NCBI RefSeq assembly: GCF_004342845.1
Contig: NZ_SLXB01000011.1
Location: 1 to 64,000 of the forward strand
Origin: Prevotella heparinolytica
Lineage (GTDB): Bacteria; Bacteroidota; Bacteroidia; Bacteroidales; Bacteroidaceae
Direction of reading: 5' to 3'
DNA: 64,000 nt
Below, in pieces: positions 1 to 64,000 of the stretch (the first letter of the stretch is position 1; every line of letters starts with the position of its first letter). A program made the translations under genes and the position numbers. Under the pieces are notes generated by a model that was not told where the DNA came from, searched no databases, and saw nothing but the letters and a program-made list of their open reading frames with translations.

Positions 1-2
1 GC

Positions 3-215
3 ATCAATAAAAGAAACGGGACTCCCAATAATACCGTTGTGGACGAACTGTTGTATGCTGAACGTTATGCCATTGAGAGGACCAATGCATGGATGGACAG
101 TTACAGGACTATTTTAAATCGATTTGAAACAACGGTTAGGAATTGCGAATCATGGAACTATATTGCATTTATGGTAATTCTGCTAAGGAAATATTTGAGA
201 AAAAGAAAAGTTTAA
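3..215 (+). pseudogene. C-terminal end of an IS5/IS4-type DDE transposase (cut by window edge)
   Basis: The frame is open from the first bases and ends at TAA 213-215, giving 70 residues. The segment ERYAIERTNAWMDSYR followed by RFETTVRN and YIAFMVILLRKY is typical of the last part of IS5-like DDE transposases, where the final catalytic Glu lies in the 'IERTNAW' stretch. The start lies outside the window, so I cannot tell whether the transposase is intact or a remnant. I found no clear terminal inverted repeat after the stop. Family assignment is by motif recall only. Confidence 0.6.
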
Positions 216-237
216 ATCACTTCTTATTATAAATTGG

Positions 238-245
238 TATCTTTG
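238..245 (+). promoter_or_regulatory. Putative -7 box (TATCTTTG) ahead of the nudC leader
   Basis: TATCTTTG matches the Bacteroides TAnnTTTG -7 box exactly. I see no good -33 box 19 bp upstream. If used, it gives a leader of about 130 nt that contains the two hairpins at 312-357. Confidence 0.35.
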
Positions 246-335
246 ACCCATTGGAAACAGTTTATTGAGGCCTATTTACAATAAGGATTATTCCGTTGTG
301 AATACATTAGGTGCCTCGGCCTTTATTCGGGGGCA

Positions 336-366
336 ATCCTCTGCCACGGCAGAGGATTTTTGTTTT
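336..366 (+). terminator. Terminator-like hairpin just upstream of nudC
   Basis: ATCCTCTGCC (336-345) pairs perfectly with GGCAGAGGAT (348-357) and is followed by TTTTTGTTTT. It sits only 17 nt before the nudC start codon. A second hairpin candidate lies directly before it (312-334, TGCCTCG with CGGGGGCA). It either ends transcripts arriving from the left or attenuates nudC. Confidence 0.6.
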
Positions 367-382
367 GTGGAATATATGAATT

Positions 383-1192
383 ATGAAAAAGAATATCAAT
401 ACTAACGTTACGCAATGGTTTGTTTTCTTCAAAGACCAATTGCTACTGCATAAAGGGTATACGAACAATGGAGAGGCTATGTACAGTATACCTGTTGGAG
501 AAGAATCGCCATTGGGACTTGATAATGGGGCCAACGTCCATGAGGTGGTTGCTTTCGCCGGTGAGCAGGCGAGGGCATTTGCGGTAAATGAGCCTATAGC
601 GGAAACGGAAGAATGGGTGATGATGGGGTTGAGGGCATCGTATGATTATATCACTACGGATGCATATCGTTCTGCCGGGAAAGCTTATCAGATTCTTTAT
701 TGGGATGAACACAGCCGCTTCTGTCCGGTGTGCGGTACGGGTATGGAGCAACAAACTCCTATCATGAAGAAATGCCCTAGCTGTGGGAACGAAATGTTTC
801 CGCCTGTTTCTACGGCTATCATTGTATTGATAAGAAAAGAAAAAGAGATATTGCTGGTGCGCGCTCATAACTTTCGGGGAACGTTCTATGGGTTAGTGGC
901 CGGATTTCTTGAAGCTGGAGAGACATTAGAGGAATGCGTGGAGCGTGAGGTATTGGAAGAAACCGGTCTGAAAGTGAAGAATATCCGATATTTTGGCAGT
1001 CAACCTTGGCCTTATCCCAGTGGCTTGATGGTGGGCTTCATAGCCGACTATGAAAGCGGAAATATAAAGATACAGAAAGATGAACTTAGTGCAGCTGCAT
1101 TTTTTTCCAAAGACTCTCTACCTGAGATACCACGTAAGCTGAGCATTGCCCGGAAGTTGATAGATTGGTGGCTAAGCGAAAATGAAGATTAA
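383..1192 (+). CDS. nudC: NAD(+)/NADH diphosphatase, NudC-type Nudix hydrolase
   Basis: The 269-residue protein has the NudC layout: a variable N-terminal domain, a zinc ribbon with paired cysteines (CPVCG and CPSCG, about residues 114-135), then a Nudix domain. The Nudix box is complete: GFLEAGETLEECVEREVLEE, continuing TGL. The NudC-specific SQPWPYPSG follows it. Family knowledge: these enzymes split NADH/NAD+ into the nucleoside monophosphates, and the E. coli member removes NAD caps from RNA. The length is close to the family norm. The gene stands alone on this strand. A strong hairpin with a T-run lies 17 nt before the ATG, so expression may be attenuated. Confidence 0.9.
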   Translation: MKKNINTNVTQWFVFFKDQLLLHKGYTNNGEAMYSIPVGEESPLGLDNGANVHEVVAFAGEQARAFAVNEPIAETEEWVMMGLRASYDYITTDAYRSAGKAYQILYWDEHSRFCPVCGTGMEQQTPIMKKCPSCGNEMFPPVSTAIIVLIRKEKEILLVRAHNFRGTFYGLVAGFLEAGETLEECVEREVLEETGLKVKNIRYFGSQPWPYPSGLMVGFIADYESGNIKIQKDELSAAAFFSKDSLPEIPRKLSIARKLIDWWLSENED

Positions 1193-1211
1193 AGTCCTTT
1201 TATCTAATCCA

Positions 1212-1313
1212 ATGTTGATAAGGAAGAGAGGATTGCTTTTATTCGGGATAGATAACAGTATAAACAGTATTATTGAGGTGATTTTGGAAAAGATGAAACG
1301 GGCAAGTGAATAA
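1212..1313 (+). CDS. Possible 33-residue small ORF of unknown function
   Basis: ATG at 1212 opens a 33-codon frame ending TAA at 1311, immediately before the convergent Fic gene. The product starts MLIRKRGLLLFGIDNS and ends with a lysine-rich segment. I recognise no family and see no promoter. It could equally be chance or a remnant. Confidence 0.15.
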   Translation: MLIRKRGLLLFGIDNSINSIIEVILEKMKRASE

Positions 1314-1316
1314 TAA

Positions 1317-2054
1317 CTATTCTATCTCTTTGATTCGTTCAATCTGACGATTCAGAAAGTAGTCGGCATAGAGGCTGCAATCTTCTTTTTCGTAGAAAGC
1401 TATCAGTCCTTTTCTGTAACTCAGAATATCGGAATCCTTTGTGGAATATACGGGAATGAGGCCTGCATTCATCAGAGCAATACTTTCTATCATCCTTGCA
1501 GTCCGTTTATTCCCGTCAATGAACGGTTGTAAACGAGCAAGATTACAATGCAAATATACCGCCTTTTCTAAATTAGTATATTCATCTTGTTGAAAAAGAA
1601 TCTCGTTCAGCTTGCTTTCTATTTCTTGTGAGTTCTTGGGAGGAACGTAGTTCGTTCCGCTAATACGCACTGCTCGTACCCGTAATGCCCCCGATTCTTC
1701 ATTAGATACTAATCCCGTAGAAATAGACTGATGTACTCTGAAAAGAGTGCGCTCGTCTATAATTTCTTGATTCTTTTCTTTGTGGATATATTCTAGTTCG
1801 GAAATGAAAGTGTTATAGAGGTTTTTAAGCATTTTGGCATCTTCGTATCTCTTTTCAGAAGTAATGCCGTCTTTCAGTAATGCTTCAGTTTCAACGTAAG
1901 TGTAAGTATTGCCTTCTATCTTCCCCGAATAGTAGCACCAAACGACAGCCAAATCCTTTATTTCATTGGAATAAAGTTCAGACAACTTGGAAAGGGGATT
2001 CTCTAAAATAAAAGAAGCCTTCTTTTGCTGTTCTTCGTTGAATATCGGTTTCAT
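1317..2054 (-). CDS. Fic-domain protein with an altered catalytic motif
   Basis: This 245-residue protein belongs to the Fic (AMPylator) family. The active-site loop reads LQPFIDGNKRTAR (residues 175-187). Active Fic proteins have HPFxDGNGR here, so Gln176 replaces the catalytic His and Lys replaces the second Gly. The codon is CAA, one base from CAT/CAC. The inhibitory helix motif SGKIEGN (residues 43-49, consensus [ST]xxxE[GN]) is intact near the N terminus, which makes it a class II Fic. Family knowledge: the His deprotonates the target hydroxyl, so AMP transfer should be lost or strongly reduced. The rest of the frame is intact, which argues against simple decay. It is a single gene with tRNA-Cys upstream on the same strand. 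Substrate unknown. Confidence 0.85.
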   Translation of the reverse strand: MKPIFNEEQQKKASFILENPLSKLSELYSNEIKDLAVVWCYYSGKIEGNTYTYVETEALLKDGITSEKRYEDAKMLKNLYNTFISELEYIHKEKNQEIIDERTLFRVHQSISTGLVSNEESGALRVRAVRISGTNYVPPKNSQEIESKLNEILFQQDEYTNLEKAVYLHCNLARLQPFIDGNKRTARMIESIALMNAGLIPVYSTKDSDILSYRKGLIAFYEKEDCSLYADYFLNRQIERIKEIE

Positions 2055-2192
2055 ACCTTAGCATATTTGATGAGGTCATTTTCTATGCCAGTAAAAGTAA
2101 TTATAAGGATTCTGCTTTTACTATGCATCCCTCACCCCTTAAATCACTGGAGAATCGTTGGTTTTAAACCTCTTTTTAATCCTTAAACCAAA

Positions 2193-2235
2193 AATCCTTG
2201 TAACTAATTCTGATATTCAGTTAGTTACAAGGATT
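2193..2235 (-). terminator. Perfect 15-bp hairpin downstream of tRNA-Cys
   Basis: AATCCTTGTAACTAA (2193-2207) and TTAGTTACAAGGATT (2221-2235) form a perfect 15-bp stem with a 13-nt loop. It is placed to terminate tRNA-Cys. A second, outer inverted repeat (2167-2184 with 2229-2246) overlaps the same right arm and reaches the tRNA acceptor end, so the two pairings compete. Confidence 0.6.
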
Positions 2236-2240
2236 AAAAG

Positions 2241-2312
2241 AGGTTCCTGGCGGATTCGAACCGCCGTACACGGTTTTGCAGACCGCTGACTAAGCCACTC
2301 ATCCAAGGAACC
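2241..2312 (-). tRNA. tRNA-Cys (anticodon GCA)
   Basis: On the minus strand the acceptor 5' strand GGTTCCT pairs with AGGAACC, with discriminator T. The anticodon loop CTGCAAA gives GCA. The T arm reads GGCGG-TTCGAAT-CCGCC. No CCA is encoded. A TACCTTTG -7 box lies at 2353-2360. Confidence 0.95.
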
Positions 2313-2352
2313 AAAACAAACTCAAGAATGCTTTATTTCTCGATTGCGGATG

Positions 2353-2383
2353 CAAAGGTAGTACATTTTCCGTAACTTCCAAC
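2353..2383 (-). promoter_or_regulatory. Promoter of tRNA-Cys
   Basis: On the minus strand TACCTTTG (2353-2360) matches the Bacteroides -7 box exactly. GTTG lies 19 bp upstream at the -33 position. The predicted start is about 35 nt before the mature tRNA. Confidence 0.6.
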
Positions 2384-2598
2384 TATCCGCAGCAACTTTT
2401 CTTCTTTTTTTTCCTTTCTACTCCGCATTCGCCCCGCTTTTCATCCAGTAACTGCTTTAAGTCACAACCTGTGGCACAACCGGCACACGGATTCTCATTC
2501 TTCTCCGAACGACGAAAAAAAGAGTAAAAACTCATACCGATGCGTATGCAACAAAACAATAACAAAAAGGCTACTGCCCACTCCTGCCAATTACTCAT
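2383..2598 (-). CDS. Small Cys-rich FeoB-associated membrane protein
   Basis: The 71-residue product begins MSNWQEWAVAFLLLFCCIRI, one membrane helix near the N terminus. It continues into a soluble tail with CAGCATGCDLKQLL and a C-terminal KKKKKSCCG. Its ATG overlaps the feoAB stop as ATGA, so the two are translationally coupled. Small cysteine-rich membrane proteins of this shape commonly follow feoB and are called FeoB-associated (FeoC-like in position, not in fold). A role in Fe(II) handling or redox sensing is inferred from position and cysteines only. A longer reading frame upstream lies inside feoB, so the overlapping ATG is the sensible start. Confidence 0.8.
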   Translation of the reverse strand: MSNWQEWAVAFLLLFCCIRIGMSFYSFFRRSEKNENPCAGCATGCDLKQLLDEKRGECGVERKKKKKSCCG

Positions 2599-5066
2599 AC
2601 AAACAATCCTCCTATCTGATAAATTGCAAATGACATCAACCATGCCAATGCCGTGGTATATGATGCTGCAAACAACGCCCATTTCCAACTGCCCGATTCT
2701 CCTTTAATGGCAGCCAGAGTGGCAATGCAGGGGAAATATATCAATACAAACACCATGTAGGCAAAAGCTATCAGAGGAGTAATCGGAATACGTTCGCCCA
2801 AGCTCACCGCATCTGCTTCAGAATCGTCGGCATAGAGTACTCCCAGCGTGCTCACCACCAACTCTTTTGCTCCTACCCCCGAAAGGATGCCGATGCCCAG
2901 TTTCCAATCGAAGCCTAATGGCTTGATAACCGGTTCCATGGCTTTGCCGATACGGCCGATATAGGAGTTTTCCTGCTGTTCGGCCATCGTGTCGTAGGCT
3001 TCGTGATCGGGATAGTAGCCCAAAGCCCATATCACGATGGAGGCTACCATGATGATTCCTCCCATCTTGCGCAAGTATTGTGCGCCCTTTTCCCATGTAT
3101 GGCGTAGAATGGATTTGGAAGTAGGCATACGGTAAGGAGGGAGTTCCATGACGAACGGGGTATCATCGCCTTTGACCAGAAAACGACAGAAGAGCCGCGC
3201 CATGACTACTGCCAACAAGATGCCGATGGCATAAATCGACAATAACACCAGACTGGCACTGTCGGGAAAGAAAGTTCCGACAAGCAAAAGGTAGATAGGC
3301 AGACGGGCGCTGCACGACATCAACGGATTGATGAGCATGGTGACCAGGCGGCTTTTCCGATTCTCGATGGTGCGCGAAGCCATTATGGCAGGAACATTGC
3401 ATCCAAACCCCATAATCAAAGGAATGAAGGATTTTCCATGCAAGCCCATCTTATGCATAATCTTATCCATGATAAAGGCGGCACGTGCCATATAGCCCGA
3501 ATCTTCCATCAAAGAAATAAAGAAGTAGAGGATGAGGATATTGGGCAAAAAGACGATGACACCTCCCACACCACCGATAATGCCGTCTATCAATAAATCC
3601 TTTAACGGGCCTTCGGACATGTTCTCGTGTATCAAATCTCCCAATGCCTCGACGAGCCACTCGATGCCTTGCATCGGATAGTCGCCCAACACGAAAGTGC
3701 CTTCGAACATCAGATACAGAAACAGGAAGAAGATGGGGTATCCCCAAATGCGGTGTGTGACGATGGAATCTACGATGTGGGTGACACGCGATGTATCCTG
3801 ATGGTTGTCCACGTAGGTTTCGCGCAAGGCACCGGCAATGAAACCGTACTTGGCGTCCGTAATGGCTTGTTCGCTTTCTTCGTTTATCGCATTGCGAAGG
3901 CGTTGCTCCTCCCGGTCGCGAACCTCAAGAATGTCTTTTGCGTTGGAGAAAGTCTGTACTTCTTTTTCCAAATCCTTGTCGTTCTCCAGCAACTTGATGG
4001 CCAAGAAGCGGGTGGAATATTTATGGCGGATATTTTCGTTCAGGCCGATTACACGTTTCACCCCTTCTATGCTTCGTTCCAGCTCAGGTCCATGATTGAT
4101 GTGGATGTGCCTGCAAAAGCCGCGTGTATGTTCCACTTCTTCTTTGTGGCTGCCGAAATCGTGGTCGGGCACGTATTCCTGGTGCCAATTGCGAAGGTCG
4201 TCTAAGATTTCGCTGTTCATCTTGCCTGTGCGATCCAGAAAATCGGCTCCTTCGTAGATATTTATAATTACATGAAACAGTTGGTCGATGCCTTTTCCGC
4301 TACGGCTGACCGTAGGTATCATCGGTACGCCGAAAAGCCTGCCGAGCGTGACGTAATCCAGCGTATTTCCACTGGCTTCCAGTTCATCGTACATATTCAG
4401 CGCGATGACCATGCGTACATTCATATCAATCAACTGCGTGGTGAGATAGAGGTTACGCTCCAGATTGGAAGCATCCACTACGTTGATAATGATATCGGGC
4501 GTTTCATTGATGATATGGCGGCGGACATAGATTTCTTCGGGAGAATAGGCCGAGAGGGAGTACGTGCCGGGAAGGTCGACGATACGGAAGTGATAACCTT
4601 GAAAATCGAAATATCCTTCTTTGGCATCTACGGTGACTCCACTGTAATTGCCCACATGCTCGTGTGCTCCGGAAGCAATGTTGAAAAGGGAGGTCTTGCC
4701 GCAATTGGGGTTTCCCACCAAAGCAACGTTGATGGTGCGGCGCTTTCCGAGCGCAAGCCGTTTGAGGTCGGCTTCGCCCAAGCGCACTTCTTCGCTCAAT
4801 CCTTTGTGGTAATCCGGCTCCACGGCCTGTGCTTTGGCTTCCTGCTCACTGATGATTTCTATCATTGCGGCTTCTTGGCGCCGCAAGGAAATCTCATAGC
4901 CCATCACCTTGTATTTAATGGGGTCTTTCAACGGAGCGTTCAGCAGCACTTTCACTGTTTTTCCTTTTATGAACCCCATCTCTACAATCCGTTTGCGGAA
5001 ACCGCCGTGCCCCAGCACTTTCACGATTACCCCTTTCTCACCGGTTTTCAACTCGGACAAACGCAT
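2595..5066 (-). CDS. feoB: FeoA-FeoB fusion, Fe(II) transporter
   Basis: This 823-residue protein fuses an N-terminal FeoA (SH3-like) domain (residues 1-75, MRLSELKTGEKG start) to FeoB. The G domain shows GNPNCGKTSLF (G1), DLPGTYSL (G3) and NMYD (G4). About ten membrane helices follow, with the Gate motif GFGCNVPA and the second-half gate segment LSGVGAKELVVSTL. FeoB takes up ferrous iron across the inner membrane, and FeoA is normally a separate cytosolic partner. I chose ATG 5066 because the upstream in-frame ATG at 5126 falls in the promoter (TATCTTTG at 5096-5103, TTG 19 bp upstream). The gene is coupled to the small Cys-rich gene downstream. Confidence 0.95.
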   Translation of the reverse strand: MRLSELKTGEKGVIVKVLGHGGFRKRIVEMGFIKGKTVKVLLNAPLKDPIKYKVMGYEISLRRQEAAMIEIISEQEAKAQAVEPDYHKGLSEEVRLGEADLKRLALGKRRTINVALVGNPNCGKTSLFNIASGAHEHVGNYSGVTVDAKEGYFDFQGYHFRIVDLPGTYSLSAYSPEEIYVRRHIINETPDIIINVVDASNLERNLYLTTQLIDMNVRMVIALNMYDELEASGNTLDYVTLGRLFGVPMIPTVSRSGKGIDQLFHVIINIYEGADFLDRTGKMNSEILDDLRNWHQEYVPDHDFGSHKEEVEHTRGFCRHIHINHGPELERSIEGVKRVIGLNENIRHKYSTRFLAIKLLENDKDLEKEVQTFSNAKDILEVRDREEQRLRNAINEESEQAITDAKYGFIAGALRETYVDNHQDTSRVTHIVDSIVTHRIWGYPIFFLFLYLMFEGTFVLGDYPMQGIEWLVEALGDLIHENMSEGPLKDLLIDGIIGGVGGVIVFLPNILILYFFISLMEDSGYMARAAFIMDKIMHKMGLHGKSFIPLIMGFGCNVPAIMASRTIENRKSRLVTMLINPLMSCSARLPIYLLLVGTFFPDSASLVLLSIYAIGILLAVVMARLFCRFLVKGDDTPFVMELPPYRMPTSKSILRHTWEKGAQYLRKMGGIIMVASIVIWALGYYPDHEAYDTMAEQQENSYIGRIGKAMEPVIKPLGFDWKLGIGILSGVGAKELVVSTLGVLYADDSEADAVSLGERIPITPLIAFAYMVFVLIYFPCIATLAAIKGESGSWKWALFAASYTTALAWLMSFAIYQIGGLFV

Positions 5067-5095
5067 ACTCTCTTCCCTCTTTCTGTTTAATGATG

Positions 5096-5126
5096 CAAAG
5101 ATAGTGTTTATGCACACATACCGCAA
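5096..5126 (-). promoter_or_regulatory. Promoter of feoAB
   Basis: On the minus strand TATCTTTG (5096-5103) is an exact -7 box, with TTGC 19 bp upstream. It decides the feoAB start at 5066. I see no obvious Fur-type palindrome. Confidence 0.6.
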
Positions 5127-5334
5127 GCAATTTAGAATGTATTTAAATAATAAACAACCGGGAATACGGTTAGGTTCTCGGTTTTGTTTTCTTTAGGGTC
5201 TGTTTAAATTTTCTTCAAGATAATGCCGGGTAGAATACAAGCAGGCTTTTACCGGAGGGAATACGTTTTTTTATTCTTTACAAAAAATGAGTCGTTTGTA
5301 AAGATTTTCGGATGCGTTCTAAAATCCTTGTCCA

Positions 5335-5411
5335 TTTTTACTAAAAATTCACCGGATTTTTAGTAAATCTTCGGGGAATTTTTAGTAAAAATCCGGTGAG
5401 TTTTTAGTAAA
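5335..5411. repeat. Tandem array, period exactly 22 bp, four units
   Basis: TTTTTAGTAAA or its one-base variant TTTTTACTAAA begins at 5335, 5357, 5379 and 5401. Between the cores are ACCGGA / ATCCGGTGA spacer bases that differ per unit. It lies 3' of the secreted nuclease-like gene (minus strand, stop at 5554). The rest of the gap 5067-5553 holds the feoAB promoter and otherwise nothing I recognise. Confidence 0.75.
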
Positions 5412-5553
5412 TTTCTACCGACCTGATTTGCATAACGTTAGAAGCGTTTTTTTTGTTTATGATTTCTTTCTTGCCAAAAGTAAAAAAACACACCACATTT
5501 AAAAGCGTCATGTCATGCGCTGTCCCCTAAGAGCATTCAGCTAAACCCTTGAG

Positions 5554-6561
5554 TCATTTCCGCAGATAAACGATGGTGGGCAAGTGGTCGCTGTAACCGT
5601 TGAGCCAAGTCCTTCCGCCATGTGTACGCAGCAAAGCGCCTTTGTATTTCCCTTCCTGCTGAATCATGTAATCGCGTATGAACACTTCGTTATGGTCGTA
5701 TTTCAATCCTTTCCGGGCTTTCAACAGAGGTTTGGAAATGAGAATCTGGTCGAACAGATTCCATTTGCCTCGATAAAGCAACGTTCCCACTCCCTTGTCT
5801 TCCAATGTCTCCCACCATGGGTTATAAAGCCCGCCTTTCTTCACCTGTTTGGGATATTTGCGTGTGCCGAGTTCCCGCAGGCTTTCGTCCATAGGGTCAT
5901 CGTTCAAGTCGCCCATTATGATGAGCTTAAGTCTTTTGTCTTCACGCATCAGCGAGTCTTTCAGGGCTTTCACCTGCCGCGCCGCATGCACGCGCACCGG
6001 CGAATCTGCTCCGCGAGACGGCCAATGATTGACGATGACGCAAACCCGTTCGCCGGCCAGCTGTCCGTCCACTATCAGAAAACCACGTGTCAAATGCATC
6101 GTATCTCCCTTGAAAGGAGTGGAAAGAACCAATTCGGAAGCGGTGACGCTGAATTGCTTCGGGTCGTACAGCAAAGCACAGTCTACCCCGCGTTGGTCGG
6201 GACCTTCATAATGTACGTATCGATAGCCGGATATGGCCGGTTGTTTAACCAAATCGTCCAGCACCCTGCTGTTTTCCACTTCCGCCACACCGATGAAAGC
6301 CGGGCCTTCGGGCACTACATCCCGCGAAAGTTCGCCCAGCACTTTGGAGAGATTCCGCAGCTTCGATGCATATTTCTCGGCAGTCCATTTATAACTGCCG
6401 TCAGGCAAAAACTCATAATCGTCTTTTCCCGCATCGTGAATCGTATCAAACAAATTTTCCAGATTATAAAACGCCACACTATATACCTTTTGCTCCGTAT
6501 TCTGCGCTCCCGATGTTGCAGCATAAAGCCAAACAAAGAGTAAAACAAGTAATTTCTTCAT
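5554..6561 (-). CDS. Secreted endonuclease/exonuclease/phosphatase-family protein
   Basis: The 335-residue protein has a clear signal peptide (MKKLLVLLFVWLYAATSGAQ). The EEP fold motifs come in order: VAFYNLENLFD (Asn and metal-binding Glu), FIGVAEVEN, VNHWPSRG, IIMGDLNDDPMDES and a final YSDHLPTI. These residues bind Mg2+ and cleave phosphodiesters in DNase I-like enzymes. Bacteroides have many exported members whose substrate (nucleic acid, lipid headgroup or phosphoester) is not known. The gene is monocistronic by spacing. The 22-bp array at 5335-5411 lies 3' of it. Confidence 0.85.
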   Translation of the reverse strand: MKKLLVLLFVWLYAATSGAQNTEQKVYSVAFYNLENLFDTIHDAGKDDYEFLPDGSYKWTAEKYASKLRNLSKVLGELSRDVVPEGPAFIGVAEVENSRVLDDLVKQPAISGYRYVHYEGPDQRGVDCALLYDPKQFSVTASELVLSTPFKGDTMHLTRGFLIVDGQLAGERVCVIVNHWPSRGADSPVRVHAARQVKALKDSLMREDKRLKLIIMGDLNDDPMDESLRELGTRKYPKQVKKGGLYNPWWETLEDKGVGTLLYRGKWNLFDQILISKPLLKARKGLKYDHNEVFIRDYMIQQEGKYKGALLRTHGGRTWLNGYSDHLPTIVYLRK

Positions 6562-6707
6562 ATAATTATTAAAATTGTTTTCTGCAAAAGTCAGAAATAA
6601 AATGCGATAAACCTACTTTCCCCGCCACTTTTTTCTGTTTCAAGGCCAACGCATCGGCTCAAACCGGGCGAGTTACCCCTCTCGCAACAAAATAAATCGC
6701 ATTTTAT

Positions 6708-6738
6708 TTTGCAGTGTCTCGGACTTGCACTATCTTTG
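6708..6738 (+). promoter_or_regulatory. Promoter of rpmE2
   Basis: TTTG (6708-6711), a 19-bp spacer and TATCTTTG (6731-6738) form a textbook Bacteroides promoter. The leader before the ATG is about 70 nt. Confidence 0.8.
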
Positions 6739-6815
6739 CGCTCTGAAAAAGAAGACCATTACACTATTCATTACCAAAATAGTAACAGAATAATAATTAT
6801 AAAACAAATATCAAA

Positions 6816-7067
6816 ATGAAAAAAGGTATTCATCCTGAAAATTACCGTCCGGTAGTATTTAAAGATATGTCAAACGGCGACATGTTCTTATCTCGCTCTA
6901 CTTGCAACACAAAAGAGACTATCGAATTCGAAGGTGAAACTTATCCGTTGGTAAAGCTCGAAATCTCCAGCACTTCTCACCCGTTCTACACCGGTAAGTC
7001 CAAGCTGGTCGACACAGCCGGTCGTGTTGATAAGTTTATGAGCCGTTATGGTAACCGCAAGAAATAA
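6816..7067 (+). CDS. rpmE2: 50S ribosomal protein L31 type B
   Basis: The 83-residue protein starts [19 protein letters not shown] and carries [13 protein letters not shown] and [14 protein letters not shown], the L31 type B signature. It has a single cysteine (STCNTKE) and lacks the CxxC zinc pair of type A L31. In many bacteria such zinc-free copies spare zinc. It has its own strong promoter and a strong intrinsic terminator, so it is a single-gene unit. Confidence 0.97.
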
Positions 7068-7086
7068 TCAGTTTTGCTTAAAGCTG

Positions 7087-7125
7087 AAAAAAGGGAATCT
7101 TTTTCGTTAAAGGATTCCCTTTTTT
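7087..7125 (+). terminator. Intrinsic terminator of rpmE2
   Basis: AAAAAAGGGAATC (7087-7099) pairs with GATTCCCTTTTTT (7113-7125). The right arm ends in the T-run. Confidence 0.85.
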
Positions 7126-7146
7126 GTTATACAGGAATATTTGGCT

Positions 7147-9489
7147 ATGAGTAACGTTCTTCATTTTCTCGTTGAATCCTGCCGGAGGTCCGGCAAATGG
7201 TACAAAAGTCTCTATCGGAACAAGCCTTGGTATAAGAGAGTATTGGCGTCTACCGTCTCTTTCGTTGTTCTTTTCCTCATCTACCTTATCATGGTAGACA
7301 TCAATTTCCTTTGGCTGTTCGGCAAATCTCCCGGTCTGTCCAGTATTCATAACCCCGAACAGCCCATTGCGTCGGAACTTTATAGTGCAGACGGAAAGCT
7401 GATAGGCAAATATTTCCGCGAAAACCGCAGTCCGGTAAGTTACGAAGAAATTTCCCCCATACTCATAAAAACACTCATCAGCACCGAAGACGAGCGGTTC
7501 TACCAGCATTTCGGCATCGACTTTCAAGGGGTGTTTGCCGCCGTCAAAGACATGGCCAAAGGCGATGCGCGAGGAGCCAGTACCATCACCCAGCAATTAG
7601 TGAAGAATATGTTCAAGGTACGCTCCCAATATTCCACAGGATTGCTGGGAAAAATTCCCGGCTTGAAATTGCTCATCATGAAATCCAAAGAGTGGATTAC
7701 GGCAGTCAAAATTGAAATGTTCTACTCCAAACAGGAAATCCTGACAATGTATCTCAACACGGTAGATTTCGGCAGCAATGCCTACGGCATAAAAACAGCC
7801 TGCAAAACTTACTTCCACACCACTCCCCGTGAAATAACCTGCGAACAAGCGGCTACCTTAGTGGGGTTGCTGAAAGCCACCACAACCTATAATCCCCGCC
7901 TGAACCCGGAAAACAGCATGAAGCGCCGCAATGTGGTGCTGGAGAACCTGTGCAGAAACCACGGCATCACACGGGCCGAATGCGACTCTCTGAAGAAGCT
8001 GCCCATCAATCTGAATTATAATATCGAGACCAACCATGACGGGAAAGCCCTTTATTTCCGCGAAGCCATCGCCGATTATCTGGCTCCTTGGTGCAAAGAA
8101 AACCAAATAGATCTCTACGCCGACGGTTTGAAAATATATACCACCCTCGACAGCCGCATGCAACGATACGCCGAAGTTGCTGCAAACCGCCAGATGCGCA
8201 TAGTGCAACGCAACTTCAACAACCATTGGGGCAATCAGGCTCCGTGGCGCGACCGCAATCATCAGGAAATACCCCATTTTATAGAAGACTTGTCCAAACG
8301 TACCCCAGCCTACAAGATACTGGCCGGTAAATATCCCGACCGTCCGGACTCCGTAGACTACTACCTCAACTTTCCTCATCGGCTGAGAGTGTTCGATTAC
8401 GACATCGGCACTCGCGACACCACCATCAGCACCATGGACTCCATCCGATACATGGAACGCTTCATGCATTGCAGCTTTGTTGCCATGGAACCGCAAACCG
8501 GACACGTAAAGGCATGGGTAGGCGACATCGACTTCGGCTCATGGAAATACGACAAAGTGCTCTCCAAACGTCAACCCGGTTCCACCTTCAAATTGTTTGT
8601 TTATACCGCCGGATTCAACGAGGGCATGTCTCCCTGCGACTACCGCATCGACAAGCAAGACGTATGGAATGTCATCGAAAACGGCAAACCTACCCAATGG
8701 ATTCCGCGCAACGCCAATGGCGAATACACCGGAGACACGCTTTCTCTGAAAGCAGCCTTTGCCCGCTCGATAAATACCATTGCCGTACAAGTAGGACAAG
8801 AAGTGGGTGTACACAAAGTAGCTGAGACGGCATACGCCATGGGCATCAAAACACCGCTGGAAGAAACGCCCGCCCTCAGCTTGGGGGCTTCGGATGTTTC
8901 TCTGTTGGAGTTGGTCAATGCTTATAGCACCGTCATCAATGAAGGAAAAATGCACGATGTAGTACTCATTACCCACATCGAAGATGCCAACGGAAAAGTA
9001 ATCTACAAAGACGAGACCTCACAGAAACAAGTGCTCCCTTACGAAACCGCTTTCCTGATGACCGAAATGCTGAAAGCCGGAATGACCGAGCCGATGGGCA
9101 CTTCGCAAGCCCTATGGGGATACGACCTGCACCGCTACAACACTGAGTTCGGCGGAAAAACCGGTACTTCATCCAATCATTCGGATGCATGGTTCGTAGG
9201 CGTCACACCCAAGCTGATAGGAGGTGCTTGGGTGGGCGGAGAACATCGCAGCATCCACTTCCGCACCGGAGAACTTGGACAAGGCAGCCGTACGGCTTTG
9301 CCCATATTTGCCTACTTCATGGAGCAAGTGCTGAAAGACAACAGTCTGAAAGGGTATCAGGCCCGATTCCCGCAAGCCAAAGAAAAAATTAAGAAGGAAT
9401 ATGGCTGCCGTTCCGTAATCCTGCGCCGCGACACCGACTCCATCGCAACAGACAGCATAGTTTCGCAGACAGTTCTTGAACTCGAATAG
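7147..9489 (+). CDS. mrcA: Bifunctional penicillin-binding protein 1A
   Basis: This class A PBP has 780 residues: a short cytoplasmic tail, one membrane helix (about residues 30-52), a GT51 glycosyltransferase domain and a transpeptidase domain. The GT51 motif has STEDERFYQHFG (catalytic Glu about 114) and GASTITQQLVKNMF. The transpeptidase has PGSTFKLF (Ser about 479), ARSINTI (SxN) and GKTGTSSN (KTG). It polymerises and cross-links peptidoglycan at the inner membrane. I chose ATG 7147; an in-frame TTG at 7141 is less likely. It follows the rpmE2 terminator closely, so its promoter must lie in or near that hairpin region. Confidence 0.95.
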   Translation: MSNVLHFLVESCRRSGKWYKSLYRNKPWYKRVLASTVSFVVLFLIYLIMVDINFLWLFGKSPGLSSIHNPEQPIASELYSADGKLIGKYFRENRSPVSYEEISPILIKTLISTEDERFYQHFGIDFQGVFAAVKDMAKGDARGASTITQQLVKNMFKVRSQYSTGLLGKIPGLKLLIMKSKEWITAVKIEMFYSKQEILTMYLNTVDFGSNAYGIKTACKTYFHTTPREITCEQAATLVGLLKATTTYNPRLNPENSMKRRNVVLENLCRNHGITRAECDSLKKLPINLNYNIETNHDGKALYFREAIADYLAPWCKENQIDLYADGLKIYTTLDSRMQRYAEVAANRQMRIVQRNFNNHWGNQAPWRDRNHQEIPHFIEDLSKRTPAYKILAGKYPDRPDSVDYYLNFPHRLRVFDYDIGTRDTTISTMDSIRYMERFMHCSFVAMEPQTGHVKAWVGDIDFGSWKYDKVLSKRQPGSTFKLFVYTAGFNEGMSPCDYRIDKQDVWNVIENGKPTQWIPRNANGEYTGDTLSLKAAFARSINTIAVQVGQEVGVHKVAETAYAMGIKTPLEETPALSLGASDVSLLELVNAYSTVINEGKMHDVVLITHIEDANGKVIYKDETSQKQVLPYETAFLMTEMLKAGMTEPMGTSQALWGYDLHRYNTEFGGKTGTSSNHSDAWFVGVTPKLIGGAWVGGEHRSIHFRTGELGQGSRTALPIFAYFMEQVLKDNSLKGYQARFPQAKEKIKKEYGCRSVILRRDTDSIATDSIVSQTVLELE

Positions 9490-9580
9490 GGAATCACCTA
9501 TCGGGAAATAGGGAAAAAAACAGGAAATAGGAGAAACCTTTTTCTATTTTTGTAAGACCAAACGAAAAACATAAACAACC

Positions 9581-11092
9581 ATGAAACGATTTACCATTCT
9601 ATTCTTCATGGCATGTCTCTTTGCGGCCACGGGGGTTGCGAAACCGAAAGTTAAAGATATCAGTGGAAGTATTGCCATCAATGGCGAACTGAAAAAAAAC
9701 TATCGAAACACTCCGGCCGGTACTCCCGTCATCATTCGCCGTATAATCCAGAATCCCAAAACGTTCTCTCTTCTTTACGCCATAGAAATCAATGGAATAC
9801 AGGAAACTATACCTGAGGAGGAAATGTACATAATCACTCTTTCCACTCCACAGACCGACCGGGAATTCTGGCAACAAGCATACTTTAAAAACCAGCTTTA
9901 CAAGCATTTCAGCGAACGAGGTTACAGACATGAGTTGCGCCGGGAAATAGACGAGGAATGCAGCGAATATCTGGACAGGCTACATGAAATAGCCTATCAG
10001 GACGATTACATCACCTCCTATGTGCAAGGCGTATTTGCCAAACTTGCTCCTGCCGGCATCGACCCGAATCGCAACGAACAATTGAATGTACGTGTCATCC
10101 AATCTACCGAACCGGATGCCTACATGCTGCCTAACGGCTCCATGCTCATCAGTACAGGGCTTCTCTGTACGCTTGATTCGGAGGATGAGTTGGCTGCCAT
10201 GATAGCTACCGAAATAGCCCACTTTGTACTTGACCATCAGGTAGAAAACATATATCGTGCCGAACGTCGTTTAAAAAACGCCGTTTTTTGGGGAAACGTA
10301 TTTTCCGCAACTGCGGAAGCCGCTTTCGATATAGCTTATTGGAATAATGACAGCAATGCACTTACCGTAAGTACCATAGCTTCGTTGGGTGAAGTGGCAT
10401 CGCTCTTAAGCATTCCTGCCATTAACCGACTGGGAATGAGATACAAGACTAATCAGGAGATAGCATCCGACCGCATTGCTCGCGATTTGCTCAGCCTCAA
10501 AGGATACAACCCCAACGGATTATCTTCGGCCTTAGGAAAAATCATCGACTATTACAACATTCGGCATCGCACCGAAAAAATCACCCGCTACGAAAGTACC
10601 CAATTGCTGCTAAAACGCATTGAGAAAGCTGGTAAAGCCGAAAGTCAGACCAGCTATCCTTATCTGAAGAAAACCAGTGACATAGTGACTTTCAATGCAG
10701 CCATGAATATGGCCAACCAACGTTACATGGATGCGGTCCGGCTCATTCAAAAAAACATAGACAACAATTTTGCCTCTACCCACGACTACGTTATTCTTGT
10801 CAAAGCGAAAATGGCTCTCTACAACACAGAAGATATCAACAACGAATGCCTCTCCTTGCTCGACAAAGCTCAGAAACTGGCAGGAAACAGTCCCAATCTG
10901 GATATTTACAAACAAAGAATACTGCTGTTAATGCGCATGAATAAACAATCTAAAGCCGCCAATTCTTTAAAAGAGTATCTCAGTTTGCTTGCAAAATATC
11001 AAGCCCAAGGCATAAAAGGGGAGGAAGAAGAATGGACTGCCAAAGAGATGAACTGGGCAGGAGAATTATTGGATAAGATAAGTAGAATTTAG
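9581..11092 (+). CDS. Exported M48-like protein with a broken zinc motif and a C-terminal helical domain
   Basis: The 503-residue protein has a signal peptide (about residues 1-20). The segment LCTLDSEDELAAMIATEIAHFVLDH has the shape of an M48 (HtpX/BepA-like) protease, where HExxH holds the zinc. Here the first His is Thr210 (codon ACC), giving TEIAH. The downstream QEIASDRIA resembles the ExxxxD element that carries the third zinc ligand. Residues 370-500 look like TPR-type helices, as in BepA. Family knowledge: loss of the first His should abolish peptidase activity, so a chaperone or scaffold role is possible. A -7-like TATTTTTG lies at 9545. Confidence 0.7.
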   Translation: MKRFTILFFMACLFAATGVAKPKVKDISGSIAINGELKKNYRNTPAGTPVIIRRIIQNPKTFSLLYAIEINGIQETIPEEEMYIITLSTPQTDREFWQQAYFKNQLYKHFSERGYRHELRREIDEECSEYLDRLHEIAYQDDYITSYVQGVFAKLAPAGIDPNRNEQLNVRVIQSTEPDAYMLPNGSMLISTGLLCTLDSEDELAAMIATEIAHFVLDHQVENIYRAERRLKNAVFWGNVFSATAEAAFDIAYWNNDSNALTVSTIASLGEVASLLSIPAINRLGMRYKTNQEIASDRIARDLLSLKGYNPNGLSSALGKIIDYYNIRHRTEKITRYESTQLLLKRIEKAGKAESQTSYPYLKKTSDIVTFNAAMNMANQRYMDAVRLIQKNIDNNFASTHDYVILVKAKMALYNTEDINNECLSLLDKAQKLAGNSPNLDIYKQRILLLMRMNKQSKAANSLKEYLSLLAKYQAQGIKGEEEEWTAKEMNWAGELLDKISRI

Positions 11093-11102
11093 AGGTTAGC
11101 GA

Positions 11103-11171
11103 TTAGTGGTTAGCGATCAGCGGTAAATAGGGAACAAGTCAATCCTACGCCGCATGGTCACTAACCACTAA
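11103..11171. repeat. Inverted repeat between convergent genes
   Basis: TTAGTGGTTAG (11103-11113) and CTAACCACTAA (11161-11171) are perfect 11-bp inverted repeats. GGTTAGCGAT also occurs twice at 11094 and 11108. The structure lies between the convergent M48-like gene and gcvT and may act as a weak bidirectional terminator. Confidence 0.5.
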
Positions 11172-11188
11172 CAGTTGCCCGCTGTCCG

Positions 11189-12274
11189 CTATTTACGGAA
11201 CGGTGGTTTCACTACTTGTGCTTTCAGCTTACGCCCACGTACGTCAATATAAATCTCCGTATTTACTTTACTGTATTCAGGTTTTACATAGCCCATACCT
11301 ATACCTATCTTACGGACAGGAGACATAGTGCCTGAGGTCACTACACCGATTGCAACACCATCCGCGCTGAACAATTCGCAACCATGACGAGGAATACCGC
11401 GATCAACTAACTCGAATCCTACTAATTTACGGACAGTACCTTCAGCTTTCTGCTTCTCAAGCATCGGACGATTGATGAAATTTTTTCCATCCACAAATTT
11501 TGTAATCCAGCCCAAACCGGCTTCAATAGGCGAAGTCGTATCATCCAAATCGTTTCCATACAGACAGAATCCCATTTCCAGACGCAATGTGTCACGTGCT
11601 CCCAAACCAATGGGTTTGATGCCAAACTCTGCGCCGGCCTCGAATAGTGCATCCCAAATCTTCATGGCAGCATCAGGATAGAAGTAGAGTTCAAAACCTC
11701 CGGCACCCGTATAGCCTGTATTGGAAATAATGACATCCTTTTCTCCGGCAAATTCACCATGCGTAAAAGTATAATAAGGAAGTTCGGAAAGGTTGATAGA
11801 CGTCAGTTTCTGCAAAGCCAAAATAGCTTTCGGACCTTGTACGGCAAGTTGTGCCATACGGTCTGAAGCATTTTCCAATTCGGCTCCTTCCGTATTATGC
11901 GAAACACACCAGTTCCAATCTTTCTCTATATTGGAAGCATTTACAACCAATAAATATTTTTCCGGCTCGTATTGATAAACCAAAAGGTCGTCTACAATGC
12001 CTCCTTTATCATTGGGGAAACAAGTATATTGCACTTTACCCGGAGTAAGAGCTGCCACATTGTTTGAAGTAACTTTCTGCAAGAAAGTCAGTGCATGAGG
12101 GCCTTTTACCCAGAATTCTCCCATGTGGGAAACATCGAATACTCCCACTCCCTGACAAACGGTGAGGTGTTCATCAATAATCCCGGAATATTCGATAGGC
12201 ATATTGTATCCCGCAAACTCGTGCATCTTAGCACCCAGCGAGATGTGTTTCTCTGTAAACGGAGTAGTTTTCAT
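11189..12274 (-). CDS. gcvT: Aminomethyltransferase, glycine cleavage T protein
   Basis: The 361-residue protein has the full GcvT pattern: [18 protein letters not shown] near the start, [26 protein letters not shown] and [13 protein letters not shown]. It transfers the aminomethyl carbon from the H protein to tetrahydrofolate, releasing ammonia. Length is typical. It lies 37 bp behind pepT on the same strand and probably shares a transcript. The other glycine cleavage genes are not in the window. Confidence 0.96.
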
Positions 12275-12311
12275 GATAACAAAGATTAAGTTATGGTATA
12301 TTGTTTATAAA

Positions 12312-13541
12312 TTATCTGTCGGCAACAAGGGCGGCAATCTTCACGATGACGTTCATAGCCTTTTCCATGCTCTGAACCGGAACAAACTCATAACGACCGT
12401 GGAAGTTCAGGCCTCCGGCAAAGATATTGGGACACGGCAATCCTTTGAAAGAAAGCTGTGCTCCATCCGTGCCTCCGCGAATGGCTTTCACGCGAGGTTC
12501 AACACCTGCTGCCTTCATCGCAGCGAAGGCTATGTCGATGATATGCATCACCGGTTCTATCTGCTCGCGCATATTGTAATATTGATCACGAAGTTCAAGG
12601 GTGGCAGTACCCAAGCCATATTCATCATTTATCTTTCTCACAAGATGCTCCATCTCCTTCTTGCGAGCTTCAAAACGAGTGCGGTTATGGTCGCGAATAA
12701 TATAAGAAACCGTTGTCTGTTCCACTTCGCCATTGATGCCGATCAAGTGATAAAAGCCCTCATAACCTTCGGTATGTTCCGGAGTTTCATGAGTGGGAAG
12801 CATAGTTATAAAACGGTTGGCCACACGAATAGAATTAATCATTTTGTTCTTGGCATAGCCGGGATGCACATTGCGTCCCTTGAAAACAATCTTGGCGGCC
12901 GCTGCATTGAAATTTTCGAATTCAAGTTCACCCACTTCACCGCCATCCATGGTGTAAGCCCAATCGCAACCGAATTTTTCTACATCGAACTTATGAGCAC
13001 CCAATCCGATCTCTTCATCAGGATTGAAACCTATGCGGATTTTGCCGTGCTTGATTTCTGGATGTTCCTTCAGATAAACCATTGCCGACACTATCTCGGC
13101 AATACCGGCTTTATCATCAGCCCCCAGCAAGGTTTTTCCGTTGGTCACAATCAGGTCTTCGCCCTTATGGTCAAGCAATTCGGGGAATTGCGAAGGCGAG
13201 AGAACTATATTTTGCTCTGCACAAAGTAGAATATCTTTGCCATCGTAATTTTCCACGATACGGGGGGAGACATCCTTACCACTCATATCAGGGCTTGTGT
13301 CCATGTGGGCAATAAATCCGATGACAGGCAACGGTTTATCCGTATTGGCAGGAAGAGTGGCGAATAAATAACCATTTTCGTCCAAAGTTATTTCTTCCAG
13401 CCCTAAAGCTTCCAGTTCTTCTTTCAGATACTTGGCAAACACCATTTGCCCCGGAGTACTTGGGGTAACTCCACTGTCTTCATTCGCTTGAGTATCAAAA
13501 CTTACATACTTCAAAAAACGTTCTACTAATGTCATATCCAT
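12312..13541 (-). CDS. pepT: Peptidase T (tripeptide aminopeptidase)
   Basis: The 409-residue M20 metallopeptidase opens [20 protein letters not shown]. Zinc-site motifs are [11 protein letters not shown] (His and Asp), [13 protein letters not shown] (bridging Asp), [12 protein letters not shown] (catalytic Glu-Glu), YTMDGG and a late [12 protein letters not shown]. It releases the N-terminal residue of tripeptides in the cytoplasm. A second ATG two codons in is equally possible. A TACCTTTA -7-like box lies within the upstream purF-paralogue terminator. Confidence 0.95.
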
Positions 13542-13596
13542 AAGGCTTTAATTATTTACGCTTGAAAAAGGTGTTTATTGATTGCCGTAAAGGTAG

Positions 13597-13637
13597 AAAA
13601 AGGGAAGTGAATAGCCAAGCAATTCACTTCCCTTTTT
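13597..13637 (-). terminator. Perfect 16-bp terminator hairpin of the PurF paralogue
   Basis: AAAAAGGGAAGTGAAT (13597-13612) and ATTCACTTCCCTTTTT (13622-13637) pair perfectly. It lies between the stop of the PurF paralogue and the start of pepT and has T-runs on both strands. Confidence 0.85.
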
Positions 13638-13663
13638 CATTTTTTCATATGGCATTTTGTCAA

Positions 13664-15073
13664 TTAGAAGTGGCTGCTGCCATCAAAACAATGCGTGCAA
13701 ACTTTGCATTTAGGCAGACCGATAGCCTCTACCAGGGTTTCCAGCGTATTGAATTTCAAAGAAGAAAGTCCGAACCGCTCTCGAATCACCTCTACCATTT
13801 TCTCATATTCCGGTGAGCCGGTGGTGGCATACTTATCCAGGTTTTTCGCATCATCTCCTTCCAATTCTTTGATGATACGCCGCGTGATAAGTTCCAAATC
13901 GCTTTTAGAGGCCGTAAAACCAATGAAAGGACAGCCGTAAATCAACGGGGGGCACGCAATACGGATATGTACTTCTTTGGCTCCGTATTCATAAAGAACT
14001 TTCACGTTGTCACGTAGCTGTGTGCCACGAACAATGGAGTCATCGCAGAATAACAGACGTTTCCCTTCGAGCATTGCCCGGTTGGGTATCAGTTTCATCT
14101 TTGCCACTAAAGAACGCATTTCTTGTTTGCTGGGTGTAAAGCTACGAGGCCAAGTAGGAGTGTATTTGGAAATGGCACGATGATAAGGAACTCCTTTACC
14201 TTCGGCATATCCCAAAGCCATGCCTACACCGGAGTCTGGAATACCGCAAGCACAATCTACTACCGAATTATCTTTTTGTCCCATTTTGAAACCGGAAGCA
14301 AACCGCACCTCTTCTACGTTTCTGCCTTCGTAGCAAGAAGTGGGAAAACCATAATATACCCATAGGAACGAACAGATTTGCATTTGCTCATTAGGCTTGC
14401 GCATCTGTTCCACGCCATCGGCTCGCAAACGGACAATCTCACCGGGACCGAGATAGCGTTCTATCTCATAATCCAGATTAGGGAAACTGCTCGATTCGCT
14501 TGTGACCGCATAAGCACCTTCTTTCTTGCCGATGACCACAGGTGTGCGGCCCCAATGATCGCGTGCGGCAATAATTCCATCTTCCGTAAGCAGTAGCATG
14601 GAACAAGAGCCTTTGATGTGCTTATACACATTTTCAATTCCTTCCACAAAGTTTTTGCCTTGTATTATAAGGAGAGCGATAAGTTCTGTTTGATTGGTTT
14701 TGCCCATGCTGAGCTCGGCGAAGTGCATGTTTTGGGCCAGCAGTTCTGTTTCAATTTCTTGTAGATTTACGATTTTGGCAACCGTTGTAATGGCAAAACG
14801 GCCAAGGTGAGAGTTCAGTATCAATGGTTGCGGATCTGTATCACTGATGATTCCTATTCCGGAATTCCCTTTGAACGTATCCAGTTCGTCTTCAAACTTC
14901 GTGCGGAAATAGGTGCTTTCCAGGTTGTGGATAGAACGGATAAATTCTCTTTTTTCTGTATTATATGTGGCCAGACCGCCACGTTTCGTTCCCAAATGGG
15001 AATTATAATCTGTACCATAGAACACATCAGCCACGCAATCAGCTTTGGCAACTGTGCCGAAAAAGCCTCCCAT
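13664..15073 (-). CDS. PurF paralogue lacking the N-terminal nucleophile cysteine
   Basis: This 469-residue protein aligns with amidophosphoribosyltransferase along its length: an N-terminal Ntn glutaminase-like domain (LGTKRGGL in place of LQHRGQDAAG) and a PRTase domain with the PRPP loop LLFCDDSIVRGTQL. Real PurF is processed to start with Cys1 (CGIVG). Here the start reads MGGFFG, so Gly replaces the nucleophile and glutamine hydrolysis should be lost. A C-terminal Cys cluster, CKVCTHC, remains. The intact PRPP loop suggests PRPP binding, possibly ammonia-dependent amination or regulation. A normal PurF presumably lies elsewhere. TACCTTTG at 15112-15119 is the likely -7 box. Confidence 0.85.
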   Translation of the reverse strand: MGGFFGTVAKADCVADVFYGTDYNSHLGTKRGGLATYNTEKREFIRSIHNLESTYFRTKFEDELDTFKGNSGIGIISDTDPQPLILNSHLGRFAITTVAKIVNLQEIETELLAQNMHFAELSMGKTNQTELIALLIIQGKNFVEGIENVYKHIKGSCSMLLLTEDGIIAARDHWGRTPVVIGKKEGAYAVTSESSSFPNLDYEIERYLGPGEIVRLRADGVEQMRKPNEQMQICSFLWVYYGFPTSCYEGRNVEEVRFASGFKMGQKDNSVVDCACGIPDSGVGMALGYAEGKGVPYHRAISKYTPTWPRSFTPSKQEMRSLVAKMKLIPNRAMLEGKRLLFCDDSIVRGTQLRDNVKVLYEYGAKEVHIRIACPPLIYGCPFIGFTASKSDLELITRRIIKELEGDDAKNLDKYATTGSPEYEKMVEVIRERFGLSSLKFNTLETLVEAIGLPKCKVCTHCFDGSSHF

Positions 15074-15111
15074 AAATCTTTTTTATTGTTGGTTACTAAA
15101 ATTAACGGAGG

Positions 15112-15119
15112 CAAAGGTA
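15112..15119 (-). promoter_or_regulatory. -7 box of the PurF paralogue
   Basis: TACCTTTG on the minus strand, about 40 nt before the ATG at 15073. I see no clear -33 box. Confidence 0.45.
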
Positions 15120-15186
15120 CAAAGAAGTTTTTTTTTCACGTTATTTTCTGTCGATACATATCTAAAAAAAACTTAGAGTCTATTTA

Positions 15187-15205
15187 ACCGGAATTCGATA
15201 TAAAG
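15187..15205 (+). repeat. Isolated end-like sequence of the miniature element family
   Basis: ACCGGAATTCGATATAAAG resembles the element terminus ACCTGAATTCGGTATAA with two changes. I found no matching right end or target duplication, so this may be a solo remnant. The surrounding 15120-15305 has no other feature I recognise. Confidence 0.35.
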
Positions 15206-15305
15206 TAAGAATATCATCAGTTGCCTGCTATTTATGCTGTCTACCTCAATGGCCGGCTTCTCTTATGGTGTTCGATTTTTCTGTATTCTGTTTAATCGCA
15301 GTGTT

Positions 15306-15607
15306 ACCTGAACTCGGTATAGGCTGCTCCTTTTGCTGAAGATGGGGGGGCATCCTGTCGGGCGGATATTTCCTGAATGCACCGGTTTACAGTGATTGGG
15401 CAGAAGAGAAGAGAGCCTTTCTGGCCGGCCGCCCTCGCCCTGTTTTGACAGCTGCAATCCTTTGTCGTGACAGAGGCAAGTGTTCAAGCCGACAGACACA
15501 AGTGTCTGACAAGGCAGGAGTAAACGCTTGATAACCAATGTGGTTTAGTTTTAAAATACAAGTCTCCGTATGAGGTTATCGACCTGCTTCTTATCCCGAA
15601 TTCAGGC
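15306..15607. mobile_element. Miniature inverted-repeat element, copy 1 (302 bp, 6-bp target duplication)
   Basis: The left end reads ACCTGAACTCGGTATAGG, and the right end read in reverse GCCTGAATTCGGGATAAG. AGTGTT flanks it directly at 15300-15305 and 15608-15613. The inside is closely similar to the element at 49308-49605, including a shared stretch around TGTCGTGACAGAGGCAAGTG. No open frame encodes a recognisable transposase, so it would move only with help from a full-length relative. Confidence 0.8.
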
Positions 15608-15711
15608 AGTGTTGTCTTGTTGAGAATTGATACTAAGTGTTTATCGAGAGGCATCCCTTGCAAGAGATACCTGTAGGCTGGTTTTGGTAGATATATATAT
15701 CCATCGTGCTG

Positions 15712-15765
15712 CATCTATACTTCCAGCCGAGGACATCTATACTTCCAGCCGAAGACATCTATATA
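15712..15765. repeat. Tandem array, period 22 bp, interrupted by a mobile element
   Basis: Units starting CATCTATACTTCCAGCCGA begin at 15712 and 15734. The third begins at 15756 and breaks after CATCTATATA, exactly where the element at 15766-16025 sits. Downstream of that element the sequence resumes GCGAGCCG, so the third unit's AGCCG falls 13 nt after the unit start, as in units 1 and 2. Confidence 0.7.
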
Positions 15766-16025
15766 ACCTGAATTCGGTATAAAACAAGATGTTATATGCC
15801 TGTTAAATACTTGTATATATCTTGCCGTTTTCCTCGCATATATGAGGTGCTGAACGTCGCATATACGAGACCACACACGTCGCATATACGAGACTACACA
15901 CGTCGCATATACGAGACCACACACGTCGCATATACGAGACTTGGCACCACTGATTGACCCCTCCGGGAATGCCTCCGGGAGCGTTTTTTGTATAGGCGGA
16001 GTCTCTTTTTACATCGAACTCAGGT
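15766..16025. mobile_element. Miniature inverted-repeat element, copy 2 (260 bp, different interior)
   Basis: The left end ACCTGAATTCGGTATAA (15766) and the right end read in reverse ACCTGAGTTCGATGTAA (16009-16025) match at 14 of 17 positions. TATATA duplicates at 15760-15765 and 16026-16031. The interior is unlike the other two copies and contains a 23-bp tandem array. No transposase is encoded. It has landed inside a 22-bp array unit. Confidence 0.7.
15856..15940. repeat. Tandem array, period 23 bp, about 3.7 units
   Basis: GTCGCATATACGAGAC followed by CACACAC repeats at 15856, 15879, 15902 and 15925, with one C/T difference. The core TCGCATATACGA is nearly palindromic. The array lies inside the miniature element at 15766-16025. 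Confidence 0.85.
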
Positions 16026-16162
16026 TATATAGCGAGCCGTGACGGGAAAGATAACACTCCAGAAAGTAAATGTTTTTCTTTTCCTGAAAGGCTTTCGGGA
16101 TTGGACGTTCGTGATGTATCGTCAGATATCGAATGTTGAGTAGATAACCGGATAAAAAAACA

Positions 16163-16191
16163 CCCTGCAAAACGAAAAACTCTTTGCAGGG
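16163..16191 (-). terminator. Terminator of the GH97 gene
   Basis: CCCTGCAAA (16163-16171) pairs with TTTGCAGGG (16183-16191). On the minus strand the stem is followed by GTGTTTTTTT. It is 55 nt past the GH97 stop. Confidence 0.8.
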
Positions 16192-16245
16192 CGCAATTAA
16201 TACCTCTAAAAACTCTCTTTCCCTAATTAATGGACAAACTTTGAT

Positions 16246-18495
<2,250 letters not shown>

Positions 18496-18627
18496 TCACC
18501 GGAAAACGTTTGCATGAAGCTGCTGTTCTTAGTCACTGATTTCTTCCATAACCGGATTTTAATAATGGGAAGTGGCATGAACGGTTGTTTAAGACGAATT
18601 ATCTTGCGATAATGTGCACAACAGGAG

Positions 18628-19110
18628 TCATCTCATGACCGAAGCATCGAATGACAAGGGAAGTAGTTCTCCTATATTGTTCAATTCATAGATTCCTTTT
18701 GTTCCATACAGTAATACACGCATGGGATGTTTGAAGCGTTTTTCCGTTTCGAGCATAACTTGCCGGCAGGCTCCGCAGGGTGGAATGGGAGCTTCCAGAA
18801 ACTCACCGCGTTCATTGCGTGCTGCGATGGCTAAAGTGTCCACAGCTTGGTCGGGACATTGCGAGTTGGCGTAGAACAGTGTGGTGCGTTCGGCGCAAAT
18901 ACCCGAAGGATAGGCGGCATTCTCCTGATTAGAGCCTGTTATGATAATGCCGTTTGCCAGCCTTGCCGCAGCGCCTACCGAGAAGTGCGAGTAGGGGGCA
19001 TAGCTACGTTTGGTAGCCTCGCACGCAGCGTCCATCAGTTCGCGGTCGGTGGCATTCAGTTCTTCGTATTCGTATATTTTAAGTGCGATTCGGATATTCA
19101 GTTCTTTCAT
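18628..19110 (-). CDS. cdd: Cytidine deaminase
   Basis: The 160-residue protein carries the zinc-site pair of the small tetrameric cytidine deaminases: ICAERT (Cys72, catalytic Glu74) and PPCGACRQ (Cys112, Cys115). YAPYSHFSVGAA binds the nucleoside. It converts cytidine or deoxycytidine to uridine for pyrimidine salvage. Length is slightly above the usual 130-140, with a short N-terminal extension. It is divergent from the glucosaminidase gene. Confidence 0.95.
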   Translation of the reverse strand: MKELNIRIALKIYEYEELNATDRELMDAACEATKRSYAPYSHFSVGAAARLANGIIITGSNQENAAYPSGICAERTTLFYANSQCPDQAVDTLAIAARNERGEFLEAPIPPCGACRQVMLETEKRFKHPMRVLLYGTKGIYELNNIGELLPLSFDASVMR

Positions 19111-19141
19111 ATAGAAGAGGTTTATATTGTAATTAATGTTA

Positions 19142-19172
19142 CAAAGGTAGAAAAGAGATTGGTTTTTTCAAT
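19142..19172 (-). promoter_or_regulatory. Promoter of cdd
   Basis: On the minus strand TACCTTTG (19142-19149) with ATTG 19 bp upstream fits the Bacteroides consensus. Confidence 0.6.
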
Positions 19173-19211
19173 TCTTTTGCGGACTTTTGTATCGAACTCA
19201 ACTATTGAAAC

Positions 19212-20135
19212 ATGAAATGTATTTTCAGACTGACCGTGGTCATAGCCCTCATATTCACTTCCGTCGCTTCGATACATGCACAGCGCAGAAATCCCCGCTT
19301 CAATGAATATATCAAGCAATACGCTCCGCTTGCCGTAGACCAGATGCGGAAGCATAAGATACCTGCCAGTATCACTTTGGCGCAGGGCTTGCTCGAAAGC
19401 GGTGCCGGACATAGTCAGTTGGCACGCAAGAGCAACAACCATTTCGGGATAAAGTGTCATCGCACTTGGACCGGAAGTAAGGTTTATCATGATGACGACG
19501 CACGCGACGAGTGCTTTCGTGCCTATTCCCACCCGAAAGATTCCTATGAAGACCATTCTCTCTTTCTAAGGCAGGGAGTCCGCTATGCATTTCTTTTCAG
19601 CCTGAAGATAACGGATTATAAAGGCTGGGCGCGTGGGTTGAAAAAGGCCGGCTATGCCACCGACCCTTCGTATGCCAATCGATTGATTACGATTATTGAG
19701 GACTATGAACTCTATCAGTACGACAGTCGCGGTATGAGCAGGGGCGAAACCCGCAACTGGGAGAAGGAGCTGAAGAAGAAACCATGGCTTGCCCATCCGC
19801 ATCAGGTGTATATTGCCAATGACATAGCTTACGTGGTGGCGCGCGACGGAGACTCTTTCCGCCTGCTGGGCAAGGAGTTTGACATCAGTTGGAAGAAGTT
19901 GGTGAGATACAACGACCTTCATAAAGACTATACATTGGAGGATGGAGACATCATTTATCTGAAAGGGAAAAAGAAAAAGGCCTCTAAAGCATATACCGTT
20001 TATATTGTGAAAGATGGTGATTCCATGCATTCCATTTCGCAGAAATACGGCATCCGTTTGAAGAATCTCTATAAGATGAATCGCAAGGATTCGGATTACG
20101 TTCCGGAGGTGGGCGACAGGTTGAGGCTGAGATAA
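19212..20135 (+). CDS. Exported glucosaminidase (GH73/FlgJ-like) with two LysM domains
   Basis: The 307-residue protein has a signal peptide (to about residue 24). The GH73 domain includes ITLAQGLLESGAGHSQLAR (catalytic Glu in LLESG), SNNHFGIKCH and a YATDPSYANRL segment. Two C-terminal LysM repeats follow: YVVARDGDSFRLLGKEF and YIVKDGDSMHSISQKYG. LysM holds it on peptidoglycan, while the GH73 domain cuts GlcNAc-MurNAc bonds. A 22-bp array and a terminator hairpin follow the stop. Confidence 0.93.
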   Translation: MKCIFRLTVVIALIFTSVASIHAQRRNPRFNEYIKQYAPLAVDQMRKHKIPASITLAQGLLESGAGHSQLARKSNNHFGIKCHRTWTGSKVYHDDDARDECFRAYSHPKDSYEDHSLFLRQGVRYAFLFSLKITDYKGWARGLKKAGYATDPSYANRLITIIEDYELYQYDSRGMSRGETRNWEKELKKKPWLAHPHQVYIANDIAYVVARDGDSFRLLGKEFDISWKKLVRYNDLHKDYTLEDGDIIYLKGKKKKASKAYTVYIVKDGDSMHSISQKYGIRLKNLYKMNRKDSDYVPEVGDRLRLR

Positions 20136-20146
20136 TGACCTGTATG

Positions 20147-20300
20147 CTGTGGGCTTACCTTTCCTATGCTGTGGGGAGAGCTCCTCTAAAGTGCGGGGTT
20201 ACCATCCTTAAAGTGTGGGCTTGTGCCTGTTGAAGTGTGGGCTGACGTTCGCTCAGGTGTGGGGTTACGATTGCTCAGGTGCGGGCTTATACTTCCTTGC
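20147..20300. repeat. Tandem array, period exactly 22 bp, seven units
   Basis: The core GTGTGGG (with CTGTGGG, GTGCGGG variants) begins at 20147, 20169, 20191, 20213, 20235, 20257 and 20279. The remaining bases of each unit vary. It starts a few bases past the glucosaminidase stop, on the side facing the ABC export operon. Confidence 0.85.
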
Positions 20301-20340
20301 ATGTCATAGCAGCGCTTCTGCCCCATCTTGTTCTTTCCTA

Positions 20341-20384
20341 TCCGAAAACGTACAAGGTGTCCGAAAACGGACACCTTGTTTTTT
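20341..20384 (+). promoter_or_regulatory. Perfect 11-bp palindrome plus half-site: candidate operator, also terminator-like
   Basis: CAAGGTGTCCG-AAAA-CGGACACCTTG (20353-20378) is a perfect inverted repeat followed by TTTTTT, so it could terminate the glucosaminidase transcript. A second TCCGAAAACGTAC lies just upstream (20341). The same TCCGnAAACGnAC motif occurs twice upstream of the TolC gene (49765-49803), where no T-run follows. That recurrence favours an operator, perhaps for the sigma-54 activator at 51469. Confidence 0.55.
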
Positions 20385-20417
20385 ATCCATTGAACTTACT
20401 TTCAGTGATTTATGATT

Positions 20418-20434
20418 TTGGCATGGTATTGGTA
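20418..20434 (+). promoter_or_regulatory. Sigma-54-type promoter of the ABC export operon (weak -12)
   Basis: TTGGCATGGTATTGGTA shares its first ten bases with the TolC-gene promoter and fits the -24 TGGCAcg box. The -12 position reads TGGT rather than TTGC, so GG-N10-GC is not met exactly. It lies 42 nt before the adaptor ATG. Confidence 0.5.
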
Positions 20435-20475
20435 TTAATTCTGTGTTATGTTCGCAAACAGTAAAAACAGAAACT

Positions 20476-21726
20476 ATGGATAGAGAAATTCCGAAAGAGG
20501 TGCGTAAGAAAGAACGCAATAAGAAAATCATCCGTTACGGCATTGCCGGTGTGGCGGGCATCGTTGCGGTTAGCGTACTGATTTCATTGATGCGTACGGG
20601 AGTGAAGGTTAGCGACCTTGTATTCTCTAAAGTAGAGAAAGGCACGATTGAGGTCAGTGTCAGCGCATCGGGCAAAGTGGTTCCGGCGTTCGAGGAGATC
20701 ATAAATTCCCCCATCAACACACGCATTCTGGAAGTATATAAGAAGGGGGGCGACAGTGTGGATGCGGGTACCCCCATCATGAAACTGGACTTGCAGAGTG
20801 CCGAGACGGACTACAAGAAGATGCTGGACGAAGAGCAGATGCGCAGTTACAAGCTGAAGCAACTGAAGCTTGACAATCAGACCAAGCTGACCGATTTGCA
20901 GATGAAAATCAAAGTCTCCGCCATGAAGCTGGACCGCATGAAGGTGGAGCTGCGCAACGAGCAATACCTCGACAGTCTTGGTTCGGGCACTACCGACAAG
21001 GTGCGCCAAGCGGAGCTCAGCTATAACGTGGCGCAGTTGGAGTACGAGCAACTGCAGCAGCAATATGCCAACGAGAAGGAGGTGCTGGCTGCCGAATATC
21101 AGGTGCGTGAACTGGAGTTCAGCATGTTTCGGAAGACTTTGGCCGAGACCAAGCGCACGCTGGACGATGCACAAGTCCGTTCGCCCCGCAAGGCCATCCT
21201 TACGTACATCGACAATCAGATTGGCGCCCAAGTGGCCGAAGGCAGCCGGATTGCCGTTATTTCCGACTTGAGCCATTTCAAGGTGGAGGGCGAGATTGCC
21301 GACACTTATGGCGACCGTGTGGCGGCGGGCGGCAGAGCCATCGTGAAGATTGGCAGCGAAAAGCTGGAAGGCTCGATAAGCAGCGTGACACCGCTCTCCA
21401 AGAATGGCGTGATATCCTTTGCCGTGCAACTGAACGAAGACAACAACCGCCGGCTGCGTTCGGGGTTGAAGACGGATGTCTATGTGATGAATGCCGTGAA
21501 AGAAGACGTGATGCGTGTGGCCAATGCAAGCTATTACGTAGGGCGCGGAGAGTACGAGCTCTTTGTGCGCAATGCCGATAAGGAGATAGTGAAACGCAAA
21601 GTGCAATTGGGCGACAGCAATTTCGAGTTTGTGGAAGTCGTCGGTGGTCTGAAGCCGGGCGATGAAGTGGTGGTGAGCGATATGAGCCAGTACAAGAACA
21701 AGAACAAACTCAAACTGAAAGACTGA
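20476..21726 (+). CDS. Periplasmic adaptor (HlyD/MacA family) of an ABC export system
   Basis: The 416-residue protein has a cytoplasmic basic start (MDREIPKEVRKKERNKK), one membrane anchor (about 19-38), a barrel-sandwich half (VEVSVSASGKVVPAFEE type), a long coiled coil (about 105-230, heptads rich in K, E, L and Q) and the returning half. Such adaptors bridge an inner-membrane transporter and a TolC channel. It is the first gene of the six-permease operon. The start is ATG 20476; an upstream frame would begin inside the promoter. Confidence 0.9.
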   Translation: MDREIPKEVRKKERNKKIIRYGIAGVAGIVAVSVLISLMRTGVKVSDLVFSKVEKGTIEVSVSASGKVVPAFEEIINSPINTRILEVYKKGGDSVDAGTPIMKLDLQSAETDYKKMLDEEQMRSYKLKQLKLDNQTKLTDLQMKIKVSAMKLDRMKVELRNEQYLDSLGSGTTDKVRQAELSYNVAQLEYEQLQQQYANEKEVLAAEYQVRELEFSMFRKTLAETKRTLDDAQVRSPRKAILTYIDNQIGAQVAEGSRIAVISDLSHFKVEGEIADTYGDRVAAGGRAIVKIGSEKLEGSISSVTPLSKNGVISFAVQLNEDNNRRLRSGLKTDVYVMNAVKEDVMRVANASYYVGRGEYELFVRNADKEIVKRKVQLGDSNFEFVEVVGGLKPGDEVVVSDMSQYKNKNKLKLKD

Positions 21727-21756
21727 AAACAAGTTTATTTAATCTCTATGATGGTT

Positions 21757-23079
21757 ATGATAAAAATCTATTTCAAACAAGCTTGGGCATTGATGAGGCA
21801 AAACAAGCTCTTCAGCGCGCTCTACATCGTGGGCACGGGGCTTGCCATCGCCATGACCATGATTGTGGCCGTGGTATATTACGTCAAGCTGGCTCCCGTC
21901 TATCCGGAGGTGAACAGGGCAAATACGCTCTATCTTACCAATGCCCGTTTTAATAAGAATCCCGGCACCGACCGTCAGCATACCTATCAATGGGGTGTGT
22001 CCTACAAGGCTTTGCAGGAGTGGTTTTATCCGATGAAGAATGCGTTGGTCGTTTCGGCCTCTTTGAGGAACGACATGCAGGAGAACAGTTACATCCAGCC
22101 GGTGGATGGAAGCGGCGATTTCTCCGTATCCGTCAAGCTGACCGACCCGGCCTTTTTCCGTATCTATGCTTTCCGTTTTCTGGAGGGAAAAGCGTTTACG
22201 ACGGCTGATTTGGACGGAGGCGTCCATACGGCCGTGATAACGGACGAGCTGGCCCGCCGCCTTTTCGGCACCGTGAAGGGAGTGGAAGGACGCACGTTCA
22301 GCCTGAACTATGTGGACTACCGTGTATGCGGCGTGGTTCGTTCGGCCAGCTGCCTGACAGGCGAGTCGTATGCGCAGGCCTATCTTCCTTACAGCGTGTC
22401 GCCGGACTATCGGGATAAGGAATACGGATTCGACTATCTGGGAGCGTTCAACCTGACTTTCCTTGTGAAGGACAGCCGTCAGGGTGAAGCCTTGCGGGCG
22501 GAACTGAAAGAGATTGTCCGTAAGGAGAACTCGATGCACCCCGATGACTGGACAGTGGATTTCTATGAGCAGCCCACCACCCATTTGCGCAGCGTATTCC
22601 AAGAGTATGTAAGCCGTGAGTTCGATGCATGGGCCACGGTGCGCTACTTCGCGCTGATACTGATTGTATTGCTGCTGGTGCCTTCGTTGAATTTGAGCGG
22701 TATGATTTCGAGCCGCATGGACGGGCGGTTGGCCGAGATGGGCGTGCGCAAGTCGTTCGGTGCCGGGAGGCGGACGCTGCTCTCGCAGGTGATGTGGGAG
22801 AACCTGCTGCTGACGCTGATGGGCGGTGCGCTGGGGCTGCTGCTGGCATGGCTGGCGATTTACGTCAGTCGCGAATGGGTATTTACGGTATTCGACAGTT
22901 GGCCGGGGAGGGTGCCCGAAGGAGTGGACGTGCGTGTGTCGGGCGAGATGCTGTTTGCCCCGTTGGTCTTCTTGGCGGCATTGGTGGTATGCGTGCTGCT
23001 GAATCTGTTGTCGGCGTTGCTTCCCGCTTGGCATTCGTTGCGCCGGCCGATTGTGAACTCATTAAATGAAAAACGTTAA
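21757..23079 (+). CDS. MacB/FtsX-like ABC permease, type A, copy 1
   Basis: The 440-residue protein has one N-terminal helix (MIKIYFKQAWALMRQNKLFSA), a periplasmic MacB-type core domain (about 45-275) and three C-terminal helices (about 285-420), where LAEMGVRKSFGAGRRTLL is the FtsX-family cytoplasmic loop. It has no ATPase domain, so it needs a separate ATPase; the one at 24861 is in the operon. It matches the two other type A permeases (26192, 28795) at both ends. An in-frame ATG at 21748 is possible, but the paralogues favour 21757. Confidence 0.88.
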   Translation: MIKIYFKQAWALMRQNKLFSALYIVGTGLAIAMTMIVAVVYYVKLAPVYPEVNRANTLYLTNARFNKNPGTDRQHTYQWGVSYKALQEWFYPMKNALVVSASLRNDMQENSYIQPVDGSGDFSVSVKLTDPAFFRIYAFRFLEGKAFTTADLDGGVHTAVITDELARRLFGTVKGVEGRTFSLNYVDYRVCGVVRSASCLTGESYAQAYLPYSVSPDYRDKEYGFDYLGAFNLTFLVKDSRQGEALRAELKEIVRKENSMHPDDWTVDFYEQPTTHLRSVFQEYVSREFDAWATVRYFALILIVLLLVPSLNLSGMISSRMDGRLAEMGVRKSFGAGRRTLLSQVMWENLLLTLMGGALGLLLAWLAIYVSREWVFTVFDSWPGRVPEGVDVRVSGEMLFAPLVFLAALVVCVLLNLLSALLPAWHSLRRPIVNSLNEKR

Positions 23080-23124
23080 CCGTCTCATTCTTCCCATGAG
23101 AGGTGATAAAATGGAGATATCGTT

Positions 23125-24423
23125 ATGTTCAGACTCATATTGAAGAATCTTTGGGCACGCCGCCGTCGCAACGGATGGCTGTTGGCCGAGTTGTTGCTGG
23201 TAAGCATCCTCGCTTGGGTGATATTAGACCCCGTTATTGTGGTGACGCACGACCGCAGCATTCCCCTCGGCTATGATGCCGACCGACTTTGCCTGGTTTC
23301 GCTGGCCGCTTTGCAGCCGGGCGCTCCGGGCTATGATGCGGAGAAGCGGGACTCGGCCACGCTGATGGACAATTACATGAATTTGGTGCGCCGTGCCCGT
23401 AGTTTCGAGGGTGTGGAGCGCACAACGCCGCTGATGGGTTTTTGTTATCCTTGCTCGCAAGGAAACAGCAGCAACGTCATGATGGCCGAAAACGACACAC
23501 TGCGTTATCAAATGTTGTGGATGCAGTTTCTGCCCCATACGCAATTCTTCGAGACCTACGGCTTTCGTCCGGCAGCGGGAAGAACGCCCGAACAACTGTC
23601 CGACTACGACTATGCGAAGAATGACCTTGTACTCTCGGCGAATACCGCCCGAGCGCTTTTCGGACGGAGCGACGTGTCGGGCAAGCGTTGTTGGAGTGCT
23701 TATGCCAATGATACGACTTACTATCCGGTGGCCGGTGTGCTGGGAACGTTCAAGGCTTACAGCGAATGGAAGCCTGTCATGGTTGCTTTCCGCCCCATGC
23801 TGTCTGTCGATGCGACCAATATACCGGAATACGTCCAGATATTGGTTCGGCTCAAGGAGGGCGTCAGCATGAAGCGTTTTCTGCACGACTTCCGTCCGTG
23901 GATGGTGAAAGAACTCAGGGCAGGCAACCTCTTTGCCCGGCAGGTGCGCTCCTACGATGCCATCATTGCAGAGCGCGAGGCTACAAGCGCAGGGCCCATC
24001 TACCGCCGCAATCTGGCGATGGCGGCTTTCTTCCTCATCAATCTTTGCCTGGGCGTTATCGGCACTTTCTGGTTGCAGACGCGTACACGGCGTGAGGAGG
24101 TGGGCGTGATGCTCTCGTTCGGAGGAACGCCCGGCCACATCATACGTATGCTGATGGGCGAGGGGGCGGTTCTCACTGTGACGGCTTCGCTTGTCGGTTT
24201 CTTCATCTACCTGCAATATGCCCTGAAGGAGGGGCTGCACAAGGGGCTGTCATGGATGGAGGGGACGGCCGACTCTTACTGGGTGAGCGACTTCACGCAG
24301 CATTTCATCGGAGTGTCGCTCATCATCTTCATTCTGCTGCTTGCAGTGGTGATGACGGGTATCTTTTTCCCGGCACGCAACATCAGCCGCATTTCTCCCA
24401 CGGAAGCCTTGCGCGACGAGTAG
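23125..24423 (+). CDS. MacB/FtsX-like ABC permease, type B, copy 1
   Basis: The 432-residue permease starts MFRLILKNLWARRRRNGWLL, like the other type B proteins (27518, 30057), and ends PTEALRDE. It has one N-terminal helix, a periplasmic domain and three C-terminal helices with the FtsX loop REEVGVMLSFGGTPGHI. It pairs with the type A gene 45 bp upstream, probably as a heterodimer. A 14-unit 23-bp array separates it from the ATPase gene. Confidence 0.87.
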   Translation: MFRLILKNLWARRRRNGWLLAELLLVSILAWVILDPVIVVTHDRSIPLGYDADRLCLVSLAALQPGAPGYDAEKRDSATLMDNYMNLVRRARSFEGVERTTPLMGFCYPCSQGNSSNVMMAENDTLRYQMLWMQFLPHTQFFETYGFRPAAGRTPEQLSDYDYAKNDLVLSANTARALFGRSDVSGKRCWSAYANDTTYYPVAGVLGTFKAYSEWKPVMVAFRPMLSVDATNIPEYVQILVRLKEGVSMKRFLHDFRPWMVKELRAGNLFARQVRSYDAIIAEREATSAGPIYRRNLAMAAFFLINLCLGVIGTFWLQTRTRREEVGVMLSFGGTPGHIIRMLMGEGAVLTVTASLVGFFIYLQYALKEGLHKGLSWMEGTADSYWVSDFTQHFIGVSLIIFILLLAVVMTGIFFPARNISRISPTEALRDE

Positions 24424-24450
24424 GGAAGTGCTGTTCTATCTGTGTTCTAT

Positions 24451-24792
24451 GAGATACTGATGTCATTGCTCATGAGATACGTATGTCGTTGCTCATGAGA
24501 TACGTATGTCGTTGCTCATGAGATACGTATGTCGTTGCTTATGAGATACGTATGTCGTTGCTTATGAGATACGTATGTCGTTGCTTATGAGATACGTATG
24601 TCGTTGCTTATGAGATGCTGATGTCGTTGCCCATGAGATGCTGATGTCGTTGCCCATGAGATGCTGATGTCGTTGCCCATGAGATGCTGATGTCATTGCC
24701 CATGAGATGCCGATGTCGTTGCCCATGAGATGCCGATGTCGTTGCCCATGAGATGCCGATGTCGTTGCCCATGAGATATATACGACGTTGAC
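24451..24792. repeat. Tandem array, period exactly 23 bp, 14 full units
   Basis: GAGATACGTATGTCGTTGCTCAT repeats without spacers from 24451 to 24772, with a decayed fifteenth copy after it. Variants come in blocks: GATACGTATG units first, then GATGCTGATG, then GATGCCGATG, which suggests stepwise local duplication. ATACGTAT and CTCATGAG are palindromes within it. It fills most of the 437-bp gap between permease B1 and the ATPase. It is the only array inside an apparent operon. Confidence 0.93.
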
Positions 24793-24860
24793 AACAGTAT
24801 ATATATGTGTCTGAAAAGAGAATAATAAACCAAATAATAACAATTTAATACTTTACCATT

Positions 24861-25526
24861 ATGATTAAGTTAACAGGCATCAACAAGATTTATCGTACGA
24901 ACGAGATTGAGACCGTAGCATTGGAGAATGTAAACCTCGAAGTGAACAAAGGCGAGTTCCTCAGCGTCATGGGACCGTCGGGTTGCGGCAAGTCTACCTT
25001 GCTGAACATCATGGGCTTGCTCGATGCTCCCACCGGCGGCACCATCGAAATTGCGGGCACCGGGGTAGAGGGCATGAAAGATAAGGAACTGGCCGCTTTC
25101 CGTAACCGGAATCTGGGCTTCGTGTTCCAGTCTTTCCACCTGATTAACTCATTGAATGTGCTGGACAATGTGGAGTTGCCGCTGCTGTACAGAAAGGTGT
25201 CGGCCAAGGAGCGTCGCCGGCTGGCTGAAGAGGTGTTGCAGAAGGTGGGGCTGAGCCACCGCATGCGCCACATGCCCACGCAGTTGTCCGGCGGTCAGTG
25301 CCAGCGTGTAGCCATTGCCCGTGCCATTATCGGCAATCCGGAGATAATCCTTGCCGATGAGCCTACGGGTAATCTGGACTCCAAGATGGGTGCCGAAGTC
25401 ATGGAACTGTTGCACCGGCTCAACAAAGAAGACGGGCGCACCATCGTGATGGTGACGCACAACGAAGAGCAAGCCAGGCAGACTTCAAGAACAGTCCGCT
25501 TCTTCGACGGACGGCAAGTGGGATAA
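24861..25526 (+). CDS. ABC transporter ATPase of the MacB/LolD type
   Basis: The 221-residue protein has GPSGCGKST (Walker A, about 38-46), the signature LSGGQCQRVAIARAI, IILADEPTGNLDS (Walker B) and a switch His in VMVTHNEE. FQSFHLINSLNVLDNVELPL (Q-loop region) is typical of the LolD/MacB/FtsE subfamily, which drives FtsX-fold permeases by mechanotransmission. It is the only ATPase in the operon and must serve up to three permease pairs. Confidence 0.95.
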   Translation: MIKLTGINKIYRTNEIETVALENVNLEVNKGEFLSVMGPSGCGKSTLLNIMGLLDAPTGGTIEIAGTGVEGMKDKELAAFRNRNLGFVFQSFHLINSLNVLDNVELPLLYRKVSAKERRRLAEEVLQKVGLSHRMRHMPTQLSGGQCQRVAIARAIIGNPEIILADEPTGNLDSKMGAEVMELLHRLNKEDGRTIVMVTHNEEQARQTSRTVRFFDGRQVG

Positions 25527-25567
25527 ACCAAGAAGACGGCAAAATATTTATTTAAAACAAGGCAATT

Positions 25568-26188
25568 ATGAAAACAAATGTAATAGGTGTCATCATCGCT
25601 TTGGTGTTGGCATTTGCCGCTGCGGTAGCCGCATGGGCACAGGACGAAAAGGTGAGTGAAGTTCGGAAAGTGGATGCTTTCTCTTCCATAGAGATACATT
25701 CGGTAGGCACAGTCTGTTTTACGCAAAGCGACGCCTGCTCGTTGAAACTGGAAGGCAAGGAAAAGTACGTGAAGGGCATGACCACCACGGTGAAGAACGG
25801 CCGTTTGGTAGTGAGCTTCAAACACAATGGCGAGAAGAACCGCAATATGAAGGAAGGGGTAACGATATACCTTTCCGCCCCCGATTTGAAACAAGTGGAC
25901 TTTAGCGGCGTGGGCAGGTTCAGCTGCGAGGAAGCGCTGAAGCTGGACGATGTCGTTTTCAGGATAGACGGTGTGGGAAATCTGGATGTAAAGGATTTGA
26001 CCTGCAACACGCTGAAGGTGAAACTGAACGGCGTAGGCAGGGCTTCCGTCAACGTGAAGTGCGATTACCTCGCTGCCAAGGTGGACGGAGTGGGAAGTGT
26101 GACGCTGACAGGCACGGCCGGCAGTGCCGACATATCCAAGGGCGGCATAGGCAGTGTGAATACACGTGGTTTAAAGATAGGACGTTGA
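25568..26188 (+). CDS. Exported DUF2807 (head-GIN domain) protein
   Basis: The 206-residue protein has a signal peptide (MKTNVIGVIIALVLAFAAAV, cut near AWAQ). The rest is beta-rich, with repeats of a D-GVG pattern (VDFSGVGRF, IDGVGNLDV, LNGVGRASV, VDGVGSVTL, KGGIGSVNT), typical of the DUF2807 putative adhesin fold. It lies between the ATPase and the second permease pair, 3 bp from the latter. Function unknown. A periplasmic or surface partner of the exporter is inferred from position only. Confidence 0.85.
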   Translation: MKTNVIGVIIALVLAFAAAVAAWAQDEKVSEVRKVDAFSSIEIHSVGTVCFTQSDACSLKLEGKEKYVKGMTTTVKNGRLVVSFKHNGEKNRNMKEGVTIYLSAPDLKQVDFSGVGRFSCEEALKLDDVVFRIDGVGNLDVKDLTCNTLKVKLNGVGRASVNVKCDYLAAKVDGVGSVTLTGTAGSADISKGGIGSVNTRGLKIGR

Positions 26189-26191
26189 GCT

Positions 26192-27484
26192 ATGATTAAG
26201 CATTATTTCACACAAGCGCTGGCGCAGCTTCGTCAGCAGCCCGTCATCAGTGCCGTCAGCATAGCAGGCACGGCACTTGCCATTTTCCTCATCATGCTGG
26301 TGGTGATGCTGCAACAGGTGCAGGTGGTGCCCTTCGCTCCCGAAAGCAACCGCGACCGCTTTCTGCATGTCAAGTGGATGAGCATCAACCATAAGGACTG
26401 GGGAGAGGGGAGCACCAGCAACGGGCCGATGAGTGTCCGCACAGCCCGCGAATGTTTCCAATCGTTGAAGACGCCGGAGGCTGTCACCATATATGCCTTC
26501 CAGACGGTTTCCACACCCGTTTCCCTGCCGGGGCAGCCTGCCACAGGCATCGACCTGCGGCAGACGGACGACGTGTTCTGGCATGTGTTCGATTTCTCTT
26601 TCATCGGCGGGAAGCCCTACGACAAGGCCACGTTCGATGCCGGAAGGCCGGTGGCGGTGGTCACGGAAAGTGTGGCACGCCATCTCTTCGGCACGACGGA
26701 CGTCATCGGGAAGGAGTTTCTGCTGAATCATGCCCCCTACCGGGTATGCGCGGTGGTGAGAGATGTCTCTACGCTTGCTTCCACAGCCTACGGGCAGGTA
26801 TGGATACCGTTCACTTCCACCGGCTTCGAGAAAGACACTTGGAACGACCACATGGGAATGGCCAGCTGTACGATGCTGGCCCGTCATCGCAGCGACTTCC
26901 CCGCCATACGCGAAGAGGTGGAGCGACGCAGGCAGGAGTATAACAAGGTCATCGGCGAGGAAGGCTACACGCTGATTTACCGCAACCGCCCTTACGACCA
27001 GGAGAAGAATGCGCTTGTGATAGGGGCCAACATAGAGCCCGATGTGAATGCCGCGCGGCGTCAACGGCTGATTGTTTTCGCCATCCTCCTGATTGTGCCT
27101 GCCATAAACCTGAGCAGCATGACGCAGAGTCGCTTGCGCCAGCGTGTGGCCGAGATAGGTGTGCGGCGTGCTTTCGGAAGTACGCGCATGGAAATCATGG
27201 GGCAGATTGTGGCGGAGAACATGGTGGTGACACTTTTGGCCGGCGTGCTGGGGCTGCTGCTGAGCGTGGCCTTTGCCTATGCGGCCGACATGATGCTTTT
27301 TGCCGAAGGATTCCGAAAGACGGTAAACGTGCCGGTGGTCGACGCCTCTATTCTGATACATGCCTCCACCTTCGGTTGGACACTGCTTTTCTGCTTCGTA
27401 CTGAATGTGTTGAGCAGTGGTTTCCCGGCATGGCGCGCTTCGAGAGTGGGAGTGGTGAACGCATTGGGAGGACGTCTGCATTAA
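26192..27484 (+). CDS. MacB/FtsX-like ABC permease, type A, copy 2
   Basis: The 430-residue protein begins MIKHYFTQALAQLRQQPVIS and has the A-type signature SIAGTALAIFLIM in its first helix. The C-terminal part shows VPAINLSSMTQSRLRQRVAE and IGVRRAFGSTRMEI before the last two helices. It starts 3 bp after DUF2807, so the genes are probably translationally coupled. It pairs with the type B gene 33 bp downstream. Confidence 0.88.
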   Translation: MIKHYFTQALAQLRQQPVISAVSIAGTALAIFLIMLVVMLQQVQVVPFAPESNRDRFLHVKWMSINHKDWGEGSTSNGPMSVRTARECFQSLKTPEAVTIYAFQTVSTPVSLPGQPATGIDLRQTDDVFWHVFDFSFIGGKPYDKATFDAGRPVAVVTESVARHLFGTTDVIGKEFLLNHAPYRVCAVVRDVSTLASTAYGQVWIPFTSTGFEKDTWNDHMGMASCTMLARHRSDFPAIREEVERRRQEYNKVIGEEGYTLIYRNRPYDQEKNALVIGANIEPDVNAARRQRLIVFAILLIVPAINLSSMTQSRLRQRVAEIGVRRAFGSTRMEIMGQIVAENMVVTLLAGVLGLLLSVAFAYAADMMLFAEGFRKTVNVPVVDASILIHASTFGWTLLFCFVLNVLSSGFPAWRASRVGVVNALGGRLH

Positions 27485-27517
27485 GATGCTATTTCTAAAA
27501 TCTCAAACTATACATCA

Positions 27518-28765
27518 ATGACTAAGAAATTATTGACACAGATAAAGAACGAGTGGCAAAGCAATGTCTGGCTGGCTCTGGAGCTGTTGGTGGTCAGCGT
27601 GGTGATGTGGTACATTGTAGACTACATCTATACAAGTGCGGCCACTTATCTGGAGCCGAGAGGCTTCGACATCGAGCATTGCTACCTTATCAATATGGGG
27701 ATGCTGACGGACAAAAGCCCCGATTATATCCCCAACCAGACCCGAGAAGACCGCTATAACGACGTGCAGGAGATGCTGAACAGGCTGCAACACCGTCCGG
27801 ACGTGGAAGCCGTAAGCCTTTCGCAGAACTCCTTTCCTTATAACGGAAGCAACAGTACGACGATGGTGCGGTATGATACTTTAGAGTCGCATCAATGGAC
27901 GATACGCAGCCTTGTGACGCCCGATTTTGTACGGGTGTTCCGCTACCGGGGCACGCGTGGCGAAACACCGGAACAGTTGGCCGAAATCCTGAAGGATCCG
28001 AGGCAGTTTCTTGCCTCGGATAATCTTTACAGAAAGTACGACCTTACGATGACTTCGTTGGTGGGGAAGCCTTTCTTCCTGTTCGGCGACACCGTCAATG
28101 CGATTAAGCTGGGCGCAGCCTTGCAGAATGTGAGGTATAGCGACTATCAGCAGGCCCGCAGTTCCTACCGGATGGTCTACAGGTTGCCGGATAACATGAT
28201 GGATTACAGCAATGAATGGTGCGTGCGGGTGCGTGCCGACCAAGACCGTGACTTCATCGACCGCCTGAAGGCCGATAGCGAGAAACTCTATCGCGTGGGC
28301 AATCTTTTCATAGCCGAGGTGCGCTCGTTTGCCGATGTGCGCGAAAACTTCCAGCGGAGCTGGATGTCGCAGTTGCGCAACTACGTGGTGGGCATGGGCT
28401 TCCTGCTGCTCAATATCTTTCTCGGTTTGCTGGGCACGTTCTGGTTTCGTACGCAGCAACGCAAGTCGGAGATTGCTTTGCATAAAGCGCATGGTGCAAC
28501 GGACGGCGGTGTATTCAGGCGTTTGCTGTGCGAAGGCTGGCTGCTCCTGTTGTTAGTCACCCCGTTGGCATTGCTCGTCGATTATCATCTGGCCGATTTG
28601 GAACTGAACTCTTGGCGCAACGGAACCACACTGGAGTGGGAGCGTCTGCTGTTGTGTGCCGTCATCAGCTTCCTGTTGATGGCACTGATGATTGCCGTCG
28701 GCATCGGCATCCCCGCCCGCAAGGCGATGAACATACAGCCTGCCGAGGCGCTGCACGACGAATAG
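27518..28765 (+). CDS. MacB/FtsX-like ABC permease, type B, copy 2
   Basis: The 415-residue protein opens MTKKLLTQIKNEWQSNVWLA and ends IQPAEALHDE. The first membrane segment reads LELLVVSVVMWYIVDYI, the B-type pattern. The C-terminal FtsX loop is QRKSEIALHKAHGATDGGVF. The periplasmic part differs strongly from the A type, which suggests that each partner contributes a different face. Confidence 0.87.
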   Translation: MTKKLLTQIKNEWQSNVWLALELLVVSVVMWYIVDYIYTSAATYLEPRGFDIEHCYLINMGMLTDKSPDYIPNQTREDRYNDVQEMLNRLQHRPDVEAVSLSQNSFPYNGSNSTTMVRYDTLESHQWTIRSLVTPDFVRVFRYRGTRGETPEQLAEILKDPRQFLASDNLYRKYDLTMTSLVGKPFFLFGDTVNAIKLGAALQNVRYSDYQQARSSYRMVYRLPDNMMDYSNEWCVRVRADQDRDFIDRLKADSEKLYRVGNLFIAEVRSFADVRENFQRSWMSQLRNYVVGMGFLLLNIFLGLLGTFWFRTQQRKSEIALHKAHGATDGGVFRRLLCEGWLLLLLVTPLALLVDYHLADLELNSWRNGTTLEWERLLLCAVISFLLMALMIAVGIGIPARKAMNIQPAEALHDE

Positions 28766-28794
28766 GTAATGAATTGGAACTTAAATATAAAGGA

Positions 28795-30060
28795 ATGAAA
28801 CAGATTGTCTCTCAAGCCATCCGGCTGATGCGACAGCATCCTTTCCATGCTGTCATCAGTGTGACGGGAACGGCTGTTACCATTGCTTTCGTAATGGCGG
28901 TGGCGATGATTTATGATTTTCGTACGGCTGATATGGCTCCGGAAGCAGACCGTTCCCGGCTGATGTATGTGGGCGATGCCACGACCTATCGCCGCAGCAA
29001 TCATAGCGATGTCAATAACGGTGGAATAGGCCGTATGGCATTCGAAGCACTTTTCAATGATTTGGACGGTGTGGAAGATGTGACTTGGTATCGCGGTGTA
29101 TCCAAATCCATCTGCGGGCTGCCGGCTTCCAAATCGACCTACAACTATTTTGCCCGTCCGGTTGCAGGCAATTGGTTTGATTTCTTCCGCTATGAGTTTG
29201 TTGCCGGACGCCCCTTTACCGCCGAGGAATACGATGCCTCTCGTTGGGTATGTGTCCTTACCGAACATGCCGCCTTACAGCTTTTCGGTACGACGGACGT
29301 TGTGGGCGAGGAACTCCGGATAAGCTTCTTTCCGGCGCGTGTGGTAGGTGTGGTGAAGGATGTCAATGCCATTTTCCAGACAACCTATGCCGATATCTTC
29401 ACTCCTTTCTCCTTGGAGAATGAAGATGGTTACTCCAACCGCACGGGAGGCTTGCGAGGCATTCGCCGCTGTGTGCTGAAACTCTCGGCCGATGCCCGGC
29501 CTGCCGACATCCGTGCGGAAGTGCAACATCGGCAAGACCGCCTGAACAGCTCCGCGGCCGAATATGCTTTTGAGTTGACGTCTCTTTATACCCATGTCGG
29601 GTATACGTTCTTCCGCGACAAAAGCATCAGTGCCTCGTTGGTTTACGGGCTGCTGGCGATGGTGTTGCTCATCGTTCCCGCCATCAATATTTCCGGCATG
29701 ACGCATGCGCAGATGCAGGAACGCGTCACCGAGATAGCTGTGCGCAAGGCCTATGGGGCTTCGAACGCTTCCATCCTTTACCGCTTGTTCGCGGAGAACC
29801 TGCTTGCGGTTTTTGTCGGCGGTGCGCTGGGCTATTTGCTCTCTTGCCTGCTGGTATGGTTGGGGCGGACATGGTTGTTCGGCACGGGCGATGTAGAATT
29901 GTCGGGCATCAGTGTGGGCGGAGGTCTGCTGCTTCGGCCCGTGCTGTTCGGGCTTGTGTTTGTCGTTTGCCTGTTGTTTAATCTGCTATCGGTGCTGTTG
30001 CCGGCCTATATGGCTTCGCGACGCAACATAGCATCTACTTTGAAAGGAGAAGAAAAATGA
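28795..30060 (+). CDS. MacB/FtsX-like ABC permease, type A, copy 3
   Basis: The 421-residue protein starts MKQIVSQAIRLMRQHPFHAV, aligning with the other type A starts; a longer in-frame reading begins inside the previous gene and is rejected. The C-terminal half has VPAINISGMTHAQMQERVTE and IAVRKAYGASNASI. The stop overlaps the next gene's start (ATGA, 4 bp), which indicates coupling to its type B partner. Confidence 0.88.
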   Translation: MKQIVSQAIRLMRQHPFHAVISVTGTAVTIAFVMAVAMIYDFRTADMAPEADRSRLMYVGDATTYRRSNHSDVNNGGIGRMAFEALFNDLDGVEDVTWYRGVSKSICGLPASKSTYNYFARPVAGNWFDFFRYEFVAGRPFTAEEYDASRWVCVLTEHAALQLFGTTDVVGEELRISFFPARVVGVVKDVNAIFQTTYADIFTPFSLENEDGYSNRTGGLRGIRRCVLKLSADARPADIRAEVQHRQDRLNSSAAEYAFELTSLYTHVGYTFFRDKSISASLVYGLLAMVLLIVPAINISGMTHAQMQERVTEIAVRKAYGASNASILYRLFAENLLAVFVGGALGYLLSCLLVWLGRTWLFGTGDVELSGISVGGGLLLRPVLFGLVFVVCLLFNLLSVLLPAYMASRRNIASTLKGEEK

Positions 30061-31307
30061 TAAAGAGCTTGTTCAGTCAGATATGGAATCGGCGCCGTTC
30101 CAATGCATGGATAGGTGCGGAATTGTTGGTGGTGCTTGTGCTGTTGTGGTACGGCATCGACCTGATATACAATTACGAGGCGGCTGCCCGCCGGCCCAAA
30201 GGCTATGATACGGAGAATGTGTTTCATGTGCAGCTCACCATCGAGCCCATGCTTTCGCGCGATTCTGCCATGATGAGCCGTTCTGCCGAATATCTGGAGC
30301 AGATATACGGTCTCATCAGCCGCTATCCCGGTGTGGAGTCGGCTTGCTACTATTGGGGAACTATTCCCTATACCGAGCAGGTTATGTTCGAGGGATATGC
30401 CCCTCATACCGACTCTACCCATGTGGTGCACTGCAACATTCGTTACGTCAGTCCCGACTATTTCGACGTGTTCCGCCTGAAACCTTTGCGCGGCACTTTC
30501 GATGCAGCCCATTGGCTGAAGGACGAATATCCCATGCCCGTCATGATGAGCGTTGCGTTGAGCGATTCGCTTTTCAGTGGGCGCGGCGGGGTGGGAGAGA
30601 CGTGTTTCAATCCTTATTATATGCAAAGTGCCCGGCCTGAAACGAACTATAAAGTGATGGCGGTGCTTCCCGCCCATAAGACGGATGAATACGAGCGCTA
30701 CCAACCTTTCATCTACCTCCCGGCCACCGCTTCCCTGCCGGGACATTGGGCCGTCATTGCCGTCCGTGTGTCGCCCGGTTCTGCGGCCGGCTTTGCCGAA
30801 CGTTTTACGGCCGACATGCAAGGCCGTCTGGCCATCGGCCCCTACCATCTGTACGACATCCGTTCGTATGCCGACATGAAGGAGGCCTTTGATATCGAAA
30901 AGGGTACGGTGAATTATCTGAACACCACTTATGCGGTGATACTTTTCTTTGCATTCAATGTCTTTCTGGGAGTGTTGGGCACTTTCTGGTTCCGTACCCG
31001 CAAACGGAGAAGCGAGATAGCCTTGCGCATGGCTATGGGCTGTTCTCGTCCCGGCGTTTTCGGCTATTATGTGATGGAAGGAATGCTGTTGCTGGCTCTG
31101 GCGGCGTTTCCGGCCTTGATTATCTGTGTAAACATGCAGGCGGCCGACCTCACGGTGCACACATTGATGGATGTCACTCCGGGGCGTTTCTTCTTATGTT
31201 TCGCTGTTGCGGTGTTGCTGTTGGCCGTAATAATCATGCTCGGCATCTGTTTCCCTGCCCGCAAGGCGATGCGGATACAACCTGCCGAGGCGTTGCACGA
31301 TGAATAG
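30057..31307 (+). CDS. MacB/FtsX-like ABC permease, type B, copy 3
   Basis: The 416-residue protein begins MIKSLFSQIWNRRRSNAWIG with the B-type first helix (AELLVVLVLLWYGIDLI) and ends IQPAEALHDE. The FtsX loop is RRSEIALRMAMGCSRPGVF. It overlaps the preceding type A gene by 4 bp. It is the last gene of the operon; a six-unit palindromic 23-bp array follows. Confidence 0.87.
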   Translation: MIKSLFSQIWNRRRSNAWIGAELLVVLVLLWYGIDLIYNYEAAARRPKGYDTENVFHVQLTIEPMLSRDSAMMSRSAEYLEQIYGLISRYPGVESACYYWGTIPYTEQVMFEGYAPHTDSTHVVHCNIRYVSPDYFDVFRLKPLRGTFDAAHWLKDEYPMPVMMSVALSDSLFSGRGGVGETCFNPYYMQSARPETNYKVMAVLPAHKTDEYERYQPFIYLPATASLPGHWAVIAVRVSPGSAAGFAERFTADMQGRLAIGPYHLYDIRSYADMKEAFDIEKGTVNYLNTTYAVILFFAFNVFLGVLGTFWFRTRKRRSEIALRMAMGCSRPGVFGYYVMEGMLLLALAAFPALIICVNMQAADLTVHTLMDVTPGRFFLCFAVAVLLLAVIIMLGICFPARKAMRIQPAEALHDE

Positions 31308-31355
31308 ACTTTTTTATCCTTTTTCGGTATTCGTGCATTAAGATGCGGGTGATGC

Positions 31356-31480
31356 CTCTATAGAGATGCGGGTACTCTCTCTATAGAGGCGTTGACACTC
31401 TCTCTATAGAGGCGTTAATGCTCTCTCTATAGAGACGCATGTGTTGTCTCTATAGAGAGATTGGCCGCATCTCTATAGAG
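31356..31480. repeat. Palindromic tandem array, period exactly 23 bp, six units
   Basis: The perfect palindrome CTCTATAGAG begins at 31356, 31379, 31402, 31425, 31448 and 31471, each 23 bp from the last. The bases between vary (GATGCGGGTA, GCGTTGACA and so on). It lies 49 bp past the last permease stop. The rest of the 31308-31595 gap holds only the sensor-gene promoter. Confidence 0.92.
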
Positions 31481-31547
31481 AGGCGAATGCCATTGTAGCC
31501 ATAAGATGTTTTCTCATTAAAAAAAGCCATTGAAATGACAAAACCAT

Positions 31548-31555
31548 TATCTTTG
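31548..31555 (+). promoter_or_regulatory. -7 box of the chimeric sensor kinase
   Basis: TATCTTTG lies 40 nt before the ATG. A TTG at 31530 is too close for the usual 19-bp spacer. Confidence 0.45.
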
Positions 31556-31595
31556 CGAATGTAATGACCGATTTAATGGGCAAACAGCGTATACT

Positions 31596-34208
31596 ATGAA
31601 AAAACTCTTTCTATCTCTGCTCTTGGGAATGACAGGTGTGCTATTCGGAACGATCTCGGGTGCAGACCGTGCATACAATATACTGTTTATACAGTCGTAT
31701 ACCAATAATACCCCTCACCACGATTTGCTTATCGAAGGGTTGGAAAAAGGTTTGAACAAAGAAAATGTCAAAGCAGATGTCACTGTGGAATATCTCAATG
31801 CCGATTATTGGCGTTATGTTTCGGAATGTGCGATTATGCGCCGCATTTGCGAACGGGCGCGGCAACGCCGGACGGATTTGATAGTGACGGCAGGTGACGA
31901 AGCATTTTATGGTTTGATGAAGTGTGGAGATTCATTGGGATATCAGTTGCCGGTTGTCGTTATGGCTGTTAAATACCCGAATGAAGAGTTGATGAGAAAC
32001 TTGCCCAATGTTTCAGGCTTTACGGCCGAAATAGATTTCAGAAAGCTGCTCGATGAGATGAAGCGCATATTTCCGCATCGTAAAGAGGTTGTTTGCCTTT
32101 CCGACAGTTCTCTGCTCAGCCGTAGAGGAGTGAAAGCTTTTGAAAATGTATGGTACGAGTTCCAGAAGGAGAATCCGGAATATACCCTTCTCGGCAGTAA
32201 TGTGCAGAAGCAATCTCCTATAACAGTCATCTCTTCCGTTTGCTACAGCTATAATGCTTATAATCGTATTGTGGTTGCTCCCAAGTGGAGTCCTTTTCTC
32301 TCTTTCATAGGTAAAAATTCCAAGGCGCCTGTCTTTACCGGGCAAAATCTGGCACTGACAAACGGAGTGTTCTGTGCTTATGACGTGGAACCTTTGGAAA
32401 GTGCTTTGGTGAGCGGAAAACTGGCAGCACGGATATTATTGGGAAAAACCACTCCTTCAACTCATGGGATTGTCAATCTCGAAGGGACGTTTCTGTATGA
32501 CTACAAGCAACTGGCTTTTTTTCATGTGAACGGCAATGTTGCAAACAAGCATGGCGTAGTCATGAACATTCCTTTTAGCGAGCGTTATACGGCATGGATC
32601 ATTACCTTTTATTTGTTTGTTGTGGCATTGCTGGTCGTACTGGTAATCCGATTGATACGAACCAACAGAAAGGAAGCCCGCCGTCGCATTCAAGCCCAGA
32701 CCCGCCTCTTGATTCAATCGCGGTTGGTGGAACAGCGAAAAGAGTTCGATGATATATTTTACTCTATCCGCGACGGTATTATATCTTATGATACCGATTT
32801 GCGCATTCATTTTATCAACCGCTCGTTGAGGCAGATGCTCGGACTCCCGTTTAAGGTGCATTCGGCTTGTTCTTACGAGGGACAGGTGGCAGGATCTGTT
32901 TTTCATATATATATCGAAGGAAAGAGTGTCATGAATGACTTGTTGAAGCAGGCTCTTGTGCAACAGAAGATTGTACCGATTCCCTCCAATGCTTTCATGC
33001 GTGAAAATCGGAAAGGACTTTACTTTCCCGTATCCGGCGAGGTTGTGCCTGTTTTTGCCGGAGGCAGAATAAATGGTGTCGTATTGATATGTCGTAACAT
33101 TTCTGAAGAAGAAAGACAGAAACGTCTTTTTCGTATGGCTATGGATGAGAGTTCCATATACCCGTGGCAGTTCGACACACACACGCAACGCTTCAACATC
33201 TCCGAAGGCTTGCTGTCTCATTTGGGTTATTCGGCAAACCGCGGACTTATGACTCCCGAAGAGATGCAAAGCTTGATACATCCCGATGACCGGGAATCGA
33301 CTCATAATAGCTTTTTGGATCTCTTGCATGGAAAATGTGCCAATGTGCGTATGAGTTTCCGGGTGAAGAAACCCGAAGGGGGTTATGGATGGTGGGAGTG
33401 TCGTTGCGCCAGCTATAAAGGGTTGACTGCTGATTCGCCCTATATGGTGCTGGGCGTAGGGCAGAGCATCCAGCGATACAAAGACACGGAGACCGCTCTG
33501 ATTGCTGCCAGAGACCATGCTTTGCAGGCCGATAAACTTAAGTCTGCTTTCTTGGCGAATATGAGTCATGAGATACGTACTCCGCTGAATGCGATTGTAG
33601 GATTTTCGGATTTGCTGAAAGACTTGAACTCTTTCACTACAGAAGAAGTGCAGGACTTCGTAGAACTGATCGGGGTCAACTGCAATTTGTTGTTGGCTCT
33701 GTTCAATGATATTCTCGATTTGTCGCGTATAGAGGCGGGTACGATGGATTTTAAAATCTCCGATTACAATCTTACTTCCATCATGCAAGAGATATACAGC
33801 AGCCAACGCATTGGGATGCCCCAGGGAGTGAAACTCTGCATTAAATGTCCTGTGGATGGAGAACAGTCTATACAGACGGATGTCGTCCGCTTGAAGCAGG
33901 TTGTGAATAATTTGATAAATAACGCCAAGAAATTTACCCTACAGGGCAGCATTACGTTAGGATATACAGCCGACGAGCCGGGATACATCACCCTCTTTGT
34001 GGAAGACACCGGTAAGGGCATTTCGGAGAAGGAACTCAAGCATATCTTCAATCGTTTTTATAAGGGGGATAACTTTACTCAAGGCGCCGGTTTGGGATTG
34101 AGTATTTGCCAGACCATAGTAGCCCGTCTCAATGGAACAATCTTCGTTTCTTCTGAAGTGGGAAAAGGAACGCGCTTCGAGGTGAGGTTGCCTGATAAGA
34201 TAAAATGA
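31596..34208 (+). CDS. Chimeric sensor histidine kinase with a periplasmic substrate-binding-like domain
   Basis: The 870-residue protein has a signal-like N terminus (about 1-23) and a periplasmic domain (about 25-330) resembling ABC substrate-binding proteins (NILFIQSYTNNTPHHDLLIEG, TDLIVTAGDEAFYG). One membrane helix follows (about 336-356), then two PAS-like domains, a HisKA domain with SHEIRTPLNAIVGFSDLL (His658), and an HATPase with NNLINNAKKF, VEDTGKGIS and GAGLGLSI. It has no receiver domain, and no response regulator adjoins it. The ligand is probably a small molecule bound between two lobes; its identity cannot be read from the sequence. Confidence 0.88.
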   Translation: MKKLFLSLLLGMTGVLFGTISGADRAYNILFIQSYTNNTPHHDLLIEGLEKGLNKENVKADVTVEYLNADYWRYVSECAIMRRICERARQRRTDLIVTAGDEAFYGLMKCGDSLGYQLPVVVMAVKYPNEELMRNLPNVSGFTAEIDFRKLLDEMKRIFPHRKEVVCLSDSSLLSRRGVKAFENVWYEFQKENPEYTLLGSNVQKQSPITVISSVCYSYNAYNRIVVAPKWSPFLSFIGKNSKAPVFTGQNLALTNGVFCAYDVEPLESALVSGKLAARILLGKTTPSTHGIVNLEGTFLYDYKQLAFFHVNGNVANKHGVVMNIPFSERYTAWIITFYLFVVALLVVLVIRLIRTNRKEARRRIQAQTRLLIQSRLVEQRKEFDDIFYSIRDGIISYDTDLRIHFINRSLRQMLGLPFKVHSACSYEGQVAGSVFHIYIEGKSVMNDLLKQALVQQKIVPIPSNAFMRENRKGLYFPVSGEVVPVFAGGRINGVVLICRNISEEERQKRLFRMAMDESSIYPWQFDTHTQRFNISEGLLSHLGYSANRGLMTPEEMQSLIHPDDRESTHNSFLDLLHGKCANVRMSFRVKKPEGGYGWWECRCASYKGLTADSPYMVLGVGQSIQRYKDTETALIAARDHALQADKLKSAFLANMSHEIRTPLNAIVGFSDLLKDLNSFTTEEVQDFVELIGVNCNLLLALFNDILDLSRIEAGTMDFKISDYNLTSIMQEIYSSQRIGMPQGVKLCIKCPVDGEQSIQTDVVRLKQVVNNLINNAKKFTLQGSITLGYTADEPGYITLFVEDTGKGISEKELKHIFNRFYKGDNFTQGAGLGLSICQTIVARLNGTIFVSSEVGKGTRFEVRLPDKIK

Positions 34209-34249
34209 AACGGATGTAAGCGGATTATTCGATCCGTTTACATCCGTTT
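34208..34249. terminator. Bidirectional terminator overlapping the 3' end of the isomerase-like gene
   Basis: AAACGGATGTAAGCGGAT (34208-34225) pairs with ATCCGTTTACATCCGTTT (34232-34249) over 18 bp with one G-T pair. It serves the convergent sensor kinase and isomerase-like genes. The right arm encodes the last residues (CKRIE) of the latter. Confidence 0.7.
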
Positions 34250-35460
34250 GCTTGCAGAAACTCGTTCAGTGTGTTCTCATAATTGCCGTGCAGCATGATG
34301 TGATGGTTGCCTAACGGCGTTTTGAGGAAATAGTCGGCGGAAGAATTCAGTTTTATCCTTACTTGCGTGCGGCACATATTGATGTAGTTTGTGTTTTCGG
34401 TGAGCGTACCGGTGGTTAAGTAGTATTCGTCCAAACTCTCGCTTCCGCATTTTACGATGGTTACGTCTCCTGTGGGCAAGAGTCCCTGAATGCCTATGCC
34501 GCTTTCCGTTTCAAAATGATTGCGGATAATGAATTTTTCTGTCTGGGTGATGCCGATGGTGCAATGGGCCAGTATGATTTCGTTGGTGCGGGCGTTAATC
34601 ATGGAAGGATTGGCCATGAAGGAGGCCTTCCCGGTCAATGCCTTGACGGCCAGCATGCTGAAAACCGACTGTAAATCCCCTTCGCATCCGGCCACGATTC
34701 CTTCGTCGTTCAGCAAAGCAAGTGCAAGACAACCGGTAGTTCCTGTCTGCTCTATCAGCCGGAAACAACTCAGGGTTATGGCGTTCAACCTCTCTTCTGT
34801 CACTATTCTTTTGACGGCACGGTAAAGGCGCATGGCTTTTACCAAATCTTCGGGGGTGGCTTCGCGGCAGGCCAATGCTTTTCCGGCCAAATCGGCACAT
34901 GCCTGGCCTACTTCATCGTCTGTGATTTGTTCGTAATATTCATACACACGTTCCAATGGAATATCTGTGTATTCAATGCCCCAACGGCGTTTGGCAAGCA
35001 GGTAATCTACATTGCTGGCCACCAACCAACCCGCCGGAGTGCCTATCACGCCGACACGAGTCCCTGAAAGATTGCGTTGCGCCATGAAGTTGCTGTGAAG
35101 AACGAAGATGCGTTTGACAATCTCCGACAGTTCCCCATGAAGGATTTCGCTTTTCATTCCGCGTCCGCGCAGCCATGACGATATTTCGAGTGCTGCGGCC
35201 AGCGAGTTCTGCATGCCGTCTGCCAAAAGGATGGCAGGGCGGGGCAGGGATTCGAAATGTTGGATGACCAATCGTTCCACACCTCCGGTGGCAATGAACA
35301 GGATGCTGAAATCATCGGACGAGAGTTGGTCGAGATTTTGGTAATCGATGATATTGACGGTAAAATATTTTTCCAGCTCTGTGAGTATCACTTCGTGAGA
35401 GTTACGGACAGTGGTCTGTTTATGCAGGATAGAAGCAAAAGCTATTAGGTTGATGACCAT
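34225..35460 (-). CDS. Fucose/arabinose-isomerase-fold protein of unknown substrate
   Basis: The 411-residue protein has the overall pattern of the L-fucose isomerase C-terminal/AraA superfamily: an N-terminal Rossmann-like part (INLIAFASILHKQT, ILFIATGGVERL), GVIGTPAGWLVAS in the middle, a late CEGDLQSVFSMLAVKALTG and LAHCTIGI. The Glu in GCEGD and the His in AHCT are in places where metal ligands occur in this fold. It is shorter than FucI (about 590) and AraA (about 500). I cannot name the sugar. It is convergent with the sensor kinase. Confidence 0.6.
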   Translation of the reverse strand: MVINLIAFASILHKQTTVRNSHEVILTELEKYFTVNIIDYQNLDQLSSDDFSILFIATGGVERLVIQHFESLPRPAILLADGMQNSLAAALEISSWLRGRGMKSEILHGELSEIVKRIFVLHSNFMAQRNLSGTRVGVIGTPAGWLVASNVDYLLAKRRWGIEYTDIPLERVYEYYEQITDDEVGQACADLAGKALACREATPEDLVKAMRLYRAVKRIVTEERLNAITLSCFRLIEQTGTTGCLALALLNDEGIVAGCEGDLQSVFSMLAVKALTGKASFMANPSMINARTNEIILAHCTIGITQTEKFIIRNHFETESGIGIQGLLPTGDVTIVKCGSESLDEYYLTTGTLTENTNYINMCRTQVRIKLNSSADYFLKTPLGNHHIMLHGNYENTLNEFLQANGCKRIE

Positions 35461-35625
35461 GATGTTGTTTTAGTTTTTACTGTTTGCTTTTGTGAGCAAA
35501 GCTCTTTTCTTGTTTGCAGATTCAAAAATAAGGGTTTCTTTCTATATGACACAACGTTTTTACGATAAAATAAAGTTTCTAAAGTTTTTATGTCCATGCT
35601 TCCTTTCGGTTTCGAATAATTGCGC

Positions 35626-35633
35626 TACATTTG
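35626..35633 (+). promoter_or_regulatory. -7 box of the aminotransferase gene
   Basis: TACATTTG, with CTTT about 19 bp upstream at the -33 position. It places the transcript start near 35640 and so rules out the in-frame start at 35631. Confidence 0.55.
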
Positions 35634-35660
35634 CAGTTTCAAATAATAAAAAAGACTTCA

Positions 35661-36860
35661 ATGCCAACAATATCTATTCGTGGAACGGAGATGCCCGCAT
35701 CTCCCATCAGAAAGCTGGCTCCTCTGGCAGACGCCGCCAAACAAAGGGGCATACATGTATTCCATCTGAATATCGGACAGCCCGACCTCCCTACACCGCA
35801 AGTTGCTATTGAGGCGATAAGAAATATTGACCGGAAGATTCTGGAGTATAGTCCCAGTGCGGGCTATCGCAGCTATCGCGAGAAGTTGGTGGGCTACTAC
35901 GAGAAATACAACATCCATCTCACGGCCGACGACATCATCATCACTTCCGGCGGCTCGGAAGCCGTATTGTTCTCTTTTCTGGCCTGTCTCAATCCGGGAG
36001 ACGAAATCATCGTGCCCGAACCGGCCTATGCCAATTACATGGCGTTTGCCATCTCGGCCGGCGCTAAGATACGCACCATTGCCACTACCATTGAAGAGGG
36101 CTTCTCGCTGCCCAAGGTAGAGAAGTTCGAGGAGCTGATTAATGAACGTACGCGCGCCATACTGATTTGTAATCCGAATAATCCGACAGGCTATCTTTAT
36201 ACACGACGTGAGATGAACCAGATTCGCGACTTGGTGAAGAAGTATGATTTATTCCTTTTCTCGGACGAGGTGTACCGCGAGTTTATTTATACGGGTTCTC
36301 CTTATATTTCGGCCTGCCATCTGGAAGGCATTGAGAACAATGTGGTACTGATTGATTCCGTGTCCAAGCGCTATTCCGAATGCGGCATCCGTATAGGGGC
36401 TCTGATAACGAAGAACAAAGAGATACGCGATGCGGTCATGAAGTTTTGCCAAGCCCGCCTCAGTCCTCCCTTGATAGGACAGATTGCCGCCGAGGCTTCC
36501 CTTGATGCAGGCGAGGACTACCTGCGTGATACGTATGATGAATATGTGGAGCGGCGTAAGTGCTTGATTGATGGACTGAACCGCATTCCCGGCGTCTATT
36601 CTCCCATTCCGATGGGAGCATTCTACACCGTGGCTAAATTGCCGGTAGATGATTCCGACAAGTTCTGCGCTTGGTGTCTTTCCGATTTCGAGTACGAAGG
36701 GCAGACGGTCTTTATGGCTCCGGCATCAGGTTTCTATACTACGCCGGGTGCCGGGCGTAACGAGGTGCGCATTGCTTATGTGTTGAAGAAAGAAGACCTG
36801 ACACGGGCGCTCTTTGTCTTGCAGAAGGCATTGGAGGCTTATCCGGGGCGTACTGAATAA
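35661..36860 (+). CDS. Class I/II PLP-dependent aminotransferase
   Basis: The 399-residue protein is a fold-type I aminotransferase of the aspartate aminotransferase Ib type. HLNIGQPDLPTP, SGGSEAVLFSFLACLNPGDE (PLP phosphate region), NPNNPTGYLYTR, FSDEVYREF (PLP-ring Asp) and DSVSKRYSECGIRIG (Schiff-base Lys236) are all in place. A C-terminal R in NEVRIAY binds the substrate carboxylate. It probably transaminates an amino acid such as aspartate or an aromatic one; the substrate is not resolved. A LolC/E-type permease follows after 20 bp. Confidence 0.9.
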   Translation: MPTISIRGTEMPASPIRKLAPLADAAKQRGIHVFHLNIGQPDLPTPQVAIEAIRNIDRKILEYSPSAGYRSYREKLVGYYEKYNIHLTADDIIITSGGSEAVLFSFLACLNPGDEIIVPEPAYANYMAFAISAGAKIRTIATTIEEGFSLPKVEKFEELINERTRAILICNPNNPTGYLYTRREMNQIRDLVKKYDLFLFSDEVYREFIYTGSPYISACHLEGIENNVVLIDSVSKRYSECGIRIGALITKNKEIRDAVMKFCQARLSPPLIGQIAAEASLDAGEDYLRDTYDEYVERRKCLIDGLNRIPGVYSPIPMGAFYTVAKLPVDDSDKFCAWCLSDFEYEGQTVFMAPASGFYTTPGAGRNEVRIAYVLKKEDLTRALFVLQKALEAYPGRTE

Positions 36861-36880
36861 ATGGCTGTCGGGCACAGGGT

Positions 36881-38125
36881 ATGGATTTATCTCGTTTCAT
36901 AGCGCTTCGCATTTATCGTAATGCACAACCGGGAAAGCAAGTTTCCCGTCCTGCCGTACTTATCGCCATGATTGGCATTGCCATAGGTCTGGCGGTAATG
37001 ATTATTGCCGTGTCCGTAATCATAGGTTTCAAGAGCGAAGTGCGCGATAAAATTGTAGGCTTCGGTTCGCACATACAGATAAGTAATCTCGATGCCGCAC
37101 GTTCCTACGAAACACGCCCCATTGCAGTGGGCGACAGTATGATTGCCGCTCTTACCGATTATCCGGAGGTGAAACATGTGCAACGTTATTCCACAAAGCC
37201 GGGCATGATAAAGACCTCCGACGCTTTTCAAGGGATGGTTTTGAAAGGTGTAGGCCCTGAGTACGACAGGACATTCTTCCGTCGGCATATCATTGAAGGC
37301 GAGTTCCCGCAGTTCAGTGATTCGGCATCCTCCAATCGTGTGGTCATTTCAAAGATACTTGCCGATAAAATGAAGTTGAAGCTTGGCGACAAGATTGATA
37401 CGTATTTTATTCAGGATGACGTGCGTGCCCGCCGCCTGAAGATTGTGGGCATCTATCAGACGAATTTTTCCGAATACGATAATCTTTTTCTCCTTACCGA
37501 TCTTTGTTTGGTAAACCGCCTGAACGGTTGGCAACCCGATCAGGTGAGCGGGGTGGAGTTGGAAATCCGCGACTATGGCAAGCTGGAAGAAACCACCTAC
37601 GAGATAGCTGCCGATACGGATGAGCATCCCGACCGTTATGGCGCCGAATATTGCGTCCGTAATGTGGAGCAACTCAATCTTCCGATCTTTGCTTGGTTGG
37701 ACATATTGGATGTGAACATCTGGGTTATCCTCATCCTTATGATTGGAGTGGCTGGTTTCACGATGGTGTCCGGTCTGCTGATTATCATTATAGAGCGTAC
37801 CTCCATGATAGGTGTGCTGAAGTCTCTTGGGGCTGATAATTTTACTATCCGTAAGGTGTTTCTTTGGTTTTCGGTCTTCCTTATCGGCAAGGGGATGTTG
37901 TGGGGAAATGCCATCGGACTTGTCTTTTATTTCGTGCAGCGCTGGTTCGGTTTATTCAAACTCAATCCGGAAACGTACTATATGGCTACGGTTCCGGTAT
38001 CTTTCAATATCTGGCTGTTTTTACTGCTGAATGTCGGCACTTTATTGGCCGCCGTGCTGATGTTGCTGGGACCTTCTTTCCTGATTACGCGCATCCATCC
38101 CGCCACCTCCATCCGTTACGAGTAA
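36881..38125 (+). CDS. LolC/LolE-type ABC permease
   Basis: The 414-residue protein begins MDLSRFIALRIYRNAQPGKQ followed by SRPAVLIAMIGIAIGLAVMI, the first helix of lipoprotein-releasing permeases. A periplasmic domain (about 45-270) and three C-terminal helices follow, with the FtsX loop TSMIGVLKSLGADNFTI. It probably works with a LolD ATPase encoded elsewhere to release lipoproteins. It is distinct in sequence from the six permeases at 21.7-31.3 kb. Confidence 0.87.
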   Translation: MDLSRFIALRIYRNAQPGKQVSRPAVLIAMIGIAIGLAVMIIAVSVIIGFKSEVRDKIVGFGSHIQISNLDAARSYETRPIAVGDSMIAALTDYPEVKHVQRYSTKPGMIKTSDAFQGMVLKGVGPEYDRTFFRRHIIEGEFPQFSDSASSNRVVISKILADKMKLKLGDKIDTYFIQDDVRARRLKIVGIYQTNFSEYDNLFLLTDLCLVNRLNGWQPDQVSGVELEIRDYGKLEETTYEIAADTDEHPDRYGAEYCVRNVEQLNLPIFAWLDILDVNIWVILILMIGVAGFTMVSGLLIIIIERTSMIGVLKSLGADNFTIRKVFLWFSVFLIGKGMLWGNAIGLVFYFVQRWFGLFKLNPETYYMATVPVSFNIWLFLLLNVGTLLAAVLMLLGPSFLITRIHPATSIRYE

Positions 38126-38131
38126 GAGGTT

Positions 38132-39313
38132 TCACTTTCTGAGGAAGTTGCTTCTTTTGCGGAACAGACAGTATAATTTCCAACGCATGGATTGCATTGG
38201 TTGCAACAAATCGAACAAGGGGAGCGTGAAGTAGTATCTGCGTTTCTCGTTCAACTCTTTTGCCGTTTGATTGATGACGATGGCCTGCACGATGAAGCGT
38301 AGCAGGAAAAATGTGAATGCAATTCCTGCCACCGACCAGTTAAAATGCAGCACGCCGGTGATGAGCAGGGTTATCCATACCACATAGAAAGCCATACGTG
38401 TAAAGGTCTCTCCTCCTGCCAGCCAACGTTGTATTCCGTGATACAGGTAGGACGTAGAAGTATATCCTATCTTCTCCTCTCTCCAGTCCTTGGCCCGCCA
38501 GACGGGTTGCATGCGTACGGTGGCGTCTGCGTCCGTCTCCACTCGTGTATTGTTGGCTGTGGCTATGCGGTTGATAAATAGGTCGTCGTCTCCTCTTTGC
38601 AGGTTGAGGTGGGCGGAAAATCCTTTTTGCTGATAAAACAGCTCTTTCCTATAAGCAAGGTTGCGCCCTATGCCCATGTATGGGCTTCCAGCCAAGGCAA
38701 ATCCCAAATAGCGCATGGAGATGAACAGGTTGTCGAAAGACACCTGCTTATGTAGCCAGCCTTTGCCCCGCTCATATCCGCTGTAGCCTAAAACCACTTG
38801 AGTACGCGATGTAAAGTTGCGTGCCAGCAGTCGCAACCATTGGTTGCTTTGTGGCCGGCAGTCGGCGTCGGTGAATACTACCCAATCATACTTGCTGGCT
38901 TTGATACCGAGTGTTACAGCCAGCTTCTTACGGCTGATATAGCGGGAAGATTCGGGTATGAAACTATGGTACAGATGCGGATATTTCTCTTCGAGCAAAG
39001 TCAGGTAGTCTTTGCTTTCATCGGTGTTTCCGTCATTGATGACGATGACCTCGTATAAGGGATAGTCTTGCTCCAATACGGATATCAGGTTGTTGCGCAG
39101 ATTCTCTGCTTCATCGTGGGCGCAAATAATGACCGACACGGGCGGAAACTCTTGCGTGAAATGCGTGTCTCCCCGTTTCACGGCACGGTTGCGGAGGTGG
39201 ATACGATTGTACAGACAAAAGTAATAAAGGGTCTGTATGATGAACAACGTGCTCGTTGCGGCAAGCAGTATTTTTTCAGAGTTCTCTAATGCAAATGCTT
39301 CCATATTGGGCAT
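38132..39313 (-). CDS. Family 2 glycosyltransferase, membrane-anchored
   Basis: About 393 residues with one N-terminal helix, a GT2 domain and two to three C-terminal helices. Catalytic features: VSVIICAHDEAENL, VIVINDGNTDES, VVFTDADC (the DxD-like motif) and LQRGDDDLF. It resembles bacterial GT2 enzymes that build surface glycans or glycolipids. The start is ATG 39313 or ATG 39304; a start at 39334 would fall in the -7 box. It ends 6 bp from the convergent LolC/E-type gene. Confidence 0.85.
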   Translation of the reverse strand: MPNMEAFALENSEKILLAATSTLFIIQTLYYFCLYNRIHLRNRAVKRGDTHFTQEFPPVSVIICAHDEAENLRNNLISVLEQDYPLYEVIVINDGNTDESKDYLTLLEEKYPHLYHSFIPESSRYISRKKLAVTLGIKASKYDWVVFTDADCRPQSNQWLRLLARNFTSRTQVVLGYSGYERGKGWLHKQVSFDNLFISMRYLGFALAGSPYMGIGRNLAYRKELFYQQKGFSAHLNLQRGDDDLFINRIATANNTRVETDADATVRMQPVWRAKDWREEKIGYTSTSYLYHGIQRWLAGGETFTRMAFYVVWITLLITGVLHFNWSVAGIAFTFFLLRFIVQAIVINQTAKELNEKRRYYFTLPLFDLLQPMQSMRWKLYCLFRKRSNFLRK

Positions 39314-39331
39314 GAAACGTTTTATGATGCA

Positions 39332-39339
39332 CAAAGGTA
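39332..39339 (-). promoter_or_regulatory. -7 box of the GT2 gene
   Basis: TACCTTTG on the minus strand. The region 39340-39600 between this and the aldolase promoter holds nothing else I recognise. Confidence 0.5.
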
Positions 39340-39604
39340 CGAAAAAACGCCACAGTGGAAGCTTGGTGGCGAGTTTTTTTTAGGGACTGAAAAGAAACTC
39401 GGAAAAAGCAGTCGCTGAAGATAAATTTATTGATAGAACCGTGTAAGTAAAAGGTGGGTGATAAGCAGAAAAATGCCATTTTTTGTAACATGGAGATTGC
39501 AATATTCTGTTAAACGAAGCCAATAGCTTTGAAATAGAATGTAATTGGTCGCGAGAGCCCGAACTTTTATTCCGGTCGGGTGGTTTACTTTAAAGGATAA
39601 TGCT

Positions 39605-39612
39605 TACTTTTG
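39605..39612 (+). promoter_or_regulatory. -7 box of the aldolase gene
   Basis: TACTTTTG, with GGTTT near the -33 position 19-20 bp upstream; 40 nt before the ATG. Confidence 0.5.
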
Positions 39613-39651
39613 CATAGAATTTTTATTCACTAACAATAAACTTTAAACAAA

Positions 39652-40659
39652 ATGGTAAATTACAAAGATTTAGGATTGGTAAACACAAAGGAAATGTTTG
39701 CTAAGGCTATCAAAGGTGGATATGCTATTCCGGCATTCAACTTCAACAATATGGAACAGATGCAGGCTATCATCAAGGCTGCTGTTGAAACTAAATCTCC
39801 TGTGATTCTTCAGGTATCCAAGGGTGCCCGTCAGTATGCCAACGCAACGTTGTTGCGCTACATGGCTCAGGGTGCTGTGGAATATGCCAAAGAATTGGGT
39901 TGTGCACATCCGGAAATCGTTCTTCACCTTGACCACGGCGATACGTTCGAGACTTGCAAGTCTTGTATCGATTCAGGTTTCTCCTCAGTGATGATCGACG
40001 GTTCTCACTTGCCCTACGAAGAGAATGTGGCATTGACCAAGAAGGTGGTTGAGTATGCCCACCAGTTCGATGTAACGGTAGAAGGCGAGCTTGGCGTATT
40101 GGCCGGTGTTGAAGACGAGGTTTCTGCCGAACACCACACATATACTAACCCTGAAGAAGTGATTGACTTTGCTACTCGCACAGGTTGCGATTCATTGGCT
40201 ATCTCGATTGGTACTTCTCACGGTGCTTACAAGTTCAAACCCGAACAATGCCATGTAGATCCTGCTACCGGTCGTCTGGTTCCTCCTCCTCTGGAGTTTG
40301 CCGTATTGGATGCCGTAATGGAGAAACTTCCGGGATTCCCCATCGTTCTTCACGGTTCTTCTTCAGTTCCTCAGGAAGAAGTTGATACCATCAACAAGTT
40401 TGGCGGTAAGCTGGAAGCTGCCATCGGTATTCCAGAAGAAGAATTGCGTAAGGCTGCCAAGTCTGCCGTTTGCAAGATCAACATCGACTCAGACTCTCGT
40501 TTGGCAATGACTGCTGCCGTTCGCAAGGTATTTGCCGAGAAGCCCGCAGAGTTCGACCCGCGTAAGTATCTGGGTCCGGCTCGCGACAATATGGAGAAGC
40601 TCTACAAGCATAAAATCGTTAACGTGCTTGGCTCGGACAACAAATTGGCGCAGCTGTAA
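39652..40659 (+). CDS. fbaA: Class II fructose-bisphosphate aldolase
   Basis: The 335-residue protein is a zinc aldolase. YAIPAFNFNNMEQMQAI opens the barrel, HLDHGDTFE holds the catalytic Asp and zinc His, VEGELGVLAGVEDEV contains the conserved Glu segment, and SIGTSHGAYK and VLHGSSSVP give further zinc and phosphate contacts. It interconverts fructose-1,6-bisphosphate with DHAP and glyceraldehyde-3-phosphate. It is monocistronic, with promoter and terminator visible. Confidence 0.97.
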   Translation: MVNYKDLGLVNTKEMFAKAIKGGYAIPAFNFNNMEQMQAIIKAAVETKSPVILQVSKGARQYANATLLRYMAQGAVEYAKELGCAHPEIVLHLDHGDTFETCKSCIDSGFSSVMIDGSHLPYEENVALTKKVVEYAHQFDVTVEGELGVLAGVEDEVSAEHHTYTNPEEVIDFATRTGCDSLAISIGTSHGAYKFKPEQCHVDPATGRLVPPPLEFAVLDAVMEKLPGFPIVLHGSSSVPQEEVDTINKFGGKLEAAIGIPEEELRKAAKSAVCKINIDSDSRLAMTAAVRKVFAEKPAEFDPRKYLGPARDNMEKLYKHKIVNVLGSDNKLAQL

Positions 40660-40689
40660 GTTAGCTATTCGTCATAGAGAATGAAAGGG

Positions 40690-40718
40690 GCATGCCGGCA
40701 GTGGCATGCTCTTTTTTT
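40690..40718 (+). terminator. Terminator of the aldolase gene
   Basis: GCATGCC (40690-40696) pairs with GGCATGC (40703-40709), followed by TCTTTTTTT. Confidence 0.8.
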
Positions 40719-40724
40719 ATATGC

Positions 40725-40767
40725 TAAGAGAGTGAATCAAAAAACTTGGTTTTGATTCACTCTCTTA
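40725..40767. terminator. Second hairpin, perfect 18-bp stem
   Basis: TAAGAGAGTGAATCAAAA (40725-40742) and TTTTGATTCACTCTCTTA (40750-40767) pair perfectly with a 7-nt loop. It follows the aldolase terminator and has no long T-run on the plus strand. It may back up termination or protect a 3' end. Confidence 0.6.
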
Positions 40768-40882
40768 GTTCATACTTATTTTCTTGCTTTATAGGCATGT
40801 TGCAGTCCGGTGGATGTTTGCCTCTTATTTGTTTGTATGTAATTTATACCATATCTTCCTCCGGCCTGAGCCTCCCTGATAA

Positions 40883-40974
40883 CCGAGATTTTCTCCGACA
40901 CCGAGGAAGACATCGTTCCTCGGTGAGGAACACCCTCTTCCTCGGTGTCGAGTAGCTTGTTCCTCGGTGAGGAA
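40883..40974. repeat. Palindromic array, period 22 bp, three clear units plus inverted flank
   Basis: TTCCTCGGTG begins at 40916, 40938 and 40960; in the first and third the palindrome TTCCTCGGTGAGGAA is complete. CGACACCGAGGAAGA (40896-40910) is inverted against TCTTCCTCGGTGTCG (40936-40950). It lies between the convergent aldolase and amylase genes. The rest of 40768-41046 shows nothing else. Confidence 0.75.
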
Positions 40975-41046
40975 CTTTGAGAGGAGTTTTTCGCTACTTT
41001 CCTTTGTAAAGAAAAAGGATTGTTAAACCGAGCGGATGACTTTATC

Positions 41047-42897
41047 TTATAGCTCGATGACCAATGATTCTCTGGCTGCCATCTTCAACTCTTCACTGAA
41101 AGTGATGGTTCTGCCGCTGAGGATGTCTTTCCCTTGTTTATTCTCTTTCAAGATTTCCTTATAGAACTTCAATGGTACGCTTGTTTCAGCGTCCGTACCG
41201 TTGAGCATCACGAATACGGTTTTCCCTTCGTGTTGGCGGGCGTAGGCATATACGCCGTTCTGCACCATGAATTGTACCATGCTGCCTTTGGCTATCACCT
41301 CGTTGCCTTTGCGCCAGTTCAGGATGGTTTTGTAGAAGTTATAGCACTCGTTTTGCAGCTTGCTGCGTCCGTTGGCGGTAAATGCCGTTGCTTTGTCATC
41401 AGCCCATCCGCCGGGGAAGTCCTTACGCACGTAGCCGTCGCTTTTGTGCTTCACACCGGTCATCATAATCTCCGTTCCATAATAAAGTTGCGGGATGCGG
41501 CGGGTGGTGAGCAACAGTGTGGAGGCTTGTTTCAGCATCGGCAGGTTGTCGCCCTCACCGAGAAAACGGTCGGTGTCGTGGTTTTCGATGAATGCGAGCA
41601 CGGAGGCAGGGTTGGGGTAGAGGAAGTCGTAGACAAAGCTGTTGTACACACGGTCCAGTCCTTTGAACCAAGTCTCCGTCTGTTCGGTTTTGGCTATGTT
41701 TATTTTGTCGAAGAAACTGAAGTCCATGACGGTTTTCAGGTTGCTGTTCTTCGGTGCGGAAAGCTTGGAATCCTTCTGCCACCATGCCGTGTAGGCCGGT
41801 TCGGTGACCCATGTTTCTCCTACGGTGTTGTAGTTGGGATATTCTTCGTTCAACTCCTTCATCCAATGGCTCATGGCGTCATAGTCGGCATACGGGTAGG
41901 TATCCATGCGTATGCCGTCGATGTCGGCATATTCAATCCACCAGAAACTGTTCTGCACCAGATAGCGGTAGACGTGCGGGTTCTTTTGGTTGAGGTCGGG
42001 CATGGTGGGCACAAACCATCCGTCGTTCATCTGGTGCGTGTCGAATTTGGAAGCGTAGGGGTCGATATGGGGAGTCAGTTTGAAAGAGGTCTGCACGAAG
42101 TTCTTTTCGTGGTCGGGGTTGTTGAACCAGTCTTTTGACGGCATGTCCTTAATCCATGCGTGTTCCACGCCGCAATGGTTGAAAATCATATCCATCACAA
42201 TCTTGATGCCTCGTGCATGAGACTTCTCAATCAGCTGTTTGTATTCTTCGTTGGTGCCGAAGCGCGGGTCTACTTTGTAATAGTCGGTGGTGGCATAGCC
42301 GTGGTACGAACCTCCGGTCATGTTGTTTTCCAATACGGGGGTAAACCACAAGGCCGTCACGCCAAGGTCGGAGAAGTAGTCGAGGTGCTGCTCTATGCCG
42401 GCAAGGTCGCCGCCATGACGGGCGTTAGGGTCGTTGCGATCCACTTTGTATTCGGCCATTCCCGGCAGTTGGTCGTTATCAGGATTGCCGTTGGCAAAGC
42501 GGTCGGGCATCAGTAGGTACAACGCATCGGAAGCATCGAAGCCTTTGTGCTCACAACCTTTCTTGTCGCGAGCTTTCAGCTCATAATCTTTCAAGATTTT
42601 CTTTTTTCCTTGCTTGAAGGTGAGCGTCATCTTGCCCGGTTTCACGTCTTTGTCCAGTTTCAAATAAACCAGCAGATAATTGTTGCTTTCCAACTTCACG
42701 GTGCTGCTCAGTGAAACGCCGGGATAGTCGACGAATACCGACGCATTTCCGATGTCTTCGCCATATACCATCAGCTGGAGCTCCGGATTCTGCATTCCGG
42801 CATACCAGAACGGAGGGTCGATTTTGTTTACGTTCATAGCTGCATACGTAGAAAGAGTGAGCAATAGTGCTCCAAGGATAGAGAATACTGTTTTCAT
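41047..42897 (-). CDS. susA: GH13 alpha-amylase/neopullulanase, SusA-like
   Basis: The 616-residue exported enzyme (signal peptide MKTVFSILGALLLTLSTYA) has an N-terminal beta domain and a GH13 barrel. Conserved regions: MDMIFNHCG, DGIRMDTYPYAD (nucleophile Asp), YNTVGETWV (acid/base Glu) and FIENHDTDRF (third Asp). Length and sequence resemble B. thetaiotaomicron SusA, a periplasmic neopullulanase. It would cut starch-derived oligosaccharides into shorter ones for the GH97 enzyme at 16.2 kb. No susCD pair is near either gene. Its assignment as SusA rather than another GH13 is by recall. Confidence 0.9.
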   Translation of the reverse strand: MKTVFSILGALLLTLSTYAAMNVNKIDPPFWYAGMQNPELQLMVYGEDIGNASVFVDYPGVSLSSTVKLESNNYLLVYLKLDKDVKPGKMTLTFKQGKKKILKDYELKARDKKGCEHKGFDASDALYLLMPDRFANGNPDNDQLPGMAEYKVDRNDPNARHGGDLAGIEQHLDYFSDLGVTALWFTPVLENNMTGGSYHGYATTDYYKVDPRFGTNEEYKQLIEKSHARGIKIVMDMIFNHCGVEHAWIKDMPSKDWFNNPDHEKNFVQTSFKLTPHIDPYASKFDTHQMNDGWFVPTMPDLNQKNPHVYRYLVQNSFWWIEYADIDGIRMDTYPYADYDAMSHWMKELNEEYPNYNTVGETWVTEPAYTAWWQKDSKLSAPKNSNLKTVMDFSFFDKINIAKTEQTETWFKGLDRVYNSFVYDFLYPNPASVLAFIENHDTDRFLGEGDNLPMLKQASTLLLTTRRIPQLYYGTEIMMTGVKHKSDGYVRKDFPGGWADDKATAFTANGRSKLQNECYNFYKTILNWRKGNEVIAKGSMVQFMVQNGVYAYARQHEGKTVFVMLNGTDAETSVPLKFYKEILKENKQGKDILSGRTITFSEELKMAARESLVIEL

Positions 42898-42937
42898 GAT
42901 AGTAACTTTACGGTTAATTTCGTGCTAATTTAAAATA

Positions 42938-42971
42938 AATGACGGAGAAAGCATTTGTCTTCTCCGTCATT
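42938..42971 (-). terminator. Hairpin downstream of the TPR gene
   Basis: AATGACGGAGAA (42938-42949) pairs with TTCTCCGTCATT (42960-42971), 39 nt past the TPR gene stop and upstream of the amylase gene. Confidence 0.6.
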
Positions 42972-43009
42972 ATACTTTTTAATATTACGCAAACGTTTTC
43001 TACATATGG

Positions 43010-44362
43010 CTATCTGACAGGAATAAACCTTGCCGTGTCTACCTTTCCTTTGAAGAAATCCTCTTTTTTACGGCCTTCTCTGATGTTTTTCAGCCATTTT
43101 TCGGCGGCATTATACCGATTGTCTTCTCCGATAATGACTGTTCCGTTGCTGTCCACCTCTTGCGGCATCTCTTTTTTGTTCTTAGGGCGGGTTCTCAGAT
43201 AAGCTTCCAGATACTGCTCGGCTCTTACTGCATCCTTCAACCAATAATAATAGATGTGGGCCGCATTGTACAGCAGCTTGTGGTTGTTTGTATCATATTT
43301 TTTGTATTGCTCTATAAGGGTGTTGGCTTGTTCCTTATATTGAGCAGCCATTTTATAACAATCTGCCATACCCACGTAGAGGCGTATCATGGTGCTATCG
43401 CTGGGGAGGCTGAGTGCAATGGCTTGTTCCAGATAGGCCACACCTTCCTTCTTCCACGAAGTTTTGGAGCAGGCACGCCCCAAGTAATAAAGCACGTTTA
43501 CGTTTGTGCGGTCTTCTTTGAGTGCCCGCTCCAGCAGGTCGTGTGCCGGATAGAAGTTGTCGATGGCGTAGTAGCTGATTCCGGCATAAAAGCAGGTCTG
43601 GAAGCTGCTGTCTTTTTCTTGCAGCAGTTGTTCGTATCTTTGTATCGCTTTCGGATAGTCTTTGTTTAGACAGTAAGCCTGCGCATTGACCCTGTTGACA
43701 AGCACATTGGTAGAGTCTATCGTACGATATTTCTCTGTAATGTTTATTGCGTCTTCAAATTGCCGGCCGGCAATGTAGATATTCCCCAGCTTGGCAGCCG
43801 ACAGATAGTCCTCTGGGTATCGTCTCTGTATGTCCTGATAAGCATCTATTACCCGGTCTACATTGGAGTTGTCGCAGATTTGCTCCATGCTTTCGGCTCT
43901 GAGATGAAGAACAAAGGCGGAGCTGTCTTTCATTGCCAGCAGATTGCTCTCTTGGAAAGATTCGTGGTACCTCTTTATGTTCATTAACAGACTGATATAT
44001 TGAAGGTGCACGTATTTGTTTTCCGGATTCAGCTTTAGTGCGCTTTGATAGTATCCCAGCGCTTCGCCGTAGCGGGCCAGAGATTTGCAGCACTCGGCTG
44101 TTTCGATGTATGCTCGCGGATTGAGTGAATCTTGTAGCACTACTTCCCTAAAGACGACCAAAGCCTTGTCCTTATCTCCCAATCCTTTCAGGGCCTTTCC
44201 TTTTTGATAGAGCAACGGGACGGTTGCCTCTTCTTTATTGATAAGCATCAGAGCAGTTTCATAGTCATAATTGGCCATTGCCTCCTGAATGGAATTGATG
44301 TTTTGTGCCGATAGCAGGGCACAGCAGGCGAAGAAGCAGAAGCAGAGAAGTTGTTTTCGCAT
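43010..44362 (-). CDS. Exported tetratricopeptide-repeat protein
   Basis: The 450-residue protein has a signal peptide (cut after CALLSA) followed by about ten TPR-like helix pairs, for example YQKGKALKGLGDKDKALVVF, YGEALGYYQSALKLNPENKY and FYAGISYYAIDNFYPAHDLL. TPR domains bind proteins, so a periplasmic scaffold role is likely; no partner can be read from context. It is flanked by hairpins on both sides and is monocistronic. Confidence 0.85.
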   Translation of the reverse strand: MRKQLLCFCFFACCALLSAQNINSIQEAMANYDYETALMLINKEEATVPLLYQKGKALKGLGDKDKALVVFREVVLQDSLNPRAYIETAECCKSLARYGEALGYYQSALKLNPENKYVHLQYISLLMNIKRYHESFQESNLLAMKDSSAFVLHLRAESMEQICDNSNVDRVIDAYQDIQRRYPEDYLSAAKLGNIYIAGRQFEDAINITEKYRTIDSTNVLVNRVNAQAYCLNKDYPKAIQRYEQLLQEKDSSFQTCFYAGISYYAIDNFYPAHDLLERALKEDRTNVNVLYYLGRACSKTSWKKEGVAYLEQAIALSLPSDSTMIRLYVGMADCYKMAAQYKEQANTLIEQYKKYDTNNHKLLYNAAHIYYYWLKDAVRAEQYLEAYLRTRPKNKKEMPQEVDSNGTVIIGEDNRYNAAEKWLKNIREGRKKEDFFKGKVDTARFIPVR

Positions 44363-44461
44363 GTCTTTTGGTTTTATGGTATTATGTAATTGCCTGCAAG
44401 TTAATAAAAGGAAGATTTGCTACGGAATTTTCGTAATTTATTTGAGATAGATTAACAAAAG

Positions 44462-44501
44462 AATAAGGCTACCTCGCTTTTTAGGTCGAGATAGCCTTAT
44501 T
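44462..44501 (-). terminator. Terminator of the methylmalonyl-CoA decarboxylase operon
   Basis: AATAAGGCTACCTCG and CGAGATAGCCTTATT form a 15-bp stem with one mismatch, 32 nt past the oadB-type stop. Confidence 0.75.
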
Positions 44502-44532
44502 ATGGATAAAATATAAAGTGGGAAATCTTTTA

Positions 44533-45693
44533 TTACATCAAGAAGCCCAGCAAGATACCGGCTGCCACAGCAGAACCGATTACGCCGGCAACGTTCGGCC
44601 CCATGGCGTGCATCAGCAGATAATTGGTAGAATCATATTCTAAACCTACTACTTGTGAAATGCGCGCAGAGTCGGGCACGGCAGAAACGCCGGCATTGCC
44701 AATCAACGGATTAATCTTATTGTCTTTCTTCAAGAATAGATTGAAAATTTTCACAAAGATTACTCCCGAAGCAGTCGCGATGACAAACGATAAAGCACCC
44801 AGACCGAAAATCTTGATTGAGTCGAATGTCAGGAACTCGGATGCTTGTGTGGAAGCACCTACGGTAAGTCCCAACAAAATCGTAATGGTATCAATCAGCG
44901 GTCCGCTGGCTGTGTTGGCCAAGCGACGGGTAACACCACTTTCTTTCAGCAAGTTACCAAAGAACAGCATACCCAACAAAGGCAAACCGGATGGAACAAG
45001 GAATGTGGTGAGCAACAAACCGATAATCGGGAACATCACTTTCTCTGTGTGAGAAACCACGCGAGGAGGTTTCATGCGGATCAGACGTTCGTGCTTGTTG
45101 GTCAACAGACGCATGATGGGCGGTTGTATCACCGGCACCAATGCCATGTACGAATAAGCCGACACTGCAATGGCACCCATCAAATTCGGAGCCAGCTTGG
45201 AGGAGAGAAAGATGGCCGTCGGGCCGTCTGCACCACCGATAATGCCGATTGCACCGGCCTGCATGGGGTCGAACCCTATTGCAAGGGCAATCATGTATGC
45301 ACCGAAGATACCGAACTGGGCAGCAGCACCGACCAGCATCAATTTAGGATTCGATATCAGTGCGGAAAAGTCCGTCATGGCACCGATTCCCAAGAAAATG
45401 AGGGGTGGATACCAGCCGGAAGTTACTCCCTGATACAGAATGTTAAGTACCGAGCCTTCCTCATAGATGCCGACCTTCAATCCGGCTTCCATGTTGAAGG
45501 GAATATTGCCTACCAATATACCGAAACCGATAGGTATCAGTAGCATTGGTTCGAATTCCTTGGCCACAGCCAGGTATATGAAGAACAAACCTATCAAGAG
45601 CATTGCCACGTGTCCACCCGTTGCGTTGGCAAACCCCGTGTATGTCCAGAAGTCGGCAAGGTTGTTTCCTATGAATGTGATAAATTCTCCCAT
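44533..45693 (-). CDS. Na+-pumping decarboxylase beta subunit (OadB/MmdB family)
   Basis: The 386-residue membrane protein has about ten helices and the family signature GAIGIIGGADGPTAIFLSSK, whose Asp is essential for decarboxylation and Na+ transport. It decarboxylates carboxybiotin and exports Na+. The operon gives the substrate: with methylmalonyl-CoA epimerase and MmdA, this is most likely methylmalonyl-CoA decarboxylase. It is the last gene, 1 bp after the biotin carrier gene. Confidence 0.93.
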   Translation of the reverse strand: MGEFITFIGNNLADFWTYTGFANATGGHVAMLLIGLFFIYLAVAKEFEPMLLIPIGFGILVGNIPFNMEAGLKVGIYEEGSVLNILYQGVTSGWYPPLIFLGIGAMTDFSALISNPKLMLVGAAAQFGIFGAYMIALAIGFDPMQAGAIGIIGGADGPTAIFLSSKLAPNLMGAIAVSAYSYMALVPVIQPPIMRLLTNKHERLIRMKPPRVVSHTEKVMFPIIGLLLTTFLVPSGLPLLGMLFFGNLLKESGVTRRLANTASGPLIDTITILLGLTVGASTQASEFLTFDSIKIFGLGALSFVIATASGVIFVKIFNLFLKKDNKINPLIGNAGVSAVPDSARISQVVGLEYDSTNYLLMHAMGPNVAGVIGSAVAAGILLGFLM

Positions 45694-45694
45694 A

Positions 45695-46135
45695 TTATTC
45701 GATGATTACGAGATCAGTTCCTTCGAGAACAGAGTCTCCTTTACTAACATTGATAGCGGTAATCTTTCCATCGCGGTCGGCGTTGATGCTGTTTTCCATT
45801 TTCATGGCTTCCAGGATGATGATGAGCTGTCCTTTCTTCACCGTATCGCCTACGTTTACTTTGATGTCGAGGATGACACCCGGAAGCGGAGATTTTACTC
45901 CTGATTTACCGGCAGAAACTGCGGCCGGCTTACTTACCGGGGCAACCGGTGCTGCTGCCGGTGCAGTTGTTGCAGCCGGACGAACTATGGGCTTAATGGG
46001 AGCAGACTTTACTTTTTGCTCCATTTCAACGTTGTAAGGAGTACCGTTCACTTCCACGTGAGCGATGTTCTCTTCAATATCTTCAATGGTAACGTTGTAC
46101 ACATTACCGTTAATTTTATACTTATATTCTTTCAT
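45695..46135 (-). CDS. Biotin carboxyl carrier protein of the decarboxylase
   Basis: The 146-residue protein has an N-terminal beta segment, a flexible Ala/Pro linker (about 44-78, AAPVAPVSKP) and a biotinyl domain with EAMKMENSI (biotin on Lys112). It shuttles CO2 from the carboxyltransferase MmdA to the beta subunit. I chose the start MKEYKYKINGN; an in-frame start at 46183 is less likely. Confidence 0.93.
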   Translation of the reverse strand: MKEYKYKINGNVYNVTIEDIEENIAHVEVNGTPYNVEMEQKVKSAPIKPIVRPAATTAPAAAPVAPVSKPAAVSAGKSGVKSPLPGVILDIKVNVGDTVKKGQLIIILEAMKMENSINADRDGKITAINVSKGDSVLEGTDLVIIE

Positions 46136-46160
46136 CGTTTTATTTTTTTTCGAAGTGACT

Positions 46161-47093
46161 TTACTTTTTGTGAGGGGTTTCACGCAATGTGTAGATTTTG
46201 GAACTCCATGGCGAATAGCTGCGTTTTACACGCGTAATGGTAAGCACGGTGTCTTCCACGTCGTGTACGTCGCTTTGCATTTCGTGCATAGCCATGGCAA
46301 TGGCGGCAAACACCTCGCCCGGAGCTTGTCCGAGTTGTTTCTCTTTGGCTTCCTGTTTGTCGGTGATACCTTTTGCTGTCATAGCATTGCGTGCGCTGAG
46401 GTTCACGGAAATCTTACCTACGATTTTGAATGAAATGTAAAGCAATATCAAACCAAAGAATACCACACTCATGGCCGAAATGGACATACCGATACCTGTG
46501 TTGTCATGTTCCTCAAACTTCTCCATCTTGGCATTGCTGTCGATGGTTTTGTTGTTGGTGCTTGGCGTCACATACTTGTCTGCACTTTCGCCTTTTACTT
46601 CCCATTCGGATGAAGCGTCACTGACGCGTGCGTACGATTGATTGGCTTTAAGGGTGTTGCCCGGTACAATAATCTGATCCAGCAAACTCTTGCCGGAGTC
46701 GTATAGTCCAATCCAGTTGACATTCAACGTGTCCAGCTTGAAGTTGGTATGGAATGTTCCGCGTCTCGGTTCTCCGTCAGCCCAGAAGAGTGCATGTTGG
46801 CGTGGTTTTACCAGTGTCAGGACATCACCTTTGGGGATGAAATAAGTAACGGTATCATTACCCGGACTCCAATGTTTCAGGTAGCAGCCGGCCAAGTCGG
46901 CACTGCCATATGATTTATTGAATATTTCAACCCATGCACAGTGTACGCCATAGTCGTCTTGGTAGTTACTTTCGTTGTTAACCAGCACTTCGTTCAGCAA
47001 TAGCTTTTTGTTGGATTTCTGTTCTCCGCAGGAAGAGCAAAGGCAGGCCACCAGTAACAATGAAAGAAATATTCCGATTTTTGTTTTGTTCAT
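46161..47093 (-). CDS. OadG-family gamma subunit fused to an N-terminal lamin-tail-like domain, lipoprotein
   Basis: The 310-residue protein has a lipoprotein signal (SLLLVACLCSSCG). Residues about 35-150 (LLLNEVLVNNES, CAWVEIFNKS, GDVLTLVKPRQHALFWADG) resemble a lamin tail domain. A membrane helix follows (about 190-215, MSVVFFGLILLYISFKIVG), then a cytoplasmic OadG-like tail. Ordinary OadG has about 80 residues. The small gamma subunit holds the carboxyltransferase to the membrane complex; the added exported domain suggests contact with something outside the inner membrane. The start is ATG 47093. Confidence 0.8.
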   Translation of the reverse strand: MNKTKIGIFLSLLLVACLCSSCGEQKSNKKLLLNEVLVNNESNYQDDYGVHCAWVEIFNKSYGSADLAGCYLKHWSPGNDTVTYFIPKGDVLTLVKPRQHALFWADGEPRRGTFHTNFKLDTLNVNWIGLYDSGKSLLDQIIVPGNTLKANQSYARVSDASSEWEVKGESADKYVTPSTNNKTIDSNAKMEKFEEHDNTGIGMSISAMSVVFFGLILLYISFKIVGKISVNLSARNAMTAKGITDKQEAKEKQLGQAPGEVFAAIAMAMHEMQSDVHDVEDTVLTITRVKRSYSPWSSKIYTLRETPHKK

Positions 47094-47124
47094 AATCGTT
47101 CTTGTTTTAGTGTAAAAAGCCTGA

Positions 47125-48678
47125 TTACAAAGGAATATTACCATGTTTTTTGGCCGGGTTGGACAATTTTTTTGTTTGCAGCTGCTGCAAGGCGCGGATA
47201 ATGCGGAAACGCGTGTTGCGCGGTTCGATGACATCGTCGATGTAGCCGTACTTGGCTGCATTGTAAGGATTGGCAAACAGCTTGGTATACTCGGCTTCTT
47301 TCTCTGCCAGGAACTGTGCCGGATTTTCTTGATCTTTGGCTTCGCGGGCATACAACACCTCTACGGCACCTGCGCCACCCATTACGGCGATTTCAGCAGT
47401 AGGCCAAGCATAGTTCATGTCACCGCGGAGCTGCTTACAGCTCATCACAATGTGCGAACCGCCGTACGATTTGCGAAGAGTGATGGTTACTTTGGGCACA
47501 GTGGCTTCACCGTAAGCATACAGCAACTTGGCGCCGTGCAAAATGACACCGTTGTATTCTTGTCCTGTTCCGGGAAGGAAGCCCGGCACGTCTACCAACG
47601 AAACAATGGGGATATTGAAAGCATCGCAGAAGCGGACAAAACGGGCGCCTTTGCGAGAAGCGTTGCTGTCGAGCACACCTGCCAGATACTTGGGCTGGTT
47701 GGCTACAATACCTACTGATTGTCCGTTGAATCGTGCAAAGCCGATGATAATATTCTTGGAATAGTCTTTCTGGATTTCGAGGAACTCGCCGTTATCTACG
47801 ATGGCACCGATTACTTCGTACATATCGTAAGGCTTGTTCGGATTGTCGGGGATGATGTCGTTCAGGGAATCTTCCAGACGATCGATCGGGTCAGTGCAAT
47901 CTGCATAGGGGGCTTCTTCCAAGTTGTTCTGTGGGATATAGCTTAACAGCTTGCGGATCAAAGCCAAAGCTTCTTCTTCTGTCTTGGCGGTGAAGTGTGT
48001 CACACCCGATTTGGTAGAGTGAACGCTGGCTCCGCCCAGATTTTCCTGGCTCACGTCTTCGCCTGTCACTGTCTTAACAACCTTCGGTCCTGTGAGGAAC
48101 ATGTAAGAGGTACCTTCCATCATTAGCGTGAAGTCTGTAAGGGCGGGGGAGTAAACCGCACCACCGGCACAAGGGCCGAAGATTCCGGAGATTTGAGGAA
48201 TGACTCCGGAAGCAAGGATGTTGCGTTGGAAGATTTCAGCGTAACCAGCTAATGCGTTGATGCCTTCCTGGATACGTGCGCCACCTGAATCGTTGATACC
48301 GATACAAGGTGCGCCCATCTTCATGGCCTGATCCATAATCTTGCAGATTTTCAAAGACATGGTTTCGGACAATGAACCGGCAGAAACTGTAAAATCTTGT
48401 GCAAAGATATAAACCAAACGACCTTCGATTGTTCCGCAGCCGGTTACTACACCATCGCCGGGATAATGTTTCTTCTCCATGTCGAAGTTGGTGCATCGGT
48501 GTTCTACGAACATATCCATTTCTTCGAAACTTCCTTCATCGAGAAGCATGGATATACGCTCGCGGGCCGTATATTTACCCTTCTCGTGTTGCTTTGCAAT
48601 CGCTTTTTCACCACCACCCATACGTGCGGCGGCACGGCGGTCTATAAGCTCTTTAATCTTTTCAAGTTGATTACTCAT
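47125..48678 (-). CDS. mmdA: Methylmalonyl-CoA carboxyltransferase subunit (MmdA/PccB family)
   Basis: The 517-residue protein is a biotin-dependent carboxyltransferase. [36 protein letters not shown] and [18 protein letters not shown] are the acyl-CoA and carboxybiotin pocket signatures. It transfers CO2 from methylmalonyl-CoA to biotin, giving propionyl-CoA. It sits between the epimerase and the other decarboxylase genes. Together they form the last step of the succinate-to-propionate route and conserve energy as a Na+ gradient. Confidence 0.95.
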
Positions 48679-48754
48679 ATTCTTATTAATGATTTATGAT
48701 TTATAAACTATGATATACTGATGCATGATTTATGACGGCGACGTCTTTATAAAT

Positions 48755-49168
48755 CTATCCTTTCTCGCAGAGTTCAGTCAGTACGCCGAGCGTTGATTTC
48801 GGATGCAGGAATGCTATGTTCATGCTTTCTGCACCTTTGCGTGGAGCCTTGTCGATGAGACGGATGCCTTTCTCCTCAGATTCTGCAAGAGCGTTGGCCA
48901 CGCCGTCTTCCACAGCAAATGCCAGATGGTGCATACCGCCGTTTCCGTTGTTCTTCTCAATGAATTTGGCAATGGTGCTCTCAGGAGAAGTAGGTTCCAG
49001 TAACTCAATCTTTACGTCGCCTACTTTCAGAAAGGCTGTTCTAACTTTCTGGTCTTCTACTGTTTCAATGTTGTAGCATTTCAGACCAAGAACGTTTTCA
49101 TAATACGGAAGGGCTTCCTCGATACTTTTAACGGCGATGCCCAAATGTTCAATGTGTGAAATCTTCAT
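48755..49168 (-). CDS. mce: Methylmalonyl-CoA epimerase
   Basis: The 137-residue protein is a glyoxalase-fold epimerase. HIEHLGIAVKSIEEALPYYE, a KIELLEPTSPES segment, GMHHLAFAVED and a late NIAFLHPKSTLGVLTEL supply the metal ligands. It interconverts (R)- and (S)-methylmalonyl-CoA between the mutase and the decarboxylase. It is the first gene of the operon; the gap to mmdA is 76 bp. Confidence 0.95.
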   Translation of the reverse strand: MKISHIEHLGIAVKSIEEALPYYENVLGLKCYNIETVEDQKVRTAFLKVGDVKIELLEPTSPESTIAKFIEKNNGNGGMHHLAFAVEDGVANALAESEEKGIRLIDKAPRKGAESMNIAFLHPKSTLGVLTELCEKG

Positions 49169-49307
49169 AACTGTATTATTTAATGTTACTTATAGTGTTT
49201 CTTAAGGTGTAAAACAGCACAAAGAAAGAAAAATCTTCCTTAATAAAGAAATTTTTCGCCAAATAATTCGTGAAGAATGGTGCTCATTCAATTCTTTGCA
49301 GAATTAT

Positions 49308-49605
49308 ATCTGAGTTCGGGATAAGTGGTTGCTTTTGCTAAAGATGAGGGGGTGGATCCTGTCGGGCGGATATTTCCTGAATGCACCGGTTTACGGTGAT
49401 TGGGGAGAAGAGAGCCTTTCAGACCGACCGCCCTTCCCCTGTCTGACAGCTGCAATCCTTTGTCGTGACAGAGGCAAGTGTTCAAGCCGACAGACACAAG
49501 TGTCTGACAAGGAAGGGGTGAATGTCTGATAACCAATGGAGTTTGACTCTAAAATACAAGCCGCCGGGTGAGGTTGTCGACCCGCTTCTTATCCCGAATT
49601 CAGAT
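49308..49605. mobile_element. Miniature inverted-repeat element, copy 3 (298 bp, 6-bp target duplication)
   Basis: The left end ATCTGAGTTCGGGATAAG and the right end read in reverse ATCTGAATTCGGGATAAG match at all but one position. AATTAT is duplicated at 49302-49307 and 49606-49611. The interior is homologous to copy 1 (15306-15607) over nearly its full length. Open frames inside look spurious. The rest of 49169-49881 holds only the TolC-gene control region. Confidence 0.85.
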
Positions 49606-49764
49606 AATTATGATAGGGAAGAAGGAGTTGCATCGTTTCAAAGCCGTGTAAAGGTGTCCTTATACGAAGAAAACGCAGGCTTGATACGGAGGATACCTAC
49701 TTGTAAAAGATGTGTATTAATGATTTTCATTTTCTGAAAAATGGGAGAAAAAGCTGCAAAGGCC

Positions 49765-49803
49765 GTCCGTAAACGAACAATCGGAGTGTCCGAAAACGAA
49801 CAC
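49765..49803 (+). promoter_or_regulatory. Paired candidate operator upstream of the TolC gene
   Basis: GTCCGTAAACGAAC (49765-49778) and GTGTCCGAAAACGAACAC (49786-49803) are two sites 23 bp apart. The second is a near-perfect palindrome around AAAA. The same motif occurs twice before the ABC export operon (20341-20378). Confidence 0.6.
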
Positions 49804-49833
49804 CCATGCCGTTTGTGTGCGCTCCGGCTTGCT

Positions 49834-49850
49834 TGGCATGGTCTTTGCCT
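49834..49850 (+). promoter_or_regulatory. Sigma-54 promoter of the TolC gene
   Basis: TTGGCATGGTCTTTGCC meets TGGCAyG-N4-TTGC, with GG (49835-49836) and GC (49847-49848) separated by exactly 10 bp. The ATG lies 34 nt downstream. Confidence 0.75.
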
Positions 49851-49881
49851 TTTTTGTCAATGATTATTTTAAAGACCTGAC

Positions 49882-51369
49882 ATGAAAAGAAAGACTTTAC
49901 TTGCAATTTGCCTCTGGATGCCGTTGGCAATCATGGCACAGAACGATACGGCGGGACATGACCGCAACATGACTTTGACGGAAGCCATTGCTTTGGCGCG
50001 TTTGCAGTCTGTGGATGCCGCCGTTGCGTTGAATGAACTGAAAACGGCTTATTGGGAATATCGTACCTTTCGGGCCGATTTGCTACCGGAAGTAAATTTT
50101 ATAGGAACATTACCTAATTATAATAAGTCGTACAGTACTTATCAAAATTCTGATGGTTCTTATGGTTTTGTGCGTAACAATACACTGGGCCTGTCGGGAA
50201 AATTTTCTATCGATCAGAATATCTGGGTTACGGGAGGGCGGTTGTCGCTGACTTCATCTCTTAATTTTATCAGGCAATTAGGCTCCGGAGGCACCAAGCA
50301 ATTTATGTCTGTGCCTGTGAACCTTGAACTGAAACAGCCCATTTTCGGGGTAAACAATTTGAAATGGAACCGCCGTATCGAGCCGGTGCGTTATGCAGAG
50401 GCCAAGGCCGCTTTTGTTACCGCCACGGAGGAAGTGACAATGAAAGCCATCACCTACTTCTTCCAGTTACTTCTGGCCAAAGAATCACTTGCTACGGCAA
50501 GGCAGAACAAAGCAAATGCCGACCGCCTTTACGAAGTGGCCATAGCCAAGCGAAAGATGGGGCAGATTTCGGAAAATGATTTGCTCCAGCTCCGGCTGAA
50601 TGCACTGCAAGGCAAGGCCGATGTGACAGAGGCGGAAAGCAATCTGAATGCTAAGATGTTCCGGCTTCGCTCTTTCCTCGGGGTGTCTGAACAGGAAAAT
50701 TTAAATCCTGTGCTTCCGGCTTCCGTTCCCGATATTAATATGGAGTACGACCGTGTGCTGAATAAGGCCTTGGAACGCAATTCGTTTGCGCAGAACATAC
50801 GTCGCCGGCAGTTGGAGGCCGATTACGCGGTGGCCGCAGCGCGGGGAAATCTGAGGAGTGTTGATTTGTTCGCCAGTGTGGGATATACCGGGCAGAACCA
50901 GAGACTGTCGGCTGCCTATCGGGATTTGCTTGATAATCAAATAGTACAGGTGGGGGTTAAAATACCGATTCTCGATTGGGGTAAGCGACGCGGCAAAGTG
51001 CAGGTGGCAAAGAGCAATCGGGAAGTTGTCCTATCAAGGATTCGGCAGGAACAGATGGATTTCAATCAAGATATTTTCTTGTTGGTGGCCAAGTTCAATA
51101 ATCAGGCAGAGCAATTAAGTATTGCCGAGGAAGCGGATGTCATTGCCGAGAAGCGTTATAGGACAAGTGTGGAAACTTTCATGATTGGTAAAATCAGTAC
51201 GCTCGACTTGAACGATGCGCAAAATTCCAAAGATGAAGCCCGTCAAAAACATATTTCCGAACTATATGATTATTGGTATTATTTGTATCAACTCCGTAGC
51301 TTGACACTGTGGGATTTTGAACGAGACACGGAATTGGAAGCCGATTTTGAAGATATCATAAGAAAGTAG
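49882..51369 (+). CDS. TolC-family outer-membrane efflux protein
   Basis: The 495-residue protein has a signal peptide (cut after MPLAIMAQ). The OEP fold shows two repeats of long helical hairpins: TLTEAIALARLQSVDAAVALNE at the start of the first (in two parts), then a VGVKIPILDWGKRRGKVQVA strand/loop and the helix QLSIAEEADVIAEKRYRTSVE. It forms the outer-membrane channel of a tripartite exporter. It is expressed from a sigma-54-type promoter and followed by its likely regulators. It is the best candidate partner for the adaptor at 20476. Confidence 0.92.
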   Translation: MKRKTLLAICLWMPLAIMAQNDTAGHDRNMTLTEAIALARLQSVDAAVALNELKTAYWEYRTFRADLLPEVNFIGTLPNYNKSYSTYQNSDGSYGFVRNNTLGLSGKFSIDQNIWVTGGRLSLTSSLNFIRQLGSGGTKQFMSVPVNLELKQPIFGVNNLKWNRRIEPVRYAEAKAAFVTATEEVTMKAITYFFQLLLAKESLATARQNKANADRLYEVAIAKRKMGQISENDLLQLRLNALQGKADVTEAESNLNAKMFRLRSFLGVSEQENLNPVLPASVPDINMEYDRVLNKALERNSFAQNIRRRQLEADYAVAAARGNLRSVDLFASVGYTGQNQRLSAAYRDLLDNQIVQVGVKIPILDWGKRRGKVQVAKSNREVVLSRIRQEQMDFNQDIFLLVAKFNNQAEQLSIAEEADVIAEKRYRTSVETFMIGKISTLDLNDAQNSKDEARQKHISELYDYWYYLYQLRSLTLWDFERDTELEADFEDIIRK

Positions 51370-51438
51370 GCAGACTTGTCTGTATTCTTTTTTTGTGAAA
51401 CTTACTCCTGCTTTATGGTGATAATCATAAAAAAAGCA

Positions 51439-51446
51439 TAATTTTG
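51439..51446 (+). promoter_or_regulatory. Separate -7 box for the regulator pair
   Basis: TAATTTTG lies 22 nt before the response-regulator ATG. It would let regulator and kinase be made without sigma-54. Confidence 0.45.
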
Positions 51447-51468
51447 TAGGGAACAAACCGTAGACTTT

Positions 51469-52824
51469 ATGATATTGATAATAGATGACGACAGTGCCGT
51501 GCGCTCTTCTCTCAGTTTTATGCTGAAGCGTGCCGGTTATGAGGTGAAAACAGCTCCGAATCCTCGTGAGGCTATGGAAATAGTGAGGAGCGAGACCCCT
51601 GCATTGATTTTGATGGATATGAATTTCACTCTTTCCACCACGGGTGAAGAGGGGCTTACACTGTTGAAACAGGTAAAAGTGTTCCATCCTGATGTGCCTG
51701 TTATTCTGATGACGGCGTGGGGAAGCATTCAGCTGGCTGTGCAGGGAATGCAGGCGGGGGCATTCGACTTCATCACCAAGCCTTGGAATAATGCAGCCCT
51801 TTTGCAACGCATCGAGACGGCTCTTGCACTTTCTTCTCCATCCGAAGGAGGGTGTGGGGCGCAGGGAATGTCGCTGAACCGCAGCCATATCATCGGTAAG
51901 TCAAAAGGGCTGATGGAGGTGCTGGATACCGTGGCACGCATTGCCCCTACCAATGCTTCCGTGCTGATTACGGGCGAAAGCGGGACAGGAAAAGAGTTGA
52001 TTGCCGAAGCCATACATATCAACAGTCGGCGTGCGAAGCAACCTTTTGTCAAAGTCAATCTTGGCGGTATCTCTCAGAGCTTGTTCGAAAGCGAAATGTT
52101 CGGGCATAAGAAAGGGGCGTTTACCGATGCGAGTACCGACCGTATAGGGCGTTTTGAACTGGCCAATAAAGGTACCATCTTTCTGGATGAGATAGGCGAT
52201 CTTGATTTATCCTGTCAGGTAAAGCTGCTGCGTGTGTTGCAGGATCAGACGTTCGAAGTGTTGGGCGACAGTCGTCCGCGTAGGGCTGACGTGCGTGTGG
52301 TTTCGGCCACTAATGCCGATTTGTCCAAGATGGTTTCCGAACGCACGTTCCGCGAAGACCTCTTCTATCGTATAAACCTGATTACCGTAAAACTTCCTTC
52401 CTTAAGGGAACGGCGCGAAGACATACCTTTGTTGGCACGTCACTTTGCCGATCGTCAGGCGGAAATCAACGGCTTGCCGCATACCGATTTTTCGGCGGAT
52501 GCCTTGAACTTCCTGTCACACCTGCCTTATCCGGGCAATATACGCGAACTGAAGAATCTGGTGGAGCGCACCATCCTGATTTGTGGAAAAACTGTGCTCG
52601 ATGCCTCCGACTTTGATTCCCAATGCCAGAGGCGTGACGAGCCGGCAAAAGCCTCTGAAAGAACAGCGTTTGCAGGTATGACACTGGACGAGATAGAGCG
52701 GCAGACGATTTTGCAGGCGTTGGAACAGCATAAGGGTAATCTCAGCCAAGTAGCTGTAGCGTTGGGCATCAGTCGTGCTGCACTATATCGGAGGCTGGAA
52801 AAATATAATATAAATTATGAATGA
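51469..52824 (+). CDS. Sigma-54-dependent response regulator (NtrC family)
   Basis: The 451-residue protein has a receiver domain (Asp50 in ALILMDMNF), an AAA+ domain with [15 protein letters not shown] (Walker A) and FLDEIGDL (Walker B), and a Fis-type helix-turn-helix at the end ([20 protein letters not shown]). The sigma-54 contact loop reads GAFTDA where most activators have GAFTGA. Phosphorylation should trigger oligomerisation and opening of sigma-54 promoters. Likely targets are the two promoters at 49834 and 20418. Its cognate kinase follows 46 bp downstream. Confidence 0.95.
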
Positions 52825-52870
52825 CGGATGAAACGCCATGCGTCATTTGTACTTATAATCATCACGAACC

Positions 52871-54184
52871 GTGCGTATTAAATTTTTCTTTTTCATCCTT
52901 GTCCTTTTTTTATTGGCTCTGAGCGGAGTGCTGGCTTATATACTGGACGGAAAACAATCCTTGCATCTTTATTTGCTGGAGGGACTCATCGTTTTTATTC
53001 TGGTCTATCTGATAGTGTTCTATAATAAAATAGTGAAACCGATGAACACAATCGGAAGTGGCATGGAGTTGTTGCGCGAACAAGACTTCAGCAGTCGGCT
53101 TAGCCGGGTGGGGCAATATGAGGCAGACCGCATTGTGAATATCTTTAACCGTATGATGGAACAGCTCAAAAATGAGCGTTTGCGGCTGCGTGAGCAGAAT
53201 CACTTTCTGGATTTGTTGATTCAGGCCTCGCCGATGGGAGTAATTATTACCACACTCGACGGTGATGTGTCGCAATTGAACCCGATGGCGGTGAAAATGC
53301 TGGGAGTGCGGCCGGAGGAAGCCATGAACAAACAGTTGGGGCAAATAGATTCTCCTTTGGCGGCAGAGTTGGCTGCAATCCCTAAAGAGATGACTTCGGT
53401 GGTGCGTCTCAATGATTCCAATATTTACAAGTGTACCCATTCTTCATTTGTTGACAGAGGGTTCAAGCACCCGTTTTTCTTGATAGAGCGCATGACGGAG
53501 GAGGTGATGCGTGCCGAGAAACGTGCGTATGAGAAAGTAATCCGAATGATTGCGCACGAAGTGAACAATACCACTGCCGGCATCACCTCTACGCTCGATA
53601 CAGTGGAGCAGGCGCTTTCCGAAGAGAGCGGGATGGAAGATATTTGCGACGTGATGCGCGTCTGTACCGACCGTTGCTTCTCCATGAGCCGTTTCATCAC
53701 TCGCTTTGCCGACGTGGTAAAGATTCCCGAACCTACATTGTCTCCTGTCCGGCTGAATGAGCTGGTATCTATGTGCAAGCGCTTTATGGAAGGTATGTGC
53801 AATGACCGCAATATCTCTTTGCAGTTGGAGTGTAATCCGGAGGTTGACATGGTTCGCCTTGACGTATCTCTTTTTGAACAGGTCTTGGTGAACATCATCA
53901 AGAATGCTGTCGAAAGCATAGAAAGCAATTCTGATAATATGCAGAAACCGGGAGAAATAATCGTGAGGACCGCAACTCCCGTTTCCGTTGAGGTCATTGA
54001 CAATGGCCCCGGCATAAGCAAGGAAGTGGAGGCAAAACTCTTCAGTCCCTTCTTCTCTACTAAACCGCACGGGCAGGGAATCGGGTTAGTGTTTATCCGG
54101 GAGGTTTTGAGCCGACATGGATGTACTTTTTCTCTGCGTACTTACAACGACGGATTGACCCGCTTCCGTATATCATTTCCGTGA
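52871..54184 (+). CDS. Sensor histidine kinase partner of the sigma-54 activator
   Basis: The 437-residue kinase has two N-terminal helices with a very short periplasmic loop (about residues 5-50), a HAMP segment, a PAS domain (ASPMGVIITTLDGDVSQLNP) and a kinase core. The His box is RMIAHEVNNTTAGI (His229), followed by NIIKNAVES, IDNGPGIS and GQGIGLVF. The small loop suggests sensing of the membrane rather than a soluble ligand. The only sensible start is GTG 52871. A palindromic 22-bp array follows the stop. Confidence 0.92.
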   Translation: MRIKFFFFILVLFLLALSGVLAYILDGKQSLHLYLLEGLIVFILVYLIVFYNKIVKPMNTIGSGMELLREQDFSSRLSRVGQYEADRIVNIFNRMMEQLKNERLRLREQNHFLDLLIQASPMGVIITTLDGDVSQLNPMAVKMLGVRPEEAMNKQLGQIDSPLAAELAAIPKEMTSVVRLNDSNIYKCTHSSFVDRGFKHPFFLIERMTEEVMRAEKRAYEKVIRMIAHEVNNTTAGITSTLDTVEQALSEESGMEDICDVMRVCTDRCFSMSRFITRFADVVKIPEPTLSPVRLNELVSMCKRFMEGMCNDRNISLQLECNPEVDMVRLDVSLFEQVLVNIIKNAVESIESNSDNMQKPGEIIVRTATPVSVEVIDNGPGISKEVEAKLFSPFFSTKPHGQGIGLVFIREVLSRHGCTFSLRTYNDGLTRFRISFP

Positions 54185-54192
54185 TGTGTTTT

Positions 54193-54299
54193 TACGCTTG
54201 TACAAGTGTGAGGCTACGGTTGTACAAGCGTAACCCTATACTTGTACAACCGTAGCCTTACAGTTGTACAAGTGAGGGCTTACACTTGTATAAGTGTAA
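54193..54299. repeat. Palindromic tandem array, period exactly 22 bp, five units
   Basis: TTGTACAA begins at 54198, 54220, 54242 and 54264, with TTGTATAA at 54286. GGCTACGGTTGTACAAG (54212-54228) is inverted against CTTGTACAACCGTAGCC (54241-54257) over 17 bp. It lies 3' of the kinase and faces the convergent paaK. The rest of 54300-54447 holds nothing I recognise. Confidence 0.92.
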
Positions 54300-54447
54300 A
54301 TCGCTCATTCTTAGTATGTGAATTTGAGGTTGTGTACATGCGATTGTCCCCTCATCCCTTTCTTGCATAGATTGTATGCGGAGCTTGGAACAAGGGGAAT
54401 TATCTTGGTGTTTCGTAACCTTGTTATAGTTGCGGAGGCTTTTATGT

Positions 54448-55755
54448 TTATCTGTTGTCTCGCAAGTCTCTTACTCTGACAGCTTTTCCTTCGCTTTGAG
54501 GCAGAGACCCTTTCTTGACAAGCCGTAGTTTGGGAGTGACTAAGACTTCATCTTTCAATTGGCGGGTAATCTCTTTACGGACTTTTTCCAATTCAATGTA
54601 ATTGTCGGTAGAAAGATCGCTGATCTCCACCTCCACAATCATCTCGTCCTGGTTATTCACCGTTTCGAGTGTGATGAGGTAATTACTACCTAATTCGGGG
54701 AACTGCACCAACACTTTTTCCACCTGCATGGGGAAAATATTGACCCCTTTGATGATGAACATGTCATCGCTGCGGCCTTTGATGCGATCGATGCGGAGAT
54801 GGGTACGCCCGCAAGGACACCGACCGGGCAGAATACGTGTAAGGTCGCGCGTGCGATAACGTATAAGCGGCATCATTTCACGGTCCAGCGTTGTCAGCAC
54901 CAACTCGCCGATTTCACCTTCCGGCACGGGTTCTCCCGTTTCGGGATTGATGATTTCAACAAGATAGCAATCTTCCCAAAAGTGCATTCCATTTTGTTCG
55001 GTACACTCGAAAGCTACTCCCGGACCATTCATTTCTGTCATGCCAAAGCTATTGTAGGCCTTAACGCCGAGCATGTGCTCTATCTTCTTCCGTTGTTCGT
55101 CGGTATGAGGTTCGGCACCGATCAGAAGAGTTTTTAAACTTGTGGCGGCAGGGGCTATCCCCTCTTCCTGAAAGACTTCGGCCAAACGTATCGCATAGCT
55201 GGGGATGGCGTGAAGGGCCGTAGTCTTGAAATCGGTGATGAATTTGATCTGACGTTTGCTGTTGCCGGCTGCTGCCGGTACGGTCAGTGCGCCCAGACGT
55301 TCGGCACCATATTGAAAACCTAATCCTCCGGTGAACATTCCATAACCGGAACTGTTCTGGAAAACATCGGTTTTTCGGAGTCCCACCATGTAGAGGCAAC
55401 GAGCCACCAAGTTTGCCCAAGAGTCCAAGTCGTGTTGCGAATGTACAATGACGGTAGGAGTTCCTGTCGTACCGCTGGAAGAGTGAATGCGCACACCGTC
55501 TTCGTGCATATTGCCGGCTACCAGTCCGAAAGGATAATGGGCACGCATATCGGCCTTAGTGGTAAAGGGGATTTTGCGTATATCTTCTACGGACTGAAAG
55601 CTGTCGGCAGTGATGTTGTGTTGTTGAAAAACGGTTTTATAAAAAGGAGAGTTGGCAGCTATGGTGATAGTCTTTTTAAGTCGTTGAAGTTGTAACTCCC
55701 GTAGTTTTTCACGGGACATCGTTTCAATCTCCTCTTCCCAGTATTTGTTATTCAT
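54448..55755 (-). CDS. paaK: Phenylacetate-CoA ligase
   Basis: The 435-residue adenylate-forming enzyme shows HSSSGTTGTPTVIVHS (P-loop), YNSFGMTEMNGPGVAFEC and RYRTRDLTRILPGRCPCGRT. It activates aryl acetates with ATP and CoA, or runs in reverse. It is the last gene of iorA-iorB-paaK, which indicates work on arylacetyl-CoA made from, or used for, aromatic 2-oxoacids. Confidence 0.93.
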   Translation of the reverse strand: MNNKYWEEEIETMSREKLRELQLQRLKKTITIAANSPFYKTVFQQHNITADSFQSVEDIRKIPFTTKADMRAHYPFGLVAGNMHEDGVRIHSSSGTTGTPTVIVHSQHDLDSWANLVARCLYMVGLRKTDVFQNSSGYGMFTGGLGFQYGAERLGALTVPAAAGNSKRQIKFITDFKTTALHAIPSYAIRLAEVFQEEGIAPAATSLKTLLIGAEPHTDEQRKKIEHMLGVKAYNSFGMTEMNGPGVAFECTEQNGMHFWEDCYLVEIINPETGEPVPEGEIGELVLTTLDREMMPLIRYRTRDLTRILPGRCPCGRTHLRIDRIKGRSDDMFIIKGVNIFPMQVEKVLVQFPELGSNYLITLETVNNQDEMIVEVEISDLSTDNYIELEKVRKEITRQLKDEVLVTPKLRLVKKGSLPQSEGKAVRVRDLRDNR

Positions 55756-55800
55756 GGTCTTTTTTATTAGAATAGTCGGAGTATGTGGTTCATAAATGGT

Positions 55801-56382
55801 TTATATCAATTTCTCTGCAATCTCTTTGCCGGCTGCCAATGCTTTGAGGTTCATTTCGACAATGGCTTCTCCTTTGCGCAGGAAGATTCCGCGAATGCTG
55901 TCTTGCACTTTCGCGTAATCAATGCCGAGGAAAGGAATGGTTGCACCCAGCAGAACAATATTGGCTACTCGTGTGGAACCGAGTTCTTTTGCCACTTCAT
56001 TTACATTCAGTACAATTTTGTGCGGCAGTTTGTCAAGCTCCGCCTTTATCGCTTTTTCATCCGGATAGTTGGGGATATTGATAAAAGGCACTTCGTTAGT
56101 GACCAACCAACCGTCGGGACTAAGATAAGGGAGGTAGCGTAAAGCCTCCATCGGCTCCAATGAAATGATAAGGTCGCATTTGCCTGTGGGTATTAAATCG
56201 GAGGCTATGGGACGGTCGCTGATGCGCAGATTGGATTGCACATCGCCGCCTCTTTGGCTCATCCCGTGAACTTCTGCCTGCTTCATATATAACCCTTCTT
56301 TAAGGACGGCTTCGCCTATTACGGTGGCGATGGATAGAATGCCTTGTCCTCCCACGCCGGAAAGTATGATGTCTTTTTTCAT
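55801..56382 (-). CDS. iorB: Indolepyruvate:ferredoxin oxidoreductase beta subunit
   Basis: The 193-residue protein begins MKKDIILSGVGGQGILSIAT, the gamma-type domain of 2-oxoacid:ferredoxin oxidoreductases. AEVHGMSQRGGDVQSNLRI and ATIPFLGIDY follow in the usual order. It pairs with IorA, 4 bp upstream, to oxidise aryl pyruvates to arylacetyl-CoA or the reverse. Confidence 0.93.
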   Translation of the reverse strand: MKKDIILSGVGGQGILSIATVIGEAVLKEGLYMKQAEVHGMSQRGGDVQSNLRISDRPIASDLIPTGKCDLIISLEPMEALRYLPYLSPDGWLVTNEVPFINIPNYPDEKAIKAELDKLPHKIVLNVNEVAKELGSTRVANIVLLGATIPFLGIDYAKVQDSIRGIFLRKGEAIVEMNLKALAAGKEIAEKLI

Positions 56383-56386
56383 GGTA

Positions 56387-57979
56387 TTACTTGTTTCGTT
56401 TTTTACGTGCTAATGTTTGGATACATTCTCTGCGGGGAATAATGACGGATACGCCGCGGTATTCGATTTCTTCCCGGATGACTTGTTTCATCTCTTCGTA
56501 GTTTTTCTTCAAGGGGATCACAATGCGTATGTGTTCCGGAGCTACTCCGAGACCTGTACAGATGGCTTCCAAACGTCCTGTACCGGCAGAGTCTTGTCCT
56601 CCGGTCATGGCAGTAGTTTCATTGTCGGAAATAACGATGGTCACGTTGGTGTTCTCGTTGACGCAGTCCAGCAACCCCGTCATGCCTGAGTGCGTGAAAG
56701 TGGAGTCACCGATAACCGCCACTGCCGGGTGCAGGCTTGCATCTGAAGCACCTTTGGCCATTGTTATGGAAGCACCCATGTCTACACAGGAGTCGATGGC
56801 GTTGAACGGAGCGCCGACCCCCAAAGTATAGCAACCGATGTCGCTGAAGATTTTATGGTTGGGATATTCTTCTCGCAAGACTTGCGTGAGTACCGTGTAC
56901 ATGTCTCGGTGACCGCATCCTTCGCACAGAGCCGGTGGTCTCATCTCGACCAGTGACGGTATGCCGAACTCGGACTTATTCTGTTTACCCAAGGCTTGAG
57001 CAACGTTGTCCGGGTTTAATTCACCGTCTTGCGATAGCGTGCCGTCCAAACGCCCTTTCACTTTTACTCCGATACCTAAATAGCCTTTCAGTTGCTTTTC
57101 AACGAACGGCTGTCCGTCTTCCAATACCAGAATCTCATCGCATACTTCTATCAACTGCGTCAATTGTTTCTTGGGAAGCGGATATTGACCGATTTTCAGT
57201 ACCGGATATTCGCAGCCATCGGGATAGTTTTCCATCAGATAGTTGTAGCCGATGCCGCATGCCACGATACCTAATTTCTTGTTGGGGCCATCTGTGTATT
57301 GATTATATACGGAACTTTCAGAGGCTTTGATGAATTCATCCTGGCGTTGCAGTAAAGCTTTGTAACGTTTGCGCGCGATTCCGGGCAACAGAATGAATTG
57401 GCTCGGATCTTCACTGAACGACAGTTCGTTTTGAGGTTGTTGCTCTTTGCGCTCTACTCCGGAACGTGAGTGTGCCAAACGGGTAACGATGCGCATCAGC
57501 AGAGGCTCACCGGTTTGCTCCGAGAAACGGAATCCGTTGTAGACCATATCATAGGCTTCCTGCTGGTTGCTTGGCTCATACATCGGTATAAGTGAAAAGT
57601 CGCCATAGAAGCGGCTGTCTTGTTCGTTTTGCGAAGAGTGCATACTGGGGTCATCGGCTGCAATGACAATCATACCGCCTTTCACTCCGGTGATGGCGGA
57701 GTTGATGAAACAGTCGGCAGCTACATTCATACCCACATGTTTCATGCAGACCAATGAACGTTTACCGGCAAATGACATTCCCAAAGCTGCTTCCATGGCT
57801 GTTTTCTCATTGGAACACCAACGGTTGTGGATGTTCTTTTCAGCAGTGATCGGAGCTGTTTGAATATATTCGGTGATTTCTGTAGAGGGAGTACCGGGGT
57901 AGGCATATACACCCGAAAGTCCGGCATCCAATGCTGCTTGTGCAATGGCTTCGTCGCCAAGTAAGAGTTGCTTGCTCAT
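56387..57979 (-). CDS. iorA: Indolepyruvate:ferredoxin oxidoreductase alpha subunit lacking the ferredoxin domain
   Basis: The 530-residue protein starts MSKQLLLGDEAIAQAALDAG with GVYAYPGTPSTEI. It carries the thiamine-diphosphate site: ALCEGCGHRDMYTVL, GCYTLGVGAPFNAIDSCVDMGAS and VIGDSTFTHSGMTGL. It ends VIIPRRECIQTLARKKRNK. Typical IorA runs about 70-100 residues further with two 4Fe-4S CxxCxxC motifs. These are absent, so electrons must leave by another carrier or an unlinked ferredoxin. The -7 box TATATTTG lies at 58022-58029. Confidence 0.9.
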   Translation of the reverse strand: MSKQLLLGDEAIAQAALDAGLSGVYAYPGTPSTEITEYIQTAPITAEKNIHNRWCSNEKTAMEAALGMSFAGKRSLVCMKHVGMNVAADCFINSAITGVKGGMIVIAADDPSMHSSQNEQDSRFYGDFSLIPMYEPSNQQEAYDMVYNGFRFSEQTGEPLLMRIVTRLAHSRSGVERKEQQPQNELSFSEDPSQFILLPGIARKRYKALLQRQDEFIKASESSVYNQYTDGPNKKLGIVACGIGYNYLMENYPDGCEYPVLKIGQYPLPKKQLTQLIEVCDEILVLEDGQPFVEKQLKGYLGIGVKVKGRLDGTLSQDGELNPDNVAQALGKQNKSEFGIPSLVEMRPPALCEGCGHRDMYTVLTQVLREEYPNHKIFSDIGCYTLGVGAPFNAIDSCVDMGASITMAKGASDASLHPAVAVIGDSTFTHSGMTGLLDCVNENTNVTIVISDNETTAMTGGQDSAGTGRLEAICTGLGVAPEHIRIVIPLKKNYEEMKQVIREEIEYRGVSVIIPRRECIQTLARKKRNK

Positions 57980-58021
57980 ATTTGATCGGTTAAGTGTTAG
58001 TCATAAATTAAATGATAGGCG

Positions 58022-58029
58022 CAAATATA
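58022..58029 (-). promoter_or_regulatory. -7 box of iorA-iorB-paaK
   Basis: TATATTTG on the minus strand, about 43 nt before the iorA ATG. The -33 region is AT-rich and unclear. Confidence 0.45.
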
Positions 58030-58056
58030 GGATTTTGCTTTTATTTTATTATCAGA

Positions 58057-59088
58057 TTAGTTGAATATCTTTCTTTCGTTTAATGCATTCCAATATTTCC
58101 TTGCATTTTTCATGTGGTCGGCATAGTTGGATGCAAAGTTGTGAGTGCCTGAGAAATCTTCTTTGGCACACATGTAGATATAGTCATGCTTTGCATAATT
58201 CAACACGGCATCCAATCCGATAGGTGTCGGTATGCGTATCGGTCCGGGCGGCAGACCGGTATTGCGGTAGGTATTGTACGGAGAGTCGATGTTAAGATGA
58301 ATATTGGCTATCCTTCGCAAGCCAAAGTCTTGTAAGGCAAATTTAATGGTAGGGTCGGCTTGCAGAGGCATGTCAAGGTGCAAGCGGTTGATGTATAGTC
58401 CGGCCACCATCGGTTTTTCCAGATTATTGTTGGTCTCTTCTTCTATAATGGAGGCGAGGGTGCAAACTTCTATAGGTGTCATTCCCATTTGGGTGGCTTT
58501 TTCCAGTCGTTCTTGATTCCAGAACTTTTGGTGTTCTTTTTGCATTCGTTCAATGAAATTTTCTACGCTTATATCCCAATATACCTGATAAGTATCAGGA
58601 ATAAACAGACAGGGAATAGTTTCTTTATTGTATCCTAATTTTTGTTGGAGGACGGGTGAATTAATGGCTTTTGCAATTTCGGCGGAATCAATCATGAGTT
58701 GTTTCCCTATGCTACGTGCCAGTCTGTCCATTGTACGTACACTCCCTATGGTGAGGTTCATAGGTTCCTGATGATTTCGGTAAAGGCGGCTGAATACTTT
58801 ATATACACTTTCTTTGGGGCGTATGGCATAACGCCCGGTGTGTATGTTTTGAGTATATTTGCGGTATTGGATCATCCAATGGAAGCCCGTGAGTTTTTTG
58901 GGCTTTCCTTGTTCTTTTACCTTATTATATATAGAGTCTATGGTATCGTCTCGATCTACATAGATGTAAGTTGTCTTTTTAGGGTGGAACTGTGGGGAAA
59001 ACAAGTAGTAATAGATGATTCCTGCACAACTGATACAGCAGAGGAGCAGTGCTATGGACACACTGATGAGTATTTTTCTTTTTTTCAT
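58057..59088 (-). CDS. mltG: Endolytic murein transglycosylase
   Basis: The 343-residue protein has one N-terminal helix (MKKRKILISVSIALLLCCIS, a membrane anchor) and the YceG/MltG domain. LASIIEEETNN holds the catalytic Glu. YINRLHLDMPLQADPTIKFAL and YNTYRNTGLPPGPI follow in the family order. It cuts nascent glycan strands near the membrane. Length is normal. A TAACTTTG -7-like box lies at 59112-59119. Confidence 0.94.
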   Translation of the reverse strand: MKKRKILISVSIALLLCCISCAGIIYYYLFSPQFHPKKTTYIYVDRDDTIDSIYNKVKEQGKPKKLTGFHWMIQYRKYTQNIHTGRYAIRPKESVYKVFSRLYRNHQEPMNLTIGSVRTMDRLARSIGKQLMIDSAEIAKAINSPVLQQKLGYNKETIPCLFIPDTYQVYWDISVENFIERMQKEHQKFWNQERLEKATQMGMTPIEVCTLASIIEEETNNNLEKPMVAGLYINRLHLDMPLQADPTIKFALQDFGLRRIANIHLNIDSPYNTYRNTGLPPGPIRIPTPIGLDAVLNYAKHDYIYMCAKEDFSGTHNFASNYADHMKNARKYWNALNERKIFN

Positions 59089-59198
59089 GTTCCTTGCGAC
59101 TTTGATTGGGGCAAAGTTAGTAAAATAGGAATATACTTAATGGCTTTGTGTCTGATATTTTATTATGTCCGGTGGAAGGGCTGAGGGGGAGAAAAAAA

Positions 59199-59231
59199 AG
59201 ATTGATACTCGGCTTGCCGAATATCAATCTT
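59199..59231 (-). terminator. Terminator of tRNA-Thr
   Basis: AGATTGATACTCGGC (59199-59213) pairs with GCCGAATATCAATCT (59216-59230) apart from one G-T. On the minus strand a run of T follows. Confidence 0.85.
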
Positions 59232-59238
59232 ACAGAAG

Positions 59239-59311
<73 letters not shown>

Positions 59312-59334
59312 AATAGGTTATCGCTTACGGGTCG

Positions 59335-59364
59335 CAAAGGTACGTTTTTATTTGAATAAACAAA
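59335..59364 (-). promoter_or_regulatory. Promoter of tRNA-Thr
   Basis: TACCTTTG (59335-59342) on the minus strand, with TTTG 18 bp upstream (59361-59364). The AT-rich gap from here to 59585 holds no other feature I recognise. Confidence 0.6.
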
Positions 59365-59585
59365 AAGATTTGCCTCTTTTTTTAGAAAGATATTAGAGGG
59401 ACTATATTTTTGTGTAATTATAGAGTATTTTTCTTTGATAAAAATTGGAAAATATAATAAAAAATCTCATCTTTGTAATCAAACTTTGATACAAAAACGA
59501 AAAATGTATTTATTCCTTTTTCTTGGCAAAGACATGAAAGGGGAGATACTGTAGACTTAAACTTAAACTTTAACCTTGACTGATT

Positions 59586-61280
59586 ATGGAATTAAAAAGA
59601 TTCTGCAAATGTTTCTTTTCTCGTATTGCTTCTAAATGGACAGTGCTGCTGGTGGATGTAGGTGTTGTGATCGTTGCTATGCTTTTTGCATGTGTTTTGC
59701 AATATGGCTTATCATTTATGAATAAGGATCCTTTGTGCATATGGTTGATACTGTTTGCTATATTATGCAATGTTTGTTCTTTTCAACTTTTCCACACTTA
59801 TATAGGGGTTATTCGATTCTCTTCTTTTATTGATATTCGTCGTGTGGTCTTGAGCCTTACATTGGGCTATGGCTTTCTGATTTTGTGCAACCTTTGTTGG
59901 GTTGCCATGGGAGGTCGGCAGATTCTGCCAAATAGTTTTCTTTTCATGGCATATATTTTCACATCTTTCATTATGGTATGTATGCGTATTGTAGTAAAGA
60001 TACTTTATGAATCTGTCATTTTCGATGCACATCGGTGTGAAAATGTCTTTATTTATGGAATTCAAGGGACGGGAGTGGGAGTCGCAGAGTTTTTGAGAAT
60101 CAACCGTAGTGATTCTTATCGCTTATGCGGGTTTATCTCGGATGAAGCGGATATGATAGGTAAACGTGTTATGGGATATCAGGTATATCCCAATGATAAA
60201 TTCTTATTTAAACGGTTGAGAGATAAGAATGTGCATATCATTGTCGTCTCTCCAAATAAAATCTCCGAATTGGAACGTTCCGGAATATTGGATAAATTCC
60301 ATGCCCATCATATTCATGTGCTGACAGTTCCACCCTTGAGCGATTGTGTAGATGAGGGGTTGATAAAGGAAAAGCAAAATGAAGAGATACACAAGAAGAC
60401 ACAGAGGCGCATTGATAAGAAGATGGGGCTGGTTTGTATGGAAGGTTGTAGAATCATGGTAACGGGAGCTGCCGGAATCGTGGGGAGAGAAGTTGTTCGC
60501 CAATTGGCTGTTTTGAATCCTTCCCAGTTAATTCTGGTAGATCAGGCAGAGTCCCCTTTGTATGATGTGCAATTGGAACTTGCTGACCGTTGGAAGAATC
60601 TGGCTGTTCGTGTATTGGTGGCCGATGTTGCTAATTATACTCGTATGGAAGCCATCTTTAGGGAAATACGCCCACAATTGGTCTTTCATGCTGCGGCTTA
60701 TAAGCATATGCAGTTGATGGATGACTATGTATCGGAGGCCATTCAAACAAACGTGTTGGGTACGGTCAATATAACTGACTTGTCGGTGAAGTATAATGTA
60801 AATCGTATGGTTATGGTTTCTACGGATGGAGCACATCATCCGGAAAACTGCATGGAGTATAGCAAGCGGCTGGCAGAAATATATATACAGTCGTATAGCC
60901 GGAGTCTGTGGCGTGAAAGGAAGAACGATACTTGTTTGCTGATTATTCGTTTTGGCGATGTTTACCCAAAGAGAGACTGCAACCTGATGACTTTGTCCGA
61001 AGCTTGTAAGCGCATTTTAGAAGTAGGGGCCAGAGGGGAGTCCGGAGAAATATATTTGTTAGATAAAATCAATGATGAAGTTTCAATGCAAGATACACCA
61101 TTCGTTTTTGAACATGAACTCGTGCGGAAACGTGTGGCTGATTTGATAAAGCATAGTTATACGGATGAGGCTTCTGTTCTGATGGCTGAAATGAAGAAAT
61201 ATGTGCAGAAGTTTGCAAAAAGAGACAAGCTGTTTATACAATCGTTCCGGATTGATATTTCTCAAAAATCATACATCTAA
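59586..61280 (+). CDS. CapD/WbpM-like polysaccharide protein with a damaged dehydratase site
   Basis: The 564-residue protein has four N-terminal helices (about 20-140), a Rossmann nucleotide domain (VFIYGIQGTGVGVAEFL) and an SDR domain starting MVTGAAGIVGREVVRQL. AAYKHMQLMDD and MEYSKR (MxxxK) match WbpM/PglF/CapD. Two differences stand out: the catalytic STDKA reads STDGA (Gly415), and the FGNVLGSRGSVIPLF...TRYFMT region is reduced to FGDVYPKRDCNLMTL, missing some 25 residues of the substrate site. WbpM-type enzymes are UDP-GlcNAc 4,6-dehydratases; this one is probably inactive or altered. It opens the capsule locus. Confidence 0.8.
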   Translation: MELKRFCKCFFSRIASKWTVLLVDVGVVIVAMLFACVLQYGLSFMNKDPLCIWLILFAILCNVCSFQLFHTYIGVIRFSSFIDIRRVVLSLTLGYGFLILCNLCWVAMGGRQILPNSFLFMAYIFTSFIMVCMRIVVKILYESVIFDAHRCENVFIYGIQGTGVGVAEFLRINRSDSYRLCGFISDEADMIGKRVMGYQVYPNDKFLFKRLRDKNVHIIVVSPNKISELERSGILDKFHAHHIHVLTVPPLSDCVDEGLIKEKQNEEIHKKTQRRIDKKMGLVCMEGCRIMVTGAAGIVGREVVRQLAVLNPSQLILVDQAESPLYDVQLELADRWKNLAVRVLVADVANYTRMEAIFREIRPQLVFHAAAYKHMQLMDDYVSEAIQTNVLGTVNITDLSVKYNVNRMVMVSTDGAHHPENCMEYSKRLAEIYIQSYSRSLWRERKNDTCLLIIRFGDVYPKRDCNLMTLSEACKRILEVGARGESGEIYLLDKINDEVSMQDTPFVFEHELVRKRVADLIKHSYTDEASVLMAEMKKYVQKFAKRDKLFIQSFRIDISQKSYI

Positions 61281-61333
61281 ATGTTGTACACTTTTTCTTT
61301 TCCCATGTTATTGGAAATCTTTCATTAAACGTC

Positions 61334-61364
61334 TTGGCTGTTTTAAAAAACCTCTTTATCTTTG
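61334..61364 (+). promoter_or_regulatory. Promoter of the polysaccharide export gene
   Basis: TTGG (61334-61337), a 19-bp spacer and TATCTTTG (61357-61364). The start near 61371 excludes the TTG 61362 and makes ATG 61374 nearly leaderless, so ATG 61404 is preferred. Confidence 0.75.
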
Positions 61365-61403
61365 CGTCCATTAATGTATTGTATTTTTAATATATCAAAA
61401 CTC

Positions 61404-63833
61404 ATGCGCTCATTTTTAATCTCGTTTTTCTGTTTCTTTCTTTTCTGTAGCACTGTTTACGCTCAACGTATGTCCGATGAACAGGTTGTGGAGTATGTGA
61501 AGCAAGCACAGGCATCTGGAAAATCTCAAAAACAGATGACAACCGAATTGTTACGCCGTGGTGTTACTCAGGAACAAGTCTTGCGTATAAAAAATCGGTA
61601 TGAATCTACCACCGGAATATCGAAAAGTACGAATGATCAGCTAAGTAGGATACGCAAAGGTGGCCCTGCCATAGGAGAATCTTATGAGGCTGCCGAATTG
61701 AAAGACCAAAAGGTTGTTATTGATGAGAAGCGGGAGAGCAGCTCTTTGCCGGAAGTGACATCCAATCGTCAGATTTTTGGCCATAATTTATTCAATAGCA
61801 GGAATCTGTCATTCGAACCGAGTGCCAATCTTGCTACTCCTCTGAATTATCGTCTCGGCCCGGGTGATGAGGTGATCATTGATGTTTGGGGGGCTTCTGA
61901 AAATACCATTCGCCAAGTAATCAGTCCTGAAGGAAGTATTCAGGTAAAAGATTTAGGACCTGTTCATCTGAATGGAATGACAGTCAAGGAAGCTAATCAA
62001 TATTTGCAACGGGAATTTTCCAAGATATATGCAGGAATAGGAGGTAATGAGCCTAATTCCCAAATACGATTGACTTTGGGTGATGTACGTACTATCCAAA
62101 TTAACGTGATGGGTGAAGTCTCTGTGCCCGGTACTTATACTCTTTCTGCTTTTTCCACGATTTTTCATGCACTGTATCGTGCGGGTGGTGTGAACAATAT
62201 CGGTAGTTTGCGTGCCATTCGGTTGGTACGTAACGGAAAAACGATAGAAACCCTTGATGTATATGGGCTCATCATGAAAGGAAAGATGAACGATGATATC
62301 CGTCTTCAGGAAGGTGATGTGATTATCGTAAGCCCCTATCATTCTTTGGTTGAGGTGGTAGGTAAAGTAAAACGTCCCATGTATTATGAGATGAAGTCTA
62401 CCGAGACTGTTGCTAATTTGTTGGATTATTCCGGAGGGTTTACCGGTGACGCCTATAAAAAAGCTGTACGTATCATTCGTAAGAGTGGTCGCGAACATCA
62501 GGTCTTTAATGTTGATGAAATGGATTATTCTGTATTCCGTTTGGATGACGGAGACATGATCACCATTGATGCCGTGCTCGATCGCTTTGAAAATAAGGTA
62601 GAAGTGAGTGGTGCTGTCTATCGTCCGGGAATTTATCAGCTGAATGGGGAGGTTAATACTGTGAAGCAGTTGATTAAGAAATCGGAAGGCCTTCGTGGGG
62701 ATGCTTTCTTAAATCGTGTTTTGTTGAATCGTGAGCGTGAAGATTATACACATGAGATGATCGCTATCGATTTAAACAAACTCCTGAATGGAACTGAAGC
62801 GGATATTCCCCTTCGTAAGAATGACCACCTTTATATTCCGAGTATTCATGAATTGAAAGAAGAAGAGACAGTCTCTATTTATGGTGAAGTTCTGAATCCG
62901 GGCACTTTTCTTCATGCAGATAATATGACGATTGAGGATTTGATCATTCGGGCAGGAGGATTGAAAGAAGCGGCGGCCAGTACACGGGTAAGCGTCAGTA
63001 GAAGAATTAAATCTCCCGGAAGTACTTCTTACAGTACTAAATTGGCCGAGACCTTTATGTTTGATATTAAAAATGGTTTGGTAGTGGGGACGGAGAACTT
63101 TAATCTTGAGCCTTACGATGTTGTCCAGATACGTCGGAGTCCTGTCTATCAGGAACAGCGTACAGTCAGCCTTGTGGGAGAGGTTCTTTTCGGTGGTAGC
63201 TATACGCTCTTGAAGAAAAACGAACGCTTAAGTGAACTTGTAGGAAGAGCCGGTGGCATTACTCCGGAAGCCTATGTCAAGGGTGCTCGTCTTATTCGTA
63301 AACGGAATGATGAGGAGCGTCGTCGCGAGATGGATGCGCTTCGTATGGCTCGTAGTGCTGAGGGTAAAGACAGTATTGTTGTAAAAAAACTGGCGATTTC
63401 AGAGAACTATACGGTAGGTATGGATATGGAGAAGGCGTTGGCTAATCCGGGTAGTGATTATGATGTCGTTCTGCGCGAAGGCGATGTGGTTTATATTCCG
63501 GAGTTTATCAATACCGTGAAGATCAGTGGTTCTGTGATGTATCCTAACACGGTTACTTGGACGAAAGGAGCAAAGCTGAAGTATTATATCAATATGGCCG
63601 GTGGCTATGGTGAGAATGCCAAGAAAAAGAAAGTATATATTATTAATCTGAACGGTACGATTTTCCGTGCTAAAAAATATAGTACGGATTTGATACAGCC
63701 GGGATGCGAAATCGTAGTGCCCACAAAGAAGGAACGTCAGGGACTGAAGACCGCTGAAATTCTAGGTATGGGTTCCATGACTGCGAGCATTGCGGCAATG
63801 GTTGCTACTGTGGTTAATACCTTAAAAAAATAA
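61404..63833 (+). CDS. Wza-like polysaccharide export protein with multiple SLBB domains
   Basis: About 809 residues with a signal peptide (MRSFLISFFCFFLFCSTVYA). The poly-export domain reads YRLGPGDEVIIDVWGASENT. At least five SLBB-type repeats follow (INVMGEVSVPGTYTLSAF, VEVVGKVKRPMYYEMKS, VEVSGAVYRPGIYQLNG, VSIYGEVLNPGTFLHADN, VSLVGEVLFGGSYTLLK, VKISGSVMYPNTVTWTK). A helix near residue 795 (MGSMTASIAAMVATVV) could cross the outer membrane. It is over twice the length of E. coli Wza. It should form the outer-membrane channel for capsule or exopolysaccharide; a Wzz-like gene follows. Confidence 0.93.
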   Translation: MRSFLISFFCFFLFCSTVYAQRMSDEQVVEYVKQAQASGKSQKQMTTELLRRGVTQEQVLRIKNRYESTTGISKSTNDQLSRIRKGGPAIGESYEAAELKDQKVVIDEKRESSSLPEVTSNRQIFGHNLFNSRNLSFEPSANLATPLNYRLGPGDEVIIDVWGASENTIRQVISPEGSIQVKDLGPVHLNGMTVKEANQYLQREFSKIYAGIGGNEPNSQIRLTLGDVRTIQINVMGEVSVPGTYTLSAFSTIFHALYRAGGVNNIGSLRAIRLVRNGKTIETLDVYGLIMKGKMNDDIRLQEGDVIIVSPYHSLVEVVGKVKRPMYYEMKSTETVANLLDYSGGFTGDAYKKAVRIIRKSGREHQVFNVDEMDYSVFRLDDGDMITIDAVLDRFENKVEVSGAVYRPGIYQLNGEVNTVKQLIKKSEGLRGDAFLNRVLLNREREDYTHEMIAIDLNKLLNGTEADIPLRKNDHLYIPSIHELKEEETVSIYGEVLNPGTFLHADNMTIEDLIIRAGGLKEAAASTRVSVSRRIKSPGSTSYSTKLAETFMFDIKNGLVVGTENFNLEPYDVVQIRRSPVYQEQRTVSLVGEVLFGGSYTLLKKNERLSELVGRAGGITPEAYVKGARLIRKRNDEERRREMDALRMARSAEGKDSIVVKKLAISENYTVGMDMEKALANPGSDYDVVLREGDVVYIPEFINTVKISGSVMYPNTVTWTKGAKLKYYINMAGGYGENAKKKKVYIINLNGTIFRAKKYSTDLIQPGCEIVVPTKKERQGLKTAEILGMGSMTASIAAMVATVVNTLKK

Positions 63834-63848
63834 TAAAGAATCGGAACA

Positions 63849-64000
63849 ATGGATGAAGAACAACTTAATAAATCTGTCCAGCCTCAGGAAGAGGAGATTG
63901 ACTTGATAGAGCTGGCTCTTAAAGTCTGGACAGAACGTAAATGGGTACTGAAATGTTGTGGATTTGCTGTCATTGTAGGTTTGATAATTGCTTTCAGTAT
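63849..64000 (+). CDS. Chain-length determinant (Wzz/Wzc-like) protein, cut by the window end
   Basis: The visible 50 residues begin MDEEQLNKSVQPQEEEIDLI, then ELALKVWTERKWVL and a first membrane helix. This acidic start followed by 'DLIEL..KVW..RKW' before a helix is typical of Wzz-domain polysaccharide co-polymerases. It starts 15 bp after the export gene stop, which indicates an operon. Whether a kinase domain (Wzc) follows cannot be seen. Confidence 0.85.
   Translation, partial: MDEEQLNKSVQPQEEEIDLIELALKVWTERKWVLKCCGFAVIVGLIIAFS

What the first reader, a model, noticed from the sequence alone, without database searches (positions are those of the whole stretch)
24451..24792. Fourteen-unit 23-bp array inside the export operon, with blocks of unit variants
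The array separates permease B1 from the ATPase, the only array here that lies within an apparent operon. Its variants are ordered in blocks (ATACGTATG, then ATGCTGATG, then ATGCCGATG), a record of successive local duplications. Copy number could tune expression of the ATPase and the two downstream permease pairs relative to the first pair.
Basis: partly seen in the sequence, partly recalled or inferred. Interest (0 to 1): 0.65.

Follow-up and report, generated by a model that had tools for sequence, protein, structure and literature searches.

The report
Palindromic 23-bp array linked to HU-proteins
A stretch of fourteen 23-letter repeats between two transporter genes of a Bacteroides belongs to a genome-wide system of evenly spaced palindrome arrays, other copies of which sit just upstream of genes for HU-like (histone-like) DNA-binding proteins, which suggests what this large, little-studied protein family binds.

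Summary
The array is real: 14 full 23-bp units, 24449-24770, plus a decayed partial unit, in ordered variant blocks, between an FtsX/MacB-type permease and its ABC ATPase. The operon-tuning idea found no support: the array is absent from this site in 14 related loci, and the same unit recurs at unrelated loci.

It belongs to a larger system. In 1.25 Mb of this Bacteroides genome about 105 tandem arrays have period 22 or 23, nearly all intergenic, most with palindromic cores. For this family (core ATACGTAT), 47 of 58 neighbouring core pairs sampled across the genus are exactly 23 bp apart while the spacer centre is nearly random.

The key result: nine of 16 HU-HIG (PF18291) genes here carry a 23-bp array just upstream of their start, against 10 of 778 other genes (P = 3e-12). 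Seven distinct units are involved, and 21 of 22 period-23 array entries sampled match one of them. The window array matches the one upstream of the HU-HIG gene at C4:2158. Other Bacteroides show the same arrangement with other palindromes.

Best reading: a dispersed binding array for an HU-HIG protein that grows and shrinks by whole units. Binding and any effect on the operon are inferred, not shown.

The parts
24449..24770 (+). The array: 14 full 23-bp units of family G1 (core ATACGTAT and its decayed variants)
24472..24609 (+). Units 2-7, the block with the intact palindromic core ATACGTAT
24610..24770 (+). Units 8-14, blocks ATGCTGATG and ATGCCGATG, whose core is no longer palindromic (no hairpin predicted)
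24771..24793 (+). Decayed partial 15th unit
23125..24423 (+). FtsX/MacB-type permease upstream of the array
24861..25526 (+). ABC transporter ATPase downstream of the array
31341..31478 (+). Array of family G3 (core CTCTATAGAG, step 23) after the last permease of the same operon; unit matches the array upstream of HU-HIG gene C14:55922
15854..15940 (+). Array of family G2 (core CGCATATACGAG, step 23), inside a MITE; unit matches the arrays upstream of HU-HIG genes C32:7573, C24:51138, C27:51892
15766..16025 (+). The MITE that carries the G2 array: inverted ends ACCTGAATTCG / CGAACTCAGGT

Best explanation
The array is a dispersed copy of a palindromic array family (core ATACGTAT, 23-bp step). 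The copy at C4:1965-2073 ends about 85 bp upstream of the start codon of an HU-HIG gene (PF18291, C4:2158) and is probably that gene's own operator. SHOWN: the 23-bp arrays of this genome fall into families, and nearly all share their unit with an array upstream of an HU-HIG gene; spacing is fixed while spacers vary; unit number differs by one whole unit between two close species. INFERRED: an HU-HIG dimer binds each dyad; successive dimers 23 bp apart form a regular nucleoprotein row; the promoter copy gives autoregulation; dispersed copies bind or titrate the same protein. Recognition could be of sequence (paralogues differ mainly in the first ~45 residues) or of the extruded dyad (HU proteins are known to favour cruciform and bent DNA). 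Arrays grow and shrink by slippage or unequal exchange of whole units, and spread on MITEs (shown for family G2) or by exchange between loci. In this operon the array is most likely a recent insertion that may act as a protein-bound block between permease and ATPase; that last step is the weakest.
For: Nine of 16 HU-HIG genes have a 23-bp array upstream vs 10/778 other genes, P = 3e-12; vs 5/256 genes with long upstream gaps, P = 1e-9. 21 of 22 period-23 array rows match an HU-HIG-upstream unit better than shuffled units (p <= 0.01); the window array matches C4:2158 at 18/23, next best 14/23. The 13 closest homologues of C4:2158 in four other species all have 22-24-bp arrays upstream; 18 of 30 overall. 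Protein and unit similarity correlate, Mantel r = 0.45, p = 0.0002. ATACGTAT arrays sit upstream of HU-HIG genes in G056 (two), G160 and G071 as well. Step 23 in 47 of 58 core pairs with near-random spacer centres.
Against: No binding data. Seven of 16 HU-HIG genes here lack a 23-bp array. G123 and G134 have ATACGTAT arrays but none beside an HU-HIG gene. HU-HIG C4:2158 and C24:51138 are identical from about residue 60 to 118 yet have unrelated arrays. The abundant 22-bp families of this genome have no HU-HIG partner here. Half of the window units have lost the palindrome. Genes beside dispersed arrays share no function.
Confidence: 0.6

Rival explanations
1. Selfish or neutral minisatellite of the BrickBuilt kind: carried into intergenic gaps by MITEs or recombination, expanding by slippage, with no bound protein and no role; HU-HIG promoters merely tolerate it.
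For: Family G2 rides on a MITE with 8-bp target duplications. Arrays occur in all classes of gap. Absent from the orthologous site in relatives. Unit number varies between close species.
Against: Does not explain the strong excess upstream of HU-HIG genes, a different unit per paralogue, the fixed step with varied spacers, or arrays kept at one locus between species with 72-82% identical flanks.
Confidence: 0.22
2. One reading: copy number of the array tunes expression of the ATPase and the downstream permeases relative to the first permease pair.
For: Position inside the operon; family shows whole-unit variation; the 437-nt gap RNA is predicted to fold more stably than shuffles, z = -3.0.
Against: Absent in relatives with the same gene order; dispersed copies at unrelated genes; promoter and terminator scans of the gap give no more than chance.
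Confidence: 0.1
3. RNA-level element: transcribed hairpins that stabilise, process or terminate mRNA.
For: Many unit families form hairpins as single strands; mild excess between convergent genes.
Against: No compensatory covariation within units; the asymmetric family F2 shows no sense bias (2 sense, 2 antisense among co-directional gaps); no Rfam match except tRNAs; arrays in divergent gaps.
Confidence: 0.05
4. REP/BIME-type palindromes mobilised by a RAYT (Y1 transposase).
For: Short dispersed palindromic intergenic elements.
Against: No PF01797 (Y1_Tnp) match in this 99.99% complete genome, while five control genomes give one.
Confidence: 0.02

Closest known systems
BrickBuilt minisatellite/MITE of Porphyromonas gingivalis (Klein et al. 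2015, PMC4596501)
   Same: 23-nt imperfect tandem units, intergenic, dispersed, 1 to 22.8 copies, part of the unit conserved and part variable; consensus AGAYCATARTATCCTCTCRTRTG holds the palindrome TCTCATATGAGA across the unit junction (my reading of the consensus); element 14 lies next to a PF00216 DNA-binding protein gene.
   Different: BrickBuilt elements share a leader, a tail and terminal inverted repeats; the window array shares no ends with its relatives. No link to HU-like genes was drawn in the passages read. Different sequence and genus.
HU-HIG proteins, PF18291 (Bacteroidetes-expanded HU/IHF superfamily; described, from memory, by Burroughs et al. 2017, Cell Cycle, not held in the library)
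   Same: The gene next to the copy of this array family at C4:1965-2073 is an HU-HIG gene.
   Different: I found no report of paralogue-specific tandem palindrome arrays upstream of these genes.
Iteron or tandem operator arrays of plasmid replication and partition systems (general knowledge)
   Same: Works like: phased direct repeats of a protein site beside the gene of the binding protein.
   Different: Chromosomal, many paralogues with different units in one genome, copies dispersed far from the gene; no replication or partition role shown.
REP/BIME elements with RAYT transposases (general knowledge)
   Same: Dispersed intergenic palindromes, partly in clusters.
   Different: No RAYT gene here; fixed tandem period; paired with HU-HIG genes.

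Membership tests
BrickBuilt-type MITE with minisatellite | Tandem 23-nt imperfect repeat in an intergenic region | tested here: met
BrickBuilt-type MITE with minisatellite | Shared leader and tail with terminal inverted repeats around the array | tested here: not met
   Flanks of the G1 arrays in this genome and others are not shared beyond orthologous loci; met only for the separate G2 family
BrickBuilt-type MITE with minisatellite | Repeat sequence of BrickBuilt itself | tested here: not met
   Unit differs from the published consensus; BrickBuilt pattern absent from this genome
HU-HIG-linked palindromic array (kind defined in this report) | Fixed 22-24-bp step with dyad core and variable spacer | tested here: met
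   Step met in the window; family-level spacer variation; only units 2-7 keep the full dyad
HU-HIG-linked palindromic array (kind defined in this report) | Same unit family upstream of an HU-HIG gene of the same genome | tested here: met
   C4:1965-2073 upstream of C4:2158
HU-HIG-linked palindromic array (kind defined in this report) | The HU-HIG protein binds the array | not testable with these tools
   Needs EMSA, DAP-seq or ChIP-seq
REP/BIME with RAYT | RAYT (Y1_Tnp) gene in the genome | tested here: not met
RNA hairpin element | Compensatory covariation or an Rfam match | tested here: not met
Copy-number-variable expression tuner (VNTR) | Unit number differs between strains at this locus | not testable with these tools
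   One genome per species is held; a whole-unit difference was seen at another locus of the family

The most novel reading that the evidence does not exclude
Bacteroides carry a diversified, satellite-like chromatin system: each HU-HIG paralogue reads, by sequence or by cruciform structure, its own phased 22-24-bp palindrome array, regulates itself through the promoter copy, and packs dispersed arrays across the chromosome into regular nucleoprotein rows, with protein and repeat co-evolving quickly between species as centromere proteins and satellites do in eukaryotes.
Probability: 0.3. Interest if true: 0.92.

Novelty: new variant of a known kind. Interest (0 to 1): 0.76.

Why it matters
HU-HIG proteins are a large expanded family in Bacteroides (5 to 45 PF18291 matches per genome in the 12 genomes sampled) with no DNA target that I could find in the literature held. 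The pairing found here names candidate targets for nine paralogues in one genome and makes the question directly testable in a laboratory Bacteroides strain. It could also account for many of the recurrent 22-23-bp minisatellites of Bacteroides, and it offers a lead on BrickBuilt in Porphyromonas gingivalis.

Tried and rejected
REP/RAYT: rejected, no Y1_Tnp. RNA hairpins: no covariation, no sense bias. Promoter or terminator in the gap: no more than chance. Rfam: only two tRNAs in the window. MITE origin of the window array: no shared ends found. Classical regulon: genes beside dispersed 23-bp arrays look unrelated (named by eye from the translations, e.g. IF-2/CvpA, PurD, MATE pump, poly-P kinase, dTDP-glucose dehydratase). 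Linking the 22-bp families of this genome to HU-HIG genes: no convincing match except one (C1:292086, 20/22 to an HU-HIG-upstream unit of G123). PF14848 as another HU family: no hit above its cut-off. BrickBuilt pattern in 393 Bacteroidales genomes: none, and P. gingivalis is apparently not in the sample. Solved structures of HU-HIG: no match.

Full report
OBSERVATION. The array stands as described: 14 units of 23 bp at exact 23-bp steps, 24449-24770, with a decayed partial unit after it. Variant order: 1 x ATACTGATG, 6 x ATACGTATG, 4 x ATGCTGATG, 3 x ATGCCGATG. It lies between an FtsX/MacB-type permease and an ABC ATPase in a run HlyD - FtsX - FtsX - array - ATPase - DUF2807 - four FtsX permeases; a histidine kinase gene follows.

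NOT A PRIVATE FEATURE OF THE OPERON. The upstream permease was found in nine named Bacteroides records and in further genomes. In 14 loci where I read the sequence after the permease (L028-L036, L039-L041, L043, L044) this array is absent; in several the gap is only 20-40 bp, and in three (L030, L032, L035) another gene than the ATPase follows. One species (L033, Bacteroides sp. UBA939) has another repeat in this gap, with motifs 23 bp apart but a different palindrome. Several relatives hold a dyad and a sigma-54-like motif in the gap (by eye); the window lacks them. In its own genome the same unit forms arrays at C4:1965, C38:12706 and at the contig ends C11:101833 and C35:1; the last two consist largely of the block-2 variant, so unit variants are shared between loci.

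GENOME-WIDE PERIOD. TRF on 1.25 Mb of this genome gives 106 rows at period 22 and 23 rows at period 23, of 302. Merged, these are 105 arrays; with a strict gene set 25 lie between convergent, 45 between co-directional and 23 between divergent genes, 10 in predicted genes and 2 at contig ends. Each family keeps one step, 22 or 23, usually with a palindromic core and variable flanks. Samples of other Bacteroides show 21-23-bp arrays with other palindromes. Samples of 40 kb from each of three other genera gave none in two and one weak array in the third, too little to draw a boundary.

SPACING IS CONSTRAINED. The pattern ATACGTAT-N(6-30)-ATACGTAT was searched in 159 Bacteroides genomes; 27 have it, and most listed matches have gap 15, i.e. 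step 23. In fetched sequence 47 of 58 neighbouring cores are at step 23 (others: 21 x4, 22 x4, and 13, 15, 30), while the middle nine spacer columns carry only 0.1-0.5 bits. Strongly varied spacers with almost no change of length suggest selection on spacing, as expected for cooperative protein sites; growth by shuffling of modules that keeps length is an alternative. No compensatory covariation was found within units.

VARIATION. At one locus with 97-99% identical flanks, G065 has 4 and G123 has 5 units. Two further loci keep a G1 array between species with 72-82% identical flanks. So arrays change by whole units, yet some persist.

THE HU-HIG LINK. Some G1 arrays in different species lay beside the same type of gene, identified as HU-HIG, PF18291. 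In this genome PF18291 has 22 matches; the 16 whose reading frame and start I could place were used. Nine have a 23-bp array upstream: C14:55922 (CTCTATAGAG), C32:7573, C24:51138 and C27:51892 (TCGCATATRCGAG), C4:2158 (ATACGTAT), C9:21628 (TCACCGCAGTGAG), C13:54630 (TCGCCATAGCGAG), C12:98223 (GGAAGTC...GCCTTTG) and C9:42917 (GTCGAACTTACAGTACGGC). The array of C12:98223 lies inside the longest reading frame but upstream of the conserved start, and was counted after this correction; without it the count is 8/16, P = 1e-10. Against other genes: 9/16 vs 10/778, P = 3e-12; among genes with an upstream gap of at least 250 bp, vs 5/256, P = 1e-9. Some paralogues are close relatives, so the genes are not fully independent. 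Of 22 TRF rows of period 23, one of them the C4:1965 array itself, 21 match one of these units better than shuffled units (p <= 0.01); the exception is C1:9328. The window array matches the C4:2158 array best, 18/23.

OTHER SPECIES. Of thirty HU-HIG loci from ten further Bacteroides, chosen by similarity to C4:2158, 18 have lag 22-24 arrays upstream at match >= 0.6, among them all 13 closest homologues. Further genes: 6 of 25 in G123 (three of them already in the first set) and 9 of 15 in G134, some starts uncertain. Protein and unit similarity correlate (Mantel r = 0.45, p = 0.0002). In some species dispersed and HU-HIG-upstream arrays share the same flavour of unit, by eye, e.g. GACATACGTACATCGG in G020. 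But G123 and G134 have ATACGTAT arrays and no HU-HIG gene beside one. In P. gingivalis, BrickBuilt element 14 is next to a PF00216 DNA-binding protein gene (PMC4596501); this is a lead, not a test.

HOW IT MAY WORK. HU-HIG C4:2158 and C24:51138 are identical from about residue 60 to 118 but differ in the first 45 residues, although their arrays are unrelated. Either the N-terminal extension reads the sequence or the proteins recognise dyad structure; HU proteins are known to favour cruciform and bent DNA (general knowledge). Half of the window units have lost the palindrome, so if binding needs it only about six units would be active. Any effect on the ATPase remains open.

VERDICT. The link has strong statistical support; binding and function are inference.

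Noticed in passing
window 15766-16025; also C4:68.4k, C1:276.7k, C1:315.0k: A MITE with inverted ends ACCTGAATTCG / CGAACTCAGGT carries a G2 23-bp array; copies at C4 and C1:315k have clean 8-bp target duplications (TATAAGGA, ATGTATTA).
   Followed up: partly
window 5334, 20235, 40916, 54192 and about 80 further loci of the sampled genome: Several abundant 22-bp array families (GACAGACACAAGTGTCTG, AAGTGTGGGCWTA, GTTCCTCACCGAGGAAC, ATTTTTAGTAAAAAT, ATCAGTCGTATACTGAT, CTTGTACAAG) have no HU-HIG partner in this genome; what maintains them is unknown.
   Followed up: partly
window 40916 and 54192; C1:283027; C4:143540; C4:1965: Single units or spacers occur inverted inside arrays while the step is kept, which suggests template switching or inversion at the palindromic cores.
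   Followed up: no
C38:12706-12984 and C2:125244-125559 of the same genome: Arrays of two different families stand side by side (G1 with G3, G4 with G2); the window operon also has G1 at 24449 and G3 at 31341.
   Followed up: no
L029, L033, L034, L040, L041, L043: gap between permease and ATPase: A conserved dyad (e.g. GTGTCCGATATCGGACAC) followed by a sigma-54-like motif (TTTTGGCACGACTTTTGA) suggests an internal promoter before the ATPase in relatives; the window gap lacks it.
   Followed up: no
window 11089; C4:2685-2858; L044 gap; near HU-HIG loci L202, L206, L207, L209: A second repeat type of step 7/14/21 (GTTAGTG / ATCACTAACC heptamers) occurs in intergenic regions, repeatedly near HU-HIG genes.
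   Followed up: no
C11:101833-101927 and C35:1-244: Two contigs end inside arrays of the same 23-bp unit, so one long array may have broken the assembly there.
   Followed up: no
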